The position numbers were made by a program, and so were the translations under genes. Source: an uncultured Arenicella sp. (GTDB lineage: Bacteria > Pseudomonadota > Gammaproteobacteria > Arenicellales > Arenicellaceae). From it: DNA of 64,000 nucleotides. The stretch lies in assembly GCA_938048185.1 (NCBI GenBank), contig CALIVT010000018.1, positions 1 to 64,000 of the forward strand, in the 5' to 3' direction. The notes under the pieces were generated by a model. That model made no database searches and was not told the origin of the DNA. It worked only from the letters and a program-made list of their open reading frames with translations. The stretch's first letter is position 1. Every line of letters begins with the position of its first letter. Shown piece by piece: positions 1 through 64,000 of this stretch.

Positions 1-127
1 GGTGCTCATAATCTTGGCCGGAATAGTGATCTTTACCGCACAAAAATGCGCGTCTTACGCAGCGCGATACACAATGGTAATAAGGCGTGTCGTCTACCGA
101 AACGATGGTTTCTCTTGCTTGAGTCAT
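1..127 (-). CDS. IS200-like / RAYT transposase, 5' part only
   Basis: This is the N-terminal part of a gene that leaves the window at base 1; only the first 42 codons are visible, from the ATG at 125-127. The peptide starts MTQARETIV and contains [17 protein letters not shown], then HYSGQDYEH. That run is characteristic of Y1-type (IS200-like, REP-associated) single-strand DNA transposases of about 300 residues found in many marine gammaproteobacteria. The catalytic HUH and tyrosine motifs would lie outside the window, so intactness cannot be judged. A pair of 21-bp direct repeats with GTTCGAAC palindromes lies about 70 bases upstream of the start. Family assignment is from recognised motifs and is fairly firm. 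Confidence 0.75.
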
Positions 128-197
128 CCTAACTCTCCGAAGTTTCCTTGAACGATTAGAATCCCAAATTTATACAGATTTTACAAGCTTTAGTTAT

Positions 198-247
198 GGC
201 TGTCCTCGTTCGAACATCGGCTGTCCTCGTTCGAACATCGTTCGAAC
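198..247. repeat. 21-bp tandem direct repeat with GTTCGAAC palindromes
   Basis: Two perfect 21-bp units lie at 198-218 and 219-239, directly followed by a third GTTCGAAC at 240-247. The 8-base palindrome GTTCGAAC therefore occurs at 208-215, 229-236 and 240-247. The array lies between the divergent transposase start (127) and the SnoaL-like gene (343). It could be a regulator site, a repeat tied to the neighbouring transposase, or a simple slippage duplication. Confidence 0.7.
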
Positions 248-342
248 ATTGATGCTCAATTGAGTGAGGTGTGTTGTAATATCTGATAAGAAGACTACTC
301 TTTTATGGGTGAGGGTGCGCATAAATTTATGGAGGTAAGAAA

Positions 343-738
343 ATGAATGATGAACAAGAGATACGAGACTTATTCAATAATTGGATAAAATCAACTGTTG
401 AAGGAAATTTAGAATTGGCTCGTCAATGCATTGCCGATGATGCCGTATTTTTTGTGCCTGGTGTTGGCGAGATGGATAAGGAAACGTTTGCTCAGGGAGC
501 TGCAGGAGGATCACCTGAAGATTCCTCAATTAACTATGATCTCGATAGCAAACTTCGAGAACTAAAAGTGTTTGGTGACCAAGCCTACCTCTGGATTGAA
601 TCGACACTATTATGTTCTCCTAAAAACGGGGATCCGGCCACGCGAATGGCCGGACATTCTCTTTCGGTTTTAGAAAAGCGAGATAGTCGATGGCAGATAA
701 CTCGAGATGCAAATACGGTGACAGTGGTTCCGGAATAG
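343..738 (+). CDS. SnoaL-like / NTF2-fold protein (DUF4440 type)
   Basis: A 131-residue protein with the NTF2-like cone fold expected of the SnoaL/SgcJ group. It has an N-terminal helix pair (EIRDLFNNWIKSTVEGNLE), the ADDAVFFVPG turn, and the late strands HSLSVLEKRDSRWQITRD with the typical W-x-I-x-R-D ending. Such proteins are small ligand-binding or isomerase/hydrolase-like domains; no substrate can be read here. The start is firm: GGAGG sits 8 bases upstream of the ATG. The gene is alone between mobile-element traces and is followed within 40 bases by an attC-like hairpin, so it could be a captured gene cassette. Fold assignment is good, function unknown. Confidence 0.75.
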   Translation: MNDEQEIRDLFNNWIKSTVEGNLELARQCIADDAVFFVPGVGEMDKETFAQGAAGGSPEDSSINYDLDSKLRELKVFGDQAYLWIESTLLCSPKNGDPATRMAGHSLSVLEKRDSRWQITRDANTVTVVPE

Positions 739-775
739 ATGTTTTCGTATGTAAGACATACAAGAATCAAAAGTT

Positions 776-821
776 CGCCTAACGGCGAGACGCCCTTGTC
801 AGGGCGCCCCTTTGTTAGGCG
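776..821 (+). repeat. attC-like recombination site (candidate)
   Basis: Outer arms GCCTAAC (777-783) and GTTAGGC (814-820) are perfect inverted partners and match the integron R''/R' consensus RYYYAAC ... GTTRRRY. Between them lie a 5-base unpaired spacer on each side (784-788 and 809-813), inner 7-base arms GACGCCC (789-795) and GGGCGCC (802-808) pairing with one mismatch, and a 6-base loop. This is the attC order (R'', spacer, L'', loop, L', spacer, R'). It begins 38 bases after the stop of the SnoaL-like gene. Against it: the total is about 46 bases, below the usual minimum near 57, and no second site or integrase is visible. A terminator is less likely because no T-run follows. Confidence 0.4.
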
Positions 822-894
822 TTGAGACTGTAGAAAAACTCCAATTCAAAAGGATATTTGATAAAATCGGGCAAGGATTCAAACAGAGTAGCCG

Positions 895-1020
895 ATGCCA
901 AATTACAAGCCATATGATTACACTCAATCGTCGATGATTGTGATCAATTATCAAGATCAGCTGCAAGCGGGTACTTGGCTCTTTGATAGTGACATCAATA
1001 TTTGTCTGCGTTCAGGGTAG
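895..1020 (+). pseudogene. IS1182-type transposase remnant (N-terminus only)
   Basis: A 41-codon reading frame from the ATG at 895 to the TAG at 1018-1020 encodes MPNYKPYDYTQSSMIVINYQ followed by DQLQAGT. This is the conserved start of DDE transposases of the IS1182 group (normally about 450-500 residues). Homology stops after about 27 residues; the remaining residues (WLFDSDINICLRSG) look unrelated, so the copy is truncated. The stretch ACTGTAGAAAAACTC just upstream (826-840) resembles a terminal region of such elements. No matching right end is visible before the sigma-factor gene at 1116. It marks a decayed insertion immediately beside the attC-like hairpin. Confidence 0.65.
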
Positions 1021-1115
1021 ACGGCTAGCGTTGAGATTTCGCTCGTAGACAAAGAAATGAACCATTTCTAAATTAGTTTCGTCTTATTAGTAAGCAACAA
1101 ACTTGTGAGTAATAA

Positions 1116-1640
1116 ATGCTTCAAGCAGAAGAGGATTTATTGGTTCTGGCAGCCCAAGATGGGAACCATAAAGCATTTCATATGATCTTTCAGCAGTACC
1201 AAAAGCCTTTGCTGCGGTACGCATTCAAGGTCTGTGGCGACAAAGAAATTTCTCAAGATGCGGTGCAAGAAGCGTGGATCAAGTTTGCTGGGACTATTCG
1301 GAAATTAGACGACCCCCGAGCTCTTCGAAGTTGGTTATATAAATTGGTGCATTGGCGCATCGTTGATTTAGTCCGAGCTGAACACAATCATCGAAAGAGT
1401 GAGCAAGTTTTTGAGGACGAGAAACACGATTGCGCTATCGAAGAAACGCAGACTAGAAACGAGTCGCTTAATATTGCTATCGACTGTTTGCCATCGATCG
1501 AAAAACAGGTGATTCATTTGTTTTACCTTCACGAGCTAAAGGTCAACGAAATTGCAATGGTATTGCGTATACCTGCTGGCACTGTGAAGTCTCGCTTGAA
1601 CAGGGCGAGGAAAATGCTTAAAGAAAAATACAAGGTTTAA
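1116..1640 (+). CDS. ECF-type sigma-70 family RNA polymerase sigma factor
   Basis: A 174-residue extracytoplasmic-function sigma factor. Region 2 spans about residues 10-90 (FHMIFQQYQKPLLRYAF, then AVQEAWIKFAGTIRKLDDPR and RSWLYKLVHWRIVDLVR). Region 4 spans about 120-172 with the helix-turn-helix LKVNEIAMVLRIPAGTVKSR, which would contact the -35 element. Regions 1 and 3 are absent, as normal for ECF factors. No strong ribosome-binding site precedes the ATG. A membrane protein of the DUF6768 type begins 21 bases after the stop and probably forms an operon with it, standing where an anti-sigma factor is usually found. Confidence 0.93.
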   Translation: MLQAEEDLLVLAAQDGNHKAFHMIFQQYQKPLLRYAFKVCGDKEISQDAVQEAWIKFAGTIRKLDDPRALRSWLYKLVHWRIVDLVRAEHNHRKSEQVFEDEKHDCAIEETQTRNESLNIAIDCLPSIEKQVIHLFYLHELKVNEIAMVLRIPAGTVKSRLNRARKMLKEKYKV

Positions 1641-1661
1641 TAAATTATCTGGAGAATATTG

Positions 1662-2039
1662 ATGAATTTAGATGAAAAAATACAGCATGAGTTACTCGAT
1701 GATGCGCAACACGTTGACGAGCTTATGGGTAACGATGTGGGCATGTTTGGCATGGTTAGTAAATCGTATCGAGGTGGTCTGGGTAAATGGATGATCCTGG
1801 CCACTGTTGCAACGATCGTTGTTTCAGTCGCTATGGTGTGGTGTGGATATGAATTTGCAGTCGCTGAGGATTTAAGCGAAAGAGTATTTTGGGGTACTTG
1901 CTTAGTTGTATCTGTGAGCATGCAAATTGCGCTCAAGCAATGGTCATGGATGGAGATAAGCCGAAACTCCTTACTAAGAGAAATTAAAAGGTTGGAGATC
2001 GCGGTGCTAAGATTGAGCAATAAGGTCGAAAGCGAGTAA
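1662..2039 (+). CDS. DUF6768-like membrane protein, possible sigma-factor partner
   Basis: A protein of 125 residues from the ATG at 1662; a TTG lies one codon upstream, but GGAG at 1651-1654 is spaced correctly for the ATG. An acidic cytoplasmic N-terminus (LDEKIQHELLDD, then GMFGMVSKSYRGGLGKW) precedes two membrane segments, roughly residues 42-60 and 74-92. A short C-terminal helix follows (MEISRNSLLREIKRLEIAVLRL), which looks coiled-coil prone. The layout matches the DUF6768 family, which commonly sits downstream of ECF sigma genes. I infer a regulatory or sensory role for the sigma factor 1116-1640; no anti-sigma zinc motif (HxxxCxxC) is present. Confidence 0.75.
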   Translation: MNLDEKIQHELLDDAQHVDELMGNDVGMFGMVSKSYRGGLGKWMILATVATIVVSVAMVWCGYEFAVAEDLSERVFWGTCLVVSVSMQIALKQWSWMEISRNSLLREIKRLEIAVLRLSNKVESE

Positions 2040-2099
2040 GTCTAGATAGAGCACACGTTGTTTGATTGGAATTGTTATGCCTTCTTTACGGTTGATTGC

Positions 2100-2134
2100 C
2101 CATCATGCGAAGCGTCACCGCTATCGCATGATGG
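2100..2134. other. Perfect 11-bp stem-loop between genes
   Basis: Arms CCATCATGCGA (2100-2110) and TCGCATGATGG (2124-2134) are perfect inverted repeats with a 13-base loop. The structure sits between the DUF6768 gene and the DUF1697 gene, with its end 26 bases before the next ATG. There is no T-run, so it is a weak terminator candidate; it may be an operator or an mRNA-stabilising hairpin. Confidence 0.5.
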
Positions 2135-2160
2135 CTTGATACTGATAAACTGAGCGCGCT

Positions 2161-2679
2161 ATGAAAAAATATATCGTATTACTGCGCGGAGTAAATGTTG
2201 GTGGCAAGAACTTATTGCCAATGAACGAGCTAAAAGAATTACTTGAGGAATCTGGTTTTAAGGGGGTGAGCACCTATATTCAAAGCGGAAATATTGTTTT
2301 GATGTCGTCTCAAAACCCTGAGGTTAAGGTTAAGGCGCTCATTCAATCTAAGTTTGGTTTTAGCGCGCAGGTGCTGGCAATATCCGAAAAAAACTTCGAT
2401 TTGTCGATAAATGCCAATCCTTACGCCGAAAACGAGGGTAAAACCGTACATTTCTATTTTTGTGAGCGTATTCCCGCACCAGATTATAGTAAGCTAGACG
2501 CGAAAATTTCTGAGAGTGAACGATATACGGTAATTGGCAAGGTATTATACTTACACGCGCCGGACGGCATCGGTCGTTCTAAGCTGGTGGGGTCGATTGA
2601 GTCGTGTTTAGGTGTCTCAGCAACCGGTAGAAACTTAAATACAATAAACAAATTGGCCAATATGGTACATAATCCGTAA
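2161..2679 (+). CDS. DUF1697 domain-containing protein
   Basis: A 172-residue cytoplasmic protein of the DUF1697 family. Its N-terminus YIVLLRGVNVGGKNLLPMNE is the family signature, followed by GFKGVSTYIQSGNIVLMS. These proteins are widespread single-domain proteins without an established activity. The length matches the family (about 170-180), so it is complete. The ATG at 2161 fits the family start although no clear ribosome-binding site precedes it. It stands alone, with 121 bases upstream and 143 downstream to the cold-shock gene. Confidence 0.9.
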   Translation: MKKYIVLLRGVNVGGKNLLPMNELKELLEESGFKGVSTYIQSGNIVLMSSQNPEVKVKALIQSKFGFSAQVLAISEKNFDLSINANPYAENEGKTVHFYFCERIPAPDYSKLDAKISESERYTVIGKVLYLHAPDGIGRSKLVGSIESCLGVSATGRNLNTINKLANMVHNP

Positions 2680-2822
2680 CTGAATCGACTGAACCCGTCT
2701 ATTTAGATAGTTTGCGGGGTGTGATTTTGTTACTGTAATCGATAATATTTTCTTGGCCGTGTTGGTGAATCCGGCTAATGAGAACACTTTTTCATTCACC
2801 ATTATTATTAGTAGAGATAGAC

Positions 2823-3029
2823 ATGAGTAAAGGCACAGTTAAGTGGTTTAATGCGGATAAAGGTTTTGGTTTTATTACACCGGAAGACGGTGGAAAAGAT
2901 CTTTTCGTCCACCATTCTGAAATTAAAAATGGCGGTGGTTATGCCACCTTAGATGACGGTCAAGCGGTTGAGTTCGAAGTTGGTGAAGGTCAAAAAGGCC
3001 CATGCGCGACGAATGTAATACCTGGCTAA
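2823..3029 (+). CDS. Cold-shock protein (CspA family)
   Basis: A 68-residue single cold-shock domain that binds single-stranded RNA and DNA as a chaperone. The start [18 protein letters not shown] contains RNP1 (KGFGFI), and DLFVHHSEI carries RNP2 (LFVHH). An upstream in-frame ATG at 2778 would add 15 residues, but the family begins at [10 protein letters not shown], so 2823 is chosen. The long leader between 2680 and 2822 is AT-rich and could hold the structured 5' untranslated region usual for such genes; no specific element can be named. Confidence 0.96.
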
Positions 3030-3093
3030 GCAGCCATGTAGTGTGTCTAGTCTCCAATAGAAAGGCGAAGGCCCTTTTGTCGGAGGCTAGTTA

Positions 3094-3120
3094 CACTCGA
3101 TTTATGGACTAAATCGAGTG
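3094..3120. other. 11-bp perfect hairpin overlapping a GTG start
   Basis: CACTCGATTTA (3094-3104) and TAAATCGAGTG (3110-3120) form a perfect stem around a 5-base loop TGGAC. It lies downstream of the cold-shock gene, and its right arm contains the GTG proposed as start of the next gene (3118). No T-run follows. It could be a terminator-like end for the cold-shock transcript or could hide the start codon. Confidence 0.5.
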
Positions 3121-3492
3121 GTATCGAAAGCAAAGCTATACGCTAAGCTCGACAATTTAGAGATGGAACTCCTGGCGAACCTTATTCCTCACTTAAGAAG
3201 TGCCGCAGACGGTCGAAATGACCTGGTTTTTTGCGTAACCGCGTTCAATCCCTTTCGAGAATTTAAGCATAGAACCGACCCGCTAACTGAGGAGCTGGTG
3301 GAAATTGGCTCGCAAATTCTTGTGCTAAATCAAAAGCTAGGTGAGCCCAGTGTTGGAACGCCGGCGGAGCGACTTTGTTGGTATTGTCGAGAGTGGGCAA
3401 ATACCCACAATAGCCACCCTCATTCGGCCCAAAGGTTAGCCGGTAAATTTTTGATCGAAATTAACGCCCTTGAACATCTAAGGGCTTATTAG
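3118..3492 (+). CDS. Hypothetical protein, 124 residues
   Basis: I do not recognise this protein. It is predicted soluble, with an N-terminal helix KLDNLEMELLANLIPHLRSA, the central FCVTAFNPFREFKHRTDPL, and a C-terminal part with CWYCREWANTHNSHPHSAQR containing two cysteines and clustered histidines (a possible metal site, inference only). The start is uncertain: GTG at 3118 lies inside a hairpin and lacks a ribosome-binding site, and ATG at 3163 would remove 15 residues. The next gene starts 20 bases downstream on the same strand. Confidence 0.55.
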   Translation: MVSKAKLYAKLDNLEMELLANLIPHLRSAADGRNDLVFCVTAFNPFREFKHRTDPLTEELVEIGSQILVLNQKLGEPSVGTPAERLCWYCREWANTHNSHPHSAQRLAGKFLIEINALEHLRAY

Positions 3493-3512
3493 CGTATTTA
3501 GGCTAGGTTGGC

Positions 3513-3992
3513 ATGAGAAAAATTTTAATTTTCGGAAATTCATCGGCGGGAAAGAGTACGCTTGCGAAGCGTTTATCTGAGGATAATAAGTTATCGCACT
3601 TAGACCTTGATACTCTTGCGTGGCAGCCGACAACACCGCCCACCCGCATGCCTCTTACGAAATCAAAGCAGTTAATCGATGAGTTTATCTTAGAGCAACA
3701 AGATTGGGTTATCGAAGGTTGCTATGCCGACCTTCTAGAACTTGTAAGTGATTGCGCAAACGAAATAATTTTTCTGGATATGCCGGTAGAGGTTTGCGTT
3801 AAAAATGCAAAACAGCGACCGTGGGAACCTCATAAATATAAAAGCAAAGCGGAACAAGATGCGAACTTAAGCATGCTTATCGAATGGATTAAAGCGTATA
3901 CAGACCGTGACGATACGTTCTCATATAGTGCTCACAAGATACTCTTCGATTCTTTCGGGGGCAAAAAACGTAGAGTTAACCATTATGATTAG
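3513..3992 (+). CDS. P-loop kinase-like ATPase (adenylate kinase / FlaR-like)
   Basis: A 159-residue P-loop protein. Walker A is GNSSAGKST at residues 8-16, a DLDTLAW motif follows at about 31-37, and QDWVIEGCYADLLE at about 63-76 is the typical second signature of the FlaR/topology-modulation and shikimate-kinase-like group. DEIIFLD-type strand equivalent is EIIFLDMPVEVCV. The substrate is not known for this group; phosphotransfer to a small molecule is the usual guess. The stop overlaps the start of the next gene by 8 bases, so the two are translationally coupled. Confidence 0.8.
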   Translation: MRKILIFGNSSAGKSTLAKRLSEDNKLSHLDLDTLAWQPTTPPTRMPLTKSKQLIDEFILEQQDWVIEGCYADLLELVSDCANEIIFLDMPVEVCVKNAKQRPWEPHKYKSKAEQDANLSMLIEWIKAYTDRDDTFSYSAHKILFDSFGGKKRRVNHYD

Positions 3993-4473
3993 AGCCGTAA
4001 ACGAGCATGATATATCTGCCTTATGTCGGATTTATAACCATTATGTGCTTAACACTGTTGTTACTTTCGAAGAGGACGCTGTCTCGCAGGGTGATATGCA
4101 GGCACGAGTCAACGAGGTCGAAACGGCGGAACTTCCGTGGTTGGTTTACGAGCAGCAAGGCCGCGTACTTGGGTTTGCTTATGCCAGTAAATGGAAAGGG
4201 CGATGTGCCTATCGGCATTCTGTCGAGATTACTGTTTATTTAGCGCATGATGCTATTGCAAGAGGCCTAGGCTCATTACTGTACGCCGAGTTATTCAAGC
4301 AACTCAGAGATAAATCTGTTCACGTGGTGCTGGGCGGTATCTCTCTGCCAAACGAGGCAAGCATTGCGTTGCATGAAAAATTTTCGATGGAAAAAGTCGC
4401 GCACTTCAAAGAGGTGGGTTTCAAGTTTGGGGCTTGGGTCGATGTGGCTTATTGGCAAGGAACGCTAGATTGA
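3985..4473 (+). CDS. GNAT N-acetyltransferase, phosphinothricin-acetyltransferase type
   Basis: A protein of 162 residues starting MIRAVNEHDISALCRIYNHY. The family signatures are visible: VTFEED near residue 32, VEITVYLAHDAIARGLGSLLY (acetyl-CoA pyrophosphate loop RGLGS) and HEKFSMEKVAHFKEVGFKFG followed by WVDVAYWQ. This is the Pat/Bar/MddA group, which acetylates small amines such as methionine sulfone or phosphinothricin. The longer frame from 3907 is rejected because it would lie inside the kinase gene; the ATG at 3985 gives the family start and an 8-base overlap with the upstream stop. The pair is probably one operon. Confidence 0.9.
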   Translation: MIRAVNEHDISALCRIYNHYVLNTVVTFEEDAVSQGDMQARVNEVETAELPWLVYEQQGRVLGFAYASKWKGRCAYRHSVEITVYLAHDAIARGLGSLLYAELFKQLRDKSVHVVLGGISLPNEASIALHEKFSMEKVAHFKEVGFKFGAWVDVAYWQGTLD

Positions 4474-4632
4474 TGCGAATGTCTATCGTCTAAGAAAATT
4501 CGGCTAGCCGTTAATCGCGTAGCCATAATTTATTAGTAGACTGCTAGCGCCCTGCAATTAGCCGCAAGCAATTTCACACGAAGCTGAATCGGGTTATAGT
4601 TCTAAATTATAAGAAAGATAAATGGCGACCTG

Positions 4633-4719
4633 ATGTTCCGACCGCCAAAAATGATCTGGCTGGTTCGCTTGTTTGTTGTTTTCGGTTTGGTCTGGGCGTT
4701 CTGCGTTACGTGTCATTAA
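4633..4719 (+). CDS. Possible 28-residue membrane peptide
   Basis: In the 285-base gap 4474-4758 the only coding candidate is a 28-codon frame, MFRPPKMIWLVRLFVVFG then LVWAFCVTCH. It has a positively charged start and one hydrophobic segment long enough to cross a membrane. No convincing ribosome-binding site precedes it and I know no homologue. The rest of the gap shows nothing recognisable. Confidence 0.2.
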   Translation: MFRPPKMIWLVRLFVVFGLVWAFCVTCH

Positions 4720-4758
4720 ATATTTAAGCGTTTAGGTTTTATCTCGCTGAGGGAAGTT

Positions 4759-5292
4759 ATGCATATTATTTTGGGTCTATTGGGCACCATCGTTACTATT
4801 TTGGTTTTAATAAACCGTCTTTCAGAGGCTGGAATCGACATTGGTTGGTTAAACCCGTTTAGTTGGCGTCGACGCCGAGCTTGGCGTAAGAAATATGAGG
4901 GAAACCCTATCTTCTCACTCAGTGATCCGCTAGAAGTCGCTTGCTTATTAGTAACCGCTGTTGCAAAAATAGACGGTGATTTGAGCAGGGAAGAGAAGGC
5001 GGTTTTGTTAGAGTTGTTTCAAGCTGAATTCAATAAATCGGAGCAAGAGGCGTCCGAACTGTTGTTGTCCAGCACCTATTTATTCGGTGACGGTGAAGAG
5101 GTTCTGACAAAGCCTGACAAGGTTATGAAAAATGCGCTGGAGAACTTCAGCCCTGAACAAGCTCGTTCGGTTGTCGGTTTGTTGCAAGCAATCTCCGCAA
5201 TAGACACACGTAATCGCGCTGCTAAAGAAAACTATATTAAGAAAATTGAAGCGGCCTTTGATGACTGCTTCAACGTAAACACAAGTTGGTAA
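4759..5292 (+). CDS. TerB-like protein with N-terminal membrane anchor
   Basis: A 177-residue protein. Residues 1-18 (MHIILGLLGTIVTILVLI) form a membrane anchor, followed by a basic stretch with RRRRAWRKK near 37-45. From about residue 55 an all-helical domain resembles TerB / DjlA N-terminal domains: ACLLVTAVAKIDGDLSREEK, with the acidic DGDLSREEK loop, and a second repeat AISAIDTRNRAAKENYIKKI. Members are linked to tellurite response or to co-chaperone function; the exact role here is unknown. GAGGGA precedes the ATG. The next gene starts 7 bases later, suggesting an operon 4759-5976. Confidence 0.75.
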   Translation: MHIILGLLGTIVTILVLINRLSEAGIDIGWLNPFSWRRRRAWRKKYEGNPIFSLSDPLEVACLLVTAVAKIDGDLSREEKAVLLELFQAEFNKSEQEASELLLSSTYLFGDGEEVLTKPDKVMKNALENFSPEQARSVVGLLQAISAIDTRNRAAKENYIKKIEAAFDDCFNVNTSW

Positions 5293-5299
5293 AGTAATC

Positions 5300-5545
5300 A
5301 TGAAAGAGCAAACTGCACCTGAGGGTCAGACAAGAAAAATGAGCTTATTAGAAAGCTCGGTGAGTGTTGTAGCAGGGTATGTGTTAACGGTCTTAATTCA
5401 GTACTGGATTTATCCTCTCTTTGGCATATTCGTCCCGGCGGACAAGGCTTTATTGATTTCAGTCATTATTGTGTTTGCGGCGTTTGTAAAGAACTTTGGC
5501 GTCCGGCGTTTGTTTAACGCGCTTCATGTTCGAGTTCGAGCATGA
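5300..5545 (+). CDS. DUF7220-like small membrane protein
   Basis: An 81-residue protein with two predicted membrane helices, about residues 18-40 and 46-65. The order MSLLESSVSVVAGYVLTVLI, FPADKA-type turn (FVPADKALLIS) and a final basic amphipathic segment with FGVRRLFNAL resembles the short membrane proteins of the DUF7220 group, often found in phage or plasmid settings. Role unknown. Its TGA overlaps the ATG of the thioesterase gene (ATGA at 5542-5545). Confidence 0.6.
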   Translation: MKEQTAPEGQTRKMSLLESSVSVVAGYVLTVLIQYWIYPLFGIFVPADKALLISVIIVFAAFVKNFGVRRLFNALHVRVRA

Positions 5546-5976
5546 GTGCCGAATCAGCAAGCAAGTCGGTAAGTAAGGCGTCGCTTAAGGCGTTTTTTGA
5601 TAAGGAGTGGCCAGATAATAACCTTATTATTGAGTCGGTTGGTGGACGTAAAGCGCGCATTCGAATGCCGGTAACGGCGGGCGATCTGCGGCCAGGCAAT
5701 ACAGTCTCAGGGCCGTTTATGATGTCCGCTGTTGATACCGCTGTTTACGTTGCAATCATGGCTGAGCTCGGTCTGGTTGCGTTGGCGGTGACCACCAACC
5801 TAACGATCAATTTTTTACGTCGGCCACGCCCAGATGTGGACGTGATTGCTGAGTGCCGTTTAATAAAAGTGGGTAAGGTGTTAGTGGTAGGCGAGGTAAG
5901 CCTCTATTCTGATGGTGACGATCAAGCAATTGCGCACGCGGTAGCGACGTACTCGTTGCCGAAAGACAGCGCGTAA
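5542..5976 (+). CDS. PaaI-family hotdog thioesterase
   Basis: A 144-residue hotdog-fold acyl-CoA thioesterase of the PaaI/YbgC-like type. The central helix with RPGNTVSGPFMMSAVDTAVY holds the conserved G-P and D positions of PaaI enzymes, and strands AVTTNLTINFLRRP and VLVVGEVSLYSDGDDQAIAHA complete the fold. It would hydrolyse a thioester; the substrate cannot be told. It overlaps the upstream gene by 4 bases and is followed by a short hairpin and T-run. Confidence 0.88.
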   Translation: MSAESASKSVSKASLKAFFDKEWPDNNLIIESVGGRKARIRMPVTAGDLRPGNTVSGPFMMSAVDTAVYVAIMAELGLVALAVTTNLTINFLRRPRPDVDVIAECRLIKVGKVLVVGEVSLYSDGDDQAIAHAVATYSLPKDSA

Positions 5977-5988
5977 CGGCGCTTTTTG
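5970..5988 (+). terminator. Weak rho-independent terminator
   Basis: AGCGC (5970-5974) and GCGCT (5980-5984) pair around a short loop, and the T-stretch starts with the last base of the stem. The hairpin overlaps the thioesterase stop codon. It separates two convergent operons, which supports the call, but the stem is short. Confidence 0.35.
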
Positions 5989-6007
5989 CGATTTACTTCT
6001 TTGAGTT

Positions 6008-6739
6008 CTAAATAAGGTTTAAGACTTCTCTAAGATGCTGCACGTGGTGGGTTGGGCGCTCGCTTACGTTGGCAAAAGACTCTTCGAGAACCAAGCCGCC
6101 TGGGTTGTAGTAAACACCCCCCAAGCCTGCACGAATGGCTCCGGCAACGTCGTTAGTTGCATGGTCGCCAACTTGAATCGCGTCGCCGGCGCTAACCCCC
6201 GCGCGTCGCAGTGCTAGCTTGAATACCGGTGAGTGTGGTTTGTGTGCTCGGGCTTGCGCGCTCACCGTGACATGATCGACTTTGTCTTGAATCTTGAGGC
6301 TGTGAACTTTGTTCAATTGAACTTGTTCCATGCCATTTGTAATCAAGCCAGTGATGACCCCGCTTTCTCTTAGTGTGGCAAGAGTTTCTTCCGCGCCATC
6401 GTGAAATACCACGTTGCCTGCGCTGAGACTTAAGTAGTGTTCGAACATTTTTTGTCCAAGGCTTGCTGCTTGTGCACCGTTTGCCGCCCCGGTTGATTCA
6501 ATACACTGAGCGAAGCATTCAATAAACTGTTGTTCGGGTGCTACGTCGGTATCGAACATTGCGCTCCAAAGAATAGGGGCCTGGCTGCGTAGCTCAGTAA
6601 AGAAGGTATCTTGGTTGTCTGCGCCCAGCTGGTTTTCAAAGTCATAGTACATGCGTGCGAAAAGCTCTCGTACCGAGAGGCGATTCTCAATTAGGGTTTC
6701 ATCTAAATCGAAAAATACTGCTTTTAGTTTACGGCTCAT
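6008..6739 (-). CDS. HAD-family hydrolase (HAD-IA subfamily)
   Basis: A 243-residue phosphatase-like protein. Motif I is FFDLDETL (residues about 9-16; nucleophile Asp and acid Asp both present), motif II is GLITNGM, motif III is the lysine in RAHKPHSPVF, and motif IV is GDHATND. The helical cap between motifs I and II makes it subclass I. Such enzymes dephosphorylate small metabolites or dehalogenate; YjjG-type nucleotidases and ubiquitous pyrophosphatases are the closest architecture. The gene follows a metallo-hydrolase gene by 6 bases and is probably co-transcribed with it. Confidence 0.9.
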   Translation of the reverse strand: MSRKLKAVFFDLDETLIENRLSVRELFARMYYDFENQLGADNQDTFFTELRSQAPILWSAMFDTDVAPEQQFIECFAQCIESTGAANGAQAASLGQKMFEHYLSLSAGNVVFHDGAEETLATLRESGVITGLITNGMEQVQLNKVHSLKIQDKVDHVTVSAQARAHKPHSPVFKLALRRAGVSAGDAIQVGDHATNDVAGAIRAGLGGVYYNPGGLVLEESFANVSERPTHHVQHLREVLNLI

Positions 6740-6745
6740 TAGTTT

Positions 6746-7654
6746 CTAATTTCTAATCTGAAAGTTTCCAGTCGATTCTTCCCAAGCGCGGCGCAAAACA
6801 AACTCGCGATCTAAGCCAAGTGGAATCCCCGCAAAAGCGATCGGTTCATAACCTTCGTCGGTCTCAAGTTGGTCTGTCTTTAAGACGTCGTCTAAGCTAA
6901 GTTTGTTCGCTGCCGCCCGTCGGCCTATCTCGGCGAGTTCGGCGACGAATTCTTGATACGCTATTAAACCAGCGCGATCAGTCGTATCGCCGTGGCCTGG
7001 AATAACGCGATCGAAACTTAAGGCCAGCACATTATCGAGTGTGGCTGACCACTGTTGTACTGAGCCGCCAGCTTCAAGGTCTATATTTGGGTAGTGCTTA
7101 TGAAAAAACAAATCGCCGGCCACAAGCGTTTTATCTTCTTCGAACACAACGACTAAGTCTCCGTCAGTATGCCCGGCTCCGGGGTGGATTAATGTGACGG
7201 TCTTGTTGCCGAAGTCGAATTTTCGTTGATCGTTAAAGATCTCGTTGGGAAGTAGGTGTGCCGCATCGCCTTGCCATGAATTCGCATCCAGCGCTTTGAG
7301 GTGCGAAAGTGTGCGCTCAGTCGCTGCGACTTGCGTGCCGGGCTTAAACCCTGGGTTACCATGCGTATGGTCTAAGTGATAGTGTGTGTTAATTAGCAGT
7401 ACAACGTCTCTGCCGGTTAACTCTTCTGCTTTTTCTCTTAGTAAGGTACCTTGCATTCTAAACGTCATACTATCGACTACCACCGTGCCAGCGTCGGTTT
7501 TAAGGATCGTCGTGTTCCCACCAATGCCTCGTATCACAAATAAGTCATCGCTTATTTTTTCTACGGATAAACTTCGGATGTTTAATACCAGGTAGATTGC
7601 GAAGGTTGCAACCAATAGTAAGGTCGCAAAGATTAACTTTTTCCAAAATTTCAT
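6746..7654 (-). CDS. Metallo-beta-lactamase-fold hydrolase, membrane-anchored or exported
   Basis: A 302-residue MBL-fold protein. Residues 1-25 form a hydrophobic signal or anchor (KLIFATLLLVATFAIYLVL). The zinc-binding motif is NTHYHLDHTHG at about residues 89-99, with further metal ligands in HPGAGHTDGDLVV, AGDLFFHKH and IPGHGDTTD. The arrangement is that of periplasmic MBL proteins with a quinoprotein-relay-like or B3-like fold. Substrate unknown; lactamase activity should not be assumed. It precedes the HAD gene in a two-gene unit. Confidence 0.88.
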   Translation of the reverse strand: MKFWKKLIFATLLLVATFAIYLVLNIRSLSVEKISDDLFVIRGIGGNTTILKTDAGTVVVDSMTFRMQGTLLREKAEELTGRDVVLLINTHYHLDHTHGNPGFKPGTQVAATERTLSHLKALDANSWQGDAAHLLPNEIFNDQRKFDFGNKTVTLIHPGAGHTDGDLVVVFEEDKTLVAGDLFFHKHYPNIDLEAGGSVQQWSATLDNVLALSFDRVIPGHGDTTDRAGLIAYQEFVAELAEIGRRAAANKLSLDDVLKTDQLETDEGYEPIAFAGIPLGLDREFVLRRAWEESTGNFQIRN

Positions 7655-7757
7655 GGTTTAGTGTGCCACTTAGCTTGTTTTTATTGGTTAATCACACTAT
7701 AAACCATCTGGTGAAAGTAGCACAAAACAGTTTGGGATTACCGAGCCGAGAAGAGAC

Positions 7758-8012
7758 ATGACAGAGACCACTTCAGAGTCGCGAATAGAATTAGTACAGC
7801 TGGCCAATGGCGACATTGCGTTGCGGCACGCCGATAACCCCGATCAGCCATTAGTGGTCATCAAGATTTCTGACCAAGTTGATGACCTGATGCCCATGGA
7901 TAAAATTGATATTGCGCAGTCTATGGTCGAAGCTGGCATAGAGCGCTATCGTGATATTCAGGTTGAGCGCATTGAAGAATCGCAAAGCGCGAACGCGGGT
8001 ATGCTGCATTAG
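7758..8012 (+). CDS. Conserved small protein of unknown function
   Basis: An 84-residue acidic protein without membrane segments. A first half of strands (ELVQLANGDIALRHADNPDQ, then LVVIKISDQV) is followed by a helical stretch with MDKIDIAQSMVEAGIERYRD. I cannot assign a function. It starts 103 bases from the divergent metallo-hydrolase and precedes the YciI gene by 42 bases, so it may form a two-gene unit with it. Confidence 0.65.
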   Translation: MTETTSESRIELVQLANGDIALRHADNPDQPLVVIKISDQVDDLMPMDKIDIAQSMVEAGIERYRDIQVERIEESQSANAGMLH

Positions 8013-8054
8013 TCGCCTAGCCTAGTTATAAATTGACCTATAGAGAGACTAGAC

Positions 8055-8354
8055 ATGTGGTATGCCGTTATCAGTCAGGACGTTGAAGACAGTTTGCCTT
8101 TGCGCAAAATTCATCGACCAGCTCATTTGGACAGATTGAAATTGCTTGATCAACAAAGCCGTTTGCTGTTAGCCGGACCACACCCGGCCGCGGACAGCAG
8201 TGAGCCCAGTGATGCCGGATTTACCGGCAGTTTGGTAGTGGCTGAATTTGATTCCTTAGATGACGCCCAAGCGTGGGCCGATCAAGACCCTTACTTGCTA
8301 AATGGCGTTTACCAGTCGGTTACTGTAAAGCCGTTTATTAAGGTATTGCCATAA
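8055..8354 (+). CDS. yciI: YciI-like protein
   Basis: A 99-residue ferredoxin-like-fold protein of the YciI family. Its start [18 protein letters not shown] is typical, with the conserved [11 protein letters not shown] histidine-aspartate pair near residues 24-27, and [18 protein letters not shown] near the end. The family is related to muconolactone isomerase-like proteins; the cellular role is not established. AGAGAG precedes the ATG. A hairpin with T-run follows. Confidence 0.9.
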
Positions 8355-8364
8355 TCCACTTTTG

Positions 8365-8385
8365 AGCGCAATTTCCGTTTGCGCT
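8365..8385. terminator. Hairpin between convergent genes
   Basis: AGCGCAA (8365-8371) pairs perfectly with TTGCGCT (8379-8385) around a 7-base loop and is followed by TTTAAT. It lies between the convergent ends of yciI and the ABC exporter gene and may stop transcription from the left. Confidence 0.45.
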
Positions 8386-8399
8386 TTAATGCGTTGGTT

Positions 8400-10166
8400 T
8401 TAGCACTCATGAGCTATTTTCGTCTTTTCTTGAAATTGAAGCTCAGATAGCCGTTTATACAAAGGCGATGACTCCAGTAGCTGGTCATGGCTACCCAATG
8501 CGACTAATTTACCTTCATCGAGTACCGCGATTGAATCCGCATTGCGGATAGTCGCCAATCGGTGCGCAATGATAATTGTAGTGCGGCCTTGCATAAGATT
8601 GTCCAACGCTTGTTGCACTCTAAATTCGCTTTCCGCATCCAGCGCCGACGTTGCTTCATCTAGCAGCAGAATTTTTGGGTCTTTTAGTATCGCGCGTGCT
8701 ATCGCGACGCGTTGACGTTGGCCACCGGATAAACGAACGCCTTGCTCACCAAGAAAGCTGTTGTAGCCTTGTGGAAGTCGTTCGATAAAATCGTGAGCAT
8801 TGGCTGCTTTGGCCGCTGCGATCACCTCTGCTTGAGAGGCACTTGGTTTGCCGTATCGGATATTGTGCATCACATCACCGCTGAATAAGGTTGGTTGCTG
8901 CGCGACCACCGCTAATTGTTGGCGTAAATCGTGCGGTGAAAAGCGGCGGATATCGACATTTCCTAGGTTTATGTTGCCGCTGGACGGGTCGTAAAAGCGT
9001 TGCAATAGTTCAAAGATAGTAGACTTGCCCGCGCCCGATGGCCCGACCACGGCTAAGGACTTGCCGGCCTCTATTGTCAGGCTGAGTTCGTTTAACGCCA
9101 CTTGCTCTGGGCGAGAAGGGTAGTAGAAACTTACGTTCTCTAAGCGCAATTCTGAATCGAGAGCCGCCGCCGACGCTGGCTCAGCGGGTTGTTTGATCAG
9201 CGTCTCGATTGAAAGCAGCTCTAACAGTCGCTCCGCCGCACCGGCCGCGCGTTGGACTTCGCCTATAACCTCAGAAATGGTCGCGACCGAGCCCGCCACG
9301 ATAATGGCATAGAAGACAAACGCGCCGAGTTCTCCGCCGGTCATTGCGCCATTAATGACGTCGTTACCCCCTACCCAAAGCATTGCCGCAATGGCACTGA
9401 AAATCAGCGAGATAACGACTGCGATTAGCATGGCGCGCTGCTTAATACGTTTGCGCGCGACGTTAAATGCACTTTCTACTTGTCGACCGAATGCGACACG
9501 TTCATTTTCTTCTTGGGTGTAGCTTTGGACTGTCTTTATTTGTTGAATGATCTCGCCCGCGTAGCTGCCTACGTCGGCGATAGTGTCTTGGCTTTCGCGG
9601 GATAGTGAGCGTACTCTTCGGCCATAAAGTAGGATCGGGACTAACACCAAAGGCACACCTGCTAAGACAAACATCGTGAGCTTTAGATTTGTAAACAGCA
9701 ATAGAATTAAACCACCAATAAAGGTTAACAGCGAGCGCAGAGCCATGGAAGCTGATGAGCCAATGACCGTTTGCAACAATGTTGTGTCGGTGGTTAGGCG
9801 CGACATGATTTCGCCACTTCGGTTCTCCTCAAAGTAACTCGGGTGCAACGTGATGAGGTGGTTAAATACGGCTTGGCGTATGTCCGCCGAAACACGTTCG
9901 CCTAACCATGAGACTAGATAAAATCGGGTATAAGTGCCAATTGCCATTAGTACCGCAATACCGACAATAAAGAGTGCTGCGCTATTGAGCTTATCAATCG
10001 ACCCGGCGATAAAGCCGTCGTCGATCAAAATTTTGACACCTTGGCCCATTGCTAGGGTGACGCCCGCAGTGAAGATTAATGCGCAGCTTGCGGCTACCAG
10101 CGTAGGCTTATATTTTAGAAGGTAGGTACCGAGTTTGAACAGTACTGAGTAGTTTTTTTCGGCCAT
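8400..10166 (-). CDS. ABC exporter, fused membrane and ATPase domains (MsbA-like)
   Basis: A 588-residue half-transporter. Residues about 1-310 hold six membrane helices with intracellular loops, for example FNHLITLHPSYFEENRSGEI. The ATPase part from about residue 335 has Walker A GPSGAGKST, signature LSGGQRQR and Walker B ILLLDEATSALD, with the switch histidine in IIAHRLATI. Such proteins dimerise and export lipids, drugs or peptides. The arrangement is close to MsbA and BmrA-type exporters, but msbA is usually next to lpxK, which is absent here. The gene stands alone on its strand. Confidence 0.92.
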   Translation of the reverse strand: MAEKNYSVLFKLGTYLLKYKPTLVAASCALIFTAGVTLAMGQGVKILIDDGFIAGSIDKLNSAALFIVGIAVLMAIGTYTRFYLVSWLGERVSADIRQAVFNHLITLHPSYFEENRSGEIMSRLTTDTTLLQTVIGSSASMALRSLLTFIGGLILLLFTNLKLTMFVLAGVPLVLVPILLYGRRVRSLSRESQDTIADVGSYAGEIIQQIKTVQSYTQEENERVAFGRQVESAFNVARKRIKQRAMLIAVVISLIFSAIAAMLWVGGNDVINGAMTGGELGAFVFYAIIVAGSVATISEVIGEVQRAAGAAERLLELLSIETLIKQPAEPASAAALDSELRLENVSFYYPSRPEQVALNELSLTIEAGKSLAVVGPSGAGKSTIFELLQRFYDPSSGNINLGNVDIRRFSPHDLRQQLAVVAQQPTLFSGDVMHNIRYGKPSASQAEVIAAAKAANAHDFIERLPQGYNSFLGEQGVRLSGGQRQRVAIARAILKDPKILLLDEATSALDAESEFRVQQALDNLMQGRTTIIIAHRLATIRNADSIAVLDEGKLVALGSHDQLLESSPLYKRLSELQFQEKTKIAHEC

Positions 10167-10254
10167 GCGTCAGCTAGTTTTGAATGCTTAGCATTCGATT
10201 ATCGCATTATTGCCAAGCCGCGATTGTGAATGTCGGGCGGGATAATTTTTAGCT

Positions 10255-10283
10255 CACTCACTCCGATGATGTCAGAGTGAGTG
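10255..10283. other. 9-bp inverted repeat
   Basis: CACTCACTC (10255-10263) and GAGTGAGTG (10275-10283) form a perfect stem with an 11-base loop, in the gap between the exporter start (10166) and the end of the next gene (10359). It has no T-run on the minus strand; it could be an operator in front of the exporter gene. Confidence 0.4.
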
Positions 10284-10291
10284 TGGATACG

Positions 10292-10332
10292 CTAAAAGCA
10301 AGCCGGGCTAGTTAAGAAAACCCTAGCTCGGC
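10292..10332 (-). terminator. Terminator of the 10359-11150 gene
   Basis: GCCGGGCTAG (10302-10311) pairs with CTAGCTCGGC (10323-10332) with one wobble pair. On the minus strand the stem is followed by a T-rich stretch (TTGCTTTT, 10294-10301), just downstream of the stop at 10359. Stem, tail and position fit a rho-independent terminator. Confidence 0.6.
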
Positions 10333-10358
10333 GGTGGTTGAAACAGTTGCTTAAGCGA

Positions 10359-11150
10359 TCAGTTAAACAGCTCAGTCATATTTGGCATGTCAGGCATATC
10401 TTCAGGCTCCTGAGTGATTAGGCTGACGGCGCCCGATTTGCCAAACTCAAGTAGTTGCGAGGAGGTGGTCGACGCTTTGCCGTTGGTGACCGAGGTTGTC
10501 TCACCACGCACTGCGCCAAAAGGCACTTTGTCAGAAATCCAGACCGTAGAATCACTTTCGACGTGAATTTTTTTAAAGATTACTTTCATTTCAACCGTCC
10601 CAGAGCCACTAATTTTCTGCGCCTCGAATTCACCGGCCGGAACGCTCACTGATTCAGAGCCTTGCGCACTGTAGTCGTGGGTAATTTGCGCCCCAAACGC
10701 GTTCATCATACCGGCCATCATGCCGCCAGAATCTCGTATGCGCATGGGCTTTTCGTTACCGGTTTGAATAATCGTCTCTTCGCCAAGGCCATTTAGGTTG
10801 CCAAGAATATTTTCGGCGTCGCTTTTAAATACGCTCTCGGCGATGAGCGCTTTAATAACCATTGTTTTGCCGCGCGGTTTACGCTTGCCTTTCTTGCTTA
10901 TTTTAAACGAGCTCATAGAAGCTTCGATCCAATAGTGCATCTCGCCATTTCGCTCTTCTGTGCCAAGCATCGACGTGCGCATGGTGATGCCGCTTTGTTT
11001 GCCTTTAGCGTTGGTTTCAATATCTTCGCGCACTTGCCAGCTACCAACGGGTGTGGCGGCGAGCATGTCAAAGTCAACCGCATGACTGCTGGGGACCCCA
11101 ATACTCAGTGAAAATAGTACGCTTATTATTGCTATTAATAGTTTCTTCAT
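10359..11150 (-). CDS. Exported protein of unknown function
   Basis: A 263-residue protein with a clear signal peptide (KKLLIAIISVLFSLSIG, cleavage near SSHA-V). The ATG at 11150 is chosen because a GAGG sits 5 bases upstream and the signal peptide begins there; a frame from 11171 would add seven residues. The mature part is strand-rich, with a basic patch around KISKKGKRKPRGK and a methionine-rich end (MPDMPNMTELF). It resembles periplasmic substrate-carrier or lipoprotein-like folds, but I recognise no family. Transcribed divergently from the QueD-like gene. Confidence 0.7.
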   Translation of the reverse strand: MKKLLIAIISVLFSLSIGVPSSHAVDFDMLAATPVGSWQVREDIETNAKGKQSGITMRTSMLGTEERNGEMHYWIEASMSSFKISKKGKRKPRGKTMVIKALIAESVFKSDAENILGNLNGLGEETIIQTGNEKPMRIRDSGGMMAGMMNAFGAQITHDYSAQGSESVSVPAGEFEAQKISGSGTVEMKVIFKKIHVESDSTVWISDKVPFGAVRGETTSVTNGKASTTSSQLLEFGKSGAVSLITQEPEDMPDMPNMTELFN

Positions 11151-11223
11151 TATTACCTCGGTACACTCCAATTTAAATCAGCCTAGCCAGTTTACTCACT
11201 AGTGCTACTATTAACCAAATTTT

Positions 11224-11251
11224 GGCAGCCATTTAGTCTTTAAAGGCTGCC
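11224..11251. other. Stem-loop in the divergent promoter region
   Basis: GGCAGCC (11224-11230) and GGCTGCC (11245-11251) form a perfect 7-bp stem with a 14-base loop, upstream of the QueD-like gene. I see no pseudoknot or aptamer consensus of a preQ1 riboswitch, so it is recorded only as structure. Confidence 0.4.
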
Positions 11252-11289
11252 GGTGAATTACTAACTTCGATCACTATGACTCAAGTACT

Positions 11290-11796
11290 ATGACCCAAGC
11301 ACAACAAATGCCGAAACTTGCTTCCATCGAGATAGAAAAAGCGTATCTCCACTTTGCGGCGGCGCACTTCACTATTTTCTCGGCGACTAATCGCGAGCGC
11401 TTACACGGCCACAATTGGCGCTTGGCGGTCGAGATTACTGGTGAGGTAGACGACAATGGCTTATGTTTTGACTACGCTATTTATAAAAGAATTCTCAAGG
11501 ACCTTTGCCATAAATACGACGAATATACCTTGATTGCCGAGCATTCGCCGTATTTAACTATTACCGAAGATGAGCAATTTTACTTTATTAAACACGATGG
11601 ACGAACCCAGCCGCTATTAAAGACGGATACTATTGTGTTGCCTATTAAAAATATAACCATTGAAGAGCTCTCGCATTTCTTTCTCAATGAGCTCACCAAA
11701 GACGAGGCTTTTCTTGAAAGTCTTAAGATTCACGCATTCGAAGTGCGCATCTCATCGGGCGTGGATCAATGGGGTAAAGCGCGCTGGAGCCGTTAA
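11290..11796 (+). CDS. QueD-like 6-pyruvoyl/6-carboxytetrahydropterin synthase family protein
   Basis: A 168-residue member of the pterin synthase family, which makes 6-carboxytetrahydropterin for queuosine synthesis. The zinc histidines are present: H26 in AAHF and H39, H41 in LHGHNW; the acid E125-E126 region (TIEELSHF) follows. The catalytic cysteine of QueD, four residues before the first HGH histidine, is replaced by Arg35, with Glu36 next to it; the only cysteines are C60 and C73, elsewhere. A five-codon frame MTQVL (ATG 11276) ends overlapping this start (ATGA). Its stop overlaps the YhhQ start (TAATG), so the two are coupled, supporting a link to queuosine. Confidence 0.85.
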   Translation: MTQAQQMPKLASIEIEKAYLHFAAAHFTIFSATNRERLHGHNWRLAVEITGEVDDNGLCFDYAIYKRILKDLCHKYDEYTLIAEHSPYLTITEDEQFYFIKHDGRTQPLLKTDTIVLPIKNITIEELSHFFLNELTKDEAFLESLKIHAFEVRISSGVDQWGKARWSR

Positions 11797-12560
11797 TGAA
11801 TAAACTCGCTGTCTCTGGTTCGTACGTACAAGAACGCCGCGAGCGTGTGTTCTTAGTGTTAGCCGGTTTCTTTTTATGTGCCATGACTTTGTTGAACGTA
11901 ATTGGCATAACTCGGTTTGTGCAGCTCGGGCCAATGCAGTTAGCGGTGGGGGTATTGGCCTACCCATTAACGTTTTTATGTACCGATCTAATTTCCGAGC
12001 TTTATGGCCGCGCACGTGCGAATTTTATGGTGACGGTTGGCTTAGTGTTAAACGGTTTTATTTTATCCGTGATGTGGCTGGGTAATTTCTTGCCCGCGAT
12101 CGACCCAAGCACCCAGCCGCCCTGGCAAACTTTGACCTTAGCGCAGGACGTTGGTTTGCCAGACGGCAGTTCTGTTGGTGGTTCTGTGGAGTTGTTCTCA
12201 CTAATCTACGCTAATACAACGGGCGCTGTGTTCGCGTCTATGGTTGCCTATGTATTGGCTCAATACGTAGACGTATACCTATTTCACTGGATCAAAGCCA
12301 AGACTCGGGGAAAGTACTTGTGGTTACGTAATAATGGCAGCACCATTGTGAGCCAGGCGGTGGATTCTGTTGCGGTGATCAGCGTGACGTTCGGGGCTGT
12401 CATTTTGGCAGGCGGCATGAGTTTTGAAGTAGTGTTAGGCTTGATGTTGAGTAATTATCTCTTCAAACTATTTTCGGCGCTGGCCGACACCCCCATTATT
12501 TACTTACTCGTGCATAAGCTAAGGCCATACCTTGAGCTTGAAGATGCACACCTAAAATAG
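11796..12560 (+). CDS. yhhQ: YhhQ-family queuosine precursor transporter
   Basis: A 254-residue inner-membrane protein of the VUT-1/YhhQ family, which takes up queuosine precursors (preQ0, preQ1). Six hydrophobic segments are seen, starting with FLVLAGFFLCAMTLLNVIGI. Family signatures include the conserved YPLTFLCTDLISELYGR motif at about residues 56-72, and FSLIYANTTGAVFASMVAY. It is longer than E. coli YhhQ (about 220) because of an insertion around residues 97-120. The start overlaps the QueD-like stop by one base. Confidence 0.92.
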   Translation: MNKLAVSGSYVQERRERVFLVLAGFFLCAMTLLNVIGITRFVQLGPMQLAVGVLAYPLTFLCTDLISELYGRARANFMVTVGLVLNGFILSVMWLGNFLPAIDPSTQPPWQTLTLAQDVGLPDGSSVGGSVELFSLIYANTTGAVFASMVAYVLAQYVDVYLFHWIKAKTRGKYLWLRNNGSTIVSQAVDSVAVISVTFGAVILAGGMSFEVVLGLMLSNYLFKLFSALADTPIIYLLVHKLRPYLELEDAHLK

Positions 12561-12569
12561 GACGAATTC

Positions 12570-13274
12570 GTGAGCAAGGTATTACTTATTACTGGTGCAA
12601 GCAAAGGCATAGGTCTTGCGACTGCCAAACGTTTCTCTAACGCCGGCTATACGGTGGTTAACTTGTCGCGCTCGCCATGCGCGATTGACGGCGCAAGCAA
12701 TCTTGCCGTTGATTTGACTGATGTGAGTTGGGTGGCTGATTTCTCAGTGCAAATTCTCGCGGCGGTTGGTGAGCCAGAGCAGCTGGTTGTTGTGCATAAC
12801 GCCGCAATGATGACCAAAGAAACGGTGCGTGATATTGAGGCGCAAACGCTGCGTAACGTGCTCGAGCTAAATGTGGTTGCAGCCTCACGCTTGAATACGC
12901 TGCTGTTGCCGCGCATGGAACACGGCTCATCAATTATCTATATTAGCTCAACGTTAGGCACCAAAGCCGTCGCAAATACGCACGCCTATGTGGTCTCCAA
13001 ACATGCGGTTATAGGCCAAATGCGAGCCACTTGCCAAGATTTAGCCGGTAGTATGATTCACACAGCGGCTATCTGCCCTGGGTTTACTGAAACTGAAATG
13101 CTGAGCGCGCATTTAGGCGCAAACCCTGACGTCTATGATCAAATCACCGCGACCATTGCCCATCGCCGCTTAGCGCAACCGAGTGAAATTGCCGACACCA
13201 TTTGGTTTGCCAGTCAAAGCCCGGTAATCAACGGCGCTGTTATCGATGCCAACCTAGGTCAGATTGAAACCTGA
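12570..13274 (+). CDS. Short-chain dehydrogenase/reductase
   Basis: A 234-residue SDR. The cofactor-binding glycine motif TGASKGIG lies at residues 8-15, HNAA at 76-79, serine in ISST near 126, and the catalytic YxxxK at Y140 and K144. PGFTETEM follows, the usual PG motif after the active site. It reduces or oxidises an alcohol/carbonyl using NAD(P)H; substrate unknown. Start is GTG at 12570 with AGGA upstream. The next gene starts one base after the stop, so the two probably act together. Confidence 0.92.
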   Translation: MSKVLLITGASKGIGLATAKRFSNAGYTVVNLSRSPCAIDGASNLAVDLTDVSWVADFSVQILAAVGEPEQLVVVHNAAMMTKETVRDIEAQTLRNVLELNVVAASRLNTLLLPRMEHGSSIIYISSTLGTKAVANTHAYVVSKHAVIGQMRATCQDLAGSMIHTAAICPGFTETEMLSAHLGANPDVYDQITATIAHRRLAQPSEIADTIWFASQSPVINGAVIDANLGQIET

Positions 13275-13275
13275 A

Positions 13276-14220
13276 ATGGCAAATGACAGAACGAATGAGG
13301 CGGGGCTGTACCCAGAACTGATTTCATGGCGCGATAGCGGCGACTTTCTAGAGACCAAGCCCTTAGGTTTAAACGTTTTTTATAAAGAGGTCGGCAACCG
13401 TCACGCGACCGCTGAAAACACCCTTTTACTCATTCATGGTTTTCCCGAGTCATCGTTTTCGTTTAATAAGGTTATTGACGGTTTGTCGCAGCGTTTTGCG
13501 CGTATTGTTTTACTCGACCTGCCAGGCTACGGCTTTAGCGATAAGCCTGGCAATGAGTATAGCTACTCACTAGTGCCACAAGCCGACGCAGCATTGGCCG
13601 TATGGCAACACCTCGGCATTCGAGGCGGGCATATATTAAGCCACGATATGGGCACCAGTGTGCTAACCGAAATTGTCGCCCGGCATGTCAATAGTCAACT
13701 GCCGGCGTGGTTTGAGGACGGTGTGCAAAGCATCACCTTCACTAACGGCAGTATGGTGCTCGAATTGGCCGAGCTGCGGGTAATGCAGCGCCTTTTACTA
13801 AACAAAAGGATTGGCCCGATTGTGAGCTCATTGTCGCGCTACTCTTTATTTAAGAAAACGATTATCAGCGCGCATGGGGCGGAGATTGACGAGCGTGATA
13901 TTGAGCTACTTTGGCAAAATTGTATTCAGCAAAACGGTCATCGTAAAAACCATCATATCATTCGCTATTTAAATGACCGTCGCCGCTATGAACAAACGCG
14001 TTGGCTGCCGGCACTAAAACTTGCCAGCGAATCACTGCCAAGCCATCTATGCTGGGGCGATGCCGATCAGGTTGCAAGAGTGGCAATGGCGCATTATTTA
14101 AAGCAATCGATATGCCCGAATGCAACGCTTACGATCATGCCCGGCGCGGGTCATTTCTGTCAGTTGGGCAGCCCCGCGCTTTGGTTAAAGAGCGTTTTGA
14201 ATTTTTATGAAAATGGCTAG
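13276..14220 (+). CDS. Alpha/beta hydrolase, epoxide-hydrolase/dehalogenase-like
   Basis: A 314-residue alpha/beta hydrolase from the ATG at 13276 (a TTG at 13264 would overlap the SDR). The oxyanion motif HGFPESSFSF lies at residues 54-63, DLPGYGFSDKP at 81-91, and the nucleophile elbow is SHDMG at 122-126. The nucleophile is thus Asp124, as in epoxide hydrolases, haloalkane dehalogenases and MEST-like proteins, not serine. Acid is probably the D in GDADQVA, and the base is the histidine of AGHFCQLGSP. Pairing with an SDR suggests processing of an epoxide or ester. Substrate unknown. Confidence 0.88.
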   Translation: MANDRTNEAGLYPELISWRDSGDFLETKPLGLNVFYKEVGNRHATAENTLLLIHGFPESSFSFNKVIDGLSQRFARIVLLDLPGYGFSDKPGNEYSYSLVPQADAALAVWQHLGIRGGHILSHDMGTSVLTEIVARHVNSQLPAWFEDGVQSITFTNGSMVLELAELRVMQRLLLNKRIGPIVSSLSRYSLFKKTIISAHGAEIDERDIELLWQNCIQQNGHRKNHHIIRYLNDRRRYEQTRWLPALKLASESLPSHLCWGDADQVARVAMAHYLKQSICPNATLTIMPGAGHFCQLGSPALWLKSVLNFYENG

Positions 14221-14326
14221 TTTATGTTAGCGACTAGAAACGAAATTCTATTCACGGGCAGACGCGTTTGTCGGCGTCATCGCCAACCTCTATAATCGCT
14301 GCTCGAACCCCATTTGGCACACTTTT

Positions 14327-15991
14327 TTGAAACCGACTCCTCTCACCCCATTAAACGACCTTGATACTCATGCATTGGCGACTGCCAGCCTAGAGAACTT
14401 GTATCGTATTTTTACCGTGCCGGAAGCACCGAACAGCACATTGGGCGCAATCGATAAGGAAATTTCGGATAACTTGATGGGTTTTTTGTCTGATAGGATT
14501 GTTGCGCGTGAACGTTCATTGACGGCCATTGAAGAAGATTTTTCTAACGCCGCGATACCTGAAGTGCCGCAGTTCGTATCAGAGTACACCGAGTTTGTAT
14601 TAGAAAAGTTGGTTGCGCATTCGGTACACACCTCAGCGCCGGGCTTTATTGGCCACATGGCGACGCCACTGCCGTATTTTATGCTGCCCTTGTCGCGCAT
14701 TATGGTCGCGCTGAATCAAAACCTAGTAAAGATCGAGACGTCAAAAGCGTTCACACCCTTAGAACGCCAAGTGCTTGGTATGTTGCATGGCCTCGTCTAT
14801 GAGCGGGACCAAGCGTTCTACGACGAAAACTTACACAATAGTCGCCGTGCGCTGGGTACTTTTTGTTCGGGTGGAACCACTGCCAATATCTCGGCGCTGT
14901 GGGTTGCGCGTAACCGCATGTTTAAGCCGAGCGCTGATTTTGGAGGTCTCGCGAAAGAAGGTTTGGCGCGCTCGCTAAAGCACAGTGGCTATGACGATGT
15001 AGCGCTGGTTGTCTCTGAGCGCGGACATTATTCGCTTGGCAAAGCTGCGGATGTATTAGGGATTGGGCGCGACAATGTTATTTCAATTCCTACCGACGCG
15101 CAGCATAAGGTCGATGCCGTTGCTATGCGCGCTAAATGTGAAGAGCTTAAAGCCAACAATATTGGCATCATTGCCATTGTTGGTATTGCTGGGGCGACTG
15201 AGACGGGCCAGGTTGATCCTTTAGACGAACTCGCGGGAATCGCTCGGGATTTTGATACGCATTACCATGTGGATGCGGCGTGGGGCGGCCCAACATTATT
15301 GTCAAACACACATAAGCATGTGATGAACGGCATTGAACTGGCAGACTCGGTCACGATTGATGCGCACAAACAACTTTACGTGCCGATGGGCGCGGGCATG
15401 GTGGTCTTTAAAGACCCAACGGCAATCGGTGCAGTGGAACACCATGCAGAATATATTTTACGCGCCGGTTCAAAAGACTTAGGACAATATTCGATTGAAG
15501 GCAGTCGCCCCGGCATGGCAATGTTGGTACACGCCGCATTTCATATCATTGGCCGCAAAGGCTATGAGATTTTAATCGATTCAAATGTAGATAAAGCTAA
15601 GACCTTCGCGCGCATGATAGACGCGCAAGCTGACTTCGAGTTAATCACCGACCCCGAGTTGAATATACTAAATTACCGCTATGTTCCGGCCAATGTGCAG
15701 GCCAAGCTCGCACAATCTTCACACGCAGATCAAAAAGTGATTAACGAAATTCTGGACCGTGCTAACAAGCGCATGCAAAAGCAACAGCGGGCAGCAGGCA
15801 GAACTTTCGTGTCTAGAACACGTTTCTCACAACACAAATACGGTGGTGAAGCTGTGTCAGTTTTTCGTGTGGTAATGGGTAACCCCATGACGACGCTGGA
15901 AACACTGCGCGCTATTCTCGATGAGCAGTTAGAGTTAGCAACGCGCAAGCGAACAGTGCAAATATTGGCCGAAATCACACCATTGCTTTAA
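14327..15991 (+). CDS. panP: PLP-dependent aspartate 1-decarboxylase (PanP type)
   Basis: A 554-residue group II PLP decarboxylase. PanP makes beta-alanine from aspartate for pantothenate in bacteria lacking PanD. The long family N-terminus is present (YRIFTVPEAPNSTLGAID), then HTSAPGFIGHMATPLPYFML, QNLVKIETSKAFTPLERQ, the glycine loop FCSGGTTAN, HVDAAWGG at 314-321 and the PLP lysine K348 in DAHKQLYVP. Only a TTG at 14327 gives the full N-terminus; no clear ribosome-binding site precedes it, so the start is uncertain. No other pan gene is adjacent. Confidence 0.9.
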   Translation: MKPTPLTPLNDLDTHALATASLENLYRIFTVPEAPNSTLGAIDKEISDNLMGFLSDRIVARERSLTAIEEDFSNAAIPEVPQFVSEYTEFVLEKLVAHSVHTSAPGFIGHMATPLPYFMLPLSRIMVALNQNLVKIETSKAFTPLERQVLGMLHGLVYERDQAFYDENLHNSRRALGTFCSGGTTANISALWVARNRMFKPSADFGGLAKEGLARSLKHSGYDDVALVVSERGHYSLGKAADVLGIGRDNVISIPTDAQHKVDAVAMRAKCEELKANNIGIIAIVGIAGATETGQVDPLDELAGIARDFDTHYHVDAAWGGPTLLSNTHKHVMNGIELADSVTIDAHKQLYVPMGAGMVVFKDPTAIGAVEHHAEYILRAGSKDLGQYSIEGSRPGMAMLVHAAFHIIGRKGYEILIDSNVDKAKTFARMIDAQADFELITDPELNILNYRYVPANVQAKLAQSSHADQKVINEILDRANKRMQKQQRAAGRTFVSRTRFSQHKYGGEAVSVFRVVMGNPMTTLETLRAILDEQLELATRKRTVQILAEITPLL

Positions 15992-16049
15992 TTCGACGTA
16001 TCAGAAATACTCAATCAAATGTTAGATTGAAAACCACCGTGTGGAAATC

Positions 16050-16673
16050 ATGGATATAAATGAAAAGCCAATATTCCAAACGGTTTTAGGGACGCAGTGG
16101 AATCAATTGGGCAGCGTTATCCGCCGTCATTATTTTCTCACACCAGAGTCAGATGATTATATTTGCGTGTCTGGTGTGATGTCTGAAATCCATCATTCGA
16201 AAATTGCTAAACTGTTAATTCCTGTTGGCTTGCTGTTTGGCGCGCTGGTTCCCTACAGGGGTAAGAATATACCGATTGATGTTCACTATAACTCGAGTAG
16301 AGCCAACTCGAATATATATTGGGATCGAGTCTTTAAGTTCAAACACGGAGACTTCCATTTTAAGTCTTATATGGAGCCTGTTAAAGAAAACCAGGTAATT
16401 GAGTTTGTTCGTTTTGGTGTTGGTACTCGCTTGCAGGTAACCGCAGAAAATGGGGCCGTGGTGTTTCGAGATATCGGTTACGTCTGGAGAATCTTTGGTT
16501 ATAACTTACCAATACCCGGACGGTGGCTAATGGGTAAGGTTTATGTTGAAGAGCGGCCTGTTGATGATGAAACGTTCAGTATGAAAATGTCGCTCGAGCA
16601 CCCCTTATTTGGCGCTTTGTTTAAATACGCCGGAACTTTTAAAATAATGGCTGGTGACGTAAAAGCTCGGTAA
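16050..16673 (+). CDS. DUF4166 domain-containing protein
   Basis: A 207-residue protein from the ATG at 16050, which has GGA just upstream; a GTG at 16041 is an alternative. The sequence KPIFQTVLGTQWNQLGSVIR and HYFLTPESDDYICVSGVMSE followed by IPVGLLFGALVPYRGKNIP matches the DUF4166 family. RWLMGKVYVEERPVDDETF is the conserved second half. Members are often fused to or placed beside saccharopine dehydrogenase-like or SDR proteins; function is not established. Confidence 0.8.
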   Translation: MDINEKPIFQTVLGTQWNQLGSVIRRHYFLTPESDDYICVSGVMSEIHHSKIAKLLIPVGLLFGALVPYRGKNIPIDVHYNSSRANSNIYWDRVFKFKHGDFHFKSYMEPVKENQVIEFVRFGVGTRLQVTAENGAVVFRDIGYVWRIFGYNLPIPGRWLMGKVYVEERPVDDETFSMKMSLEHPLFGALFKYAGTFKIMAGDVKAR

Positions 16674-16808
16674 GATAAAGGCAGGTCAGATAAGCTCTGA
16701 TTCGACATTACGATTGTTCGTTGTGGCAAGGAACGCTAAAAACTCAATCCTCAAAGTACTAAGACTTGGAGTGTGTGGCCCGCTTTTAATGCACGCGCAT
16801 TGCAATGT

Positions 16809-17879
16809 CTAAGCAGTGCGATGAAACCGAGCGCGATAGACTCCCGGCGACACTCCGGCTACTCGCTTAAACGCAACCCGAAATGTTTCACTGGATTGAT
16901 AACCTGCACGCTCGGCAATTTGTTCCATGGAGTGTTCGGTGTTTTCGAGTAATTCTTGTGCTTTGAACACTCGGTTTCGTTGTAGCCACTCCATCGGAGT
17001 GTTACCAACGGCTTCTCGAAAGCGGCGAAGAAAGGTTCGCTCGCTCATGTGTGCGTGTTCGGCCATTTTCTTCACGGTTACGTTACTCGCGATTTGCGCG
17101 AGCGCCCAGTCCATTGATTCGCTTATTGCGTGACGCTCAACTTTCTCTATAGGGTTGGGAATAAACTGTGCTTGACCGCCGTCACGATGTGGGGGGGCGA
17201 CTAAGCGCCTGGCGACGTCATTGGCAATTTTTGTTCCGAAGTCTTTACGCACTAAGTGCAAACATGCATCAATGCCGGCCGCGCTGCCCGCTGAGCAGAT
17301 GATGTTTTCTTGATCAACGTAAAGCGTATCTTCTTCAATGTCTATTTCCGGGTAGAGTGCTTTTAACTTCGGTATATGCCGCCAATGACTCGTTGCTTTC
17401 TTGCCATCTAAAAGGCCCGCCGCGGCCAATAGAAAAACACCAGAGCAAATCGATAAAAAGCGCACACCGCGCTGCGAGGCCTGTTGAATGGCTTCAATAA
17501 CCGCTTGAGAGTCTTCCGTTGATTGAGAGCCCTCAGCTGGTTGAGAGCCCTCAGCTGATTGAGAGCCCTCAGCTGATTGAGAGCCTAAGGTGCGCCAGCT
17601 TGGTATCACAATTGTGTCGACCCGCGCTAGCGCTTCTAGCCCAGCATCGGCGGCAATTCGAATGCCGCCAGTCGCGGTTACGTCCTGAGCTTGAGTATTG
17701 ACGACTTTAAAGTCGTACCAAGGAAAGTCAAATTCGGGGCGAGCAAGCCCAAAAACCTCAACCGCAATGCCGAATTCAAAGGTGCCTAGGCCATTGCTGA
17801 TCAATACTGCGACGGAGTGGGCTGGTTGGTGTGAATCTGTTTTTTTATTCATTGGCGGAATATTACCACTAAATGTCAT
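16809..17879 (-). CDS. ftrA: FtrA-like transcriptional regulator (DJ-1/PfpI + AraC)
   Basis: A 356-residue GlxA/FtrA-type regulator. Residues about 20-190 form a DJ-1/PfpI-like domain with the nucleophile-like cysteine in FLSICSGVFLLAAAG (C145). The C-terminal AraC domain (about 250-350) has two helix-turn-helix motifs, VKKMAEHAHMSERTFLRRF and MEQIAERAGYQSSETFRVAF. Residues 99-125 are an in-frame repeat of GSQ(S/P)(A/T)E encoded by an 18-bp tandem array. The ATG at 17879 is used; another at 17852 would remove nine residues. The gene is divergent from a rhodanese and a GNAT gene, which it probably regulates. Confidence 0.9.
   Translation of the reverse strand: MTFSGNIPPMNKKTDSHQPAHSVAVLISNGLGTFEFGIAVEVFGLARPEFDFPWYDFKVVNTQAQDVTATGGIRIAADAGLEALARVDTIVIPSWRTLGSQSAEGSQSAEGSQPAEGSQSTEDSQAVIEAIQQASQRGVRFLSICSGVFLLAAAGLLDGKKATSHWRHIPKLKALYPEIDIEEDTLYVDQENIICSAGSAAGIDACLHLVRKDFGTKIANDVARRLVAPPHRDGGQAQFIPNPIEKVERHAISESMDWALAQIASNVTVKKMAEHAHMSERTFLRRFREAVGNTPMEWLQRNRVFKAQELLENTEHSMEQIAERAGYQSSETFRVAFKRVAGVSPGVYRARFHRTA
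17503..17586 (-). repeat. 18-bp tandem repeat inside ftrA
   Basis: Near-identical 18-bp units lie at 17521-17538, 17539-17556 and 17557-17574, followed by a 12-base partial unit (17575-17586), with a degenerate unit before them (17503-17520). The unit is GATTGAGAGCCCTCAGCT. Being a multiple of three, it adds six-residue units (GSQSAE-like) to the protein loop without breaking the frame. Confidence 0.9.
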
Positions 17880-17951
17880 TTACGCCACTATTGAAATTGT
17901 CTCTCAGCGGCTACTATCAACTCTCGATTAAGCAAAACACGAGAGACCATT

Positions 17952-18350
17952 ATGACTACCCCAATCACCCAAACCCCAGCCGCGAGTTCAGAAGCTGCGC
18001 TTGAACACTTTTCTAATTTACTTAAATTTGAAACGGATTGCTGGGACACACACGCCAGTCTCAACGCTGCTGAGCACGACTTTATTCTAGTTGATGTGCG
18101 TTCACCTGATCTGTTTGCGAGCGGGCACATTGGTGGTGCGATTAATATTCCACACGGAAAAATGATTGCCTCATATATGAAACGCTACCCCAGTGACAAA
18201 GTATTTGTCGTCTATTGTGCCGGGCCGCATTGCAATGGCGCCGACAAAGCCGCAACTCGGCTCGCGGGGCTGGGGTTACCTGTAAAATTGATGATTGGTG
18301 GCGTTACCGGTTGGATTGATGAGGGTTTCAGTCTGGTATCCGAGAGTTAA
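17952..18350 (+). CDS. Rhodanese-like sulfurtransferase
   Basis: A 132-residue single rhodanese domain. FILVDVRSPDLFASGHIGGA is the CH2A motif, and the active-site loop is YCAGPHCNGADKAA with the catalytic cysteine at about residue 91. It moves a sulfane sulfur from a donor to an acceptor such as cyanide or a thiol. It starts 72 bases from the divergent ftrA and is 2 bases from the following GNAT gene, so the two form an operon likely controlled by FtrA. Confidence 0.92.
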   Translation: MTTPITQTPAASSEAALEHFSNLLKFETDCWDTHASLNAAEHDFILVDVRSPDLFASGHIGGAINIPHGKMIASYMKRYPSDKVFVVYCAGPHCNGADKAATRLAGLGLPVKLMIGGVTGWIDEGFSLVSES

Positions 18351-18352
18351 GT

Positions 18353-18805
18353 ATGGAAATTGAAATTCGTCTGGCGAAACCCGAAGATTTAGCCAGCATT
18401 ATTGCGCTGATGGAAGAGCACGCACGCTACGAACACGCTAAGTTTAGCGCTGAGGGTTTGGTTTTAAAATTAGAGCGAGCCATGAACGGTAAGCGACCTC
18501 GGCTGTCTATTTATGTGGCTGAGATACAACAGCAAATAGTGGCTTATTGTGCCGTAACGTTGGAGTTTTCAACCTGGCAGGCGAGTGAGTATTTACACTT
18601 GGATTGCTTGTACACGGTGAGCGAATGGCGCGGCTATAGAATAGGCGCCAATATGTTTGCTCGAGCGGTGAGTTTCGCTAGAGAGATGAATGTCTCAGAA
18701 ATTCAATGGCAAACTCCTGATTGGAATGAGGACGCGATTCGCTTTTACCAAAGGCTGGGGGCACGCAATTCTGCTAAGCGACGCTTTAGTTACCGCGTCG
18801 CTTAG
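18353..18805 (+). CDS. GNAT-family N-acetyltransferase
   Basis: A 150-residue acetyltransferase. The fold is clear from IEIRLAKPEDLASIIALMEE at the start and the acetyl-CoA binding part with LDCLYTVSEWRGYRIGANMF, where RGYRIG is the Q/RxxGxG/A loop. The end, WNEDAIRFYQRLGARNSAKR, is typical of the family. Acceptor unknown. It follows the rhodanese gene after 2 bases. Confidence 0.9.
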   Translation: MEIEIRLAKPEDLASIIALMEEHARYEHAKFSAEGLVLKLERAMNGKRPRLSIYVAEIQQQIVAYCAVTLEFSTWQASEYLHLDCLYTVSEWRGYRIGANMFARAVSFAREMNVSEIQWQTPDWNEDAIRFYQRLGARNSAKRRFSYRVA

Positions 18806-18860
18806 CCGTTTTACGTATCGTTTCGCTGTTTTACGCATCGTTTAGCCGTTTTAATAGCAC
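18804..18860. repeat. 20-bp imperfect tandem repeat after the GNAT gene
   Basis: AGCCGTTTTACGTATCGTTT (18804-18823) is followed by a copy differing at few positions (18824-18843), then a partial third copy (AGCCGTTTTA from 18844). It begins at the GNAT stop codon and fills most of the gap to the convergent gene. Confidence 0.7.
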
Positions 18861-18893
18861 TGACGATTATTGTAAGTGTTGTGGCGAGTATCG

Positions 18894-20351
18894 TTACCTG
18901 CAAACAGGACGACCGCCACTGCACACTACAGGTTGGAAGTTCGCAACCGAAGTACGTAGGTCTTTCATTGTGAAGATTCGAGCGCTGTGCGCGGTCGCTA
19001 TTCTTTTGACATCAAGGCCCAAGCCATCGATTGCAGCAAGCATATCAACGCTGCCCTGATTCGCTGTCGGCGTGCCACTGACAAACTGAGAGCCGAAGTG
19101 GTCGGCAATAAAGATAAGTTTATCGGCGGGCACATAGGTCAACAGAAAGCTTTTGGCGTGACTCGTCGAGACATCATATATATCAACGCGCGTACCACTA
19201 CCGAGGCTCATGCGCCCCTTCACCTCAATGAACCTAGCTTGTATATCGTCTGCAAGGCTCTCTTTAATCGTGGCTATGTTTTCATCAACAGTGACCAGCG
19301 TTGCGCCTAAGCCATGCGCTTCGCCTAAGCCACCAATATGGTCGGAATGATGGTGCGTTACCACTTGAAAAGACAGTGGCTTAAAGTTGCCACTGTCTTT
19401 TTTATAGCGATCAAAACGTTCGCTAAGCCCCGCGTAGCCACCGGCGGCGATCGTGCCCATTGCCGTATCTACAAATAAGGAATAGCCTCCATTTTGTCCA
19501 AGGTGGTATGCGCTTTTAGAAATTTTATTCACCGTCATCACCTCGCCATCTATTCGCTCGCCCTGTTCTTCCAGATCTTTTGGTAGCGTGAACGTGTCGG
19601 CCGGAAAGTCTGGGTTAAATGTAAGTTCGTGTTTGACGCTGACTAGGTTCAAGTCACCTGCGATGAAAAAGCTGGTTCGACTTGCGGTGGTGATTCCATC
19701 CTTAGTCGTGTGGCCGGAATAGACATAGTCTAGTTTTCCAGCCACCGGATTGGATCTGACCATCCTCGAAATCAGAGACGTTTGCGCATCGACATAAAGG
19801 TGTAAGTCAGCGCTAAGAGGAAAGGGCATTTTGAGTACGTGATGTGTGCGATTTAAATAGTTTTCATCGTCAAGTAATTCGACTTTGTCTCGAGCCTTGT
19901 TGAGTTCATAGGCGAGAATTGTATCTGAGGTGCGCATAGTGCCGCCAGCAAAGGCATACAGGTCGGCGCTTGCGGCTTCGCCATAGGTGCCGGCTTGAAA
20001 GTTAATGCTGTACGCGCGTTCGCCATTGCTGATGGTCGAACCTTGGAAACCGCCCGTGCGACCTACACCCCACGAGTCAAGACTCGCTTTGCCAGCATTT
20101 AGATCGACTCTTAATGACTGAGACGACTCGCCGATTTCAAGCAGCTCTGGGCTGTGACTTTGCCCAATAGTTGGGCTTAAGAATATATCATCAATGCTAT
20201 AGCCAGAGAGTTTGGTCAGCCGATCGCCGCCATACGCTGCGACAATTTTATCGATGATTTTTGCGGCTAAGTCTTCTTTTTCTTCGGCGGAATGAGTGCT
20301 GGTGGGCGCGGCTAAAAACCACGTTACTAATACGACGACGATGAGCTTCAT
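18894..20351 (-). CDS. Exported MBL-fold hydrolase with N-terminal carrier-like domain
   Basis: A 485-residue exported protein. Residues 1-21 are a signal peptide ending THSA. About residues 25-270 form a strand-rich domain resembling LolA-like or DUF-type exported proteins (AAKIIDKIVAAYGGDRLTKL at its start). The C-terminal MBL domain has THHHSDHIGG at about 331-340, then IADHFGSQF and TAHSARIF as later metal ligands. Substrate unknown. A good ribosome-binding site (AAGGACC) precedes the ATG. The end has CSGGRPVCR, a possible disulfide. It stands alone. Confidence 0.82.
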   Translation of the reverse strand: MKLIVVVLVTWFLAAPTSTHSAEEKEDLAAKIIDKIVAAYGGDRLTKLSGYSIDDIFLSPTIGQSHSPELLEIGESSQSLRVDLNAGKASLDSWGVGRTGGFQGSTISNGERAYSINFQAGTYGEAASADLYAFAGGTMRTSDTILAYELNKARDKVELLDDENYLNRTHHVLKMPFPLSADLHLYVDAQTSLISRMVRSNPVAGKLDYVYSGHTTKDGITTASRTSFFIAGDLNLVSVKHELTFNPDFPADTFTLPKDLEEQGERIDGEVMTVNKISKSAYHLGQNGGYSLFVDTAMGTIAAGGYAGLSERFDRYKKDSGNFKPLSFQVVTHHHSDHIGGLGEAHGLGATLVTVDENIATIKESLADDIQARFIEVKGRMSLGSGTRVDIYDVSTSHAKSFLLTYVPADKLIFIADHFGSQFVSGTPTANQGSVDMLAAIDGLGLDVKRIATAHSARIFTMKDLRTSVANFQPVVCSGGRPVCR

Positions 20352-20522
20352 AGTAAGGTCCTTTGGCTAGAGTTGTGTGCGTTGCTATTTGCTAAATAGC
20401 GGGGTCATTCTACCTAAGATGCAAACTAAGCAGAAAACGTCGCACTAATTTAGTCCAAGGTTTCAAGTTGACGTGTATTTAGAACCGAGGCACTAAGTTT
20501 CGGCCTATGTTACCTACCGTTA

Positions 20523-20996
20523 TCACAACTGACGCAGAGGCAATTCCGTTGTGTTTTTTATTTCTGTGACCGAGATGTGTGAGTGCAGTTCTCCAATCAT
20601 CGGCAATTCTAATAGCCGGCCGCGCACGAATTTTTCGTAGCTTCGAATATCTTTAACGACCACCTTCAACATGTAATCCCACGCACCGGTCATGGTATAG
20701 CACTCGACCACTTCGTCGAGTCGTTTCACTCCGGCTTCGAACATTTCCATGCTCTTGCGACCCGCCTGCGATAGATTGACGGTGGTAAAAGCGACTAGTT
20801 CCATGCCTAGGGCGTCGCGGCTTAGTAAGGCTACTTTTTTCTCGATGACGCCTTCTTCCTCGAGGCGATTAATTCGTCGCCAGGCGGGTGATTGGCTGAT
20901 ATTAAGTTGATCTGCAACATCGGATGAACTGCGATCAGCATTGCGTTGTAATAGGTCAAGGATTTTTATGTCTTGGGATGTCAGTTCAATGCTCAT
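20523..20996 (-). CDS. Lrp/AsnC-family transcriptional regulator
   Basis: A 157-residue Lrp-type regulator. The winged helix is at residues 1-60 (DIKILDLLQRNADRSSSDVA, then LNISQSPAWRRINRLEEEGV), followed by the RAM effector-binding domain, including CYTMTGAWDYMLKVVVKDI. Proteins of this kind sense amino acids and act as dimers or octamers. It is divergent from the indolepyruvate oxidoreductase gene, with a 15-bp palindrome in the shared promoter region, so it probably controls that gene and itself. Confidence 0.94.
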   Translation of the reverse strand: MSIELTSQDIKILDLLQRNADRSSSDVADQLNISQSPAWRRINRLEEEGVIEKKVALLSRDALGMELVAFTTVNLSQAGRKSMEMFEAGVKRLDEVVECYTMTGAWDYMLKVVVKDIRSYEKFVRGRLLELPMIGELHSHISVTEIKNTTELPLRQL

Positions 20997-21030
20997 ATTT
21001 GCAATAATAATTCGTTTAAAATAGATATTG

Positions 21031-21045
21031 AGTCTAATTTAGACT
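21031..21045. promoter_or_regulatory. Palindromic operator candidate for the Lrp-type regulator
   Basis: AGTCTAA-T-TTAGACT is a perfect palindrome with 7-base arms around one base, with an extra flanking T/A pair (TAG ... CTA). An AT-rich core between AG and CT is the general form of Lrp/AsnC sites. It is 35 bases from the regulator start and 90 from the oxidoreductase start. Confidence 0.55.
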
Positions 21046-21134
21046 AAATATGATTGAAGAGCGACTCGATATGCATAAAAAGTGCGCAGCCTGCTGGCTA
21101 TAATTTTTGCATAATAAAAACTCGAGGAGACTGT

Positions 21135-24100
21135 ATGACCGCCATCCATTGCGCAGATGAAATTCTGCGCGAAGTGTCACTAGATGATAAATATTCTCTT
21201 GATAGTACGCGTGCCTACATCACTGGTATTGAGGCGTTAGTGCGACTTCCGATATTGCAGCATCAACGTGATCAAGAGCGCGGCTTGAAGACGGCTGGTT
21301 TTGTTTCTGGTTATCGTGGTTCGCCATTGGGCGGCGTCGACCAAGCGATGTGGCGTGCGCAACCGTATTTGGAAAAACACGATATCAAGTTTGTCCCTGG
21401 CGTAAACGAAGACCTAGCTGCAACCGCCGTTCGCGGGTCGCAGGAAGTTGGCCTATTGCCCGGCGCGCAATTTGATGGTGTATTTGGCTTATGGTATGGC
21501 AAAGGTCCCGGCCTAGATCGAAGTATTGATGCCGTACGCCATGCGAACGCCGCGGGTACCGCGAAGCGTGGTGGCGTTTTAGCGGTTGTGGGCGATGATC
21601 ATGGGTGTAAATCATCGACCTACCCGTATCAATCAGAGCACCTGTTTATGAGTCTGTCGATGCCCGTGCTCGCTCCCGCGAATGTGCAAGAAGTGTTGGA
21701 CTTGGGTATTTTTGGATGGGAGCTTTCTCGTTACTCTGGGTGTTGGGTTGGCTTAAAAGCGATTACCGAAAATATGGATTCCGCAATCTCTGCCGACATA
21801 GACCCAAACCGCGTCAAGATTCGTATTCCTGAAGGCTTTGAAATGCCGGCAGACGGCGTGAATGTCCGACTGCCTGATACGCCATTGGAACAAGAAGAGC
21901 GGCTCAATAAATATAAAATATACGCCGCATTAGCGTTTGCACGTGAGAACGAATTAAATAAGATTATCATCGATACGCCCACGCCTAAGCTCGGTATCAT
22001 CACGTCAGGGAAAAGTTATCTGGATGTTATGCAGGCGTTTGACGACCTAGGAATTGATCAAGAGCAGGCGAGCGCGATTGGCGTACGTGTATATAAGGTG
22101 GGTATGCCCTGGCCACTTGAGCCGGAAAAAACCCACGAGTTTGCTAAGGGCTTAGAAGAAATCTTAGTGGTCGAAGAAAAGCGTTCGGTGATGGAAGATC
22201 AGCTTACCGGGCAGCTTTATAATTGGCCGGTGGATGAGCGCCCGCAAGTGGTTGGTGAATATGACGAGCACGGTCAGGAACTGCTGACTAACTTGGCTGA
22301 GCTGACGCCGGCGATGATTGCGCGCGTAATTGCCAAACGACTTGAACGCTTTTATTCCAGCGAGGCGGTTGATGAACGCGTTGCTTTTATTAACGATAAG
22401 GAGCAACGTTTAGCTGAGCCGCGTGAGGTATCCGTTCGCTCAGCGACTTATTGTTCAGGCTGCCCACATAACTCGTCTACCAAGGTCCCCGAGGGCTCTG
22501 TTGCGGGTGGCGGTATTGGCTGTCACTACATGAGCACCTGGAGTAAAATCCGGCCGGCACACAATTTTACTCACATGGGTGGAGAAGGCGTCACGTGGGT
22601 CGGTATGTCGCCCTTTACTAAAACCAAGCACATTTTTCAAAATCTTGGCGATGGCACTTATTTCCATTCGGGCATCTTAGCGATTCGCCAGGCGGTCGCC
22701 GCGAAAATAAACATTACGTATAAGATCTTATACAATGACGCCGTTGCCATGACTGGAGGCCAAAAAATCGATGGCAGTTTGACCGTTCCTGAAATGGTTA
22801 TGCAGTTAAAAGGTGAAGGCGTCGCGAGGATAGCGATCGTCGCTGAGAACCCAGAGGTGCATAGAGGGCTTGGCGACTCTGCGGTGAGTGTTAGTCATCG
22901 CTCGAAACTGATGGATATACAAAAGTCGCTCCGTGAGATCGAGGGTTGTAGCGTACTGATTTATGATCAGGTATGCGCTACTGAAAAGCGTCGTCGTCGT
23001 AAGCGCGGGACCATGGAAGCGTCTCTACAGAAAGCCTTTATTAATGACTTGGTGTGCGAAGGCTGTGGCGATTGCAGTTTGAAATCGAACTGCCTTTCGG
23101 TGGTACCCAAAGAAACAGAACTGGGACGCAAGCGCAAGATCGAGCAAGCGGCGTGTAATCAAGACTTAAGCTGTATTGATGGCTTTTGCCCAAGCTTTGT
23201 TACCGTGACCGGGGGCACGCTGCGCAAACCATCGGTAAAGGTGCCTAGTGACTCGGAGTTGCCAGAACCCGAGCAACCGAGCCTCGAACATCCGTGGAAT
23301 GTGCTGGTAACCGGCGTAGGTGGCACCGGCGTGCTAACGGTGACCGCGGTATTGTCGATGGCGGCGCACCTAGAATACAAAGGCGTGGCAACGTTAAATC
23401 AAACTGGTCTTGCGCAAAAATTTGGCCCAGTAGTTAGCCACTTGCGCATCGCTGAGTACCAAGATGATATTCATGCGGTCCGTATTCCGGCCGGCGACGC
23501 GGACCTTGTTATCGGCGCCGACTTATTGGTTTGCGCCAGTGATGACGCGCTGGCAAAAATGCATAGTCAACGTAGCTATGCTGTCGTAAACGATACAATA
23601 GTTGCTACTGCGGAATTTATCGATAATCCTGATGTGGTCTTTCAAGTCGATGCCATGAAACAAAGTATCGAGAACGAATTAGGCGACGGGCGCGCAAAGT
23701 TCATTGCCGCGAGCGACTTGTCTGAGGCGTTACTTGGTGACCCTATTGCGACGAATTTGTTTTTGGTTGGCTACGCCTACCAACAAGGTTTGCTGCCAGT
23801 ATCGGCGAGTGCAATTAAAAAAGCCTTAGAGCTAAACGGCGTGAGGGTAGACTTCAACCAACAGGCATTTGATTGGGGGCGTCGTGCGTTCTTAGACTTG
23901 GCTGACGTGGAGCAACGGGCGGGAATTGCGCAAACCCGGTTTGATGTCTTGACTGATCTCGATGCGATTGTGCAGCACCGATACGATGATCTGGTTTTAT
24001 ATCAAAATAAGGATTATGCCGACCGATACCAAAGAACAGTAAGCAAGGTAATTGACGCTGAGGCTAAGCTTGGCGAGCAACGGGTTCTATCATTGGCGGT

Positions 24101-24599
24101 CGCCAAAGCGCTTTATAAAACCATGGCCATCAAAGACGAGTACGAAGTGGGGCGCTTGTATACCGACGGCCGATTTGAAAAGCAACTTGAGCAAACATTT
24201 GAAGGCAAGCCGACGCTAAGTTTTCATCTCGCACCACCGATTTTATCGACCAAGAAAAACCCGCGTAAGATTACCTTTGGTGGCTATATGTTGTTTGGCT
24301 TTAAAGTATTAGCAAAATTAAAAGGCCTGCGTGGCACCGTGTTCGATGTTTTTGCTTATAGCGCGGAGCGTAAGATGGAAGTCGCGCTTATCGATGAGTT
24401 GAACCAAACCATTGATGAATTACTAGAACGTCTGAGTAGGGCCAACCGAGAGTATGCGGTTCGCGCAGTTGAATTGATTTTAGGCGTGCGCGGCTACGGG
24501 CATGTAAAGGAGAAGAACTACCAGCAATACAAAGTACTTCTTAAACAGCAGCTGCGCAGTTACCGAGCAGCCTTGAGCCTAGGAGATAAACAGCCTTGA
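21135..24599 (+). CDS. Indolepyruvate ferredoxin oxidoreductase, fused alpha and beta parts
   Basis: A protein of 1154 residues from the ATG at 21135, chosen because GAGGAG precedes it; a frame from 21054 would add 27 unlikely residues. It decarboxylates aryl- or branched-chain 2-oxoacids to acyl-CoA with reduction of ferredoxin. The N-terminal half binds thiamine diphosphate (VSGYRGSPLGGVDQ; GVLAVVGDDHGCKSS) and has the iron-sulfur motif CSGCPHN near residue 443. A second cluster is CEGCGDCSLKSNC near 640. The gamma-like domain with VTGVGGTGVLTVTAVL follows. The last ten codons form the first unit of a 23-bp repeat. Next to an Lrp regulator and leucine dehydrogenase, it fits amino-acid catabolism. 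Confidence 0.93.
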   Translation: MTAIHCADEILREVSLDDKYSLDSTRAYITGIEALVRLPILQHQRDQERGLKTAGFVSGYRGSPLGGVDQAMWRAQPYLEKHDIKFVPGVNEDLAATAVRGSQEVGLLPGAQFDGVFGLWYGKGPGLDRSIDAVRHANAAGTAKRGGVLAVVGDDHGCKSSTYPYQSEHLFMSLSMPVLAPANVQEVLDLGIFGWELSRYSGCWVGLKAITENMDSAISADIDPNRVKIRIPEGFEMPADGVNVRLPDTPLEQEERLNKYKIYAALAFARENELNKIIIDTPTPKLGIITSGKSYLDVMQAFDDLGIDQEQASAIGVRVYKVGMPWPLEPEKTHEFAKGLEEILVVEEKRSVMEDQLTGQLYNWPVDERPQVVGEYDEHGQELLTNLAELTPAMIARVIAKRLERFYSSEAVDERVAFINDKEQRLAEPREVSVRSATYCSGCPHNSSTKVPEGSVAGGGIGCHYMSTWSKIRPAHNFTHMGGEGVTWVGMSPFTKTKHIFQNLGDGTYFHSGILAIRQAVAAKINITYKILYNDAVAMTGGQKIDGSLTVPEMVMQLKGEGVARIAIVAENPEVHRGLGDSAVSVSHRSKLMDIQKSLREIEGCSVLIYDQVCATEKRRRRKRGTMEASLQKAFINDLVCEGCGDCSLKSNCLSVVPKETELGRKRKIEQAACNQDLSCIDGFCPSFVTVTGGTLRKPSVKVPSDSELPEPEQPSLEHPWNVLVTGVGGTGVLTVTAVLSMAAHLEYKGVATLNQTGLAQKFGPVVSHLRIAEYQDDIHAVRIPAGDADLVIGADLLVCASDDALAKMHSQRSYAVVNDTIVATAEFIDNPDVVFQVDAMKQSIENELGDGRAKFIAASDLSEALLGDPIATNLFLVGYAYQQGLLPVSASAIKKALELNGVRVDFNQQAFDWGRRAFLDLADVEQRAGIAQTRFDVLTDLDAIVQHRYDDLVLYQNKDYADRYQRTVSKVIDAEAKLGEQRVLSLAVAKALYKTMAIKDEYEVGRLYTDGRFEKQLEQTFEGKPTLSFHLAPPILSTKKNPRKITFGGYMLFGFKVLAKLKGLRGTVFDVFAYSAERKMEVALIDELNQTIDELLERLSRANREYAVRAVELILGVRGYGHVKEKNYQQYKVLLKQQLRSYRAALSLGDKQP

Positions 24600-24694
24600 G
24601 CCTAGAAGATAAACAGCCCTGAGCCTAGGAGATAAACAGCCTTGAGCCTGGGAGATAAACAGCCTTGAGCCTGGGAGATAAACAGCCCTGAGCC
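24568..24694 (+). repeat. 23-bp tandem repeat, about 5.5 copies, across the gene end
   Basis: Five full units begin at 24568, 24591, 24614, 24637 and 24660, each 23 bases, followed by a 12-base partial unit (24683-24694). Consensus CAGCCTTGAG + CCTAGGAGATAAA, with few substitutions. The first unit encodes the protein end, and the stop TGA lies in the second unit. There are no spacers, so it is not a CRISPR array. 23 is not a multiple of three, so the copies are read in different frames. Confidence 0.95.
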
Positions 24695-24810
24695 AATAGA
24701 GAGAAAGCCTTTAGGCTAGTAGAGAAATCGCTTTGAATTTAGGGAATTCAAACCGCTTTGGGGAATACAACGTAATAATAAAATTCGATCACCTTTAAAT
24801 ACGTATAATT

Positions 24811-25875
24811 ATGAACGCAAATCAATCACCGTCATTTGATAATCACGAACAAGTCGTTTTCTTAAATGACCAGAGCAGTGGACTGAATGCAATTATTGCT
24901 ATTCACAATACCAACTTAGGGCCCGCCGTTGGCGGGTGCCGCATGTATCCATATGCCAGTGAGGAACACGCTTTAGAAGACGTGTTGCGATTGAGTCGCG
25001 GCATGACCTATAAATCGGCTTTGGCTGGCTTGCCTATGGGTGGCGGTAAGGCCGTCATAATCGGTGACCCAAAGGTTGATAAAACGCCGCAGTTGTTACG
25101 TAAGATGGGTGAATTCATCGATACCTTAAACGGCCGCTATGTCAGTGCCGAAGATTCAGGCACGAGTGTCGCCGATTTGAAAATAATGGCAATCGAGACT
25201 GCGCACGTTCTAGGCATTAACGAGCAGCAAGAGTTCGGCGGCGACCCATCACCGTTAACCGCTTATGGTATTTATTGTGGTATCGAGGCGTCGGCAGCCC
25301 ATCGTTTGGGCGTCCAAAATTTAGAGGGTGCACATATTGCGATTCAAGGTGTGGGGGCCGTGGGGCAATATTTAACTAAGCTGCTTATTCAAGCCGGCGC
25401 ACGTGTTTCGGCGTGTGACATTAATCTGAGTAACCTTGAAAACGCGGAGAGACTCGGCGCTCAAATCGTTGATGTTGATAAAATTATTGCACTTGAGGCT
25501 GATGTGTTTGCCCCATGTGCGATGGGGGCAGCAATAAACGACGAGAGTATACTGAAGTTGAACATGCCCATTGTCGCGGGTGGTGCGAACAATCAATTGT
25601 CTAATGCCGAGCATGGTGAGAAGCTGCGGCAACGAGGCATACTTTATGCCCCTGACTTCGTTATAAACGCGGGCGGTATTATCGAAATTTGTCGTCAATT
25701 CCAAGACGCGCCGGCCTCTGAATGTAAGCGTAACATCGAAGGTATTCGAGATACTTTATCTGAAATTTTTGATATCAGTGATCAACGAGTATGCGCGACT
25801 AATACCGTCGCCGAGCGTTTGGCCGCTCAGCGTTTTATGATTGAGGCTAAACCGCTAATGAGCAATGCGGTCTGA
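24811..25875 (+). CDS. ldh: Leucine dehydrogenase (Glu/Leu/Phe/Val dehydrogenase family)
   Basis: A 354-residue NAD-dependent amino-acid dehydrogenase that deaminates leucine and other branched-chain amino acids. The substrate domain has GPAVGGCRMYPY and the two catalytic lysines K68 (RGMTYKSA) and K80 (GLPMGGGKAV). The Rossmann motif is IAIQGVGAVGQYL at about 176-188. Length (350-365) and the GCRMYPY start fit leucine dehydrogenase rather than glutamate dehydrogenase. It follows the 2-oxoacid ferredoxin oxidoreductase after the repeat array, which would accept the 2-oxoacid made here. Confidence 0.88.
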   Translation: MNANQSPSFDNHEQVVFLNDQSSGLNAIIAIHNTNLGPAVGGCRMYPYASEEHALEDVLRLSRGMTYKSALAGLPMGGGKAVIIGDPKVDKTPQLLRKMGEFIDTLNGRYVSAEDSGTSVADLKIMAIETAHVLGINEQQEFGGDPSPLTAYGIYCGIEASAAHRLGVQNLEGAHIAIQGVGAVGQYLTKLLIQAGARVSACDINLSNLENAERLGAQIVDVDKIIALEADVFAPCAMGAAINDESILKLNMPIVAGGANNQLSNAEHGEKLRQRGILYAPDFVINAGGIIEICRQFQDAPASECKRNIEGIRDTLSEIFDISDQRVCATNTVAERLAAQRFMIEAKPLMSNAV

Positions 25876-25996
25876 TTGCCACTTCGTTTATTACCTCAAC
25901 GCTTGCTTGCTTATTGAGTAAGCAGATATGATCAGGCTCGACTCGCTGTAAACCAAACACAACTATCCACGAACTTAATAACCACGAGACTTAACT

Positions 25997-27862
25997 ATGC
26001 GTTTTACTCTTATTCTTCTCTTATCTGCGACTTTGATCAGTGCGTGCGGGCATCACAATTCTGATACTGCACGTGACTCGAATGCGCCGGCTACCGCAAA
26101 AGCAACTCTGGGTACAGAAACCGAAAAATTGAATGCTTGGTTTGAAGAGCAATACGAAGTTGAACTAATGCAAAGCCCAATCTCCTTAACGTTTCAAGGT
26201 CGCAAGGAGCGCTATGCTGAGGTCGACGATTTGAGCGAAGCGACTGAGGCGAAAAACTTGGAGTGGAAGCGTAAGTCAGTGGAAAAAATGAAGGCTAAGT
26301 TCGACTATGACAAGCTCGACGATAACGCCAAGCTGTCTTACGATTTATGGGAATACCAATATACCATCGCGGCCGAGGGTGAGAAGTTTAAGCGCAGTGA
26401 GTACGTATTTGAACAAATGAATGGTACTCATTCATTCTTCCCCACTTTTTTGATGAATTTTCATAAGGTTGAAAGTGTTGAAGACATGCAGGCCTACGTG
26501 ACACGAATCTCTGGATTTGGCCGTGCGATGAACCAACTGATTGAGCGTGCGAAATTATCCGCGGCACAAGGGGTACGCCCTCCGCGCTTTGCCTACGAGA
26601 TTGTGATTAAGGAGACTGAAGAAATTATCACCGGTGCTGAATACGGTAATAGTGATGAAGACTCTACCTTGATGAAGGACGTCAAAGGTAAGCTTGCTGC
26701 ACTGACTGAGAGCGGCAAACTAGAAAAAACACAGTCGGATGCCTTGTTGGCAAAAGCGACGTCTGCTTTAGTTGATGACTTTGGCGCGGCCTACAAAAAT
26801 TTGATCGTGTTTTTAAACGACGATCTAAAGAACACCAGCGAAATGGCGAAAGGAGTCTCGAGTTTGCCAAACGGCGAAGCTTACTATTCGCACCTTCTTA
26901 AGGTGCAAACAACAACGGATATGAGCGCCGACGAAATACACGCCCTAGGTTTGAGTGAAGTAAAACGCTTGCGCTCAGAGATGGAGCAGTTAAAAACCAA
27001 AACCGGTTTTGAGGGCTCCTTGCCTGAGTTTTTTGGCTACATTCGAGACAGCAAAGACAATGAGAAATTCTACTTCACGAATACCGATGAGGGGCGTCAA
27101 GGCTATATTGATGATGCAACGAATGCGATTAACAATATCAAGGCACAGCTTCCAAACTATTTTGGTATTTTGCCGAAAGCGGAGTTGGTGGTAAAACGTG
27201 TAGAGTCCTTCCGCGAGCAAGATGGTGCGCCCCAGCACTATTATCCGGGTACTCCGGATGGATCCCGTCCGGGTATTTATTACGCACACCTCTCAGATAT
27301 GAAGGCAATGCCAAAGAACGAATTAGAAGTGATTGCATATCATGAAGGCTTGCCGGGCCATCATATGCAAATTTCAATTGCGCAAGAGTTAACAGGCGTG
27401 CCGACGTTCAGAACGCAAGCCGGGTTCACCGCTTACGCTGAAGGTTGGGCTTTGTACTCTGAAGCGCTGGCTAAAGAAATGCCGGGTACGTTTAGTGATA
27501 TACACTCTGATTTCGGTCGATTAGGCAGCGAAATCTGGCGCGCAATCCGCTTGGTGGTGGATACGGGTATGCACCACAAAGGTTGGAGTCAGCAGCAAGC
27601 AATCGATTATTTCTCTGCTAACTCGCCAGCCCCACTAACCACGATTGAAGCTGAAATTCGTCGTTACCTGGTTATTCCTGGTCAGGCCACAAGCTACAAA
27701 ATTGGTATGCTCGATATTCAACGCTTGCGCAAACTTTCGGAAGACCAACTTGGCGACAAGTTTGATATTAGAGGTTTTCACGACACGGTTCTAGATGGCG
27801 GAGCCCTGCCGATGAGCATGCTCGAGCGTAAAGTTAAAGCTTGGATCGCTAGTCAAATTTGA
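25997..27862 (+). CDS. DUF885 lipoprotein, metallopeptidase-like
   Basis: A 621-residue lipoprotein. Residues 1-17 are a signal peptide with lipobox LISAC (Cys17). The rest is a helical DUF885 protein. The motif EVIAYHEGLPGHHMQ near residue 450 holds an HExxxHH-like set of histidines, as in M3/M32-like zinc peptidases, and EGWALYSEALAKEM near 490 supplies a conserved glutamate. The activity has not been established for the family, but a periplasmic zinc peptidase is the usual inference. A small cupin-like gene starts 14 bases downstream. Confidence 0.88.
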   Translation: MRFTLILLLSATLISACGHHNSDTARDSNAPATAKATLGTETEKLNAWFEEQYEVELMQSPISLTFQGRKERYAEVDDLSEATEAKNLEWKRKSVEKMKAKFDYDKLDDNAKLSYDLWEYQYTIAAEGEKFKRSEYVFEQMNGTHSFFPTFLMNFHKVESVEDMQAYVTRISGFGRAMNQLIERAKLSAAQGVRPPRFAYEIVIKETEEIITGAEYGNSDEDSTLMKDVKGKLAALTESGKLEKTQSDALLAKATSALVDDFGAAYKNLIVFLNDDLKNTSEMAKGVSSLPNGEAYYSHLLKVQTTTDMSADEIHALGLSEVKRLRSEMEQLKTKTGFEGSLPEFFGYIRDSKDNEKFYFTNTDEGRQGYIDDATNAINNIKAQLPNYFGILPKAELVVKRVESFREQDGAPQHYYPGTPDGSRPGIYYAHLSDMKAMPKNELEVIAYHEGLPGHHMQISIAQELTGVPTFRTQAGFTAYAEGWALYSEALAKEMPGTFSDIHSDFGRLGSEIWRAIRLVVDTGMHHKGWSQQQAIDYFSANSPAPLTTIEAEIRRYLVIPGQATSYKIGMLDIQRLRKLSEDQLGDKFDIRGFHDTVLDGGALPMSMLERKVKAWIASQI

Positions 27863-27876
27863 GCTAATCACCGGTC

Positions 27877-28290
27877 ATGATTAATTTGAAATGGCGTAAG
27901 CCGGACGAAATTATTGGTGATGCCTACATGCGCAGATGGCATTTGCGGCGCAAACACGGCCGTCATAATTTGTATTTACATCGCTATGACGGCAGTGACG
28001 ATGATCGTGCTTTGCACGATCATCCGTGGCGCAGCATTGGTATCGTTATTTGGGGGCATGTGCGCGAAGTTACCGAGCAGGGCGAGCGACGTCTATGGCC
28101 TTTGATACCTAAATATCGTAACGCGACATACGCGCACCGGCTGCGCTTAAATAGCGAGTTCGCGTACACCCTTTTCTTTACCTTTCCTAAGGAACGCGAA
28201 TGGGGTTTTCTATGTCCAAAGGGTTGGGTTCATTGGAAAGAGTTTACCGATGTGACGGGGCAAAAGAAGGGGGTCGGCTGCCCTGAGTAA
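27877..28290 (+). CDS. Small cupin-like protein of unknown function
   Basis: A 137-residue protein. YLHRYDGSDDDRALHDHPWR near residues 33-52 and the later REWGFLCPKGWVHWKEF form a pattern I know from short cupin-like proteins in phages and bacteria; HDHPW could bind a metal. The rest is strand-rich (IGIVIWGHVREVTEQ, FAYTLFFTF). Function unknown. It sits 14 bases after the DUF885 gene, so the two are probably co-transcribed. Confidence 0.7.
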   Translation: MINLKWRKPDEIIGDAYMRRWHLRRKHGRHNLYLHRYDGSDDDRALHDHPWRSIGIVIWGHVREVTEQGERRLWPLIPKYRNATYAHRLRLNSEFAYTLFFTFPKEREWGFLCPKGWVHWKEFTDVTGQKKGVGCPE

Positions 28291-28462
28291 TCACATACGT
28301 TGCTAAAGGAAGAAGTTAAGGAGCTAACTTATATTTTCTTCGCTTTTTGGACTTTATGGTTCGCTTGCGCTGGTTCTTATTAGATTAAAGAACACGGTCG
28401 CTATTCTATGAGTAAGCGCACTAAATAAACAGAGCTGCATAGTTTGGGTTCATAGTTTGGGG

Positions 28463-28510
28463 CGGTAGCGCTACTACCGTGTGTTGTAGCAATCAATGAT
28501 TGCTACAACA
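28463..28510. terminator. Two hairpins after mgtE
   Basis: TGTTGTAGCAATCA (28482-28495) and TGATTGCTACAACA (28497-28510) are perfect 14-base inverted arms, including the mgtE stop codon (28503-28505). A second hairpin, CGGTAG (28463-28468) with CTACCG (28474-28479), follows on the minus strand. Neither has a T-run, so termination is likely but not proven. The gap 28291-28502 also has AAGTTA (28313-28318) paired with TAACTT (28325-28330) and then TTTTCTTCGCTTTTT, a candidate terminator for the plus-strand gene. Confidence 0.45.
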
Positions 28511-29879
28511 ATAGCAGTGTTGCTAAACCCAAAACTGAGAAGTAACCTACAACATCCGTTACGGTTGTCAGTGCCACACCGCCCGCCAAAGCCGGGTCGA
28601 TGTTCATCTTATCTAAGAAAATTGGAATGCATACCCCGGCAATTGCACCCATCACCAAGTTCGCAATCATGGCGGCAGCAATAACCAAGCCTAAGTTCAA
28701 ATTTTGATACCAAAGCGCCGCAATTACGGCGATCACAACAGCCCAAATAATTCCGTTTAATACGCCCACCATCGTCTCTTTTTTGAGCACGGTCATCATA
28801 TTGCCGCGTGAGATGGTTCCTAGACTCATACCTCGAATCACAACCGTGAGTGTTTGTGTTCCGGCGTTGCCGCCCATGCTGGCAACAATTGGCATTAGTA
28901 CAGCAAGCGCAACCAGCTGTTGTATCGAACCTTCAAATTGGCCAATTACCCATGAGCCCAGTAGCGCGGTTACCAGATTCACCGCAAGCCAAACCGTTCG
29001 ATTGCGTGACGTTTTAGCGACGGGTGCAAAGATGTCTTCTTCTTCTTTTAAACCCGCGGCGGCCATAATGTCGTGCTCAGCCTGTTCGCGAATTACATCC
29101 ACCACATCGTCGATCGTAATGCGACCTAATAAGACTTGGTTCTCATCAACCACGGGGGCCGATATTAAGTCGTAGTCGGCGAATGCTTTAGCGACTTCTT
29201 CCTCATCGTCTAGACACTGAAAAATTACTGGTGCCTCGATAATATGTTGACTAGCGGGGTTGCCACCGGCCTGTGTGATAAGGCTGGTGATCGGTAAGAT
29301 CCCGGTAAGTTTGTTTTGCCGGTCGACTAAATAGATAGCGTCAGTGTGATCGGGTAAATCGGACCTAAGGCGGAGGTAATGCAGTACCACGTCGAGCGAA
29401 ATATTGTCGCGCACTGTGACCGTGTCAAGGTTCATTAACCCACCCGCACTGTCTTCTGGGTACGACAGAACCTCACCCAGGTTGGCACGCGTCTGAGTAT
29501 CGACCTCAAACAGTACATCAGCCAATAGGGTCTCAGGTAAATCAGGTATTAAGTCAGCCAGTTCATCGATATCAAGAACTTTAATGGCGTTAACCAGTTC
29601 TTTGTTATCAAGCTCTTCTGCTAAATCACGGAAAACGCCTTCGTTTAATTCCGCGAGCACTTCACCTTTTTCGTCTTCTGGTATGTGTTCCCACGCCGCG
29701 GGACGATTAGCCGGCGTGAGTTGCTCAAGGGCATCCGCGATATCGGCTGGATGTGCCTCGGCAAATAAATCGGCAACCGCAGCAGTGTTGCCTGCGTTAA
29801 GCAGTTCAACGATGTTGGTGATTTGTGGGGTAGCGTGTTGCACGTTTATGAAAGCATTTAAGCTCGGGAACCTATTCAA
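28503..29879 (-). CDS. mgtE: Magnesium transporter MgtE
   Basis: A 458-residue magnesium channel. It has the cytoplasmic N domain (HPADIADALEQLTPANRPAA, FRDLAEELDNKELVNAIKVL), two CBS domains from about residue 140 (EDSAGGLMNLDTVTV; LLGRITIDDVVDVIREQAEH), and five membrane helices from about 315, including AVLMPIVASMGGNAGTQTL, the conserved pore region. Start: TTG at 29879; a GTG at 29843 is an alternative. It is the last gene of the long minus-strand cluster, 51 bases after the PTS enzyme I gene. Confidence 0.95.
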   Translation of the reverse strand: MNRFPSLNAFINVQHATPQITNIVELLNAGNTAAVADLFAEAHPADIADALEQLTPANRPAAWEHIPEDEKGEVLAELNEGVFRDLAEELDNKELVNAIKVLDIDELADLIPDLPETLLADVLFEVDTQTRANLGEVLSYPEDSAGGLMNLDTVTVRDNISLDVVLHYLRLRSDLPDHTDAIYLVDRQNKLTGILPITSLITQAGGNPASQHIIEAPVIFQCLDDEEEVAKAFADYDLISAPVVDENQVLLGRITIDDVVDVIREQAEHDIMAAAGLKEEEDIFAPVAKTSRNRTVWLAVNLVTALLGSWVIGQFEGSIQQLVALAVLMPIVASMGGNAGTQTLTVVIRGMSLGTISRGNMMTVLKKETMVGVLNGIIWAVVIAVIAALWYQNLNLGLVIAAAMIANLVMGAIAGVCIPIFLDKMNIDPALAGGVALTTVTDVVGYFSVLGLATLLLL

Positions 29880-29930
29880 CGTTAGATAGGCACTTATTAT
29901 AGCGAGCTAACTGGCGCTCTGTGATGAAAA

Positions 29931-31664
29931 TTACAGTCGGTTGAGAGCGTTGAGCCTGTCGCGTGCTTGAATGGGGTTGTCGGAACTCAGTATCTTGCCC
30001 ACTAGGTACCGCAACTTGGTGGTATCAGCGTTGAGAATTCGGCCTTTAACGTCGAGTAAATACGTGGCGTCCATACTAAAATTTTTAAGCCCCAAGCCAA
30101 GCAGTAAGCGGGTATAGTTGACATTACCCGCCATCTCGCCGCAAAGAGACACCGGTATATTGGCTTTTTCTCCGGCCCGAATGACAAGGCTGATCAGTCG
30201 TAGAACGGCCGGGTGCAATGGGTCATATAAATAATTGACCGCGTCGTCAACGCGATCAATTGCCAGGGTATATTGAATCAAGTCATTAGTGCCAATCGAC
30301 AAGAAGTCTAACTTCTGGGCAAACACTTCGGCCATAATCGCTGCCGCGGGTACCTCGATCATGCCTCCGACTTTGATGCGAGGGTCGAAGGCAACACCTT
30401 CGGATTTAAGCTCGGCTTTGGTTTGCTTGATAATTGCCAAGACTTGGTTTATTTCATCGAAACTACTGACCATGGGTATCATGATCGAAACTTTACCAAA
30501 GGCTGAAGCCCTTAAAATAGCACGCAACTGAGGTTTGAAAATTTCTATATGACTCAAGCACAAACGCACTGCGCGCAAGCCAAGAGGTGACGAGCTGGAT
30601 TGTTTGTTTGGGTAATTGAAGTCGAGCTGTTTATCGCCACCAATATCGAGTGTGCGAATGGCTACTATGTCGCCGACGCCGCTGGCAATGCGTTTGTATT
30701 CGCGCAGTTGCTCGGCCTCGGTTGGTGCTTGTTCGCGGCCCATAAATAAATATTCGGTTCTATATAGACCGACACCCGCGGCATTAACCTGTTTGAGGCC
30801 TTTGATGTCTTTCGCCGTTTCGATATTCGCCATCAGCTTGACTCTTTGGCCGTCAACGGTGCGGCTAGGCTTCTTAGTGAGTGTGTTCAGTTCACGCTCG
30901 CGTGCGCGAATTTTAGTCTGACGGGCTTTGTATTCTTTGAGAACCCCAATACTCGGATTGATGATGATAATGCCGCGCATACCATCAACGATCAGCACGT
31001 CGTCATCACTAATAATTTTACTGCTGCCGTGCAAGCCCACGACAGCGGGCATTTTTAGACTGCGCGCGATAATGGCTGTGTGCGAAATTTGACTCCCTAA
31101 ATCGGTAACGAACGACGCCACTTTTCGATCCTTAATGAATACAGTCTCTGCCGGAGACAGGTCCTTAGCGACAATAATTTTGCCGCTTAGGTTTTCGTTA
31201 TTAAACTCGTCTAAACTGTGCGAAACGATTCCCAGTAAGTGACGTAATACTCGATTGGTAACGTGTTGTACGTCGCCTTTCTTTGCGCGTAAATACGTAT
31301 CTTCCATTTGTTCAAAGACACGTATCAAATTGTCAGCTTGCGTTTGCAAGGCATGCTCGGCGTTGACCAACTCTGAGCGGATGATCTTAATGGCTTCACC
31401 GGTAATCATCGGGTCGCGCAACATCATCATATGTGCGTTAATAAAGGCTGCGCTCTCTTTCGGAGCATCCTTTGGCAAGCTCTTAAGCAACGCCTTATAA
31501 CTTTGTTCGGTCTCGTTTATCGCCGCCTTAAAACGCTTTACTTCACCGGCAATCTGCTGCTTGTTGAGCGTAAACTGTGGCGTCTCAATATCACTGTTTT
31601 TGAGGACATAGGCTGGCCCGATGGCGATGCCACGACCAATACCAGAGCCAAAGAGACTTAACAT
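29931..31664 (-). CDS. ptsI: PTS enzyme I (phosphoenolpyruvate-protein phosphotransferase)
   Basis: A 577-residue enzyme I that takes phosphate from phosphoenolpyruvate and passes it to HPr. The phosphorylated histidine is H195 in GSQISHTAIIARS, the PEP-binding part includes GVGLYRTEYLFMGR, and the C-terminal cysteine motif is SLCGEMAG. There is no N-terminal GAF domain, so by length it is EI rather than EI-Ntr, but its place after ptsN, rapZ and HPr makes it the enzyme I of the nitrogen-type PTS. No sugar permease is near. Starts 5 bases after the HPr stop. Confidence 0.95.
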   Translation of the reverse strand: MLSLFGSGIGRGIAIGPAYVLKNSDIETPQFTLNKQQIAGEVKRFKAAINETEQSYKALLKSLPKDAPKESAAFINAHMMMLRDPMITGEAIKIIRSELVNAEHALQTQADNLIRVFEQMEDTYLRAKKGDVQHVTNRVLRHLLGIVSHSLDEFNNENLSGKIIVAKDLSPAETVFIKDRKVASFVTDLGSQISHTAIIARSLKMPAVVGLHGSSKIISDDDVLIVDGMRGIIIINPSIGVLKEYKARQTKIRARERELNTLTKKPSRTVDGQRVKLMANIETAKDIKGLKQVNAAGVGLYRTEYLFMGREQAPTEAEQLREYKRIASGVGDIVAIRTLDIGGDKQLDFNYPNKQSSSSPLGLRAVRLCLSHIEIFKPQLRAILRASAFGKVSIMIPMVSSFDEINQVLAIIKQTKAELKSEGVAFDPRIKVGGMIEVPAAAIMAEVFAQKLDFLSIGTNDLIQYTLAIDRVDDAVNYLYDPLHPAVLRLISLVIRAGEKANIPVSLCGEMAGNVNYTRLLLGLGLKNFSMDATYLLDVKGRILNADTTKLRYLVGKILSSDNPIQARDRLNALNRL

Positions 31665-31669
31665 TGCGC

Positions 31670-31939
31670 TTACTCTTGCTCGTCGAAGTAGTTATTTATT
31701 AAGGTGGTGATGGCGTTCATCGCTTCTTGTTCATCATCGCCATCGGTGCGTATTAGCATTTTGCTGCCCTTCGAAGCTGCCAGCATCATTACCGACATAA
31801 TGCTCTTAGCGTCGGCTTTTTGCTCTCCAAATTCTAATTCGATACGGCTCGAGAATTGCGCGGCTGTATTCACCAACTTGGCGGAAGCACGAGCATGCAA
31901 GCCAAGCTTATTAATTATTTCGATAGGTTGTTCTTGCAT
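31670..31939 (-). CDS. ptsO: HPr-family phosphocarrier (NPr)
   Basis: An 89-residue phosphocarrier. The phosphorylated histidine is H15 in KLGLHARASAKLV, and DAKSIMSVMMLAA is the second signature. It receives phosphate from enzyme I and gives it to PtsN. It lies between rapZ and ptsI, as in many gammaproteobacteria. Complete length for the family (85-90). Confidence 0.95.
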   Translation of the reverse strand: MQEQPIEIINKLGLHARASAKLVNTAAQFSSRIELEFGEQKADAKSIMSVMMLAASKGSKMLIRTDGDDEQEAMNAITTLINNYFDEQE

Positions 31940-31956
31940 AGTGGCTAAGGGGGCAG

Positions 31957-32823
31957 TTAAAGGCTGAGTTCACGATGGCGAACGAGTGTTTGAATATCGC
32001 TGTGACTGGCGAAATGGGCCTGTAATAAGTTAGTCAGATACACTGACCGATGTTGGCCGCCAGTACAACCGATCCCAACGGTTAGGTAGTTGCGATTGTC
32101 GTTGATGAAATGCGGCAACCAATGTTCTACGAAGTCGCGAACCTGCTGGTACATGTCTTGGCACAAAGCCTGTTGCTCTAAGAAGTCTTGCACTGGCTTA
32201 TCGAGCCCGGTCAACGGTTTAAGCTCGGCATGCCAATGTGGGTTCGGTAAGCAACGCACGTCGAACATGAAGTCGACATCGTTAGGGTTGCCGTGCTTAA
32301 AACCGAATGACTGAAATAATAACGTTAATGAATGCTTGCTGCCGTGCTCACTATCGTCGCGAATAATAGTGCGCAATTCATGCGGCGTCGTGTTCGCGGT
32401 ATTAATTTTGCGATCGGCTATGTCTGATAAGTGTTGCAGTAGGTCGCGTTCTTTGTGAATGGCTTCAAGCAGTGATGTGTCAGCGTCAGACAGCGGGTGT
32501 TTGCGTCGAGTTTCGCTATAGCGTTTGAGTAAGGTTTGATCGTCGGCGTCTAGAAAAATGACGCGCGTTTCAACGCTAAACGACGTTAGGCTGTTGATGC
32601 TGCTCTCTAAGTCACCAATAAAATCTTGGTTACGCGAGTCGATACTGACAGCGCAATTGTGTTCAGCGGTCTTATTGCCGAGCACGCGCGCCGCCATTTC
32701 CGGCACTAATGACGCCGGTAAATTGTCAATACAGTAAAAGCCAAGGTCTTCGAGCACCTGTAATGCAATGGTTTTACCCGACCCGGAGGTGCCGCTGATA
32801 ATGAAAAATTTAGGTGCGCTCAT
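31957..32823 (-). CDS. rapZ: RNase adapter protein RapZ
   Basis: A 288-residue protein that in E. coli brings small RNA GlmZ to RNase E and so controls glucosamine-6-phosphate synthase. Walker A is GTSGSGKT at residues 11-18. DVRCLPNPHW near 200 and IGCTGGQHRSVYL near 254-266 are the family signatures in the C-terminal phosphofructokinase-like domain. Between ptsN and HPr genes, with gaps of 7 and 17 bases. Confidence 0.96.
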   Translation of the reverse strand: MSAPKFFIISGTSGSGKTIALQVLEDLGFYCIDNLPASLVPEMAARVLGNKTAEHNCAVSIDSRNQDFIGDLESSINSLTSFSVETRVIFLDADDQTLLKRYSETRRKHPLSDADTSLLEAIHKERDLLQHLSDIADRKINTANTTPHELRTIIRDDSEHGSKHSLTLLFQSFGFKHGNPNDVDFMFDVRCLPNPHWHAELKPLTGLDKPVQDFLEQQALCQDMYQQVRDFVEHWLPHFINDNRNYLTVGIGCTGGQHRSVYLTNLLQAHFASHSDIQTLVRHRELSL

Positions 32824-32830
32824 AACCAGA

Positions 32831-33334
32831 CTAGGTTGAAAGGTCTTGGATCATTCTAAACATTTGTTCAGGTGAATTAGCCGCTGAGAGTTTATTTTTG
32901 TTTGCCGGTTTAGACATTAGGCGAGCAATATCGGCGAGTAAATTTAGATGTTCTTGAGATGCGTCTTCGGGCACCAATAAACCAAATGCTAAATCAACGT
33001 GTTGGCGATCAATGCTGTCGTAATCGACACCTTGATTAAGGCTTATGATCGCGACTACGGCTGTGCTTGCTTGTGGGCAACGCGAATGTGGCAGCGCAAC
33101 CCCATTGCCAATGCCGGTATTACCTAGTTTTTCACGCTCAAGAAGTTGGTGGTAAATATCCTTTTTTCTGGTCTCGCTGTCGAGTGCTTTTGTGAGGAGG
33201 TGGGCCATTTCCTCTAACAATTTTTTTGCACTGCTGATCTGAGCGTTTACTAGAATAAGTTCAGTATTTAAGCTGGAAAGCAATACACTTGATGTAGATG
33301 AAGTGCTGCCTTGAGAGGGCGTTGGGGTACTCAT
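32831..33334 (-). CDS. ptsN: PTS IIA-like nitrogen regulatory protein PtsN
   Basis: A 167-residue EIIA-Ntr protein, the end acceptor of the nitrogen PTS. The phosphorylated histidine is H83 in GVALPHSRC. VDLAFGLLVPEDASQEHLNL is conserved. The first 20 residues are a serine/threonine-rich extension (TPSQGSTSSTSS) not seen in E. coli PtsN. It acts on potassium transport, nitrogen and envelope control in other bacteria. Located between hpf and rapZ. Confidence 0.95.
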   Translation of the reverse strand: MSTPTPSQGSTSSTSSVLLSSLNTELILVNAQISSAKKLLEEMAHLLTKALDSETRKKDIYHQLLEREKLGNTGIGNGVALPHSRCPQASTAVVAIISLNQGVDYDSIDRQHVDLAFGLLVPEDASQEHLNLLADIARLMSKPANKNKLSAANSPEQMFRMIQDLST

Positions 33335-33468
33335 TGATCTGGACGTGTCTCTGAACGATTTAATAATATTGTTTTGTCATGCTAAAAGTCCACCACTACT
33401 GCGGCTAGCTAATGCTGGCGGCAACAGAGGTGGACCCGATCTAAAAAGTCAGAATTTGACTGTATTAT

Positions 33469-33795
33469 CTAGTCAAATTCTTGGCTCTTTAGGGCGCCAC
33501 CATTGCGATGGTGATTGGTTATTTTTTCTTTGTGCTTGCGCACTTGAGAATCTAGTTTATCAGCTAAGTCGTCGATTGTGGCATACATGTTCTCTGAGTC
33601 TGCATGCGCGTGCATCGTTATGCCCTTAGCGTTCACAGTGGCCTCGGCTTTATGATGAATTTTTTCTACGTGAAGCACCACGTCAATACTATTCAAGTGG
33701 TCAAAATGTCGTTCGATACGTTCCATTTTTTCGCCGATATAGTGCTTCATTGAATCGGTTAAATCGATTTGGTGACCTGAGATAGTTAACTGCAT
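33469..33795 (-). CDS. hpf: Ribosome hibernation promoting factor
   Basis: A 108-residue short HPF that binds the 30S decoding region and favours 100S ribosome dimers in resting cells. MQLTISGHQIDLTDSMKHYI and IDVVLHVEKIHHKAEATVNA are characteristic, and YATIDDLADKLDSQVRKHKE is the last helix. CTCCT on the plus strand just before the start is the ribosome-binding site (AGGAG, 8 bases away). Downstream of rpoN, its usual position. Confidence 0.95.
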   Translation of the reverse strand: MQLTISGHQIDLTDSMKHYIGEKMERIERHFDHLNSIDVVLHVEKIHHKAEATVNAKGITMHAHADSENMYATIDDLADKLDSQVRKHKEKITNHHRNGGALKSQEFD

Positions 33796-33925
33796 AAAAT
33801 TCTCCTATTGAGAGTTTTGGCGAGCTGTTATGCCCACCATTTACCGCATATCGCGCGCGTGCCATGCGTAAATAGGGCGAGTCATGCAACTTGCGGCGCA
33901 AGTCAATTCAACGGTCCGGTTTAGC

Positions 33926-35425
33926 TCAGTTAATGGCTTTACGCTGGCTCGATGGTGCTATGTGCATGCTCTCGCGGTATTTAGCCACGGTGCGTCTGGC
34001 AACGATATGCCCTTGTTGCTCTAGTTCTTTGGCAATTTTGCTGTCGCTTAATGGTTTGGTTTTTACCTCGCTATTAACCATCTTCTTTATCAACGAGCGA
34101 ATTGCTGTTGAGCTAGAGGCAGCGCCATCAGTCGTGCTAAGGGCGCTGGAAAAAAAGTACTTTAGTTCTGTTACTCCGTGCGGGCTGAGCATATATTTGC
34201 CCGAGGTTGCACGCGAGATTGTTGATTCATGCATATCAAGTGCTTGCGCAATGTCATGTAAAATCATCGGTCGCATTGCTTGATCGCCTTGCTCAAAGAA
34301 GTCTTGCTGGCGCTCAACAATAGCCTCTGCTACTAATAGTAGGGTGTCATAGCGGCTCATCAAGCCTTTGATGAACATTTTTGCATCGAGCAGGTTTTTT
34401 TGAATGTAGTTGCTGTCTTCTTTGTCGAGCTCAAGTTTCGAGCCCGCTTTGAGCATATTGGAATAGGTCTCGTTAAGTCGCAGTTTAGTCTGATTGTCTG
34501 GGTTCAGTTGAGCCACCCAGCGGGCTCCCAATTTTTTAACCAGCACGTCTGGAACCACGTAGTTCTGGTTATCACTTTGAAATGCGGCGCTAATACGTGG
34601 GTTTAGCTGCGTGACTAGCTCTAATGCTTGGCTGAGTGCTTGATCATTGACGCCTAAGACTTTTTTTAATTTTGCGAAATTACGTGCGCCTACTAAATCA
34701 AGATGTTCAGCAACAATATTTTTTGCAATATCGATAAAGGGCGTGTCATCGTCTTTAAGGTCTAACAAAATGGCTAAGCGCTCACTTAAATCACGGGCAC
34801 CGGCACCGGTTGGTTCGAGCGTCTTGATTAAGCTGAGGATGGCGCCAACTTCGTCCTCCTCGACTTCCAATTTGGGGTCTAAGGTGTTGACGATATCGCT
34901 TAGGCTAGCGCCCAGATACCCGTCGTCATCTAAGCTGTGTAATATGTTGTTGGCGATTAATTTGTCTTTGGCACTGAGTGCGGTCATTTGAACTTGCCAC
35001 TCAAGGTGCTCGAACAACGTTTCTTGCTTGCTAACATAATGAGTGAACTCTGTGTTGCCATCGCCGCGGCCAGAAACAATCGAGACGCGTTGCGGTTCTT
35101 GCCACGCGGTGTCGGGTTCAGACCAACTTTCGGCAAGATTTTGTTCGGGAGCGAGACTGTCGTTGCGTTCTAATTCCACGCTTGGGTCGGCTGCTTCAGC
35201 AACGGGTTGTGGCACACCGTTGTCGTGCGCAGGTGCGACTTGATCGATAATCGGAGTTTCATTTTGCTCACTCTCAACCCGCTCTAGAAGGGGATTAGCG
35301 TCTAAGGTTTGTTGAATTTCCTGTTCTAGATCTAAAGACGGTAGTTGCAGTAATTTAAGAGACTGCTTGAGTTGCGGCGTGAGCGTTAGGTGCTGAGATA
35401 ATTTGAGATTTAGGCTTTGTTTCAT
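33926..35425 (-). CDS. rpoN: RNA polymerase sigma-54 factor RpoN
   Basis: A 499-residue sigma-54. The N-terminal activator-interacting region is LKLSQHLTLTPQLKQSLKLL (residues 4-23). An acidic stretch follows (about 50-120), then the core-binding domain, a helix-turn-helix with LDMHESTISRATSGKYMLSP, and the RpoN box ARRTVAKYRE near residue 475-484. It directs transcription from -24/-12 promoters, needing enhancer-binding proteins. Lies between lptB and hpf, as in E. coli. Confidence 0.97.
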   Translation of the reverse strand: MKQSLNLKLSQHLTLTPQLKQSLKLLQLPSLDLEQEIQQTLDANPLLERVESEQNETPIIDQVAPAHDNGVPQPVAEAADPSVELERNDSLAPEQNLAESWSEPDTAWQEPQRVSIVSGRGDGNTEFTHYVSKQETLFEHLEWQVQMTALSAKDKLIANNILHSLDDDGYLGASLSDIVNTLDPKLEVEEDEVGAILSLIKTLEPTGAGARDLSERLAILLDLKDDDTPFIDIAKNIVAEHLDLVGARNFAKLKKVLGVNDQALSQALELVTQLNPRISAAFQSDNQNYVVPDVLVKKLGARWVAQLNPDNQTKLRLNETYSNMLKAGSKLELDKEDSNYIQKNLLDAKMFIKGLMSRYDTLLLVAEAIVERQQDFFEQGDQAMRPMILHDIAQALDMHESTISRATSGKYMLSPHGVTELKYFFSSALSTTDGAASSSTAIRSLIKKMVNSEVKTKPLSDSKIAKELEQQGHIVARRTVAKYRESMHIAPSSQRKAIN

Positions 35426-35563
35426 TTACTGCGCCGGTCTTGTTTATGACCGAGTTGGGGATTAACGACCCTTAAACAAATATTTACGTCAATATACTGC
35501 ATAAAAACAGTCTACTCTCAACCAGAGGATTTGCCAATGAGAGTTTGGTAACAAAGAAATTTG

Positions 35564-36289
35564 TCAGATTTTGAACTTTGACCCAAGGTAGACGTCACGC
35601 ACGCCTTGATGGCTTAAAATCTGCTTTGCGGTGCCTTCGGTTAAGACGCGACCCTCGGTTAAAATATACGAGTGATCGCAAATATCCAGCGTTTCTCGAA
35701 CATTATGATCGGTAATGATAATGCCGATTCCGGAATTACGCAGATAGTCGATAATTTGTTGAATGTCGCCAACTGAGATTGGGTCGATACCAGCAAACGG
35801 TTCGTCTAGTAGTATGAAATAAGGTTTTAGCGCGATGGCACGGGCAATTTCAGCCCGGCGTCGCTCGCCACCCGACAATGAAATACCTAAGGTGTCACGT
35901 TTGTGGCCGATATTAAATTCTTCGAGTAGCTGCTCAACCCGTCGACTGCGCTGTTGCGGCGACATAGTTTTATCAGTCTCGAGCACCGCCATTAAATTTT
36001 CTTGCACCGTGAGTTTGCGAAAGATAGAGGGTTCTTGTGGTAGATAGCCAATACCAAGCTTCGCACGCGAATGCATGGGCAAGTGGCTGATGTCCTGGCC
36101 GTTGAGTAAAATTCGGCCGCTATTGCTGCGCACTAAACCCACCACCATATAAAAACTGGTGGTTTTGCCTGCGCCATTAGGGCCGAGCAGGCCAACAACC
36201 TGGCCGCTCTCTACCGAGATATTAATCTTCTTAACGACTTGCAGGCCTTTATAGCTCTTGCAAAGATCGCGGGTCTCCAGAATGCTCAT
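35564..36289 (-). CDS. lptB: LPS export ABC transporter ATP-binding protein LptB
   Basis: A 241-residue ATPase that powers LPS extraction with LptF and LptG. Walker [10 protein letters not shown] (about 36-44), signature [13 protein letters not shown], Walker [13 protein letters not shown] and the switch H of [10 protein letters not shown] are intact. LptFG are not in the window. 15 bases separate it from lptA; a 138-base gap follows before rpoN. Confidence 0.97.
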
Positions 36290-36304
36290 CGTTGGTTACT
36301 TACT

Positions 36305-37138
36305 CTACTCGTCCTGGTCGCGTGTTGCGTCTGTTTCCGCGTCTTTCTTATCTTTCTTGCTTTTCTTATCTTTCTTGCTTTTCTTGCCTTTCGTTGACTT
36401 TTTTTCTTCCTTTTCTACTTTTTTCGGTTGCAGAATTAAGCGTGACCGACCAGCCTTAACCGGCTCTATTCTTTGCTTCGGCTTGGTTGGCTTGGCATCT
36501 TCATTTGTATTTGCGTCGGAATTTGTGGTTTCAGACTCTGTGGTTTCAGATGGTTTGCTCGGTGCAACGGCAGTGGTTTCGTCGGGGCCTGCGGCATCAT
36601 CTTTAAACGGGTCTTCTATCTTGCGAGCAGGGGCGGTGCCATCTTTGCCGGTTAAGCCTAATGTTGAGCCACCGTAAATCTTTAGCTTGTCGGTCGCCAT
36701 GTTGTAGACGATCTTTTGGCCACGCGCGGTGCTGGCACCCTGTTTGAGCGCCGCTTTACCTACTAGGGTGAGCGTGTTGCTTGGATAATCAACCAAAATT
36801 TTCTTAGCCCAGCCTTCAACGTCATCCGGTTGGTCATCAGGCCGCTGTTTGAATCTGGCCAAAGAACCATCGGCGATGGCTTTGGTTAACTGGCCGCTTT
36901 TATCGTAGGTGGCCACCAGCTTGTCGGCTTTGATACGCAGCGTGCCTTGCACGACCAACACGTTATCGATGAGAGTACGAACGCCGGTTTTAAAATCGAT
37001 CTCGGTTTCGTCTGCTTCGATTTGTGCGGGCTGATCACGGTCGCTCTTCAGAGCCAGCGCTTGAGGCGGTAGCACGAGGACAAATAATATGGCGCTAAGG
37101 GTGAAGTGGAATTTGGTCATGGGTCTGTGAAAAAGCAT
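36305..37138 (-). CDS. lptA: LPS transport protein LptA with long lysine-rich tail
   Basis: A 277-residue periplasmic protein; E. coli LptA has 185. A signal peptide ends near PPQALA (residue 29), then comes the OstA/LptA beta-jellyroll (QPAQIEADETEIDFKTGVRT; GTLRIKADKLVATY; YPSNTLTLVGKAALKQG; KIVYNMATDKLKIYG) to about residue 165. The rest is low-complexity: a Thr/Ser/Glu stretch and then a very basic end rich in KKSKKDKK, encoded partly by an 18-bp duplication (36347-36382). It carries LPS across the periplasm. Start 37138; an ATG at 37120 is possible. Confidence 0.92.
   Translation of the reverse strand: MLFHRPMTKFHFTLSAILFVLVLPPQALALKSDRDQPAQIEADETEIDFKTGVRTLIDNVLVVQGTLRIKADKLVATYDKSGQLTKAIADGSLARFKQRPDDQPDDVEGWAKKILVDYPSNTLTLVGKAALKQGASTARGQKIVYNMATDKLKIYGGSTLGLTGKDGTAPARKIEDPFKDDAAGPDETTAVAPSKPSETTESETTNSDANTNEDAKPTKPKQRIEPVKAGRSRLILQPKKVEKEEKKSTKGKKSKKDKKSKKDKKDAETDATRDQDE
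36347..36382 (-). repeat. 18-bp tandem duplication in the lptA tail
   Basis: CTTATCTTTCTTGCTTTT occurs at 36347-36364 and again at 36365-36382. It adds a repeat of KKSKKD in frame to the lysine-rich end of LptA. Confidence 0.9.
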
Positions 37139-37271
37139 AACGCCTGCGGTTGAACGTATGGTTTATTGTTATCGCTAAAATATATCACACAGGCTGACCG
37201 TACGCTGAACGAGAACAGCATATATTTTTCTTGAACTGTAGATAATTTAAATCAGCAATGAGTGTGTGCGG

Positions 37272-37733
37272 TTACTCGAATATACCGCCTGCCTGCTTAG
37301 TTTTATCGAGTAGTATCCGCATTTTTTTTGAATTCAAGGTGCCACCCGGGCCGCGTGAGTCTGCTTCGACCACCACGCGGACGTTGCCGGTCATTAAAAT
37401 TTCATCGCCAGAGGATGACATCCAACCTGAGTCACTGTAAGTATGCCGTGGCGCGAAGCCGATTTCGTATTCAACGACGTGCGGATTATCCAGTAACGCG
37501 GTGTCGTCGTCAGGAAAATGCGCCATCCGGTCGGCCTTTAGTACAAAGCGCCGCTGCCCATTTTCGTCTAGGCCGGTGGCCACGAAGTTTTCAATATAGT
37601 AGTCCGGGTCGTGGCGATTCTTGAAGTCTTTGAGCTCGGGTTCCTCGTCTATCATGCGGGTTTGCAGATAGATGCCGCCTAAGCCGACCATGCCGAGAAT
37701 CGAGATATAGAGTAAGGTTTCGAGTTGCTTCAC
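37272..37733 (-). CDS. lptC: LPS export protein LptC
   Basis: A 153-residue bitopic inner-membrane protein linking LptBFG to LptA. Residues about 5-24 are the single membrane segment, followed by the strands of the LptC jellyroll (DYYIENFVATGLDENGQRRF, LKADRMAHFPDDDTALLDNP). It is shorter than typical (about 180-190): after GDEILMTGNVRVVVEAD only some 30 residues remain. No frameshift is evident downstream. The start is GTG at 37733. A gap of 133 bases separates it from lptA, whereas the two genes usually overlap. Confidence 0.85.
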   Translation of the reverse strand: MKQLETLLYISILGMVGLGGIYLQTRMIDEEPELKDFKNRHDPDYYIENFVATGLDENGQRRFVLKADRMAHFPDDDTALLDNPHVVEYEIGFAPRHTYSDSGWMSSSGDEILMTGNVRVVVEADSRGPGGTLNSKKMRILLDKTKQAGGIFE

Positions 37734-37783
37734 GTGCGTTGATTTTAGCTAAAGTTTGTTACAAGCGTTGTTGTCATTTATGG

Positions 37784-38338
37784 TTATTGCTTCGGTGAAA
37801 TGCCGAGTGGGTAACAGTCTTGACTGTAGAGCAGTACGTCGCAGATTGCCCGCACCGCACCCTGTCCGCCTGTTAATGGAGCAACCCAATCGGCAATGTC
37901 GAGTACGATAAAGTGACCGTTTTGTACTGAAAACTTCAGCCCACATTCCTGCATTACTTGCAGGTCGATCACGTCGTCTCCGGCGAAGCAGCAGTCCTCA
38001 CCGCGTAAGTCGAGTTGGCCTAAAAGCTGTTCGAACACCTCGCGTTTATTATCAACCCCAAGGTGGCAGTGCTTGATGCCTAGGTCGTTTAAACGCGTTT
38101 GCAATGCTGCGGATCGCCGTGCGGAAATAACGCCCACATCGATACCCGACGCTTGCAGCATTTTCAGGCCGTGCCCATCAAGCGCGTGAAACACCTTCAT
38201 TTGCTCGCCATCAGCGCAATAGTGTAGCTTACCATCGGTGAGAACTCCGTCTACGTCAAATAAGGCTAGTTTGACCTTAGCGGCCTTGGCCATAACCTCA
38301 TCTGAAACTTGATAGGGCAGTGGGGGTAATTTACTCAT
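37784..38338 (-). CDS. kdsC: 3-deoxy-D-manno-octulosonate 8-phosphate phosphatase KdsC
   Basis: A 184-residue HAD phosphatase that releases Kdo from Kdo-8-phosphate. Motif I is LFDVDGVLTDG (about 27-37), motif II is GVISARRS, and motif IV is FAGDDVIDLQVM. It lacks a cap domain and acts as a tetramer in relatives. Nine bases separate it from kdsD, and it is followed by lptC. Confidence 0.95.
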   Translation of the reverse strand: MSKLPPLPYQVSDEVMAKAAKVKLALFDVDGVLTDGKLHYCADGEQMKVFHALDGHGLKMLQASGIDVGVISARRSAALQTRLNDLGIKHCHLGVDNKREVFEQLLGQLDLRGEDCCFAGDDVIDLQVMQECGLKFSVQNGHFIVLDIADWVAPLTGGQGAVRAICDVLLYSQDCYPLGISPKQ

Positions 38339-38347
38339 AAAAATGTC

Positions 38348-39313
38348 CTATAAAACGCCCGCGCGCAGTAGGTCTTGCATATTCAGCGCGCCTACCACGT
38401 CGGCGTTGTTGGTTACGATTAAGCCGCCAATGCTACGTTCTTTCATTAAGCTAACCAATTCAGCGGCTAACATGTCTGGCCTTGCGGTCACTGGTTCGGC
38501 TGTCATTACCTCGGAAATTGGCGTATCAACACTGATTCGTTCTGCGAGTGTGCGTCGTAGGTCACCGTCGGTGTAAATTCCGATAAGTTGACCGTTACTG
38601 TCGCAGACGCCGGTCATGCCCAGGCCCTTACTCGACATTTCAAGCAATGCGTCTGACAGCAGAGCTGACTCTGCGACAAGTGGGATATCGTCGCCTTTGT
38701 GCATAATATCGTCGACGTACATCAATAGCCTTCGGCCCAACGCACCACCTGGGTGCGAGCGAGCGAAATCTCGTTCATCAAAATCTCGGGCGTTGAGCAC
38801 CGCAATGGCGAGGGCATCGCCCATTGCTAAGCTGGCCGTGGTGCTGGCGGTTGGCGCCAAGTTCATCGGGCAGGCTTCTTGTTCAATCGGAATGTTTATA
38901 TAGGCGTCGGCTAGCTTAGCCAAGGTGGAACTGGGCACACTCGCCATACCGATCAAGCCAACCCCCATGCGCTTAATGATTGGTAAAATCGATAAAACTT
39001 CGGACGTTTCCCCGGAATTAGAAATCGCTAAAACAAGGTCTTTAGGCGTGATCATGCCTAAGTCACCATGACTTGCTTCACCGGGGTGGACAAAGAATGC
39101 GGGGGTGCCGGTGCTTGCTAACGTGGCTGCGATTTTGTTGGCGATATGGCCGGACTTGCCCATCCCGGTGACAACGACACGACCCTCACAGTCAAGTATG
39201 CGTTGGCAGGCATCTTCAAAGCTTGCACCCAATCGGCCAATTTGGCTGCTGATCGCTTGGGCTTCAATGCTCAGGACCTGGCGCGCGGAGTCTAGGAAAG
39301 CGGTTTTTTTCAT
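38348..39313 (-). CDS. kdsD: D-arabinose 5-phosphate isomerase KdsD
   Basis: A 321-residue isomerase that makes arabinose 5-phosphate for Kdo. The SIS domain has VVTGMGKSGHIANKIAATLA, STGTPAFFVHPGEASHGDLG and ISNSGETSEV. Two CBS domains follow from about residue 205 (VDDIMHKGDDIPLV; VMTAEPVTARPDMLAAELVS). The ATG at 39313 is chosen; a TTG two codons upstream gives two more residues. Adjacent to kdsC. Confidence 0.96.
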   Translation of the reverse strand: MKKTAFLDSARQVLSIEAQAISSQIGRLGASFEDACQRILDCEGRVVVTGMGKSGHIANKIAATLASTGTPAFFVHPGEASHGDLGMITPKDLVLAISNSGETSEVLSILPIIKRMGVGLIGMASVPSSTLAKLADAYINIPIEQEACPMNLAPTASTTASLAMGDALAIAVLNARDFDERDFARSHPGGALGRRLLMYVDDIMHKGDDIPLVAESALLSDALLEMSSKGLGMTGVCDSNGQLIGIYTDGDLRRTLAERISVDTPISEVMTAEPVTARPDMLAAELVSLMKERSIGGLIVTNNADVVGALNMQDLLRAGVL

Positions 39314-39368
39314 GCGCAAAGATTAGCTCTCAAGAGGATAAATATCAAACCGCAAAGGCTGTTACGTC

Positions 39369-40310
39369 TCAAACCGCAAAGGCTACTAAATAAACTAAAT
39401 AGGCCAGGTATCCGCCCAGTAGAATCGCACCTTCTCGGCGTCCAAATTCGCCCTTAAATAAGGCGAAAAAGAGCATTAACAAGGTGAACGCTAACATTAT
39501 CGGAAAGTCTCGCCACAGTGCACTGGTGTCGATTTCAGTGGCTTGAATCACGCCAGTAATACCAAGCACGCCGAGGGTGTTAAACACGTTAGAGCCGATA
39601 ATGTTTCCTAAAATCATGTCGTGCACGCCTTTGCGCGCCGCGGCAATGGCGGCTGCGAGCTCAGGCAAGCTGGTGCCGATTGCAACGATTGTCAGGCCGA
39701 TAATAAGCTCACCAACCCCGAAAAACTCGGCGATGGTGACCGCGCCATTAACCAGTAGCTTTGACGCACCCATTAAGATCGCAATACTGACGACCGTAAG
39801 GGCGAAGGTTTTTAGGTTTGAATTGCCGTTCGAGAGTTGATTGAGCGAGTTTGGCTGGTCTTTGTTTGATATTACCGACCAAACGAGATACGCGATCAAG
39901 GCGGCTAATAAAATGATTCCGTCTGAGCGTGATAACAAACCATCGGCAACCAAGCCTATGGCCAATAGGCCTACGCCGATAACAAACGGTAAATCGCGTT
40001 TGGCGGTATTGCGTTCAACTGTCAGCGCGCGCACTAGGGCGGCACTGCCCAGCACCATTCCGATATTGGTTATGTTTGAACCTAATGCGTTGCCCAGTGC
40101 TAGATTGCCTTTATTTTCCAACGCAGCCATGGCGGACACAAATAGTTCGGGCGCAGAGGTGCCAAAGCCGACGATTACGATGCCAATTAATAGTGTTGAA
40201 ACCCCGAGGTTGGTTGCTAACTCTGAGGCGTTATCAACCAATAGATCAGCGCTCCACATCAGCAGAAAAAAGCCCAGCAGGACAAAGGCGACGGCAATAG
40301 CAAGTTCCAT
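39369..40310 (-). CDS. yrbG: Calcium/sodium antiporter (CaCA family, YrbG-like)
   Basis: A 313-residue inner-membrane antiporter with about ten helices. The two inverted alpha-repeats are seen as GFGTSAPELFVSAMAA (near 50) and AIGTSLPELAAAIAAA (near 208), each with the exchange-site S/T-x-P-E. The order antiporter-kdsD-kdsC-lptC matches E. coli yrbG-kdsD-kdsC-lptC. It is the first gene of the cluster on the minus strand. Confidence 0.95.
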   Translation of the reverse strand: MELAIAVAFVLLGFFLLMWSADLLVDNASELATNLGVSTLLIGIVIVGFGTSAPELFVSAMAALENKGNLALGNALGSNITNIGMVLGSAALVRALTVERNTAKRDLPFVIGVGLLAIGLVADGLLSRSDGIILLAALIAYLVWSVISNKDQPNSLNQLSNGNSNLKTFALTVVSIAILMGASKLLVNGAVTIAEFFGVGELIIGLTIVAIGTSLPELAAAIAAARKGVHDMILGNIIGSNVFNTLGVLGITGVIQATEIDTSALWRDFPIMLAFTLLMLFFALFKGEFGRREGAILLGGYLAYLVYLVAFAV

Positions 40311-40518
40311 TAAACGAGTTTCTTAAGTAGGCCGGTTGAGGGCGTGGTTCTGAGCCTTGATGGCGTGCTCGCTAGTGTGTTGTTTTCGGTGTTAAATTGC
40401 AACTAAGACCTGTGAGTATTGCCGATTGTAATGATTATATAAAACCATTATTTTGCTGCATTTATATTGGTTTTCAAACGCTATACTATGGCGGTACTAA
40501 ATTTACTTGGGGAGCATT

Positions 40519-40902
40519 ATGTTAGACAAAATCAATGACCTATTGGCTGAACCGTTGCCACGCAAAATTCTTTTCTTCGACGACATGCTCACACCGAGCC
40601 TGATCCGCTTACTCTATTGGCTGGGTTTGTTGGCGGTGGCTTGGACGGGAATCGGCCATTTTTTTACCAATGGCTTTTTTGGGATATTCGAGGCCTTGGT
40701 GTTTGTTGTCGGCGGCATAATCGGCTTGCGAGTACTCGCTGAACTGGTAATGTTGCTGTTTAAAATAAATGAAAACCTTGAAACGATCGCCGGTCAATCC
40801 GAAGTTGTGTTGACTACTCCAGCGCCAAAAGCTGCGAAAAAAGTAAGCAAAAAGGCTGCAAAGAAGGTCTCAAAAAAGACGACTGGTAAATCCGCTGATT
40901 AA
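40519..40902 (+). CDS. DUF4282 membrane protein with lysine/alanine-rich tail
   Basis: A protein of 127 residues from the ATG at 40519, which has GGGGAG just upstream. DDMLTPSLIRLLYWLGLLAV starts the DUF4282 domain, with two membrane helices (about 26-46 and 56-80) and the family end LFKINENLETIA. From about residue 100 a basic tail follows with APKAAKKVSKKAAKKVSKK, close to the histone H1-like module of the second phasin at 63356. DUF4282 function is unknown. Divergent from the antiporter gene. Confidence 0.88.
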   Translation: MLDKINDLLAEPLPRKILFFDDMLTPSLIRLLYWLGLLAVAWTGIGHFFTNGFFGIFEALVFVVGGIIGLRVLAELVMLLFKINENLETIAGQSEVVLTTPAPKAAKKVSKKAAKKVSKKTTGKSAD

Positions 40903-41104
40903 ATTGCGAGTAATCGCGCAATAAATGAGGCTAGTTCGCTTGTATTTGTATACCGCGACCCTAAATATTCATTAACCTGGCGTTCAGCTGAAATTTGATA
41001 TTCTTAGCGCCATTGTGTAATGCATTGTTAGCCTCAACTTAGTCTCAACAGGGCATTAACCGTTAGATACGTTCGATGTGAACGAAAACTTTTTTGGAGA
41101 TCTC

Positions 41105-41740
41105 ATGAGCTTATTCATGAACGTTATTAAACAATCCGTTGCAGCGCTGTCGCTGACGATCATCTTATTCGTTGGCATCATTGGACACGCGTCCGCAATG
41201 AAGGGCCCTGAGCAAGTGGTAAAAGAAACCGTGGACTCAATGGTTTCGCAGCTGCAGGCTAATCGTGCAAGCTATAAGGCAAATAACCAAGCGTTGTACG
41301 ATATGCTTGATCAAACCTTGTTACCAGCGCTGCACGTGCCTCGAATGGCGGACCTAATTCTTGGGAAAAAGTACGCAAGAAGTGCAAGTGACGCGCAGAA
41401 AGCGGCATTTGTACAAGAGTTTAAAACGTTTCTTTTGCAGAGCTATGCCACGGGCCTATTAAATGCGACTGGCAAAGAAAAAGTGGTTTACGAGCCAGTT
41501 ACTTTAGCGCCGGGCGCTGACAAGGTGCAGGTCAAGGCGTCGCTAATATCAAGTTCTGGTGAAGCGTATCCAATTGTATTGTCGATGAGTAATCGTAATG
41601 ACACCCGGTGGCGCGCGTATAATTTGGATGTTGCTGGTATTAATTTTATTCGGACTTATCGCTCAAGTTTTGCACAGACTTTGCAGCAAAAAGGCATTGA
41701 CGGTTTAATTACAGATCTGCGCGCTAAAAACGCACGCTAA
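41105..41740 (+). CDS. mlaC: MlaC-type phospholipid-binding periplasmic protein
   Basis: A protein of 211 residues from the ATG at 41105, with GGAG 5 bases upstream (a GTG at 41078 is rejected). Signal peptide ends near HASA. The mature part is MlaC/Ttg2D-like: GPEQVVKETVDSMVSQLQAN, LYDMLDQTLLPALHVPRMA, and WRAYNLDVAGINFIRTYRSS. MlaC carries phospholipids between the outer-membrane MlaA and inner-membrane MlaFEDB. Here mlaF, mlaE, mlaD and mlaB are missing; an ABC-2 exporter follows instead. A strong terminator separates it from that exporter. Confidence 0.9.
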   Translation: MSLFMNVIKQSVAALSLTIILFVGIIGHASAMKGPEQVVKETVDSMVSQLQANRASYKANNQALYDMLDQTLLPALHVPRMADLILGKKYARSASDAQKAAFVQEFKTFLLQSYATGLLNATGKEKVVYEPVTLAPGADKVQVKASLISSSGEAYPIVLSMSNRNDTRWRAYNLDVAGINFIRTYRSSFAQTLQQKGIDGLITDLRAKNAR

Positions 41741-41762
41741 AGCCTATAATCAGGCCCAACTG

Positions 41763-41793
41763 AAGGCGAGCTTTGGCTCGCCTTTTCTTTTTT
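41763..41793 (+). terminator. Terminator after mlaC
   Basis: AAGGCGAGC (41763-41771) pairs perfectly with GCTCGCCTT (41776-41784) around a 4-base loop, followed by TTCTTTTTT. This is a strong rho-independent terminator 23 bases after the mlaC stop. Confidence 0.9.
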
Positions 41794-41814
41794 CCCGTGG
41801 TGACAGGTTCAATT

Positions 41815-42741
41815 TTGACAGAGATAAATGCGATTTCCTTAAGCGGTGTAAGCAAGCGCTACGGCGACCTACAAGCGCTTAATAACGTCAGTTTCGATAT
41901 TCGCAAAGGCGAGTTCTTTGGCTTGCTAGGCCCGAATGGGGCTGGTAAATCGACACTTATTAGTGCACTGGCCGGGCTGTTAAAAGTTGATAGTGGCCAA
42001 TTGTCAATTCTTGGCGCTGACGTTGAAAAAGAGTATCGCCAAGCTCGCCAGCACCTAGGGGTGGTTCCACAAGAGATTGTGATGGATCCGTTTTTTACAG
42101 TGCGTGAAACCCTTCAATTTCAATCTGGCTATTTCGGTATTCGCAATAACGATGATTGGATCAATGAACTGCTTGATCAGTTGAACTTGAGTGAAAAAGC
42201 CGACACGAATATGCGCAAGCTTTCTGGTGGTATGAAGCGCCGGGTATTGATTGCTCAGGCACTTGTACATAAACCGCAAGTGTTGGTATTAGATGAGCCT
42301 ACCGCCGGTGTCGACGTTGAGTTGCGGCAATCAATGTGGCGTTTCGTGCGGCGCTTGCATCGAGAAGGGCACACCATCGTGTTAACCACCCATTATTTAG
42401 AGGAAGCGGAAGAGCTCTGCGATCGTATCGCGATCATCAATAAAGGCGAGCTGCTTGCTTTGGAGACCAAACAAGATTTACTCGCGCGCGGCCTAGGCAG
42501 TAAGCTACTGGTTCGCGCAACGCATGATATTGATACCATTCCGAGAGAATACCAAGATCGTGTCACACGTCTTGAGGGTAACGAGGTCGAGCTGATTTTG
42601 CATCGAGACAGCGATTCAGTGATGGAGATATTAGACCGGCTGCGAGCTGCATCGATGAAAATCGATTTTGTTTCGGTGCTCAGCGACAGTTTAGAAGACG
42701 TATTTGTGCGCATGACCAGTGAGCAGGAAGGCGTCCAATGA
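41815..42741 (+). CDS. ABC-2 type exporter ATPase (YadG-like)
   Basis: An ATPase of about 308 residues. Walker A GPNGAGKST, signature LSGGMKRR and Walker B VLVLDEPTAGVD are intact, with the switch in TTHYLEEAEEL. The frame stays open to 41773, but that would run through the terminator; TTG at 41815 is chosen because AGG lies 7 bases before it (GTG at 41797/41800 are alternatives). Its last four bases overlap the permease start. YadGH-like exporters have unknown substrate. Confidence 0.93.
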   Translation: MTEINAISLSGVSKRYGDLQALNNVSFDIRKGEFFGLLGPNGAGKSTLISALAGLLKVDSGQLSILGADVEKEYRQARQHLGVVPQEIVMDPFFTVRETLQFQSGYFGIRNNDDWINELLDQLNLSEKADTNMRKLSGGMKRRVLIAQALVHKPQVLVLDEPTAGVDVELRQSMWRFVRRLHREGHTIVLTTHYLEEAEELCDRIAIINKGELLALETKQDLLARGLGSKLLVRATHDIDTIPREYQDRVTRLEGNEVELILHRDSDSVMEILDRLRAASMKIDFVSVLSDSLEDVFVRMTSEQEGVQ

Positions 42742-43511
42742 ACGCTATTAATTGGGTTGCTTGCCGAACATTGCTGGGCAAGGAGGTGACGCGTTGGCGT
42801 AAGGTTTGGATGCAAACTGTGTTAGCGCCGGTCATTACTGCGTTATTGTACTTGCTGGTATTTGGCCATGTGCTTGAAGGCCGGGTTGAAGTTTTTCCTG
42901 GCGTTAGCTATACCGCCTTCTTGATACCAGGCCTACTTATGATGACGGTTATCCAAAACGCGTTTGCGAACACTTCGTCTAGCCTCATTCAATCAAAGGT
43001 AATGGGCAGTATTGTATTTGTATTACTGCCGCCGTTTTCCGCGTTAGAGCTTTTCTTGGCCTATATTGGTGCGGCGGTATTGCGCGGTTTGGCGGTGGGT
43101 GTCGGCGTTTTTTTACTCGCTATCTTTTACGTTCAAGTTCCGATCGAGAATATTTTCGTCGTGCTGATTTTTGCCATACTGGGCAGTTACGCAATGGGTG
43201 CATTGGGTTTGATTGCCGGTATGTGGGCTGAAAAATTTGATCAAATTGCAGCGTTTCAAAGTTTTTTAATTGTCCCATTAACCTTTTTAAGTGGGGTGTT
43301 TTACTCAATTAAGTCATTGCCTGAGTTTTGGTATCAATTGTCTAAGGCCAACCCGTTTTTCTATATGATTGACGGCTTTCGATATGGTTTTTTTGGGCAG
43401 TCTGATCAGCCTGTAATGTTAAGTCTTGCAGCGATGTTATTAGCGGTAACGATCCTGACTATTATATGCGTCAGAATGCTGCAAAGTGGCTACAAGCTAC
43501 GTGACGCTTAA
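42738..43511 (+). CDS. ABC-2 type exporter permease (YadH-like)
   Basis: A 257-residue permease with six helices. LAPVITALLYLLVFGHVLEG, MTVIQNAFANTSSSLIQSK and PLTFLSGVFYSIKSLPEFW are signatures of the YadH/NodJ-type family. The ATG overlaps the ATPase stop (ATGA), so the pair is translationally coupled. Confidence 0.94.
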   Translation: MNAINWVACRTLLGKEVTRWRKVWMQTVLAPVITALLYLLVFGHVLEGRVEVFPGVSYTAFLIPGLLMMTVIQNAFANTSSSLIQSKVMGSIVFVLLPPFSALELFLAYIGAAVLRGLAVGVGVFLLAIFYVQVPIENIFVVLIFAILGSYAMGALGLIAGMWAEKFDQIAAFQSFLIVPLTFLSGVFYSIKSLPEFWYQLSKANPFFYMIDGFRYGFFGQSDQPVMLSLAAMLLAVTILTIICVRMLQSGYKLRDA

Positions 43512-43673
43512 GCCGGTCAAGAGCTGGTGTTTTATTAGTGCCGAAGCTGGCTGATATAAGGGCTTTCGGGTATCCTAGCGGCTTTCTAACACGAGGCTTT
43601 GCGGCTTTTTATTGCTTGGCCTTACAGCTTGTAAATACAAGGCTCTTAGAGTCTACGTTAAGAGAAATAATTT

Positions 43674-43904
43674 ATGGTTACTCCAGAACAGTTAAAAGAG
43701 TGGATTGAGTCCGGTTTTGACGCCGCGCAAGTGAGTGTTGAAGGCGACGGCCATCATTTTGAAGCGGTTATTATCGCCAATGAATTTGAAGGCAAGTCGC
43801 GCATTCAGCGGCACCAACTTGTGTATGCCGCCTTAGGAGACAAGATGAAAGCCGAGGTGCACGCGCTTTCTATGAAAACGCACACGCCTGGCGAAGCGGC
43901 ATAA
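43674..43904 (+). CDS. ibaG: BolA-family protein (IbaG-like)
   Basis: A 76-residue class II KH-fold protein. VSVEGDGHHFEAVIIANEFE and RIQRHQLVYAALGDKM are typical of IbaG/BolA. Conserved histidines in GDGHHF and the late HALSMKTHTP can bind a [2Fe-2S] cluster with monothiol glutaredoxins. The gene for such a glutaredoxin is next. Upstream of murA, as in E. coli. Confidence 0.94.
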   Translation: MVTPEQLKEWIESGFDAAQVSVEGDGHHFEAVIIANEFEGKSRIQRHQLVYAALGDKMKAEVHALSMKTHTPGEAA

Positions 43905-43907
43905 GAC

Positions 43908-43953
43908 ACCGCTTTAAGCAATGTTAGTTAACCGCTTTAAACAATGTTAGTTA
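43908..43953 (+). repeat. 23-bp tandem duplication between bolA and grxD
   Basis: ACCGCTTTAAGCAATGTTAG + TTA (43908-43930) is repeated with one change at 43931-43953. It begins 3 bases after the ibaG stop codon. Confidence 0.95.
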
Positions 43954-43982
43954 AATGAAGAATCAAGAATGAGGTATTTCCC

Positions 43983-45615
<1,633 letters not shown>

Positions 45616-45629
45616 ATCAGCTTAATATT

Positions 45630-46265
45630 ATGCTCACCGTTGCTCTTTCAAAAGGCCGTATCCTCAAGCAAACTTTGCCTCTACTCGACAAGATTGGTAT
45701 TAGTTTGCAAGACGATCCATTTACCAGTCGTAAACTAATATTTAATACCAATCGTGATGATCTACAGTGTGTGATCATTCGAGCAACAGACGTTCCGACC
45801 TATGTGCAATTTGGTGCAGCGGACCTAGGTATTGTGGGTAAAGATGGTTTGTTAGAGCATGGCGGTGAAGGCTTATGCGAGCTACTAGATTTACAAATTT
45901 CTAAATGCCGTTTGATGACAGCCGTGCGGCAAGAAGACAGTGACTTGCCGCGTACTCAAAAGCGTTTGAGAGTTGCGACAAAATACGTCAAGTCAGCGCA
46001 AAAATATTATCAATCGCAAGGTATTCAAGCAGAAATCATCAAGCTTTACGGAGCGATGGAGCTAGCGCCGTTGGTTGGCTTGGCGGATGAAATTGTCGAC
46101 CTTGTTGAGACCGGCAGTACCTTGAAAGCCAATAACCTTGTAGCGAAGGACCTGGTGGTTACCAGTTCCTGCCGCTTAATCGCGAATGCCGCGTCAATGC
46201 GAGTGCATCACAGTGCAATTTCTGAGTTGTCGCAAGCACTTGCAGCCATAGTCGCAGAGGGTTAG
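45630..46265 (+). CDS. hisG: ATP phosphoribosyltransferase HisG, short form
   Basis: A 211-residue short-form HisG, the first enzyme of histidine synthesis. LTVALSKGRILKQTLPLLDK, FGAADLGIVGKDGLLEHG and EIVDLVETGSTLKANNL are conserved. The short form lacks the C-terminal regulatory domain and needs HisZ as a partner; hisZ is not in this window. 14 bases after murA. Confidence 0.96.
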   Translation: MLTVALSKGRILKQTLPLLDKIGISLQDDPFTSRKLIFNTNRDDLQCVIIRATDVPTYVQFGAADLGIVGKDGLLEHGGEGLCELLDLQISKCRLMTAVRQEDSDLPRTQKRLRVATKYVKSAQKYYQSQGIQAEIIKLYGAMELAPLVGLADEIVDLVETGSTLKANNLVAKDLVVTSSCRLIANAASMRVHHSAISELSQALAAIVAEG

Positions 46266-46286
46266 ACCGGCTGTGTCATCGAGTGT

Positions 46287-47594
46287 ATGAACGTTGCTAT
46301 TAAAAAACTAGATTCGACGGCCACCGACTTTGCCTCACAACTGCGCTCGCTTTTACACCGTGATCACGCTGTCGACAATCGTGTTGAGCAAACCGTTTCA
46401 ACGCTAATTGCCGATGTCGTAAGTAGTGGCGATCAAGCCTTATTTCGACTAACTCAAGAGTTCGATAAATTTGATGTCGAAGCACGGGGCTTAGAGGTTC
46501 GTCAGGCCCGTTTGCGACAGGCACTTGAGACCATACCGTCGACACAACGCGATGCACTTGAATACGCAGTGGAACGTGTGCGTAGTTATCACCAGCGTCA
46601 GCTATTAGAGTCTTGGAGTTACACCGAAGGCGACGGCACCCAGCTTGGACAAAAGGTCACCCCGATGAAGCGCGTCGGCGTATACGTACCCGGCGGTAAG
46701 GCGACTTATCCGTCTTCGGTCATCATGAACGCGGTGCCAGCGAAGGTCGCCGGTGTCAAAGAGTTGATCATGGTGTCGCCAACGCCAAATGGCGAGTATA
46801 ACGATATGGTGTTAGCGGCGGCAGCATTGTCCGGCGTTGATCGAGTCTTTAGAATTGGCGGTGCGCAGGCGATTGCCGCGTTAGCGTACGGCACTAAGAC
46901 TATTCCTGCGGTCGATAAAATTACTGGGCCGGGTAATATTTTTGTCGCGACGGCTAAAAAACAAGTGTTTGGCAAGGTCGGCATCGACATGATTGCTGGG
47001 CCATCCGAAGTGTTGGTGATTGCTGATGACAGTGTGGACCCGGATTGGGTCGCGATGGATTTATTCGCGCAAGCCGAACACGATGAAATTGCTCAGTCAA
47101 TTCTATTAACGCAAAGCGAGTTGGTTGCCGAGCGGGTGCAGCAATCAATTAATAAACTATTGCCAAGCATGGAACGCGCCGACATCATTCAACAGTCGCT
47201 AAAGAATAATGGCGCCCTTATTCTTGCAAATAGTCGCGACGACATTATTGCTATTGCGGACGAAATTGCGGCTGAGCACTTAGAAATTTTTACTGCAGAC
47301 GCAGAACTATTGGCTGATGAAATTACGAACGCGGGTGCGATTTTTATCGGCCCGTATAGCGCTGAGTCCTTAGGCGATTATTGCGCTGGGCCGAACCATG
47401 TTCTGCCAACGGCTGGAACTGCTCGGTTTACGTCACCACTAGGCGTGTATGACTTTCAAAAGCGTACTAGCATGATTCGCATCTCGCAAGCAGGCGCGCA
47501 GACCATTGGTAAAAATGCATCGGTACTCGCGCGTGGCGAGTCGCTCACCGGGCATGCGCGCTCGGCAGAATATCGCTTAGATAAAAAGAAGTAG
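46287..47594 (+). CDS. hisD: Histidinol dehydrogenase HisD
   Basis: A 435-residue zinc enzyme for the last two steps of histidine synthesis. GVYVPGGKATYPSSVIMNAV, ITGPGNIFVATAKKQVFG, DMIAGPSEVLVIAD and LFAQAEHDEIAQS are present, with GPNHVLPTAG near the end. hisC usually follows in related bacteria; here the next gene is on the opposite strand. Confidence 0.97.
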   Translation: MNVAIKKLDSTATDFASQLRSLLHRDHAVDNRVEQTVSTLIADVVSSGDQALFRLTQEFDKFDVEARGLEVRQARLRQALETIPSTQRDALEYAVERVRSYHQRQLLESWSYTEGDGTQLGQKVTPMKRVGVYVPGGKATYPSSVIMNAVPAKVAGVKELIMVSPTPNGEYNDMVLAAAALSGVDRVFRIGGAQAIAALAYGTKTIPAVDKITGPGNIFVATAKKQVFGKVGIDMIAGPSEVLVIADDSVDPDWVAMDLFAQAEHDEIAQSILLTQSELVAERVQQSINKLLPSMERADIIQQSLKNNGALILANSRDDIIAIADEIAAEHLEIFTADAELLADEITNAGAIFIGPYSAESLGDYCAGPNHVLPTAGTARFTSPLGVYDFQKRTSMIRISQAGAQTIGKNASVLARGESLTGHARSAEYRLDKKK

Positions 47595-47599
47595 TCGGT

Positions 47600-48394
47600 T
47601 TAAAACCCCCAGCGTGATTTAAATTTATAAGCAAAGCGCTTACCACTGCCGGCAGCTTGGGGCTGGTCGAAGTGCTCTAAAACTTGGCCTAAGACGATCA
47701 GCTCTCCAGCGGCTGAAAAACGCGCGTCGTGAATTTCAAGAGTAGTAACATTGTTAGGATTAACAACCGTGTCGAATTCGAGTGTCAGCGGTTCATCACT
47801 CGCCAATTGTCCTGTGCTCTTGGTTTGCGAGTATATTTTTCTGTCTTTTGAGATTACCAGCGCTCGCAACGTGGGTTGGTCACGGCTCAATAACTTTTGC
47901 ATCAAGCTGTCGCTTCTTTGCGAGTCAGAAACGTGTACGACCTCAATTTTAGTGATTTGTGAGCCGTAAAAGTACGCAGCAATCAGCGCGATAAGCACAA
48001 CCATAAGCGTCAAAACGCGCCGAGTACGACGCTTCATGTTCGGCCAGTGCGCACATGCATCGCAGGGCGTAGCGCCTGAGCATGTACTGCCGCCGCTTGG
48101 CGTGGGCAGGTCTATCGAGCAGTCGCAAGGCAAAGGTAAGTCGCTTCTATTATCGTAGTTGGTAGTGTGCCTGGTGCGTTCAGCAATGATGCTGTCTGCG
48201 GCACTTTTACAGGCACTAAAGCGTGCACTTATAAGAGGCAGGGCCGCAATTAAAGAGTTGTCACTGATGATTTTTTTAACTGCGTTCGAGCAGGTGTCGC
48301 CTCGATGCAGCTGGTGATGTGCGCAACTAAAGCCCTTAACGGGTGAGATCACGCGCTGATAAAAATAGATCAGCGCTAGGCAAAAATATTTCAT
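47600..48394 (-). CDS. YidD-domain protein with an extra membrane and exported domain
   Basis: A 264-residue protein. Residues 1-70 form a YidD (membrane insertion efficiency factor)-like domain: IYFYQRVISPVKGFSCAHHQ and TCSNAVKKIISDNSLIAALP, with cysteines at conserved places. A cysteine-rich linker (DLPLPCDCSIDLPTPSGG, ATPCDACAHWPNMKRRTRR) follows. Residues about 127-145 are a membrane helix (LTLMVVLIALIAAYFYGS), and the rest is a strand-rich outer domain of unknown type. E. coli YidD has 85 residues, so this is a fusion. Convergent with hisD. Confidence 0.75.
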   Translation of the reverse strand: MKYFCLALIYFYQRVISPVKGFSCAHHQLHRGDTCSNAVKKIISDNSLIAALPLISARFSACKSAADSIIAERTRHTTNYDNRSDLPLPCDCSIDLPTPSGGSTCSGATPCDACAHWPNMKRRTRRVLTLMVVLIALIAAYFYGSQITKIEVVHVSDSQRSDSLMQKLLSRDQPTLRALVISKDRKIYSQTKSTGQLASDEPLTLEFDTVVNPNNVTTLEIHDARFSAAGELIVLGQVLEHFDQPQAAGSGKRFAYKFKSRWGF

Positions 48395-48495
48395 TGCGTA
48401 GGGGTAAGCCGCTCACAATTAATTGTTTGTTATCTGTGTCCACACGATAAACAAACGCCAACGGCTTGCCAAGCTAAACCGTGACGCCGACCGGT

Positions 48496-50610
48496 TTAAC
48501 GAATATGGACGTCTGGCCAGTTGTCGTTGCCAGTGTGGAAGGTTAGGCGAGTGGCTTCGTGCGGCTGGCTGCCGACCTTCCATAAGAAAATTTCGTAGTC
48601 GGCTACATCGTGTTCATGTTCTTTGCGGCTGCGACTTGCCCCAATAACCATGTATTCGCCGTTTGATGATTCTTTTGGCCAATACTCGTGACTAAACTCG
48701 CCTTGAAGGTCGATCAGGGTGGATACTGCAAGCGTTTCTTTATCTATCTTGACCACATGGTTGGTGTTGTCTCGACCACCGCTGGTAACTTGAAACAATT
48801 CTGTGCCAGCGCTGTTCCAGGAAATTTCACAGCCATTGTGAATGCCTCTGTGGGTGTCGCCATTTGATAAAGCAGTACCCCAGTGCCCAGTATTCATACC
48901 AATTAGGTTTTGACGGCCGGTAAACACAAACTCGCCCGTGTTTGGGTTGTACTTCGGGTTTTGTAATGCCGCGCCTTTGGGCATGGCATTATTGACCCCA
49001 CTCTCGTACAAGGTTTCGGCGTTTAGGTTTGCGACGTTGACCTTGATGACCTTGGTAGTGTCTTGCAAATAGCTTATTGATTCGTTGTCTACCCATGCTG
49101 GCGCTGTGCCATTGCTGCCTACTTTGGTTTCATTGCCACTGGCTATGTCTAATACGTAAACGTCCCACGCAACTGAGTTGCGCTGTGACATCCAAACTTG
49201 ATGCGCGCGCGCAAACACCAACCTTTTGCCATCCGGTGAAATGCGCGGATAGGTTTCGGTATTTGGGTGGGAAGTAAGTTTACTCAGTGCGAAGTCGGCT
49301 AAATCCAATTTGAAAATGTCGTGATTCCCGTCACGATTAGAGCTGAACACAACAAATCCGTCGATACTGCTAACGTGCTTTTTGGAAAGCTCGCGCCATT
49401 CATTGGCATCCGCCGAAACTTCACCTGCCGCCGGCGCAGACAAGGCCCCAAGCTTAGTTGCGGCCCACAGTTGATACGCTAGAAAACCGGAGCCGACGGC
49501 AAGAACGCCACCCGCACCAACCACACTGCCGATCTGTATCATACGTTTGCGAACGGCGGAAGCTTGCGCGCGTTCAACGCCTTTGCCGCGTCGGATAATA
49601 AAAACAAAGAGGGCGAGTAGCACGCCGCCAAGGATATATTCCATGAGTTGGCTCCAAATATGTACTGAGAGTAAGGTGACAACCGCCGCCGCTTGATTGC
49701 TCACGCCGAGAAGCTGAAACACCAACGCGCCGCCAGCTTCATAGGCGCCAAAGCTCATAAACGTTGGTACCGGTAAGCTCGCGCCTATTTCGCCACCAAT
49801 TAGCGCGCCAACGGTGTGCTCAAGCGGAAGTTCTGCGAGTTCGGCGAAACTCGGGCCGGCGACGGCCTGAAAAAGCAAATACATACCGGCGTATTTTAAT
49901 ACTCTAATCATCACTGACAGCGCAACCACTTGACTTGTTTTTCCGGCATTACGTACCGCTTCTAAGCTTGCAGCAAAGTTGTTTAGCAGCTCGGTTAATT
50001 TAAACCAGAGCCCGGTTTCGGATTTAGCTTTGAAATTCTTATCGATGAATTTGTTTGCCCAGGGTGTGATTACGAATAAGCCAGCCAGCGCGATAACGCA
50101 CAGAACGATAGCTGAAATCATCGCGCCTAGCGCCCAGCCTTGAACGTCTCCGCCGAGTAGCTGCTTACCAATAATTAAAAAGACCACCACAAGTAACGCA
50201 ATGAAATCAAATGCAATACTGACCGCCAATGAGCTGGCGCAATGCTCGAGCTTTACGCCGTAGCCGCGGTTAAGTAGGCCCACATAGCCCAGTTCGCCAA
50301 GGCGGGCGGGCAACATGTCTACTATCATATTGCGAATGCCGGTTACCAACGCCATTTGTCTTAACGTAGGGACATTGGGTTCGCCACTCATGCTGAGCAA
50401 TAATCGGTAGCGATAAGCTCTAAAAAACAGAGTAGTTAGATAGATCACAAAGTAAGCTGCAACCAAGGTTAAGGACGTAGCTTGCAGTGCTGCTAGCACA
50501 CTAGGCCGCTCAAGGTCGGACAACCCGGAGTTAACGAGCTGGAGTAACAAGGCTAAAATCGCGAACGAGATGCCGATGGAAATTCCAATGCGCAGTAAGT
50601 TTTTTAGCAT
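48496..50610 (-). CDS. Flippase-like membrane domain fused to a beta-propeller
   Basis: A 704-residue protein. Residues about 1-335 are an LPG-synthase-type/UPF0104 membrane domain (FFRAYRYRLLLSMSGEPNVP, MIVDMLPARLGELGYVGLLN). A further membrane helix lies near 352-375 (IGSVVGAGGVLAVGSGFLAY). From about residue 405 to the end is a TolB/PD40-type beta-propeller, with repeats such as VVFSSNRDGNHDIFKLDL, YPRISPDGKRLVFA and the last RLTFHTGNDNWPDVHIR. The first part in relatives moves or modifies lipids; the propeller would lie on the outer side. No substrate is evident. An acyltransferase gene lies upstream. Confidence 0.82.
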   Translation of the reverse strand: MLKNLLRIGISIGISFAILALLLQLVNSGLSDLERPSVLAALQATSLTLVAAYFVIYLTTLFFRAYRYRLLLSMSGEPNVPTLRQMALVTGIRNMIVDMLPARLGELGYVGLLNRGYGVKLEHCASSLAVSIAFDFIALLVVVFLIIGKQLLGGDVQGWALGAMISAIVLCVIALAGLFVITPWANKFIDKNFKAKSETGLWFKLTELLNNFAASLEAVRNAGKTSQVVALSVMIRVLKYAGMYLLFQAVAGPSFAELAELPLEHTVGALIGGEIGASLPVPTFMSFGAYEAGGALVFQLLGVSNQAAAVVTLLSVHIWSQLMEYILGGVLLALFVFIIRRGKGVERAQASAVRKRMIQIGSVVGAGGVLAVGSGFLAYQLWAATKLGALSAPAAGEVSADANEWRELSKKHVSSIDGFVVFSSNRDGNHDIFKLDLADFALSKLTSHPNTETYPRISPDGKRLVFARAHQVWMSQRNSVAWDVYVLDIASGNETKVGSNGTAPAWVDNESISYLQDTTKVIKVNVANLNAETLYESGVNNAMPKGAALQNPKYNPNTGEFVFTGRQNLIGMNTGHWGTALSNGDTHRGIHNGCEISWNSAGTELFQVTSGGRDNTNHVVKIDKETLAVSTLIDLQGEFSHEYWPKESSNGEYMVIGASRSRKEHEHDVADYEIFLWKVGSQPHEATRLTFHTGNDNWPDVHIR

Positions 50611-50729
50611 TTATCTCTTAAATGTTTCTTTGGGGTTTTGTGCATTTTAGCGGCTGGTTGAACATTGTTGTTATCAGCCCGATTAGCCTAGGCGAAGGTT
50701 CAGACTGTAGCGTGATTTCTTACCAGAAA

Positions 50730-51503
50730 TTAAACTGATTGTTGGCGGTTTTTTAGTACTTTCATTGGCACGCCGGCGACCACATCGAACGCGCTCACCG
50801 ACTTGTTCACCACGGTACTGGCACCCACAATGGCGCTGTGTTCAATTGTCACGCCGTCAAGGACTTGAACATGGCTGCCGAACCAGACGTTATCGCCAAT
50901 GTGAATCCCGCCTTGCGGATACATGCCCTGTTGCTTGAAAGGCAGGTCTAGACGGTCGCTACCGTATGGGCCACTGCCGATAAAATAACAAAATGCGCCA
51001 ATCAATACATCGTCGCCGACACGCACGTCGCTGCCCTCAAGTGCGTGTACTAAGGTGCTAATGCCGACTGTGCAATTTGAACCGATGGCGATATCACCGT
51101 TCTTGCATGACAGCACAACGTTGCGGCTGATGATTGTATTGTTACCAATGACAATGCCGGCGTTGGCCCCGCCTTTGGCGTCGAGTACCGCACCATCGTC
51201 AATAATAACCCCGTCACCGATGTGGATTTTCTGGCCATGACGCAGAGCAACCCCTTGGCCGAAAACGACATTACTACCAACGTCGCCAAGTACCAACGGG
51301 TATAGAAACTTACGTAATACCAAGCCTAACGCGCCGGGAACCCACGAGGCGAAAAGCATAATCAGTTCATACTTGATTAAGTACCAAGCACTACTCGAAC
51401 CCAATGCTAAGTCTTGATAGCGTGCGAACGCCGACTTACTGTCATCGGTCAGTTGCTCATGCAAAGTGCCTTCGGACAAACCTGGTTTTTTATCGTGCGC
51501 CAT
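50730..51503 (-). CDS. Left-handed beta-helix (hexapeptide) acyltransferase
   Basis: A 257-residue acyltransferase-like protein. After a hydrophobic part (LIKYELIMLFASWVPGALGL) come hexapeptide repeats such as IHIGDGVIIDDGAVLDAK, IVIGNNTIISRNVVLS and VWFGSHVQVLDGVTI, ending in ASTVVNKSVSAFDVVAGVPM. This is the LbH fold that transfers acetyl or acyl groups from CoA to sugars. Substrate unknown; it may work with the downstream flippase-like protein (119 bases away). Confidence 0.88.
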   Translation of the reverse strand: MAHDKKPGLSEGTLHEQLTDDSKSAFARYQDLALGSSSAWYLIKYELIMLFASWVPGALGLVLRKFLYPLVLGDVGSNVVFGQGVALRHGQKIHIGDGVIIDDGAVLDAKGGANAGIVIGNNTIISRNVVLSCKNGDIAIGSNCTVGISTLVHALEGSDVRVGDDVLIGAFCYFIGSGPYGSDRLDLPFKQQGMYPQGGIHIGDNVWFGSHVQVLDGVTIEHSAIVGASTVVNKSVSAFDVVAGVPMKVLKNRQQSV

Positions 51504-51658
51504 TAGAGTTAAGAATAATTTTTAATGCCCTATTTTAACCCGAAACGAGCGGGTTCGCCTGACAAACGATTTTTATAAAATGAGACTAGTATTCTTTAAT
51601 TTGCTAGTCTTGTTCAATCTAATTTGAACAGACTTACTCTTTAAGTCACCGTAGGGGC

Positions 51659-53278
51659 ATGCAAGCTAAAATTTTCGACTACATCATCGTCGGTGCAGGC
51701 TCGGCTGGCTGCGTGTTGGCAAATCGCTTGTCGGCAGATCCAACCAAGCGCGTGCTCTTGCTAGAAGCGGGGGGGCGTGACTCTAACCCTTGGTTACATG
51801 TGCCTATTGGCTATTTCAAGACGATGCATAACCCGCGATTTGACTGGTGCTTTCACACTGAGAAGGACGGGGGTTTAAATCAGCGCTCGATAGAATGGCC
51901 ACGGGGCAAAGTTCTCGGGGGGTCCAGTGCGCTCAATGGCTTGCTGTATATTCGCGGCCAAGCTCAAGATTTCGACCGATGGTCTGAGTTAGGCAATGTT
52001 GGCTGGTCCTATAAAGAGGTATTGCCGTATTTCAAAAAATCTGAACACAATGAACGCGGTGCCGATCAGTATCACGGTTTCGGTGGCGAGCTGTCAGTAT
52101 CAAACATTCGAGTGAGAAGTGAATTGTGCGAGCGTTTTATCGACGCAGCCGAGCAGCACGGAATCCCTCGAACAGATGACTTTAACGCTGCGAGTCAAGA
52201 AGGCGTTGGATATTTCCAGCTCACCATTAAGCAAAATGGTTTACGTTGCAGTACCGCTAGCGGCTTTCTCAAGCCGGTAAAACGGCGCGAGAACTTGGTC
52301 GTAGCAACGAATGCTCTAGCGCATAAAGTATTGTTCAAGGGGCTGCGCGCATGCGGCGTAGAGTATTCAGTAAACGGTGATACGCGTGTTGCGCATTGCT
52401 CGCGTGAGGTTATTTTAAGTGCTGGAACTATTGGTTCGCCGCAGCTACTCATGCTGTCTGGCGTTGGCGATGCGTCGCACCTTGCGGAGCATAATATTCA
52501 CGCGCTAAAAGATTTGATTGGTGTTGGTCAAAATTTGCAAGATCACCTTCAGGTTAGAAGCATATACAAAGTCAATAAACCGATTACCATCAACGACGAG
52601 CTACGCCGCCCTTGGCGCAAGCTTTGGATGGGGCTTGAGTACGCGCTTTTTCGGCGCGGCCCGTTGACCATGGCAGCCAGTCAGGTGGCTATTTTTACCC
52701 GCAGCAACAATGTCGTTAGTCGCCCGGACATCCAGTTTCACTTACAGCCCATGAGTGCCGATAAGCCTGCTGATGGCGCACACCGGTTTTCGGCGTTCAC
52801 CGCGTCGGTCTGTCAATTACGGCCTAGCAGTCGTGGCGAAATTAAACTGCGGTCCGCGAAACCCGGTGATGCTCCGGCGATTATTCCCAATTATTTGTCT
52901 ACCGCCGATGATCGGCAAACCGTGATTGATGCAATAAAATTAACCCGGTCCATCGTATCGGAACCGGCCTTGGGTAGCATAGTTGAACAACAATATGAAC
53001 CGGGTGTTGATGTGCAAAGTGATCAAGATATCTTGGAATATGCGCGAAATCGCAGTACCACAATTTATCATCCGGTTGGCACCTGTAAAATGGGCGATGA
53101 CGCGCTGAGTGTGGTCGACGCACGTTTACGCGTTCATGGGTTACAGAGTTTGCGTGTAGTTGATTGCTCTATCATGCCTGAGATTGTGTCGGGCAATACA
53201 AATGCCGCCGCGATTATGATTGCCGAGAAAGCCGCGGATATGATTAACGACGATAATAGCCAATCAAAAGCTACTTAA
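51659..53278 (+). CDS. GMC-family FAD oxidoreductase (choline/alcohol dehydrogenase type)
   Basis: A 539-residue GMC oxidoreductase. The FAD dinucleotide motif is IVGAGSAGCVLANRLS (about 10-25), followed by WPRGKVLGGSSALNGLLYIR and GSPQLLMLSGVG. The active-site histidine is in HPVGTCKMG near residue 467. It oxidises alcohols, choline or glycerol-type substrates with FAD; AlkJ- or BetA-like. Its stop overlaps the end of the convergent gene by 8 bases (53271-53278). Confidence 0.93.
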   Translation: MQAKIFDYIIVGAGSAGCVLANRLSADPTKRVLLLEAGGRDSNPWLHVPIGYFKTMHNPRFDWCFHTEKDGGLNQRSIEWPRGKVLGGSSALNGLLYIRGQAQDFDRWSELGNVGWSYKEVLPYFKKSEHNERGADQYHGFGGELSVSNIRVRSELCERFIDAAEQHGIPRTDDFNAASQEGVGYFQLTIKQNGLRCSTASGFLKPVKRRENLVVATNALAHKVLFKGLRACGVEYSVNGDTRVAHCSREVILSAGTIGSPQLLMLSGVGDASHLAEHNIHALKDLIGVGQNLQDHLQVRSIYKVNKPITINDELRRPWRKLWMGLEYALFRRGPLTMAASQVAIFTRSNNVVSRPDIQFHLQPMSADKPADGAHRFSAFTASVCQLRPSSRGEIKLRSAKPGDAPAIIPNYLSTADDRQTVIDAIKLTRSIVSEPALGSIVEQQYEPGVDVQSDQDILEYARNRSTTIYHPVGTCKMGDDALSVVDARLRVHGLQSLRVVDCSIMPEIVSGNTNAAAIMIAEKAADMINDDNSQSKAT

Positions 53279-54167
53279 AGCGCCGCGCTAGCTCAGCAAT
53301 GTGTGCCGGACCGACTTCACAGCAACCACCAATAATCGTCGCACCGTCGTTGTGCCACGTCTGTGCGAAATCGGCGTAGGCACTAGGGTCTAGGTCGGTG
53401 CGCGCTTCTAGGTTGGCAACGGTTGCGCCTGCTTGCTTAAAGGCGTCGCTAATTTTGGTAAAGCCATTTGCGTAGGCGCCAATTTGAACGTCTTGATTTC
53501 CTTTTTGTTCTGATTTTGTCTGTCGTAACGTCGCGAGCGCGGTGCTTACTGCCTCAGGGGTTGAACAGTTTATTAGAAGAGCATCAAGCCCCAGCTGTTC
53601 GACCACACTAATTAGGTCAGTAACGGGCTCGCCGGAACGCAGTTTGGTACCGTCCACGTCATCAACGCTGACCGCTAACCAAACCGGCTTGTTCCGCGTT
53701 TTAGCCCCCATTGCTGCGCCTGTTGCTTGGCGCACTGAGGACATTGTTTCGAGCAGAAATACGTCGACAAATGGCGCTTGCAGCGTAGCAATTTCGGCGT
53801 AAACCTCAGCCCCTTGTTCAACGTCTAACGCTAAATCTGGGCGATACGAACGGCCAGTCGGCCCCATGCCGCCAGCGACCAAACCATTGCCATGAGCATC
53901 ACGCGCTCTCAATGCGAGTTCGCATGCCAAGGTATTTAGTTCGGAAAATTTTTCGCCCGCGTCGTGAGTTTGCAGACGGTCACGGTGCAGAATATAGCTA
54001 TTGGTGGTGACAACATCCGCGCCAGCGGCAAAGTAATCAGCGTGCACTGCGAGTACTAACTCGGGTGACTCTAACATGGTTTGCGCGGACCACAAAGGGC
54101 TTGGCTTGGCGCTTGATCGCGCCATGAGTTCTTGGCCTAAGCCACCATCGAGTAGCGTAAAGCTCAT
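53271..54167 (-). CDS. Homocysteine S-methyltransferase family protein
   Basis: A 298-residue Hcy-binding TIM barrel. LLDGGLGQELMARS begins it; zinc cysteines are in LINCSTPE near residue 200 and GGCCEVGPAHI near 280-290, so all three ligands are present. It moves a methyl group, usually from S-methylmethionine or betaine, to homocysteine. Overlaps the GMC gene end by 8 bases (both stop codons inside), and ends two bases after the LpxO-like gene begins its upstream stop; the LpxO gene lies directly upstream. Confidence 0.92.
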   Translation of the reverse strand: MSFTLLDGGLGQELMARSSAKPSPLWSAQTMLESPELVLAVHADYFAAGADVVTTNSYILHRDRLQTHDAGEKFSELNTLACELALRARDAHGNGLVAGGMGPTGRSYRPDLALDVEQGAEVYAEIATLQAPFVDVFLLETMSSVRQATGAAMGAKTRNKPVWLAVSVDDVDGTKLRSGEPVTDLISVVEQLGLDALLINCSTPEAVSTALATLRQTKSEQKGNQDVQIGAYANGFTKISDAFKQAGATVANLEARTDLDPSAYADFAQTWHNDGATIIGGCCEVGPAHIAELARRFK

Positions 54168-54168
54168 A

Positions 54169-55134
54169 TTAGAACAGCCAGACCAGAAACTTTAGTAATA
54201 GCCAAACGAGCCCAGCCAGCGCGAGGATCAAGGTGCCATTAACGGTATATTTCAAAGCCTTATAGGCGACAAGATTCGTCTCTTTAAGACGCTTACTTTT
54301 TTCCAGTATCGGTACTAAGGTGCTGAACGTCTTGTTCGCGAAACCGCGTTTATCTTCGTCGGTATTGGGCACTACAGTCGCGCGCATTAATAGTTTATAG
54401 GGCCAATTCAGTAGGCGGCCGATTGGCGACATAGGCCGTTCAATATCGCACATTAATATCAGCCGTGATTTATCAGCGTCGTTGTGCGCGAAATGTAAGA
54501 AGGTTACGTCGAATAAGAGTGGTTCGCCGTCTCGCCAAGAGTACTTGGTATCGTCGACACTGATATAGCAGCGGTCGTCGTTCGGCGTATCTAACCCAAG
54601 GTGATAGCGCAACGAGCAGGCAACGGGGTCGAGATGTCGAGTAAGTTGGCCGCCGGGTGGTAACACCGAAAACATTGCGCCGTTGACCTGTGGGATTTTA
54701 CTTAATAATTCGACGGTCTTGGGGCAAGTGCGTTTTGCAGATTCATGGGTGTAGCCATACCAGTTTACGTAGAACTTCGTCCAACCATATTTATAGAAGG
54801 TGCGAAAACCAATGTCGTAGTAAGACGCGGAGTCTTTATCCGTGATTTGGTCGAAGCCACCATCAGCCATCAACTCAACCGCCTCGCGGCGAATCATTTC
54901 CCAGTTTTCTTCCAGCTCTTTTAGCTCTGGGAACTGAGACATATCCATAATTGCCGGGCGTGCCTTAGGAACGGTAAATAGATAGAGCAGGCAGTTAAAT
55001 GGCGTAAAGATCGGCCAGCCTTTGCGAATGTATTCGCCTACACCGGTCCAACGCGCTTGACCGCGATACGCGTACGCGTAACCCATAGAACCTATGCAAA
55101 AAGCCACAAGGGCAATCATTATCAATGTGGTCAT
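54169..55134 (-). CDS. lpxO: LpxO-like aspartyl/asparaginyl beta-hydroxylase
   Basis: A 321-residue Fe(II)/2-oxoglutarate hydroxylase, membrane-anchored at residues 1-22 and again near the end (LILALAGLVWLLLKFLVWLF). The iron-binding H-x-D is in GGQLTRHLDPVACSLRYHLG, and the distal histidine in FLHFAHNDADKSR with the 2-oxoglutarate arginine. LpxO hydroxylates the secondary acyl chain of lipid A. The stop precedes the methyltransferase gene start by one base, so an operon is likely. Confidence 0.9.
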   Translation of the reverse strand: MTTLIMIALVAFCIGSMGYAYAYRGQARWTGVGEYIRKGWPIFTPFNCLLYLFTVPKARPAIMDMSQFPELKELEENWEMIRREAVELMADGGFDQITDKDSASYYDIGFRTFYKYGWTKFYVNWYGYTHESAKRTCPKTVELLSKIPQVNGAMFSVLPPGGQLTRHLDPVACSLRYHLGLDTPNDDRCYISVDDTKYSWRDGEPLLFDVTFLHFAHNDADKSRLILMCDIERPMSPIGRLLNWPYKLLMRATVVPNTDEDKRGFANKTFSTLVPILEKSKRLKETNLVAYKALKYTVNGTLILALAGLVWLLLKFLVWLF

Positions 55135-55365
55135 AATCTATTCTCTAAAACGATGGTTCAACTGAGTTCGCGACTCTAGTCAAATTTCTTGGACGCAAAT
55201 ATATCCTAAATAGGTGTGCTAACCCAGAGTTCGGCTACTGAAGAGTTGAAAATAGAGATGCCTAAGGTTCGATGGTGTCAGGTGAAAATTTTGAAGTGCG
55301 TTAAATTAAACGCATTTTGGAGTACACTAATCCATGAGCACATTACTACGATAAATCGATTGATT

Positions 55366-56022
55366 ATGGCACGAACACCTCTGAATTTCGTCGAGCTACC
55401 AGCATCGGAAATGCTGAGTACTTCAAGAGACTTTCAATCCGCCTTGAGCCGCCGCCGCAGCGTGCGGGATTTTTCCGATAGACCAGTCGCGCGCGAAATT
55501 GTCGAAAACGCAGTACGCGCCGCTGGGTCAGCGCCAAGCGGTGCAAACAAGCAGCCGTGGCACTTCGCTATTGTGGAGAGTCGAGAGATAAAAGCGCTGA
55601 TCCGCAAAGCAGCCGAAGCCGAAGAGCAAGAATTTTACAACGGCCGCGCGCCACAGGCATGGTTAGATGATTTAAAAGTCTTTGAGACGGACGAGAATAA
55701 ACCGTTTTTAGAGACTGCACCGTATTTGATTGCCATATTCTTAGAGCGTAACTCGGTTGATGAACAGGGCGTGAAGCATAAAAATTATTACATGCCTGAG
55801 TCGGTAGGAATAGCGACCGGAATGCTGATTACAGCCCTGCACATGTCGGGTTTAGCAACGCTGACGCACACGCCGAGTCCGATGAAATTTTTGAACGAGA
55901 TTTTACAGCGACCCAGCAATGAGAAGCCATTTATGTTGATTGTCGCCGGGTATCCTGAGCACGAGGTGACGGTGCCTGATATTGAACGTAAGCGCTTCGA
56001 TGAAATTTGCAGTATTTTCTAA
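55366..56022 (+). CDS. Nitroreductase-family flavoprotein
   Basis: A protein of 218 residues from the ATG at 55366; the frame is open to 55216 but the family starts near this Met. [20 protein letters not shown] holds the FMN-binding RRSVR, then [35 protein letters not shown] and [11 protein letters not shown]. Members reduce nitro groups or deiodinate tyrosines (IYD-like) with FMN and NAD(P)H. No strong ribosome-binding site is seen. Convergent with the carboxyltransferase gene. Confidence 0.88.
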
Positions 56023-56036
56023 GTCTGTGCTTTTGA

Positions 56037-57800
56037 TTAAAGTAATGACGCCAAAATTGATCGAGTATCTGCCGGGTCGATAACGGCGTCAATTTCCAGC
56101 ACGCTCGCCACTTCAGTCGCCTGGCCCTTGGCATACTGTTGGGCCAACAATTTATCGAACAACGCCTGCTGCTGTTGCGGCTCAGTCAAGGCCGCCAACT
56201 CCTTTTTGAAGCCTAATTTAACCGCCCCTTCCAAACCCATTGGACCAAATTCGCCGGTTGGCCAAGACAGCGTATACGCGGGGCGTTGGGTGTGCCCGCC
56301 GAGCATGGCTTGTGCGCCTAGACCGTAACACTTTCGCAACACCACCGCATAGAATGGAGTTTTGAGCTGTGCGCCAACTCTAAACAATTCGGCTAGACGT
56401 CTTACCGCTGCTAGCTCTTCATGCTGTGGTCCGACCATAAAACCCGGCGTGTCACACAAGGAGATAATGGGTAATTTGAATTGGTCGCAGAGGGTCATGA
56501 AGCGTGCCGCTTTCTCGCCCGAATCGGCGTCGATTGCGCCCCCAAGGTGCTCGCAGTCGTTCGCTAATATGCCGACCGCTTTACCTTCGATACGGCTTAA
56601 ACCAGTGATGATCGATTGACCGAACTTTGCCCGTAATTCGGTAAATGACCCTATGTCGCTAAGGGTGTTAACGATGTTTCGAACCGAATACGTTTGGCGG
56701 CGGCTGTTTGGCAACGCCGTCTGCATACCTATTTGCTCGTTGGCTTGCCACTCAGAGTTTACGGATTGAAAGTAACTCAATGCCTGAGTGGCCACCCGCG
56801 CCGCCTCGGCTTCATCCGCGACCATGATATCAACCGTACCGTTCTTGGTTTGCGACTCGATTGGTCCAATTTCAGTGGGTTTGAAGCGTCCGAGGCCACC
56901 ACCTTCGATCATCGCGGGTCCGGCCATGCCTATCCATGAGTTTTTAGTTGCGATGGTGATATCCGCTGCGCCAAATAGTGCGGCATTACCGGCAAAATTA
57001 TAGCCGTTGGCGACTGAGATTTTCGGCACTCTGCCACTCAGTCCTGCCCACGTGGCGAACGAGGTACATTGCAAACCAGAATTGACAATCAACGCATCTG
57101 TGTCGCCTGGTCGACCGCCCCCGCCCTCGGTAAACATTATTACCGGCAGGCTTTTCAGTTTGGCGATCTCTAGAATTCGATCAATCTTCATGTGGTGAAA
57201 GAAGCCTTGTGTTCCAGCAAGTACAGAGTAGTCGTTAACGACGATGGCGACTGGTTTATCATTAATTTGCCCGATGCCGGTGATAATACCGTCGGCTGCG
57301 GTACTGCTTTTCAGCTCATCGTAGTCTGTGCGCTGGCGTTGGGCGGCGACTGCGAGCTGACCGTATTCTTGAAAGGTCGCCGGGTCACACAGGTTTGCTA
57401 AGTTTTCGCGTGCACTAAGATAACCCTTAGCGTGGCGCTTTTTTACCGCGTCTAGGCGTTGCTCGTCTAGGCTAAGAGCTTGACGCGCTTTGAAGGCGCT
57501 AATTGACGCATGGGGGGCGGCGGCAACGTTGGTAATTTCACGGCTGTCACTCGCATTAGCGGCTCGTGTCATGCTCAATAGGCTTGAGCCGCGTTCGACT
57601 GTTTCGCCAGTTTGTGCACTAATATGTTCTATTTGGCCTGAGTGTTCAGCTTCGATACGAAGTTGCACTTTCATCGACTCGATCAACAATAGTAGACGGC
57701 CTTTACTAACCGTCTCGCCAGTGCTGACACAGACCTCAATAATAGTTCCCGTTAGCGGAGCGACTACGCTGTGCAAATTAACGTTAGGTGCGTTCGACAA
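56037..57800 (-). CDS. Biotinyl domain fused to an acyl-CoA carboxyltransferase
   Basis: A 587-residue protein. Residues about 10-80 are a biotinyl-lipoyl domain with biotin lysine K44 in LIESMKVQLRIE (usually AMKM/EAMKM). Residues about 105-587 are a carboxyltransferase pair: RHAKGYLSARENLANLCDPA, GQINDKPVAIVVNDYSVLAG, MFTEGGGGRPGDTD and LCDTPGFMVGPQHE. Such parts carboxylate acetyl-, propionyl- or similar acyl-CoA. No biotin carboxylase gene is adjacent. Start: TTG at 57800, one base after the upstream stop (TAAGTTG), so translation may be coupled with the sugar dehydrogenase gene. Confidence 0.85.
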   Translation of the reverse strand: MSNAPNVNLHSVVAPLTGTIIEVCVSTGETVSKGRLLLLIESMKVQLRIEAEHSGQIEHISAQTGETVERGSSLLSMTRAANASDSREITNVAAAPHASISAFKARQALSLDEQRLDAVKKRHAKGYLSARENLANLCDPATFQEYGQLAVAAQRQRTDYDELKSSTAADGIITGIGQINDKPVAIVVNDYSVLAGTQGFFHHMKIDRILEIAKLKSLPVIMFTEGGGGRPGDTDALIVNSGLQCTSFATWAGLSGRVPKISVANGYNFAGNAALFGAADITIATKNSWIGMAGPAMIEGGGLGRFKPTEIGPIESQTKNGTVDIMVADEAEAARVATQALSYFQSVNSEWQANEQIGMQTALPNSRRQTYSVRNIVNTLSDIGSFTELRAKFGQSIITGLSRIEGKAVGILANDCEHLGGAIDADSGEKAARFMTLCDQFKLPIISLCDTPGFMVGPQHEELAAVRRLAELFRVGAQLKTPFYAVVLRKCYGLGAQAMLGGHTQRPAYTLSWPTGEFGPMGLEGAVKLGFKKELAALTEPQQQQALFDKLLAQQYAKGQATEVASVLEIDAVIDPADTRSILASLL

Positions 57801-57801
57801 C

Positions 57802-58908
57802 TTAATTGCTTGTCGTGAGCTTCAGTAGCTTGGCATTATCGCCGTCAGTCAGGATGTATAACAATCCATCAGGCCCGACAGCAATATCGCGTAAACGCTC
57901 GTTGATATGATCAAATACTTTGCCCGAGTCGCTTATCTTGTCAGCATCAATGCTTAACTTTCTAAGCGATCGTTCCGCTAAAGACGTGACGTACAGGTCG
58001 CCCTTGAAGTAAGCCATAGCAGATGGTGCAATTGACGGGGTCCATTGTACTTTGGGTTGCTGCATGCCGTCGTATTCGGTAAACGGTGTAATTTGCGCGC
58101 CGTTATAATCTATGCCATACGTAATCACTGGCCAGCCGTAATTTAAACCGGGTTCAATGATATTTACTTCATCGCCGCCTTTTGGGCCGTGCTCGTTTTC
58201 GTAGACCACATCGTTAACCAGCGTTAGCGCTTGATGATTGCGATGACCGTAAGACCAAATCTCAGGAAGTGCGCCGGGTTTGTTTAAAAACGGATTGTCT
58301 TGATGTGCTGAGCCATCTTGGTTGATGCGAACTATTTTTCCAAAGTGGTTGTCCAGCTCTTGAGCCTGTTCTCGGTAGTCGAAACCATCACCTACCGTGA
58401 GCAATAAACTACCGTCGCTCATTTGAGCAATGCGTCCGGCGTAATGGTGGGCTGTGGTTTTGAGTGGTGATGCGGTGAAAAGCACCTTTTGTTGTTGCAG
58501 TGCGTTGCCGTCAAGTACGGCCGACATTAGACGTGTTGCGTTGCCGCGGGCGTCACCATGGGCGTAACTAAGATAGAGTGTTCGATTGTTGGCGAAGTCG
58601 GCGTCTAGCATCACGTCCAGCAAGCCGCCTTGGCCTGCGTGATAGACCTCTGGAGTGCCACTGACCGCTTGCTCAAGTAACTTGCCATCGCGCAGCATTC
58701 TTAGTGTACCGCCGCGCTCAGTAATCAGTATTTCAGTCTCCGAGATAAACGCCATAGCCCAGGGTGATTCCAGGCCGTTAACGACCGTGATAACACGACT
58801 CTTTGCTTCGCTGTTTGAATTCCCCTGCGAAGCCGCGTGAGTGTTCATCAACGCGCTCAGTAATACAGCGACACTCGCAACGAAAACAGTACTAAAAATC
58901 TTTAACAT
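57802..58908 (-). CDS. PQQ-dependent sugar dehydrogenase family protein (YliI-like)
   Basis: A 368-residue exported beta-propeller. A signal peptide ends near THAA (residue 26). VVNGLESPWAMAFISETEIL and ITERGGTLRML are the family start, then GQGGLLDVMLDADF, HHYAGRIAQMSDGSLLLTVG and NYGWPVITYGIDYNG. E. coli YliI is an aldose dehydrogenase using PQQ. AGGTGA precedes the ATG. It is in a run with a small membrane protein upstream. Confidence 0.92.
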   Translation of the reverse strand: MLKIFSTVFVASVAVLLSALMNTHAASQGNSNSEAKSRVITVVNGLESPWAMAFISETEILITERGGTLRMLRDGKLLEQAVSGTPEVYHAGQGGLLDVMLDADFANNRTLYLSYAHGDARGNATRLMSAVLDGNALQQQKVLFTASPLKTTAHHYAGRIAQMSDGSLLLTVGDGFDYREQAQELDNHFGKIVRINQDGSAHQDNPFLNKPGALPEIWSYGHRNHQALTLVNDVVYENEHGPKGGDEVNIIEPGLNYGWPVITYGIDYNGAQITPFTEYDGMQQPKVQWTPSIAPSAMAYFKGDLYVTSLAERSLRKLSIDADKISDSGKVFDHINERLRDIAVGPDGLLYILTDGDNAKLLKLTTSN

Positions 58909-58914
58909 GTCTGT

Positions 58915-59388
58915 TCACCTCTGATTATCCGCGCCTGCGCCGGCATTTGCTAAATATTTATTCCGTGTAAGCCTAGCAAAAATCGCACCTCCTAGCCCGC
59001 CGGCTAGCCCCTGAAACGCAAAACCCAACGAGGTTCGCGCGCCAGCAATGGGTGTTAGCTGAAGTTGCCATTCCATTAGCAGCAGCGTGCATGTTAATGC
59101 ACATCCACCGGCCGCGACATACCACATTAGACGCGAGCCACCGGCTACTTTGATGCACACGCCTGCGACCAAAAAACCTATCATGAAACATGCAGCGGTA
59201 ACTAACCCCAAGGTTTCTATGATGGCTAAATCTCGAATTGTCATAGACAGCCGAGTTGTCAGCGGAACGATCGCGCCAACATCTTGCAGCCCCGCAACTA
59301 CAAACTGAGTTGAAAATATTGAGGCAAAAATACTGGTGCTGACTACCGCGGCGATAAACGCCGCGATATAACGCAAAATAGTTTGCAT
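58915..59388 (-). CDS. Small membrane protein of unknown function
   Basis: A 157-residue protein with about four membrane helices: near residues 5-30, 50-80, 85-105 and 120-140. I do not recognise a named family. The stop is 6 bases before the start of the sugar dehydrogenase gene, suggesting it works with it, perhaps at the membrane. The end is basic and hydrophilic (LTRNKYLANAGAGADNQR). Confidence 0.7.
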   Translation of the reverse strand: MQTILRYIAAFIAAVVSTSIFASIFSTQFVVAGLQDVGAIVPLTTRLSMTIRDLAIIETLGLVTAACFMIGFLVAGVCIKVAGGSRLMWYVAAGGCALTCTLLLMEWQLQLTPIAGARTSLGFAFQGLAGGLGGAIFARLTRNKYLANAGAGADNQR

Positions 59389-59417
59389 ATTACGTGCTGT
59401 ACAACGCCGTTTGCTTG

Positions 59418-60314
59418 CTAGCTGGGCTTGCGAAACTTCAAGGTCATTCGATGAGACTCGCCAATCGCCATCATTGCGGCTTTCTTGTCAGCATCATCGC
59501 GAGCGCCGTTTAAGCTAGGGGGTAAGCGCCAAACAATATCGCCCTCAACCGCTTGGTCGAGCGAGTTTTCGTTTATATTAGTTTCGCCCACAAACTCAAA
59601 ACCGGCGTCTTGCATTTTCGCGACGATAAAGCTCTTCTTCAAATAGCCATTGCTGCCATTGGCCCATGCGTCAGGACGGTCTTCGCGTGCCTGGTGCTGG
59701 ACGACACCAACGATGCCACCAGGTTTTAGTGCGGCGTATGTCTCCTTAAGCGCCCGCGTTAAATAACCATCTTTTTCTTCGAAGCGCGATAAATTATGCA
59801 GTGCTCGAATAAACAACGCGGCGTCGGCTTTGCCTCGCATTGACTCAGGCATTTCGTCGAATTGAAAAGCGCTAACACTGGCGCTATCGTCCGATCGCCA
59901 TGACTGAGCATCAGCAGTCCAAGTGGCGACCCAGGTTTTTTTGGCTTCGATGCGATCAGGCGTCATAAAACTAAAATTAGACCACATGGCTTGTGCGTAA
60001 TCTACGCCAACCAACTTGCCGTCTTTACCGAGGTAAGGCAATAATATTTTCGAATACCATCCGCCGCCAGGCAAGGCTTCGATCACCGTCATGCCCGGTT
60101 TGATCTTGAAGAAATCGAGCGTTTGTTCCGGGTTACGTGCACCATAGCGAGCTTGCGCTGCATCATCTTGGGCACTCAGTGCACTTTTAAGTGCCGTGTT
60201 CTCGGTGCTAACTGAGGTGCTCGCACAGGCACTTAATAGCGCAGCCAGTGAAATAGCTACCGAATTTCTCAGCATTTTTCTTTTGATTGTGTTGTTAGTC
60301 GCGTTCGTTCTCAT
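59418..60314 (-). CDS. Lipoprotein with a methyltransferase-like domain
   Basis: A 298-residue protein. A signal peptide with lipobox LLSAC (Cys30) follows a basic start, so it is predicted to be a lipoprotein. The rest is a class I methyltransferase-like fold: MTVIEALPGGGWYSKILLPY for motif I, ALFIRALHNLSRFEEKDGYL and ETYAALKPGGIVGVVQHQAR. S-adenosylmethionine is a cytoplasmic cofactor, which makes an exported methyltransferase odd; the family is nevertheless known in gammaproteobacteria. Start 60314; an ATG at 60275 is possible. Confidence 0.82.
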   Translation of the reverse strand: MRTNATNNTIKRKMLRNSVAISLAALLSACASTSVSTENTALKSALSAQDDAAQARYGARNPEQTLDFFKIKPGMTVIEALPGGGWYSKILLPYLGKDGKLVGVDYAQAMWSNFSFMTPDRIEAKKTWVATWTADAQSWRSDDSASVSAFQFDEMPESMRGKADAALFIRALHNLSRFEEKDGYLTRALKETYAALKPGGIVGVVQHQAREDRPDAWANGSNGYLKKSFIVAKMQDAGFEFVGETNINENSLDQAVEGDIVWRLPPSLNGARDDADKKAAMMAIGESHRMTLKFRKPS

Positions 60315-60848
60315 ATTTTGGGTCTCAAAATTCAGGTGTGGGTTCTAAAATTCAGGTTGGGTTCTAAAAATAATAGTTAAGTGTAATAAGGTAAATGTGT
60401 TAATCGGTTCCAGCTATCTATGGGGTTTCATACCATTTATAACGTGACATACCATTTATAAAAGAGAGTAGACCGAGTGGCATTGTACCAGTGTGGACAG
60501 TTTTGCAGTCTCTGTGAGCGAAATCAAGCAGCTTGAATAGAATGTAGACGGTGTTAATGGCGATCCGCCCATGACCGAACTGAAAGCGGATGGCTACCAC
60601 AGTGTTGTTTTCATCGCCAGGCGTGAGCTAATATTTCGATTGCCTCCTCGGCCTATTCTGCATTCCGGTGAATGCCAATTCCGAGCACCAAAAACAGAGT
60701 AAATTTGGTCATTGTGTTTTCGTTTTCGTTGTCGAATCAGCTATTCCTTAGTTTTTGTATTACTAAGTGGGCCTATCGCATACCTTTTTGTGCAAGATCG
60801 TTGTAGCCTTACGGCTTTATAAATTTAACGACCAAGACCTTTATCAAC
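60315..60848. other. 534-base gap with short repeats and no recognised gene
   Basis: GGGTTCTAAAATTCAGGT-like units lie in tandem at 60320-60375 (about 19-20 bases each, three copies, the last partial). CATACCATTTATAA occurs at 60429-60442 and 60448-60461. A 60-codon minus-strand frame at 60418-60600 has no known homology. ATTCCG repeats near 60660-60690 could be a trace of an insertion-sequence end, but this is weak. Otherwise nothing is recognised. Confidence 0.5.
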
Positions 60849-61472
60849 ATGTCGCGCAAAATTATTCGACCCGCTATTCTTTTTTTAATCAGTATTTTCT
60901 TAGTCGCTTGTGGCGGAGGTGGGTCAGACAGTGGTGGCGAGCAAGCGCCACCGACTGATCCGGTGGCTGTTAGGTCGGTGGTTGCAATTGGTGACAGTAT
61001 CGGTAACGGCTTTGGTATTGCAACTCCTTGGCCTACGTTACTCGGTGGCGCAATTAATCGCACCGTGGTCAACTTGTCAGTGACCAACGAGCAGACCGGC
61101 TTTGGTGTGTCGAATATTGAACGCTTGATTAATGAAAATGACCCCAGCCATGTTTTTATCTTGCTCGGTACCAACGATGCGATAAGAGGGTCTGTACCAA
61201 ACGCGTTAGCGAACTTGCAAAGCATGGTTGACACCGCGCGCGCGCGCGACGTCATCCCTATTGTTGGAACACTGCCACCTATCACGCGCTCTACCACAGA
61301 AAATAGGCGCGCAGATGAGATAAGCCGCGGCATTCGTAGGCTTAATAATGCTGTAGTCGCCGAGGTCAGAGGCGCGCTTGGCAATGGTTCCTCGACTATT
61401 GCGGATGGTGTGCACCCCAACCAAGGGGGGCAGCAACTGATCACTAACGCGTTTGCAAACGTGTTTCCATAA
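60849..61472 (+). CDS. SGNH/GDSL-family hydrolase lipoprotein
   Basis: A 207-residue esterase-like lipoprotein. Lipobox FLVACG (Cys21) is followed by a glycine/serine stretch. The block I nucleophile is S50 in VAIGDSIGNGFG, block III is LLGTNDAIRG, and block V is ADGVHPNQGGQ with the catalytic D-x-x-H. Resembles TesA-type arylesterases, acting on acyl esters in the periplasm or at the cell surface. A strong terminator follows. Confidence 0.93.
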   Translation: MSRKIIRPAILFLISIFLVACGGGGSDSGGEQAPPTDPVAVRSVVAIGDSIGNGFGIATPWPTLLGGAINRTVVNLSVTNEQTGFGVSNIERLINENDPSHVFILLGTNDAIRGSVPNALANLQSMVDTARARDVIPIVGTLPPITRSTTENRRADEISRGIRRLNNAVVAEVRGALGNGSSTIADGVHPNQGGQQLITNAFANVFP

Positions 61473-61542
61473 GGCCTAAACGGTTCACGTTTCAGCGTGC
61501 GGTATTCGCTGGCATAGGCGTTGATCGGATTGATGATCACCT

Positions 61543-61580
61543 AAAAAGCCACCCTAGCGTATTTGGGGTGGCTTTTTTTT
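61543..61580 (+). terminator. Terminator after the GDSL lipoprotein gene
   Basis: AAAAAGCCACCC (61543-61554) and GGGTGGCTTTTT (61566-61577) form a perfect stem with an 11-base spacing, followed by more T. The A-run and T-run make it bidirectional in principle. Confidence 0.92.
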
Positions 61581-61597
61581 GGGTTGCTTAGCCTTAA

Positions 61598-61633
61598 ATT
61601 AGAACCCCCTTTCTAATTAGGGCGCGCATTCTA
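61598..61633 (+). promoter_or_regulatory. Phasin operator/promoter element, copy A
   Basis: ATTAGAAC-N5-TTCTAATTAGGGCG-N3-ATTCTA, from 61598 to 61633. It includes the inverted pair TTAGAA ... TTCTAA. The next bases (TAAACT) could be a -10 element. A second copy with the same spacing lies before the second phasin gene (63241-63276), and 31 of 36 bases agree. It ends 59 bases before the phasin ATG. Confidence 0.75.
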
Positions 61634-61692
61634 AACTCTGACCGTATGATTCGGTTCATCAACTGACATTAACTAAATTTTGGAGGCCGGTC

Positions 61693-62262
61693 ATGGCTAC
61701 TAATACAACTGCTAGCACAACTGCGAAAACAACTGCAAAGAAAAGCGCTAAAGCAACGACAAAGACTTCAGCTAAAGCGACGACTAAAGTTCAAGCGGCT
61801 AAAGTAACTAAAGCGAAGAAAGAAATCGTAGAAGCGGTAGACGCGGTTGAAGAGGTCGTTGAAGCGACGTCGAAATCCGTGTTTGCTAAAGTGAGTTCTA
61901 ACATCGAGCGGGTTCAGGGCGTTGCAAAGCAAGTTTGGCTAGCGAACCTTGGCGCTGCGGGCCGCACTTACGAAGAAGCGGTTTCATTGTACGAAAAAGC
62001 GGGTGACGAGCTGCAATCACGTTACTCTAAACTTAACAAAGGCGGCCAAGACTTGGTTGAAGACTTAGTCAGCCGTGGCGAAAAAGTTCAAGACGAAGCT
62101 GAAACCCGTTTGAAAGAAGGTCGCGCGACTGTCGAAGAGCAAATCGAAGTTGCTAAAGAGCGTCTAGTTGGTTTGACGTCAGTGGTAGACATTCCTGCTC
62201 GCTTGCAAGACTTGTCAAACAAGCTAGAGTCGCTGAGTAAAGATTTAAAAAAATCAGCGTAA
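61693..62262 (+). CDS. Phasin-family PHA granule protein
   Basis: A 189-residue granule-associated protein. Residues 1-45 are low-complexity, rich in Thr, Ala and Lys (TTAKKSAKATTK). From about residue 60 comes the phasin domain (poly(hydroxyalkanoate) granule type): KQVWLANLGAAGRTYEEAVS and YEKAGDELQSRYSKLNKGGQ, then heptad-like helices EDLVSRGEKVQDEAETRLKE. It coats PHA granules. GGAGG precedes the ATG with ideal spacing. A strong terminator follows. Confidence 0.92.
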   Translation: MATNTTASTTAKTTAKKSAKATTKTSAKATTKVQAAKVTKAKKEIVEAVDAVEEVVEATSKSVFAKVSSNIERVQGVAKQVWLANLGAAGRTYEEAVSLYEKAGDELQSRYSKLNKGGQDLVEDLVSRGEKVQDEAETRLKEGRATVEEQIEVAKERLVGLTSVVDIPARLQDLSNKLESLSKDLKKSA

Positions 62263-62288
62263 TCTAGGCTAATTTAACGCAGGCTCCG

Positions 62289-62323
62289 AAAAGGCTTCCT
62301 AGATTGCTAGGAGGCCTTTTTTT
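62289..62323 (+). terminator. Terminator after the first phasin gene
   Basis: GGCTTCCTAG (62293-62302) pairs with CTAGGAGGCC (62307-62316) with one wobble pair around a 4-base loop, with A before and seven T after. A strong rho-independent terminator. Confidence 0.93.
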
Positions 62324-62360
62324 ATGGCGTTCTTCTCTAAAGTCTTGATACACTGACAGC

Positions 62361-62933
62361 ATGGCAAAAATGAGCACACGTGATTTGATCCTAGACGTGG
62401 CGTTGGTTCTTTTGAACGAGCGCGGCGAAAGCAGTGTTAGTAGTGTTGATTTGGCTAATGAGATGAATATTAGCCCAGGTAATCTGTATTATCACTTCAA
62501 AGGCAAAGAGCAAGTGGTGGAAGAGCTATACGCTCAATTTCATGCACGTGTATTGATCGCCTTACAGGAAATTACCAAACAGGCACGTGGCGACACTAAA
62601 GAAACCTTAGCGAGTCTTACGGTTGTTTCAGACATTCTCCAGCAATTTAAATTTATCAGCCAAGATTTACGAGGCTTGCATGAGCGCTATCCTAGTTTGC
62701 GCGACTCGATGCGCAAGCTGCTCGGGTTTCTCGACCAAACCATTACCGGCCTAGTTTGCTTAGTCATGGATAAATCAAAGGTCACCGATTCCAGCAATGC
62801 GTCAAAGTTATTAGCGGGCAATTTGCTGTATACGCTTATCAACTTCGGTGCTTATAAAAACCTTCTTCCTGAGCAGACTGACCCAGCTTCAATCGAAGAA
62901 CATCTATACCTACATTTTCTACCCTTTTTGTGA
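62361..62933 (+). CDS. TetR-family regulator, PHA-locus type
   Basis: A 190-residue TetR-type regulator. The helix-turn-helix is at about residues 27-46 (VDLANEMNISPGNLYYHFKG), with the TetR-typical LYYHFKGKEQVVEEL. The C-terminal ligand domain is helical (DILQQFKFISQDLRGLHERY). It lies between two phasin genes, each with a copy of the 36-bp element, so it may bind that element; this is inference. Related regulators (PhaD) act in PHA loci of pseudomonads. The next gene starts 9 bases later. Confidence 0.9.
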   Translation: MAKMSTRDLILDVALVLLNERGESSVSSVDLANEMNISPGNLYYHFKGKEQVVEELYAQFHARVLIALQEITKQARGDTKETLASLTVVSDILQQFKFISQDLRGLHERYPSLRDSMRKLLGFLDQTITGLVCLVMDKSKVTDSSNASKLLAGNLLYTLINFGAYKNLLPEQTDPASIEEHLYLHFLPFL

Positions 62934-62942
62934 GAACCCAAT

Positions 62943-63227
62943 ATGAGTAACCTTCGTGTTTGTCGTGAGTTAGACGTGGATGAATCAGAGTGCCAGGCGC
63001 TTGCCGTGGAGTTGTTAGATAAACTGGTCAACAAGTTTGGTGGCAAGTACCAAGCCGACGGCAGTAACTACCGCTATAAGCACACTGCCGGTGTTAACGC
63101 TTTGGTTGAACCCAAAGCCGGTGAGCTCACGGTTGACGTGAAGCTTGGTATGATGACGCGCGCATTAGCGCCGCAGTTAGAGAAAGAAATGAACCGGGTG
63201 TTAGACGACCACCTAAACGGTGCGTAG
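62943..63227 (+). CDS. Polyhydroxyalkanoic acid system family protein
   Basis: A 94-residue protein of the PHA-granule-region family (polyhydroxyalkanoic acid system protein). ALAVELLDKLVNKFGGKYQA, RYKHTAGVNALVEPKAGELT and VKLGMMTRALAPQLEKEMNR are typical. The molecular role is not known. Nine bases after the TetR gene, so co-transcribed. Confidence 0.9.
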   Translation: MSNLRVCRELDVDESECQALAVELLDKLVNKFGGKYQADGSNYRYKHTAGVNALVEPKAGELTVDVKLGMMTRALAPQLEKEMNRVLDDHLNGA

Positions 63228-63240
63228 CGAGCGCTAATAC

Positions 63241-63276
63241 ATTAGAACGCTCATTCTAATTAGGGCGAGGATTCTA
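63241..63276 (+). promoter_or_regulatory. Phasin operator/promoter element, copy B
   Basis: ATTAGAAC-N5-TTCTAATTAGGGCG-N3-ATTCTA from 63241 to 63276, with the same spacing as copy A at 61598. A -10-like TATTGT overlaps its end. It lies 79 bases before the second phasin ATG and 13 bases after the stop of the PHA-system gene. Confidence 0.75.
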
Positions 63277-63355
63277 TTGTGTGCTGTTAGTCTAGCCTCA
63301 GTTAGAAGTTTTTATTAATCTTATTAATAACGATCTTAATCGATAGGAAAGCATT

Positions 63356-64000
63356 ATGGCCGACGAGAAAAATACGGTTGAACAACCAGCTCCAGCAAAA
63401 AAGGTAGCCAAAAAGGCGACTAAAAAAGTTAGCAAGAAGGCAACAAAAAAAGTGGCTAAAAAAGCGGCGAAAAAGGTGAGTAAAAAAGTCGTCAAGAAAA
63501 CGACTGCCAAGAAAGGCGCCGTAAAAGCTGCAAAGAAAACGACCAAAAAAACCGCGCCGAAAGCCGCTAAAAAAGTAGCGAAGAAGGCGGGTAAAAAGGT
63601 TACTAAGGTAGCTAAAAAGGTTTCTTCAACTAAAAAGAAAGCGAAATCAAAGGCCAAGGCACAAGCGTCCAAGGTTGAAAACCGCATTGACCAGCTGCAA
63701 GCTATGTTGCAAGAAAATCTTGCTGGTTTAAGCGGTGATAAAGCAGAAGCAATGGCTAAAAATATTTGGCTTGCTGGTTTAGGTGCTTATTCACGGACCT
63801 ACGAAGAGCTCTCAGAGCGTTACGAAGACGTGCAAGACAAATATGAAGAGATAAATGCTGAAGGCCAAAAAGTATTTGCTGACTTGGTTCAGCGTGGCCA
63901 ATCAATCCAGGGCGATCTTGATTCGGTAGTAAGCAAGGGCAAGGAAACTCTTGAAGACCGCGTTGAGGAAATTAAATCACGCTTTGGTGGTGGTTTGTCT
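63356..64000 (+). CDS. Phasin-family protein with histone H1-like N-terminus, 3' part outside window
   Basis: An open frame of at least 215 codons, cut by the window end. Start: ATG at 63356 with AGGAAA upstream. Residues about 14-110 are extremely rich in lysine and alanine in a K-K-x-[AVST] rhythm, such as KKVAKKATKKVSKK and KKAAKKVSKK, like PhaF/AlgP and eukaryotic histone H1 tails. From about residue 112 the phasin domain follows (NIWLAGLGAYSRTYEELSER, YEEINAEGQKVFADLVQRGQ). It likely coats PHA granules and may bind DNA, as PhaF does. In PhaF the basic part is C-terminal; here it is N-terminal. Confidence 0.9.
   Translation, partial: MADEKNTVEQPAPAKKVAKKATKKVSKKATKKVAKKAAKKVSKKVVKKTTAKKGAVKAAKKTTKKTAPKAAKKVAKKAGKKVTKVAKKVSSTKKKAKSKAKAQASKVENRIDQLQAMLQENLAGLSGDKAEAMAKNIWLAGLGAYSRTYEELSERYEDVQDKYEEINAEGQKVFADLVQRGQSIQGDLDSVVSKGKETLEDRVEEIKSRFGGGLS

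Follow-up and report, generated by a model that had tools for sequence, protein, structure and literature searches.

The window analysed here (64,000 nucleotides; contig C18 of the 3.12 Mb genome G000) contains a gene for a protein of 704 residues, preceded on the same strand by a gene for a homologue of hexapeptide-repeat transferases (Table 1). The fusion of a UPF0104/LPG-synthase-type membrane part with a TolB-like propeller, as described in the original prediction, was confirmed by its coordinates, strand and Pfam matches, and by a match in 18/18 genomes of the genus. The closest copies of the protein in named records belong to Arenicella, and the single match in its own genome was the gene itself. 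Pfam searches up to E 0.1 returned LPG_synthase_TM, PD40, a weak DPPIV_N match and nothing else. The full-length AlphaFold2 model reached a mean pLDDT of 86.6 and a pTM of 0.67, values which indicate that the domains are well modelled but that their mutual placement is unsure. A chance open reading frame or an assembly fusion is excluded by the matches in all genus genomes together with full-length fused relatives in two other phyla, which are 35–39% identical to the 704-residue protein. A plasmid search gave no match, and the GMC oxidoreductase gene, which is divergent at 51659, gave no BLAST match to any protein of the compared relatives' loci.

Table 1. Genes and protein segments at the locus, with their positions in the window and the evidence used.
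Feature	Positions	Strand	Evidence
Flippase-propeller gene, 704 aa	48496..50610	(-)	ORF, Pfam, AlphaFold2 model
Hexapeptide-repeat transferase homologue, 257 aa	50730..51503	(-)	Same strand, upstream; frequent partner; Hexapep
Intergenic stretch, 119 bp, between the hexapeptide gene and the flippase-propeller gene	50611..50729	(-)	
Residues 1-343: COG0392/UPF0104 (LPG_synthase_TM) flippase-type membrane domain	49582..50610	(-)	Pfam, AlphaFold2, VIA-align, conservation
Residues 352-385: further predicted transmembrane helix, after a positively charged loop	49456..49557	(-)	AlphaFold2 model, charges
Residues 415-704: TolB-like propeller	48499..49368	(-)	PD40, TolB fold, conserved His

Membrane half, connecting helix and propeller

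Conservation was assessed on an alignment of 35 rows, 32 of which hold the propeller and 27 the flippase half. In the membrane half, LPG_synthase_TM (Pfam) matched residues 14–314 with 68.5 bits (cut-off 33.4), and residues 1–345, folded alone with AlphaFold2, gave a pLDDT of 90.6 and a pTM of 0.87. When this model was realigned with VIA-align, the top six entries were all MprF (Z 15.8–19.4, with 283–296 residues aligned at 4.9–5.3 Å), while the next row had a Z of 5.5. Based on this realignment of a predicted model and on Pfam, the membrane half is modelled with the fold of the MprF flippase domain. Two results count against the flippase reading favoured below, as the MprF match was weak with Foldseek alone (E 0.012) and the narrower flippase-like model TIGR00374 (NCBIfam) was absent from the matches of the 704-residue protein up to E 0.1. 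A FlpB protein encoded beside a relative (locus L035) passes TIGR00374 with 49.7 bits (cut-off 43.2). Residues R93, D98, P101, R103, G105, E106, R236, E274, E291, H317 and Q321 were invariant in the flippase half (27/27 rows). The likeness to MprF comprises the fold of the N-terminal flippase domain (Z up to 19.4) and the presence of a fused soluble module, but this module is a phosphatidylglycerol synthase in MprF, whereas it is a propeller, periplasmic by charge, in the 704-residue protein. No phosphatidylglycerol synthase domain was found among the Pfam matches of the latter up to E 0.1.

The loop formed by residues 337–357 carries seven K/R and one D/E. Since this positive loop precedes the helix of residues 352–385, the propeller would, by the positive-inside rule, lie on the periplasmic side of the inner membrane. 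In the propellers encoded separately (three split, five stand-alone), the N-terminus is short and positive and leads into a hydrophobic stretch.

PD40 (Pfam) matched residues 443–468 of the propeller with 45.8 bits (cut-off 20.9) and was found in 20/20 members scanned. The propeller model aligned with TolB (3iax) over 250 residues (Z 25.9, rmsd 2.8) as well as with TolB-Pal complexes (2w8b, Z 25.7; 2hqs, Z 25.5), and the term TolB-like is correct for the modelled fold. Identity as TolB was ruled out by the NCBIfam equivalog TIGR02800 (38.4 bits, cut-off 343.15), and the propeller also differs from the TolB of Tol-Pal in being fused to a membrane domain and in having its own invariant His-rich positions. 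These include His 430, 641, 665, 667 and 692, invariant in 32/32 rows together with D431, D668, D671, D696, E666, R426, R456, R468 and R477. Near-invariant positions were commoner in the BC/DA loops (26/82) than in the AB/CD loops (6/57; Fisher p 0.004), with loops named by the propeller convention, and amounted to 41/147 within the strands. The corresponding contrast in mean conservation between the loops was not significant (reached by 685/10000 permutations).

Distribution and history of the fused architecture

Among the genus matches, three (G011, G016, G017) were cut by contig ends. At the level of the order, relatives were present in 50/109 genomes, six of which held the flippase half alone (G039, G041, G046, G049, G057, G430) and three the propeller alone (G021, G034, G044); the two halves were on separate contigs in G026, and a fused copy was accompanied by a separate propeller in G024. 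In the class sample, 9/369 gammaproteobacterial genomes were positive, four of them from the window's own genus and three from one other genus, while the propeller search of the phylum sample found 1/398 genomes, namely the window's own. The architecture had been suspected to be uncommon, and the search for it bears this out. A genome scan, which was seeded by short patterns and is therefore biased to closer relatives, recovered 36 loci in Arenicella and other Gammaproteobacteria, in Desulfobulbaceae with Electronema and Electrothrix, and in Auribacterota.

The 32 propeller rows were fused in 24 cases, encoded by adjacent genes in 3 and found as a propeller alone in 5. In the midpoint-rooted propeller tree, one branch (support 99/98) divides the separate from the fused forms, and a single fission or a single fusion is therefore sufficient. 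The main groups did not differ in the flippase tree (27 rows), although basal support was weaker there. Given the prevalence of fused and adjacent forms and the one change on the tree, we consider that the two halves belong together. The fusion is real, rare and conserved. In the literature searched, mostly outside subscription journals, no COG0392/UPF0104 member with a propeller was described, and the protein, with its putative function, represents a new architecture within a known flippase family.

Gene neighbourhood

The upstream protein of 257 residues matched the Hexapep repeats of Pfam with 50.5 bits (cut-off 27) and has the left-handed helix hexapeptide repeats of the hexapeptide O-acetyltransferases (WcaF/WbbJ/GAT type). 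Its best solved match, SACOL2570, has a THPL stretch in its extended loop (three alignments), and the loop His of SACOL2570-type transferases is presumably the catalytic one. In the extended loop of the upstream protein any His occurred in 6/16 rows, none of them being conserved and the window copy being without one, while residue 153 was either His (8/16 rows, among them the window's) or Gln (8/16). The original designation as a hexapeptide acyltransferase directly upstream holds for the gene, its repeats and its upstream position, whereas acyl transfer is not assured because the loop His of SACOL2570 is not conserved.

Across the 18 genus genomes, the hexapeptide gene was within ~200 bp of the flippase-propeller gene in 9 and within 5 kb in 12; it was ~39 kb off in G007, on another contig in G003, G008, G010 and G011, and not found in G016. 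Co-occurrence of the two genes, a check of which had been proposed, was recovered in the order, where strong hexapeptide copies (E ≤ 1e−90) were present in 37/50 positive vs. 9/59 negative genomes, although genome counts in the order and class are not independent of phylogeny and all such comparisons of positive and negative genomes are descriptive. The 13/50 positive genomes in which the transferase was missing or weak, and the 9/59 negative ones in which it was strong, speak against our preferred explanation. With a looser cut of 1e−25, a hexapeptide homologue was found in 65/109 order genomes.

Further neighbours were counted at 56 propeller-bearing loci, after the removal of eight copies and with L074-L101 and L122 left out. 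At least one reference gene (AsnB-like, ArnC-like, other glycosyltransferase, second flippase or similar) was located nearby in 33/56, the reference set having itself been picked from the neighbours. The 23/56 loci without a reference neighbour weigh against the favoured reading; some are short, and long loci (families f9 and f69) and both Auribacterota loci are also among them. The same applies to the six order genomes with the flippase half alone, and to the eight labelled flippase-only loci, none of which had a reference neighbour. Outside the reference set, the copy at one Auribacterota locus (L054) is overlapped at its end by an ArnT-like gene (73.2 bits, cut-off 567). An AsnB-like gene was located head-to-head in 8/8 examined loci of genera g5/g301, but not in L119, the sole g16 locus, and a stand-alone FlpB-type flippase gene was found ≤ ~4 kb from the propeller gene in L051, L066 and L067.

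The 11 Desulfobulbaceae loci compared (L035-L041, L045, L046, L055, L056), several of which are at contig ends and one of which (L056) matches only in the last 70 residues, had an ArnC-like GT2 gene downstream in 9, a hexapeptide transferase upstream in 8 and a second flippase directly upstream in 7. As this second flippase adjoins the protein, the carrier of the substrate is ambiguous in these seven loci, a further point against our reading. Wzt/Wzm-type genes were also present at L037 and L046, and a DUF6020 protein, which we take to be GT-C-like, was encoded in 3 Desulfobulbaceae loci together with an ArnC-like gene and flippases.

In the window's own genus, an ArnC-like counterpart, 55–59% identical, was present in 17/18 genomes. 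The copy in G000 belongs to a polysaccharide cluster on contig C13 that also contains RmlA, RmlB, Wzt/Wzm-type and glycosyltransferase genes, and no GT-C was found among the cluster members scanned. Several observations on these candidate partners run counter to the favoured explanation. The ArnC-like gene is on a different contig from the flippase-propeller gene, and in the order it occurred in 41/50 positive but also in 24/59 negative genomes, a breadth for which it was dropped as a specific marker. Strong ArnC-like copies in the class sample, found in 7/9 positive vs. 2/360 negative genomes, were defined by a 1e−120 cut set post hoc, and at 1e−60 as many as 60/369 genomes match. The putative GT-C c21, whose counterpart in G000 is likewise encoded on another contig than the flippase-propeller gene, has a homologue in only 8/18 genus genomes and remained below the Pfam PMT cut-off (19.2 vs. 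22.7 bits), and the best AsnB match in the genus was 1.9e−119, compared with 1e−200 or better where the cassette occurs.

Proposed role and competing explanations

COG0392 flippases are widespread, and to our knowledge the cargo of most of them is not known. In one study, COG0392 proteins were proposed as flippases of lipids or glycans, and archaeal COG0392 genes had PMT/STT3-related and AglD-like neighbours (PMC5898192). The gpgSDF system contains a UPF0104 gene, for a putative flippase (PMC12713373). With the COG0392/UPF0104 proteins (AglD C-terminal domain, GpgF), the 704-residue protein shares the Pfam family and an association with glycosyltransferases. Three-component systems combine an UndP-sugar, a flippase and a GT-C, and their flippases are of GtrA/SMR or MATE types (PMC11127046), unlike the protein described here. 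What is shared with these systems (GtrA/GtrB/Gtr; polyprenyl-phosphoribose/MATE/GT136) is the co-occurrence of ArnC-like GT and flippase genes around Desulfobulbaceae relatives and the ArnT-like gene beside L054, whereas in G000 the components are dispersed and have a putative role.

Considering the computed fold of both halves, conservation and gene linkage, we tentatively interpret the 704-residue protein as a lipid-glycan flippase of the inner membrane that carries its own periplasmic receiver, an interpretation to which we would give somewhat less than an even chance. Relatives are often located beside surface-sugar genes, and the protein may therefore pass a lipid-linked sugar outward and receive it on the far side. 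Cytoplasmic enzymes would build or modify this sugar, for which undecaprenyl phosphate is the most likely carrier. Candidates are the upstream hexapeptide transferase together with a GT4 glycosyltransferase, SDR epimerase, FAD oxidoreductase and ArnC-like GT2 encoded at other places in the genome. The MprF-like domain would then move the lipid-linked sugar to the outer leaflet, where the TolB-like propeller, anchored by the further helix, could bind the emerging head group via a single face rich in His/Asp/Arg/Trp, and hold or process it for a periplasmic acceptor or a GT-C glycosyltransferase, a putative step here that would decorate a surface polysaccharide. The original suggestion that a lipid or glycan is modified and displayed on the outer face agrees with the flippase-type domain, the propeller placed in the periplasm by charge and the glycan genes at 33 of the 56 loci, and is supported in part, its putative elements being flipping, the substrate and acyl transfer.

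A bolder proposal, which we regard as doubtful, is that these proteins form an undescribed class of lipid-glycan flippases, whose periplasmic propeller would bind metal, capture the sugar once flipped and perhaps complete it chemically, with translocation tied to extracytoplasmic decoration; such a class would extend over Arenicellales, Auribacterota and the Desulfobulbaceae with their cable bacteria, and its history would comprise fused, split and stand-alone forms. A fused and strongly conserved periplasmic domain offers a handle on the substrates of COG0392 flippases, as the substrate could be read from a ligand-bound propeller structure and each half could be tested separately in those versions that are naturally split or stand-alone. 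This would also inform on the envelopes of marine and cable bacteria.

Other roles for the propeller are conceivable. Like TolB, it could serve to dock a protein, in this case an outer-membrane partner or a polymerase to which the flippase would be tethered, and TolB is indeed its closest solved fold, the Pal complexes included. We nevertheless find this quite improbable, as the invariant set is polar, aromatic and rich in His and persists in phyla whose neighbouring genes differ, and no outer-membrane protein was among those recurring neighbours that were identified. Somewhat less remote, yet still unlikely, is a periplasmic glycan-acting enzyme, perhaps metal-dependent like the oligogalacturonate lyases, to which the membrane half would mainly deliver substrate. 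The five invariant His and nine invariant Asp/Glu/Arg residues and the enrichment of near-invariant positions in the BC/DA loops would suit this reading, and an oligogalacturonate lyase was among the Foldseek matches of the propeller (E 3.5e−8), with structure 3pe7 holding manganese per its title. On the other hand, the loop contrast is weak on mean conservation, the HMM match to these lyases (PL22) covers the shared repeat region only, and no lyase family was found in the Pfam matches of 20 members at E 0.01; kinship to DPP-IV is, like that to PL22, at the level of shared repeats only.

The main rival to a lipid-linked sugar as substrate is a glycophospholipid in the manner of gpgSDF, in this case a sugar-headed diacyl lipid for whose synthesis the hexapeptide transferase and the GT4/FAD/SDR cassette would be responsible, with the propeller sensing or shielding the flipped lipid. 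This seems rather unlikely to us, though less so than the enzymatic role. GT4 and a UPF0104 protein are paired in gpgSDF (PMC12713373), the Arenicella GT4 weakly matches the gpgSDF synthase model (29.1 bits, cut-off 480), GT4 and FAD genes are located near the gene in 6/14 named Arenicella-group loci (L021-L023, L026, L027, L044), and the FAD gene is present in 15/18 genus genomes. The ArnC-like, ArnT-like and Wzm/Wzt-type neighbours elsewhere, however, better suit a polyprenyl carrier and a polysaccharide, as in the preferred reading of a lipid-linked sugar, and in G014 the GT4-FAD-SDR cassette adjoins the polysaccharide cluster with the ArnC-like gene. The SDR, FAD and GT4 genes of G000 are together on contig C12, and in G049, a genome with a flippase-half relative only, the c21, FAD, GT4, SDR, AsnB, hexapeptide and FlpB genes form a single run.

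YidD-domain protein in the window

A gene in the window encodes a protein with a YidD domain (table), whose N-terminus matches TIGR00278 at 69.3 bits against a cut-off of 40 and reaches a Pfam YidD score of 25.2, slightly below the cut-off of 27. Beyond this domain the protein carries approximately 195 further residues, including a hydrophobic stretch, and no counterpart was found when it was compared by BLAST with the proteins of the relatives' loci.

Coordinates and assignment basis of the YidD-domain gene
Feature	Position	Strand	Length	Basis
YidD-domain protein	47600-48394	-	264 aa	TIGR00278 and Pfam YidD

Neighbouring gene groups at the relatives' loci

A recurring cassette was observed at six loci bearing relatives of the flippase-propeller protein or its parts (L124, L125, L126, L051, L105, and L106), with a membership that differs among them and is drawn from an AsnB-like amidotransferase, an SDR epimerase, a glycerol-3-phosphate-dehydrogenase-like FAD oxidoreductase, a GT4, a hexapeptide transferase, the stand-alone flippase FlpB, and the membrane protein c21. 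Grouped with or near the AsnB-like/SDR/FAD/GT4 cassette at L048, L066, L067, and L125 are genes for a GMC oxidoreductase, a methyltransferase, and a small protein with a twin-arginine-like start.

At L050, L052, and L067, a stand-alone propeller gene is followed by one for a protein of approximately 950 residues with a spermidine-synthase-like domain (L050 copy scanned for domains, L052 and L067 copies assigned by BLAST). One genome (G024) holds both a fused flippase-propeller copy and a separate stand-alone propeller (loci L057 and L064).

Desulfobulbaceae loci

In two Desulfobulbaceae loci, a 599-residue YcaO-domain protein with TPR repeats is encoded upstream of the hexapeptide gene, between the Wzm/Wzt-type genes and the flippase cluster (L037 copy scanned for domains, L046 copy assigned by BLAST cluster). 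The Electrothrix copy (L045:7893-9988) reads over two overlapping frames, so that the gene is either frameshifted or was sequenced with an error.
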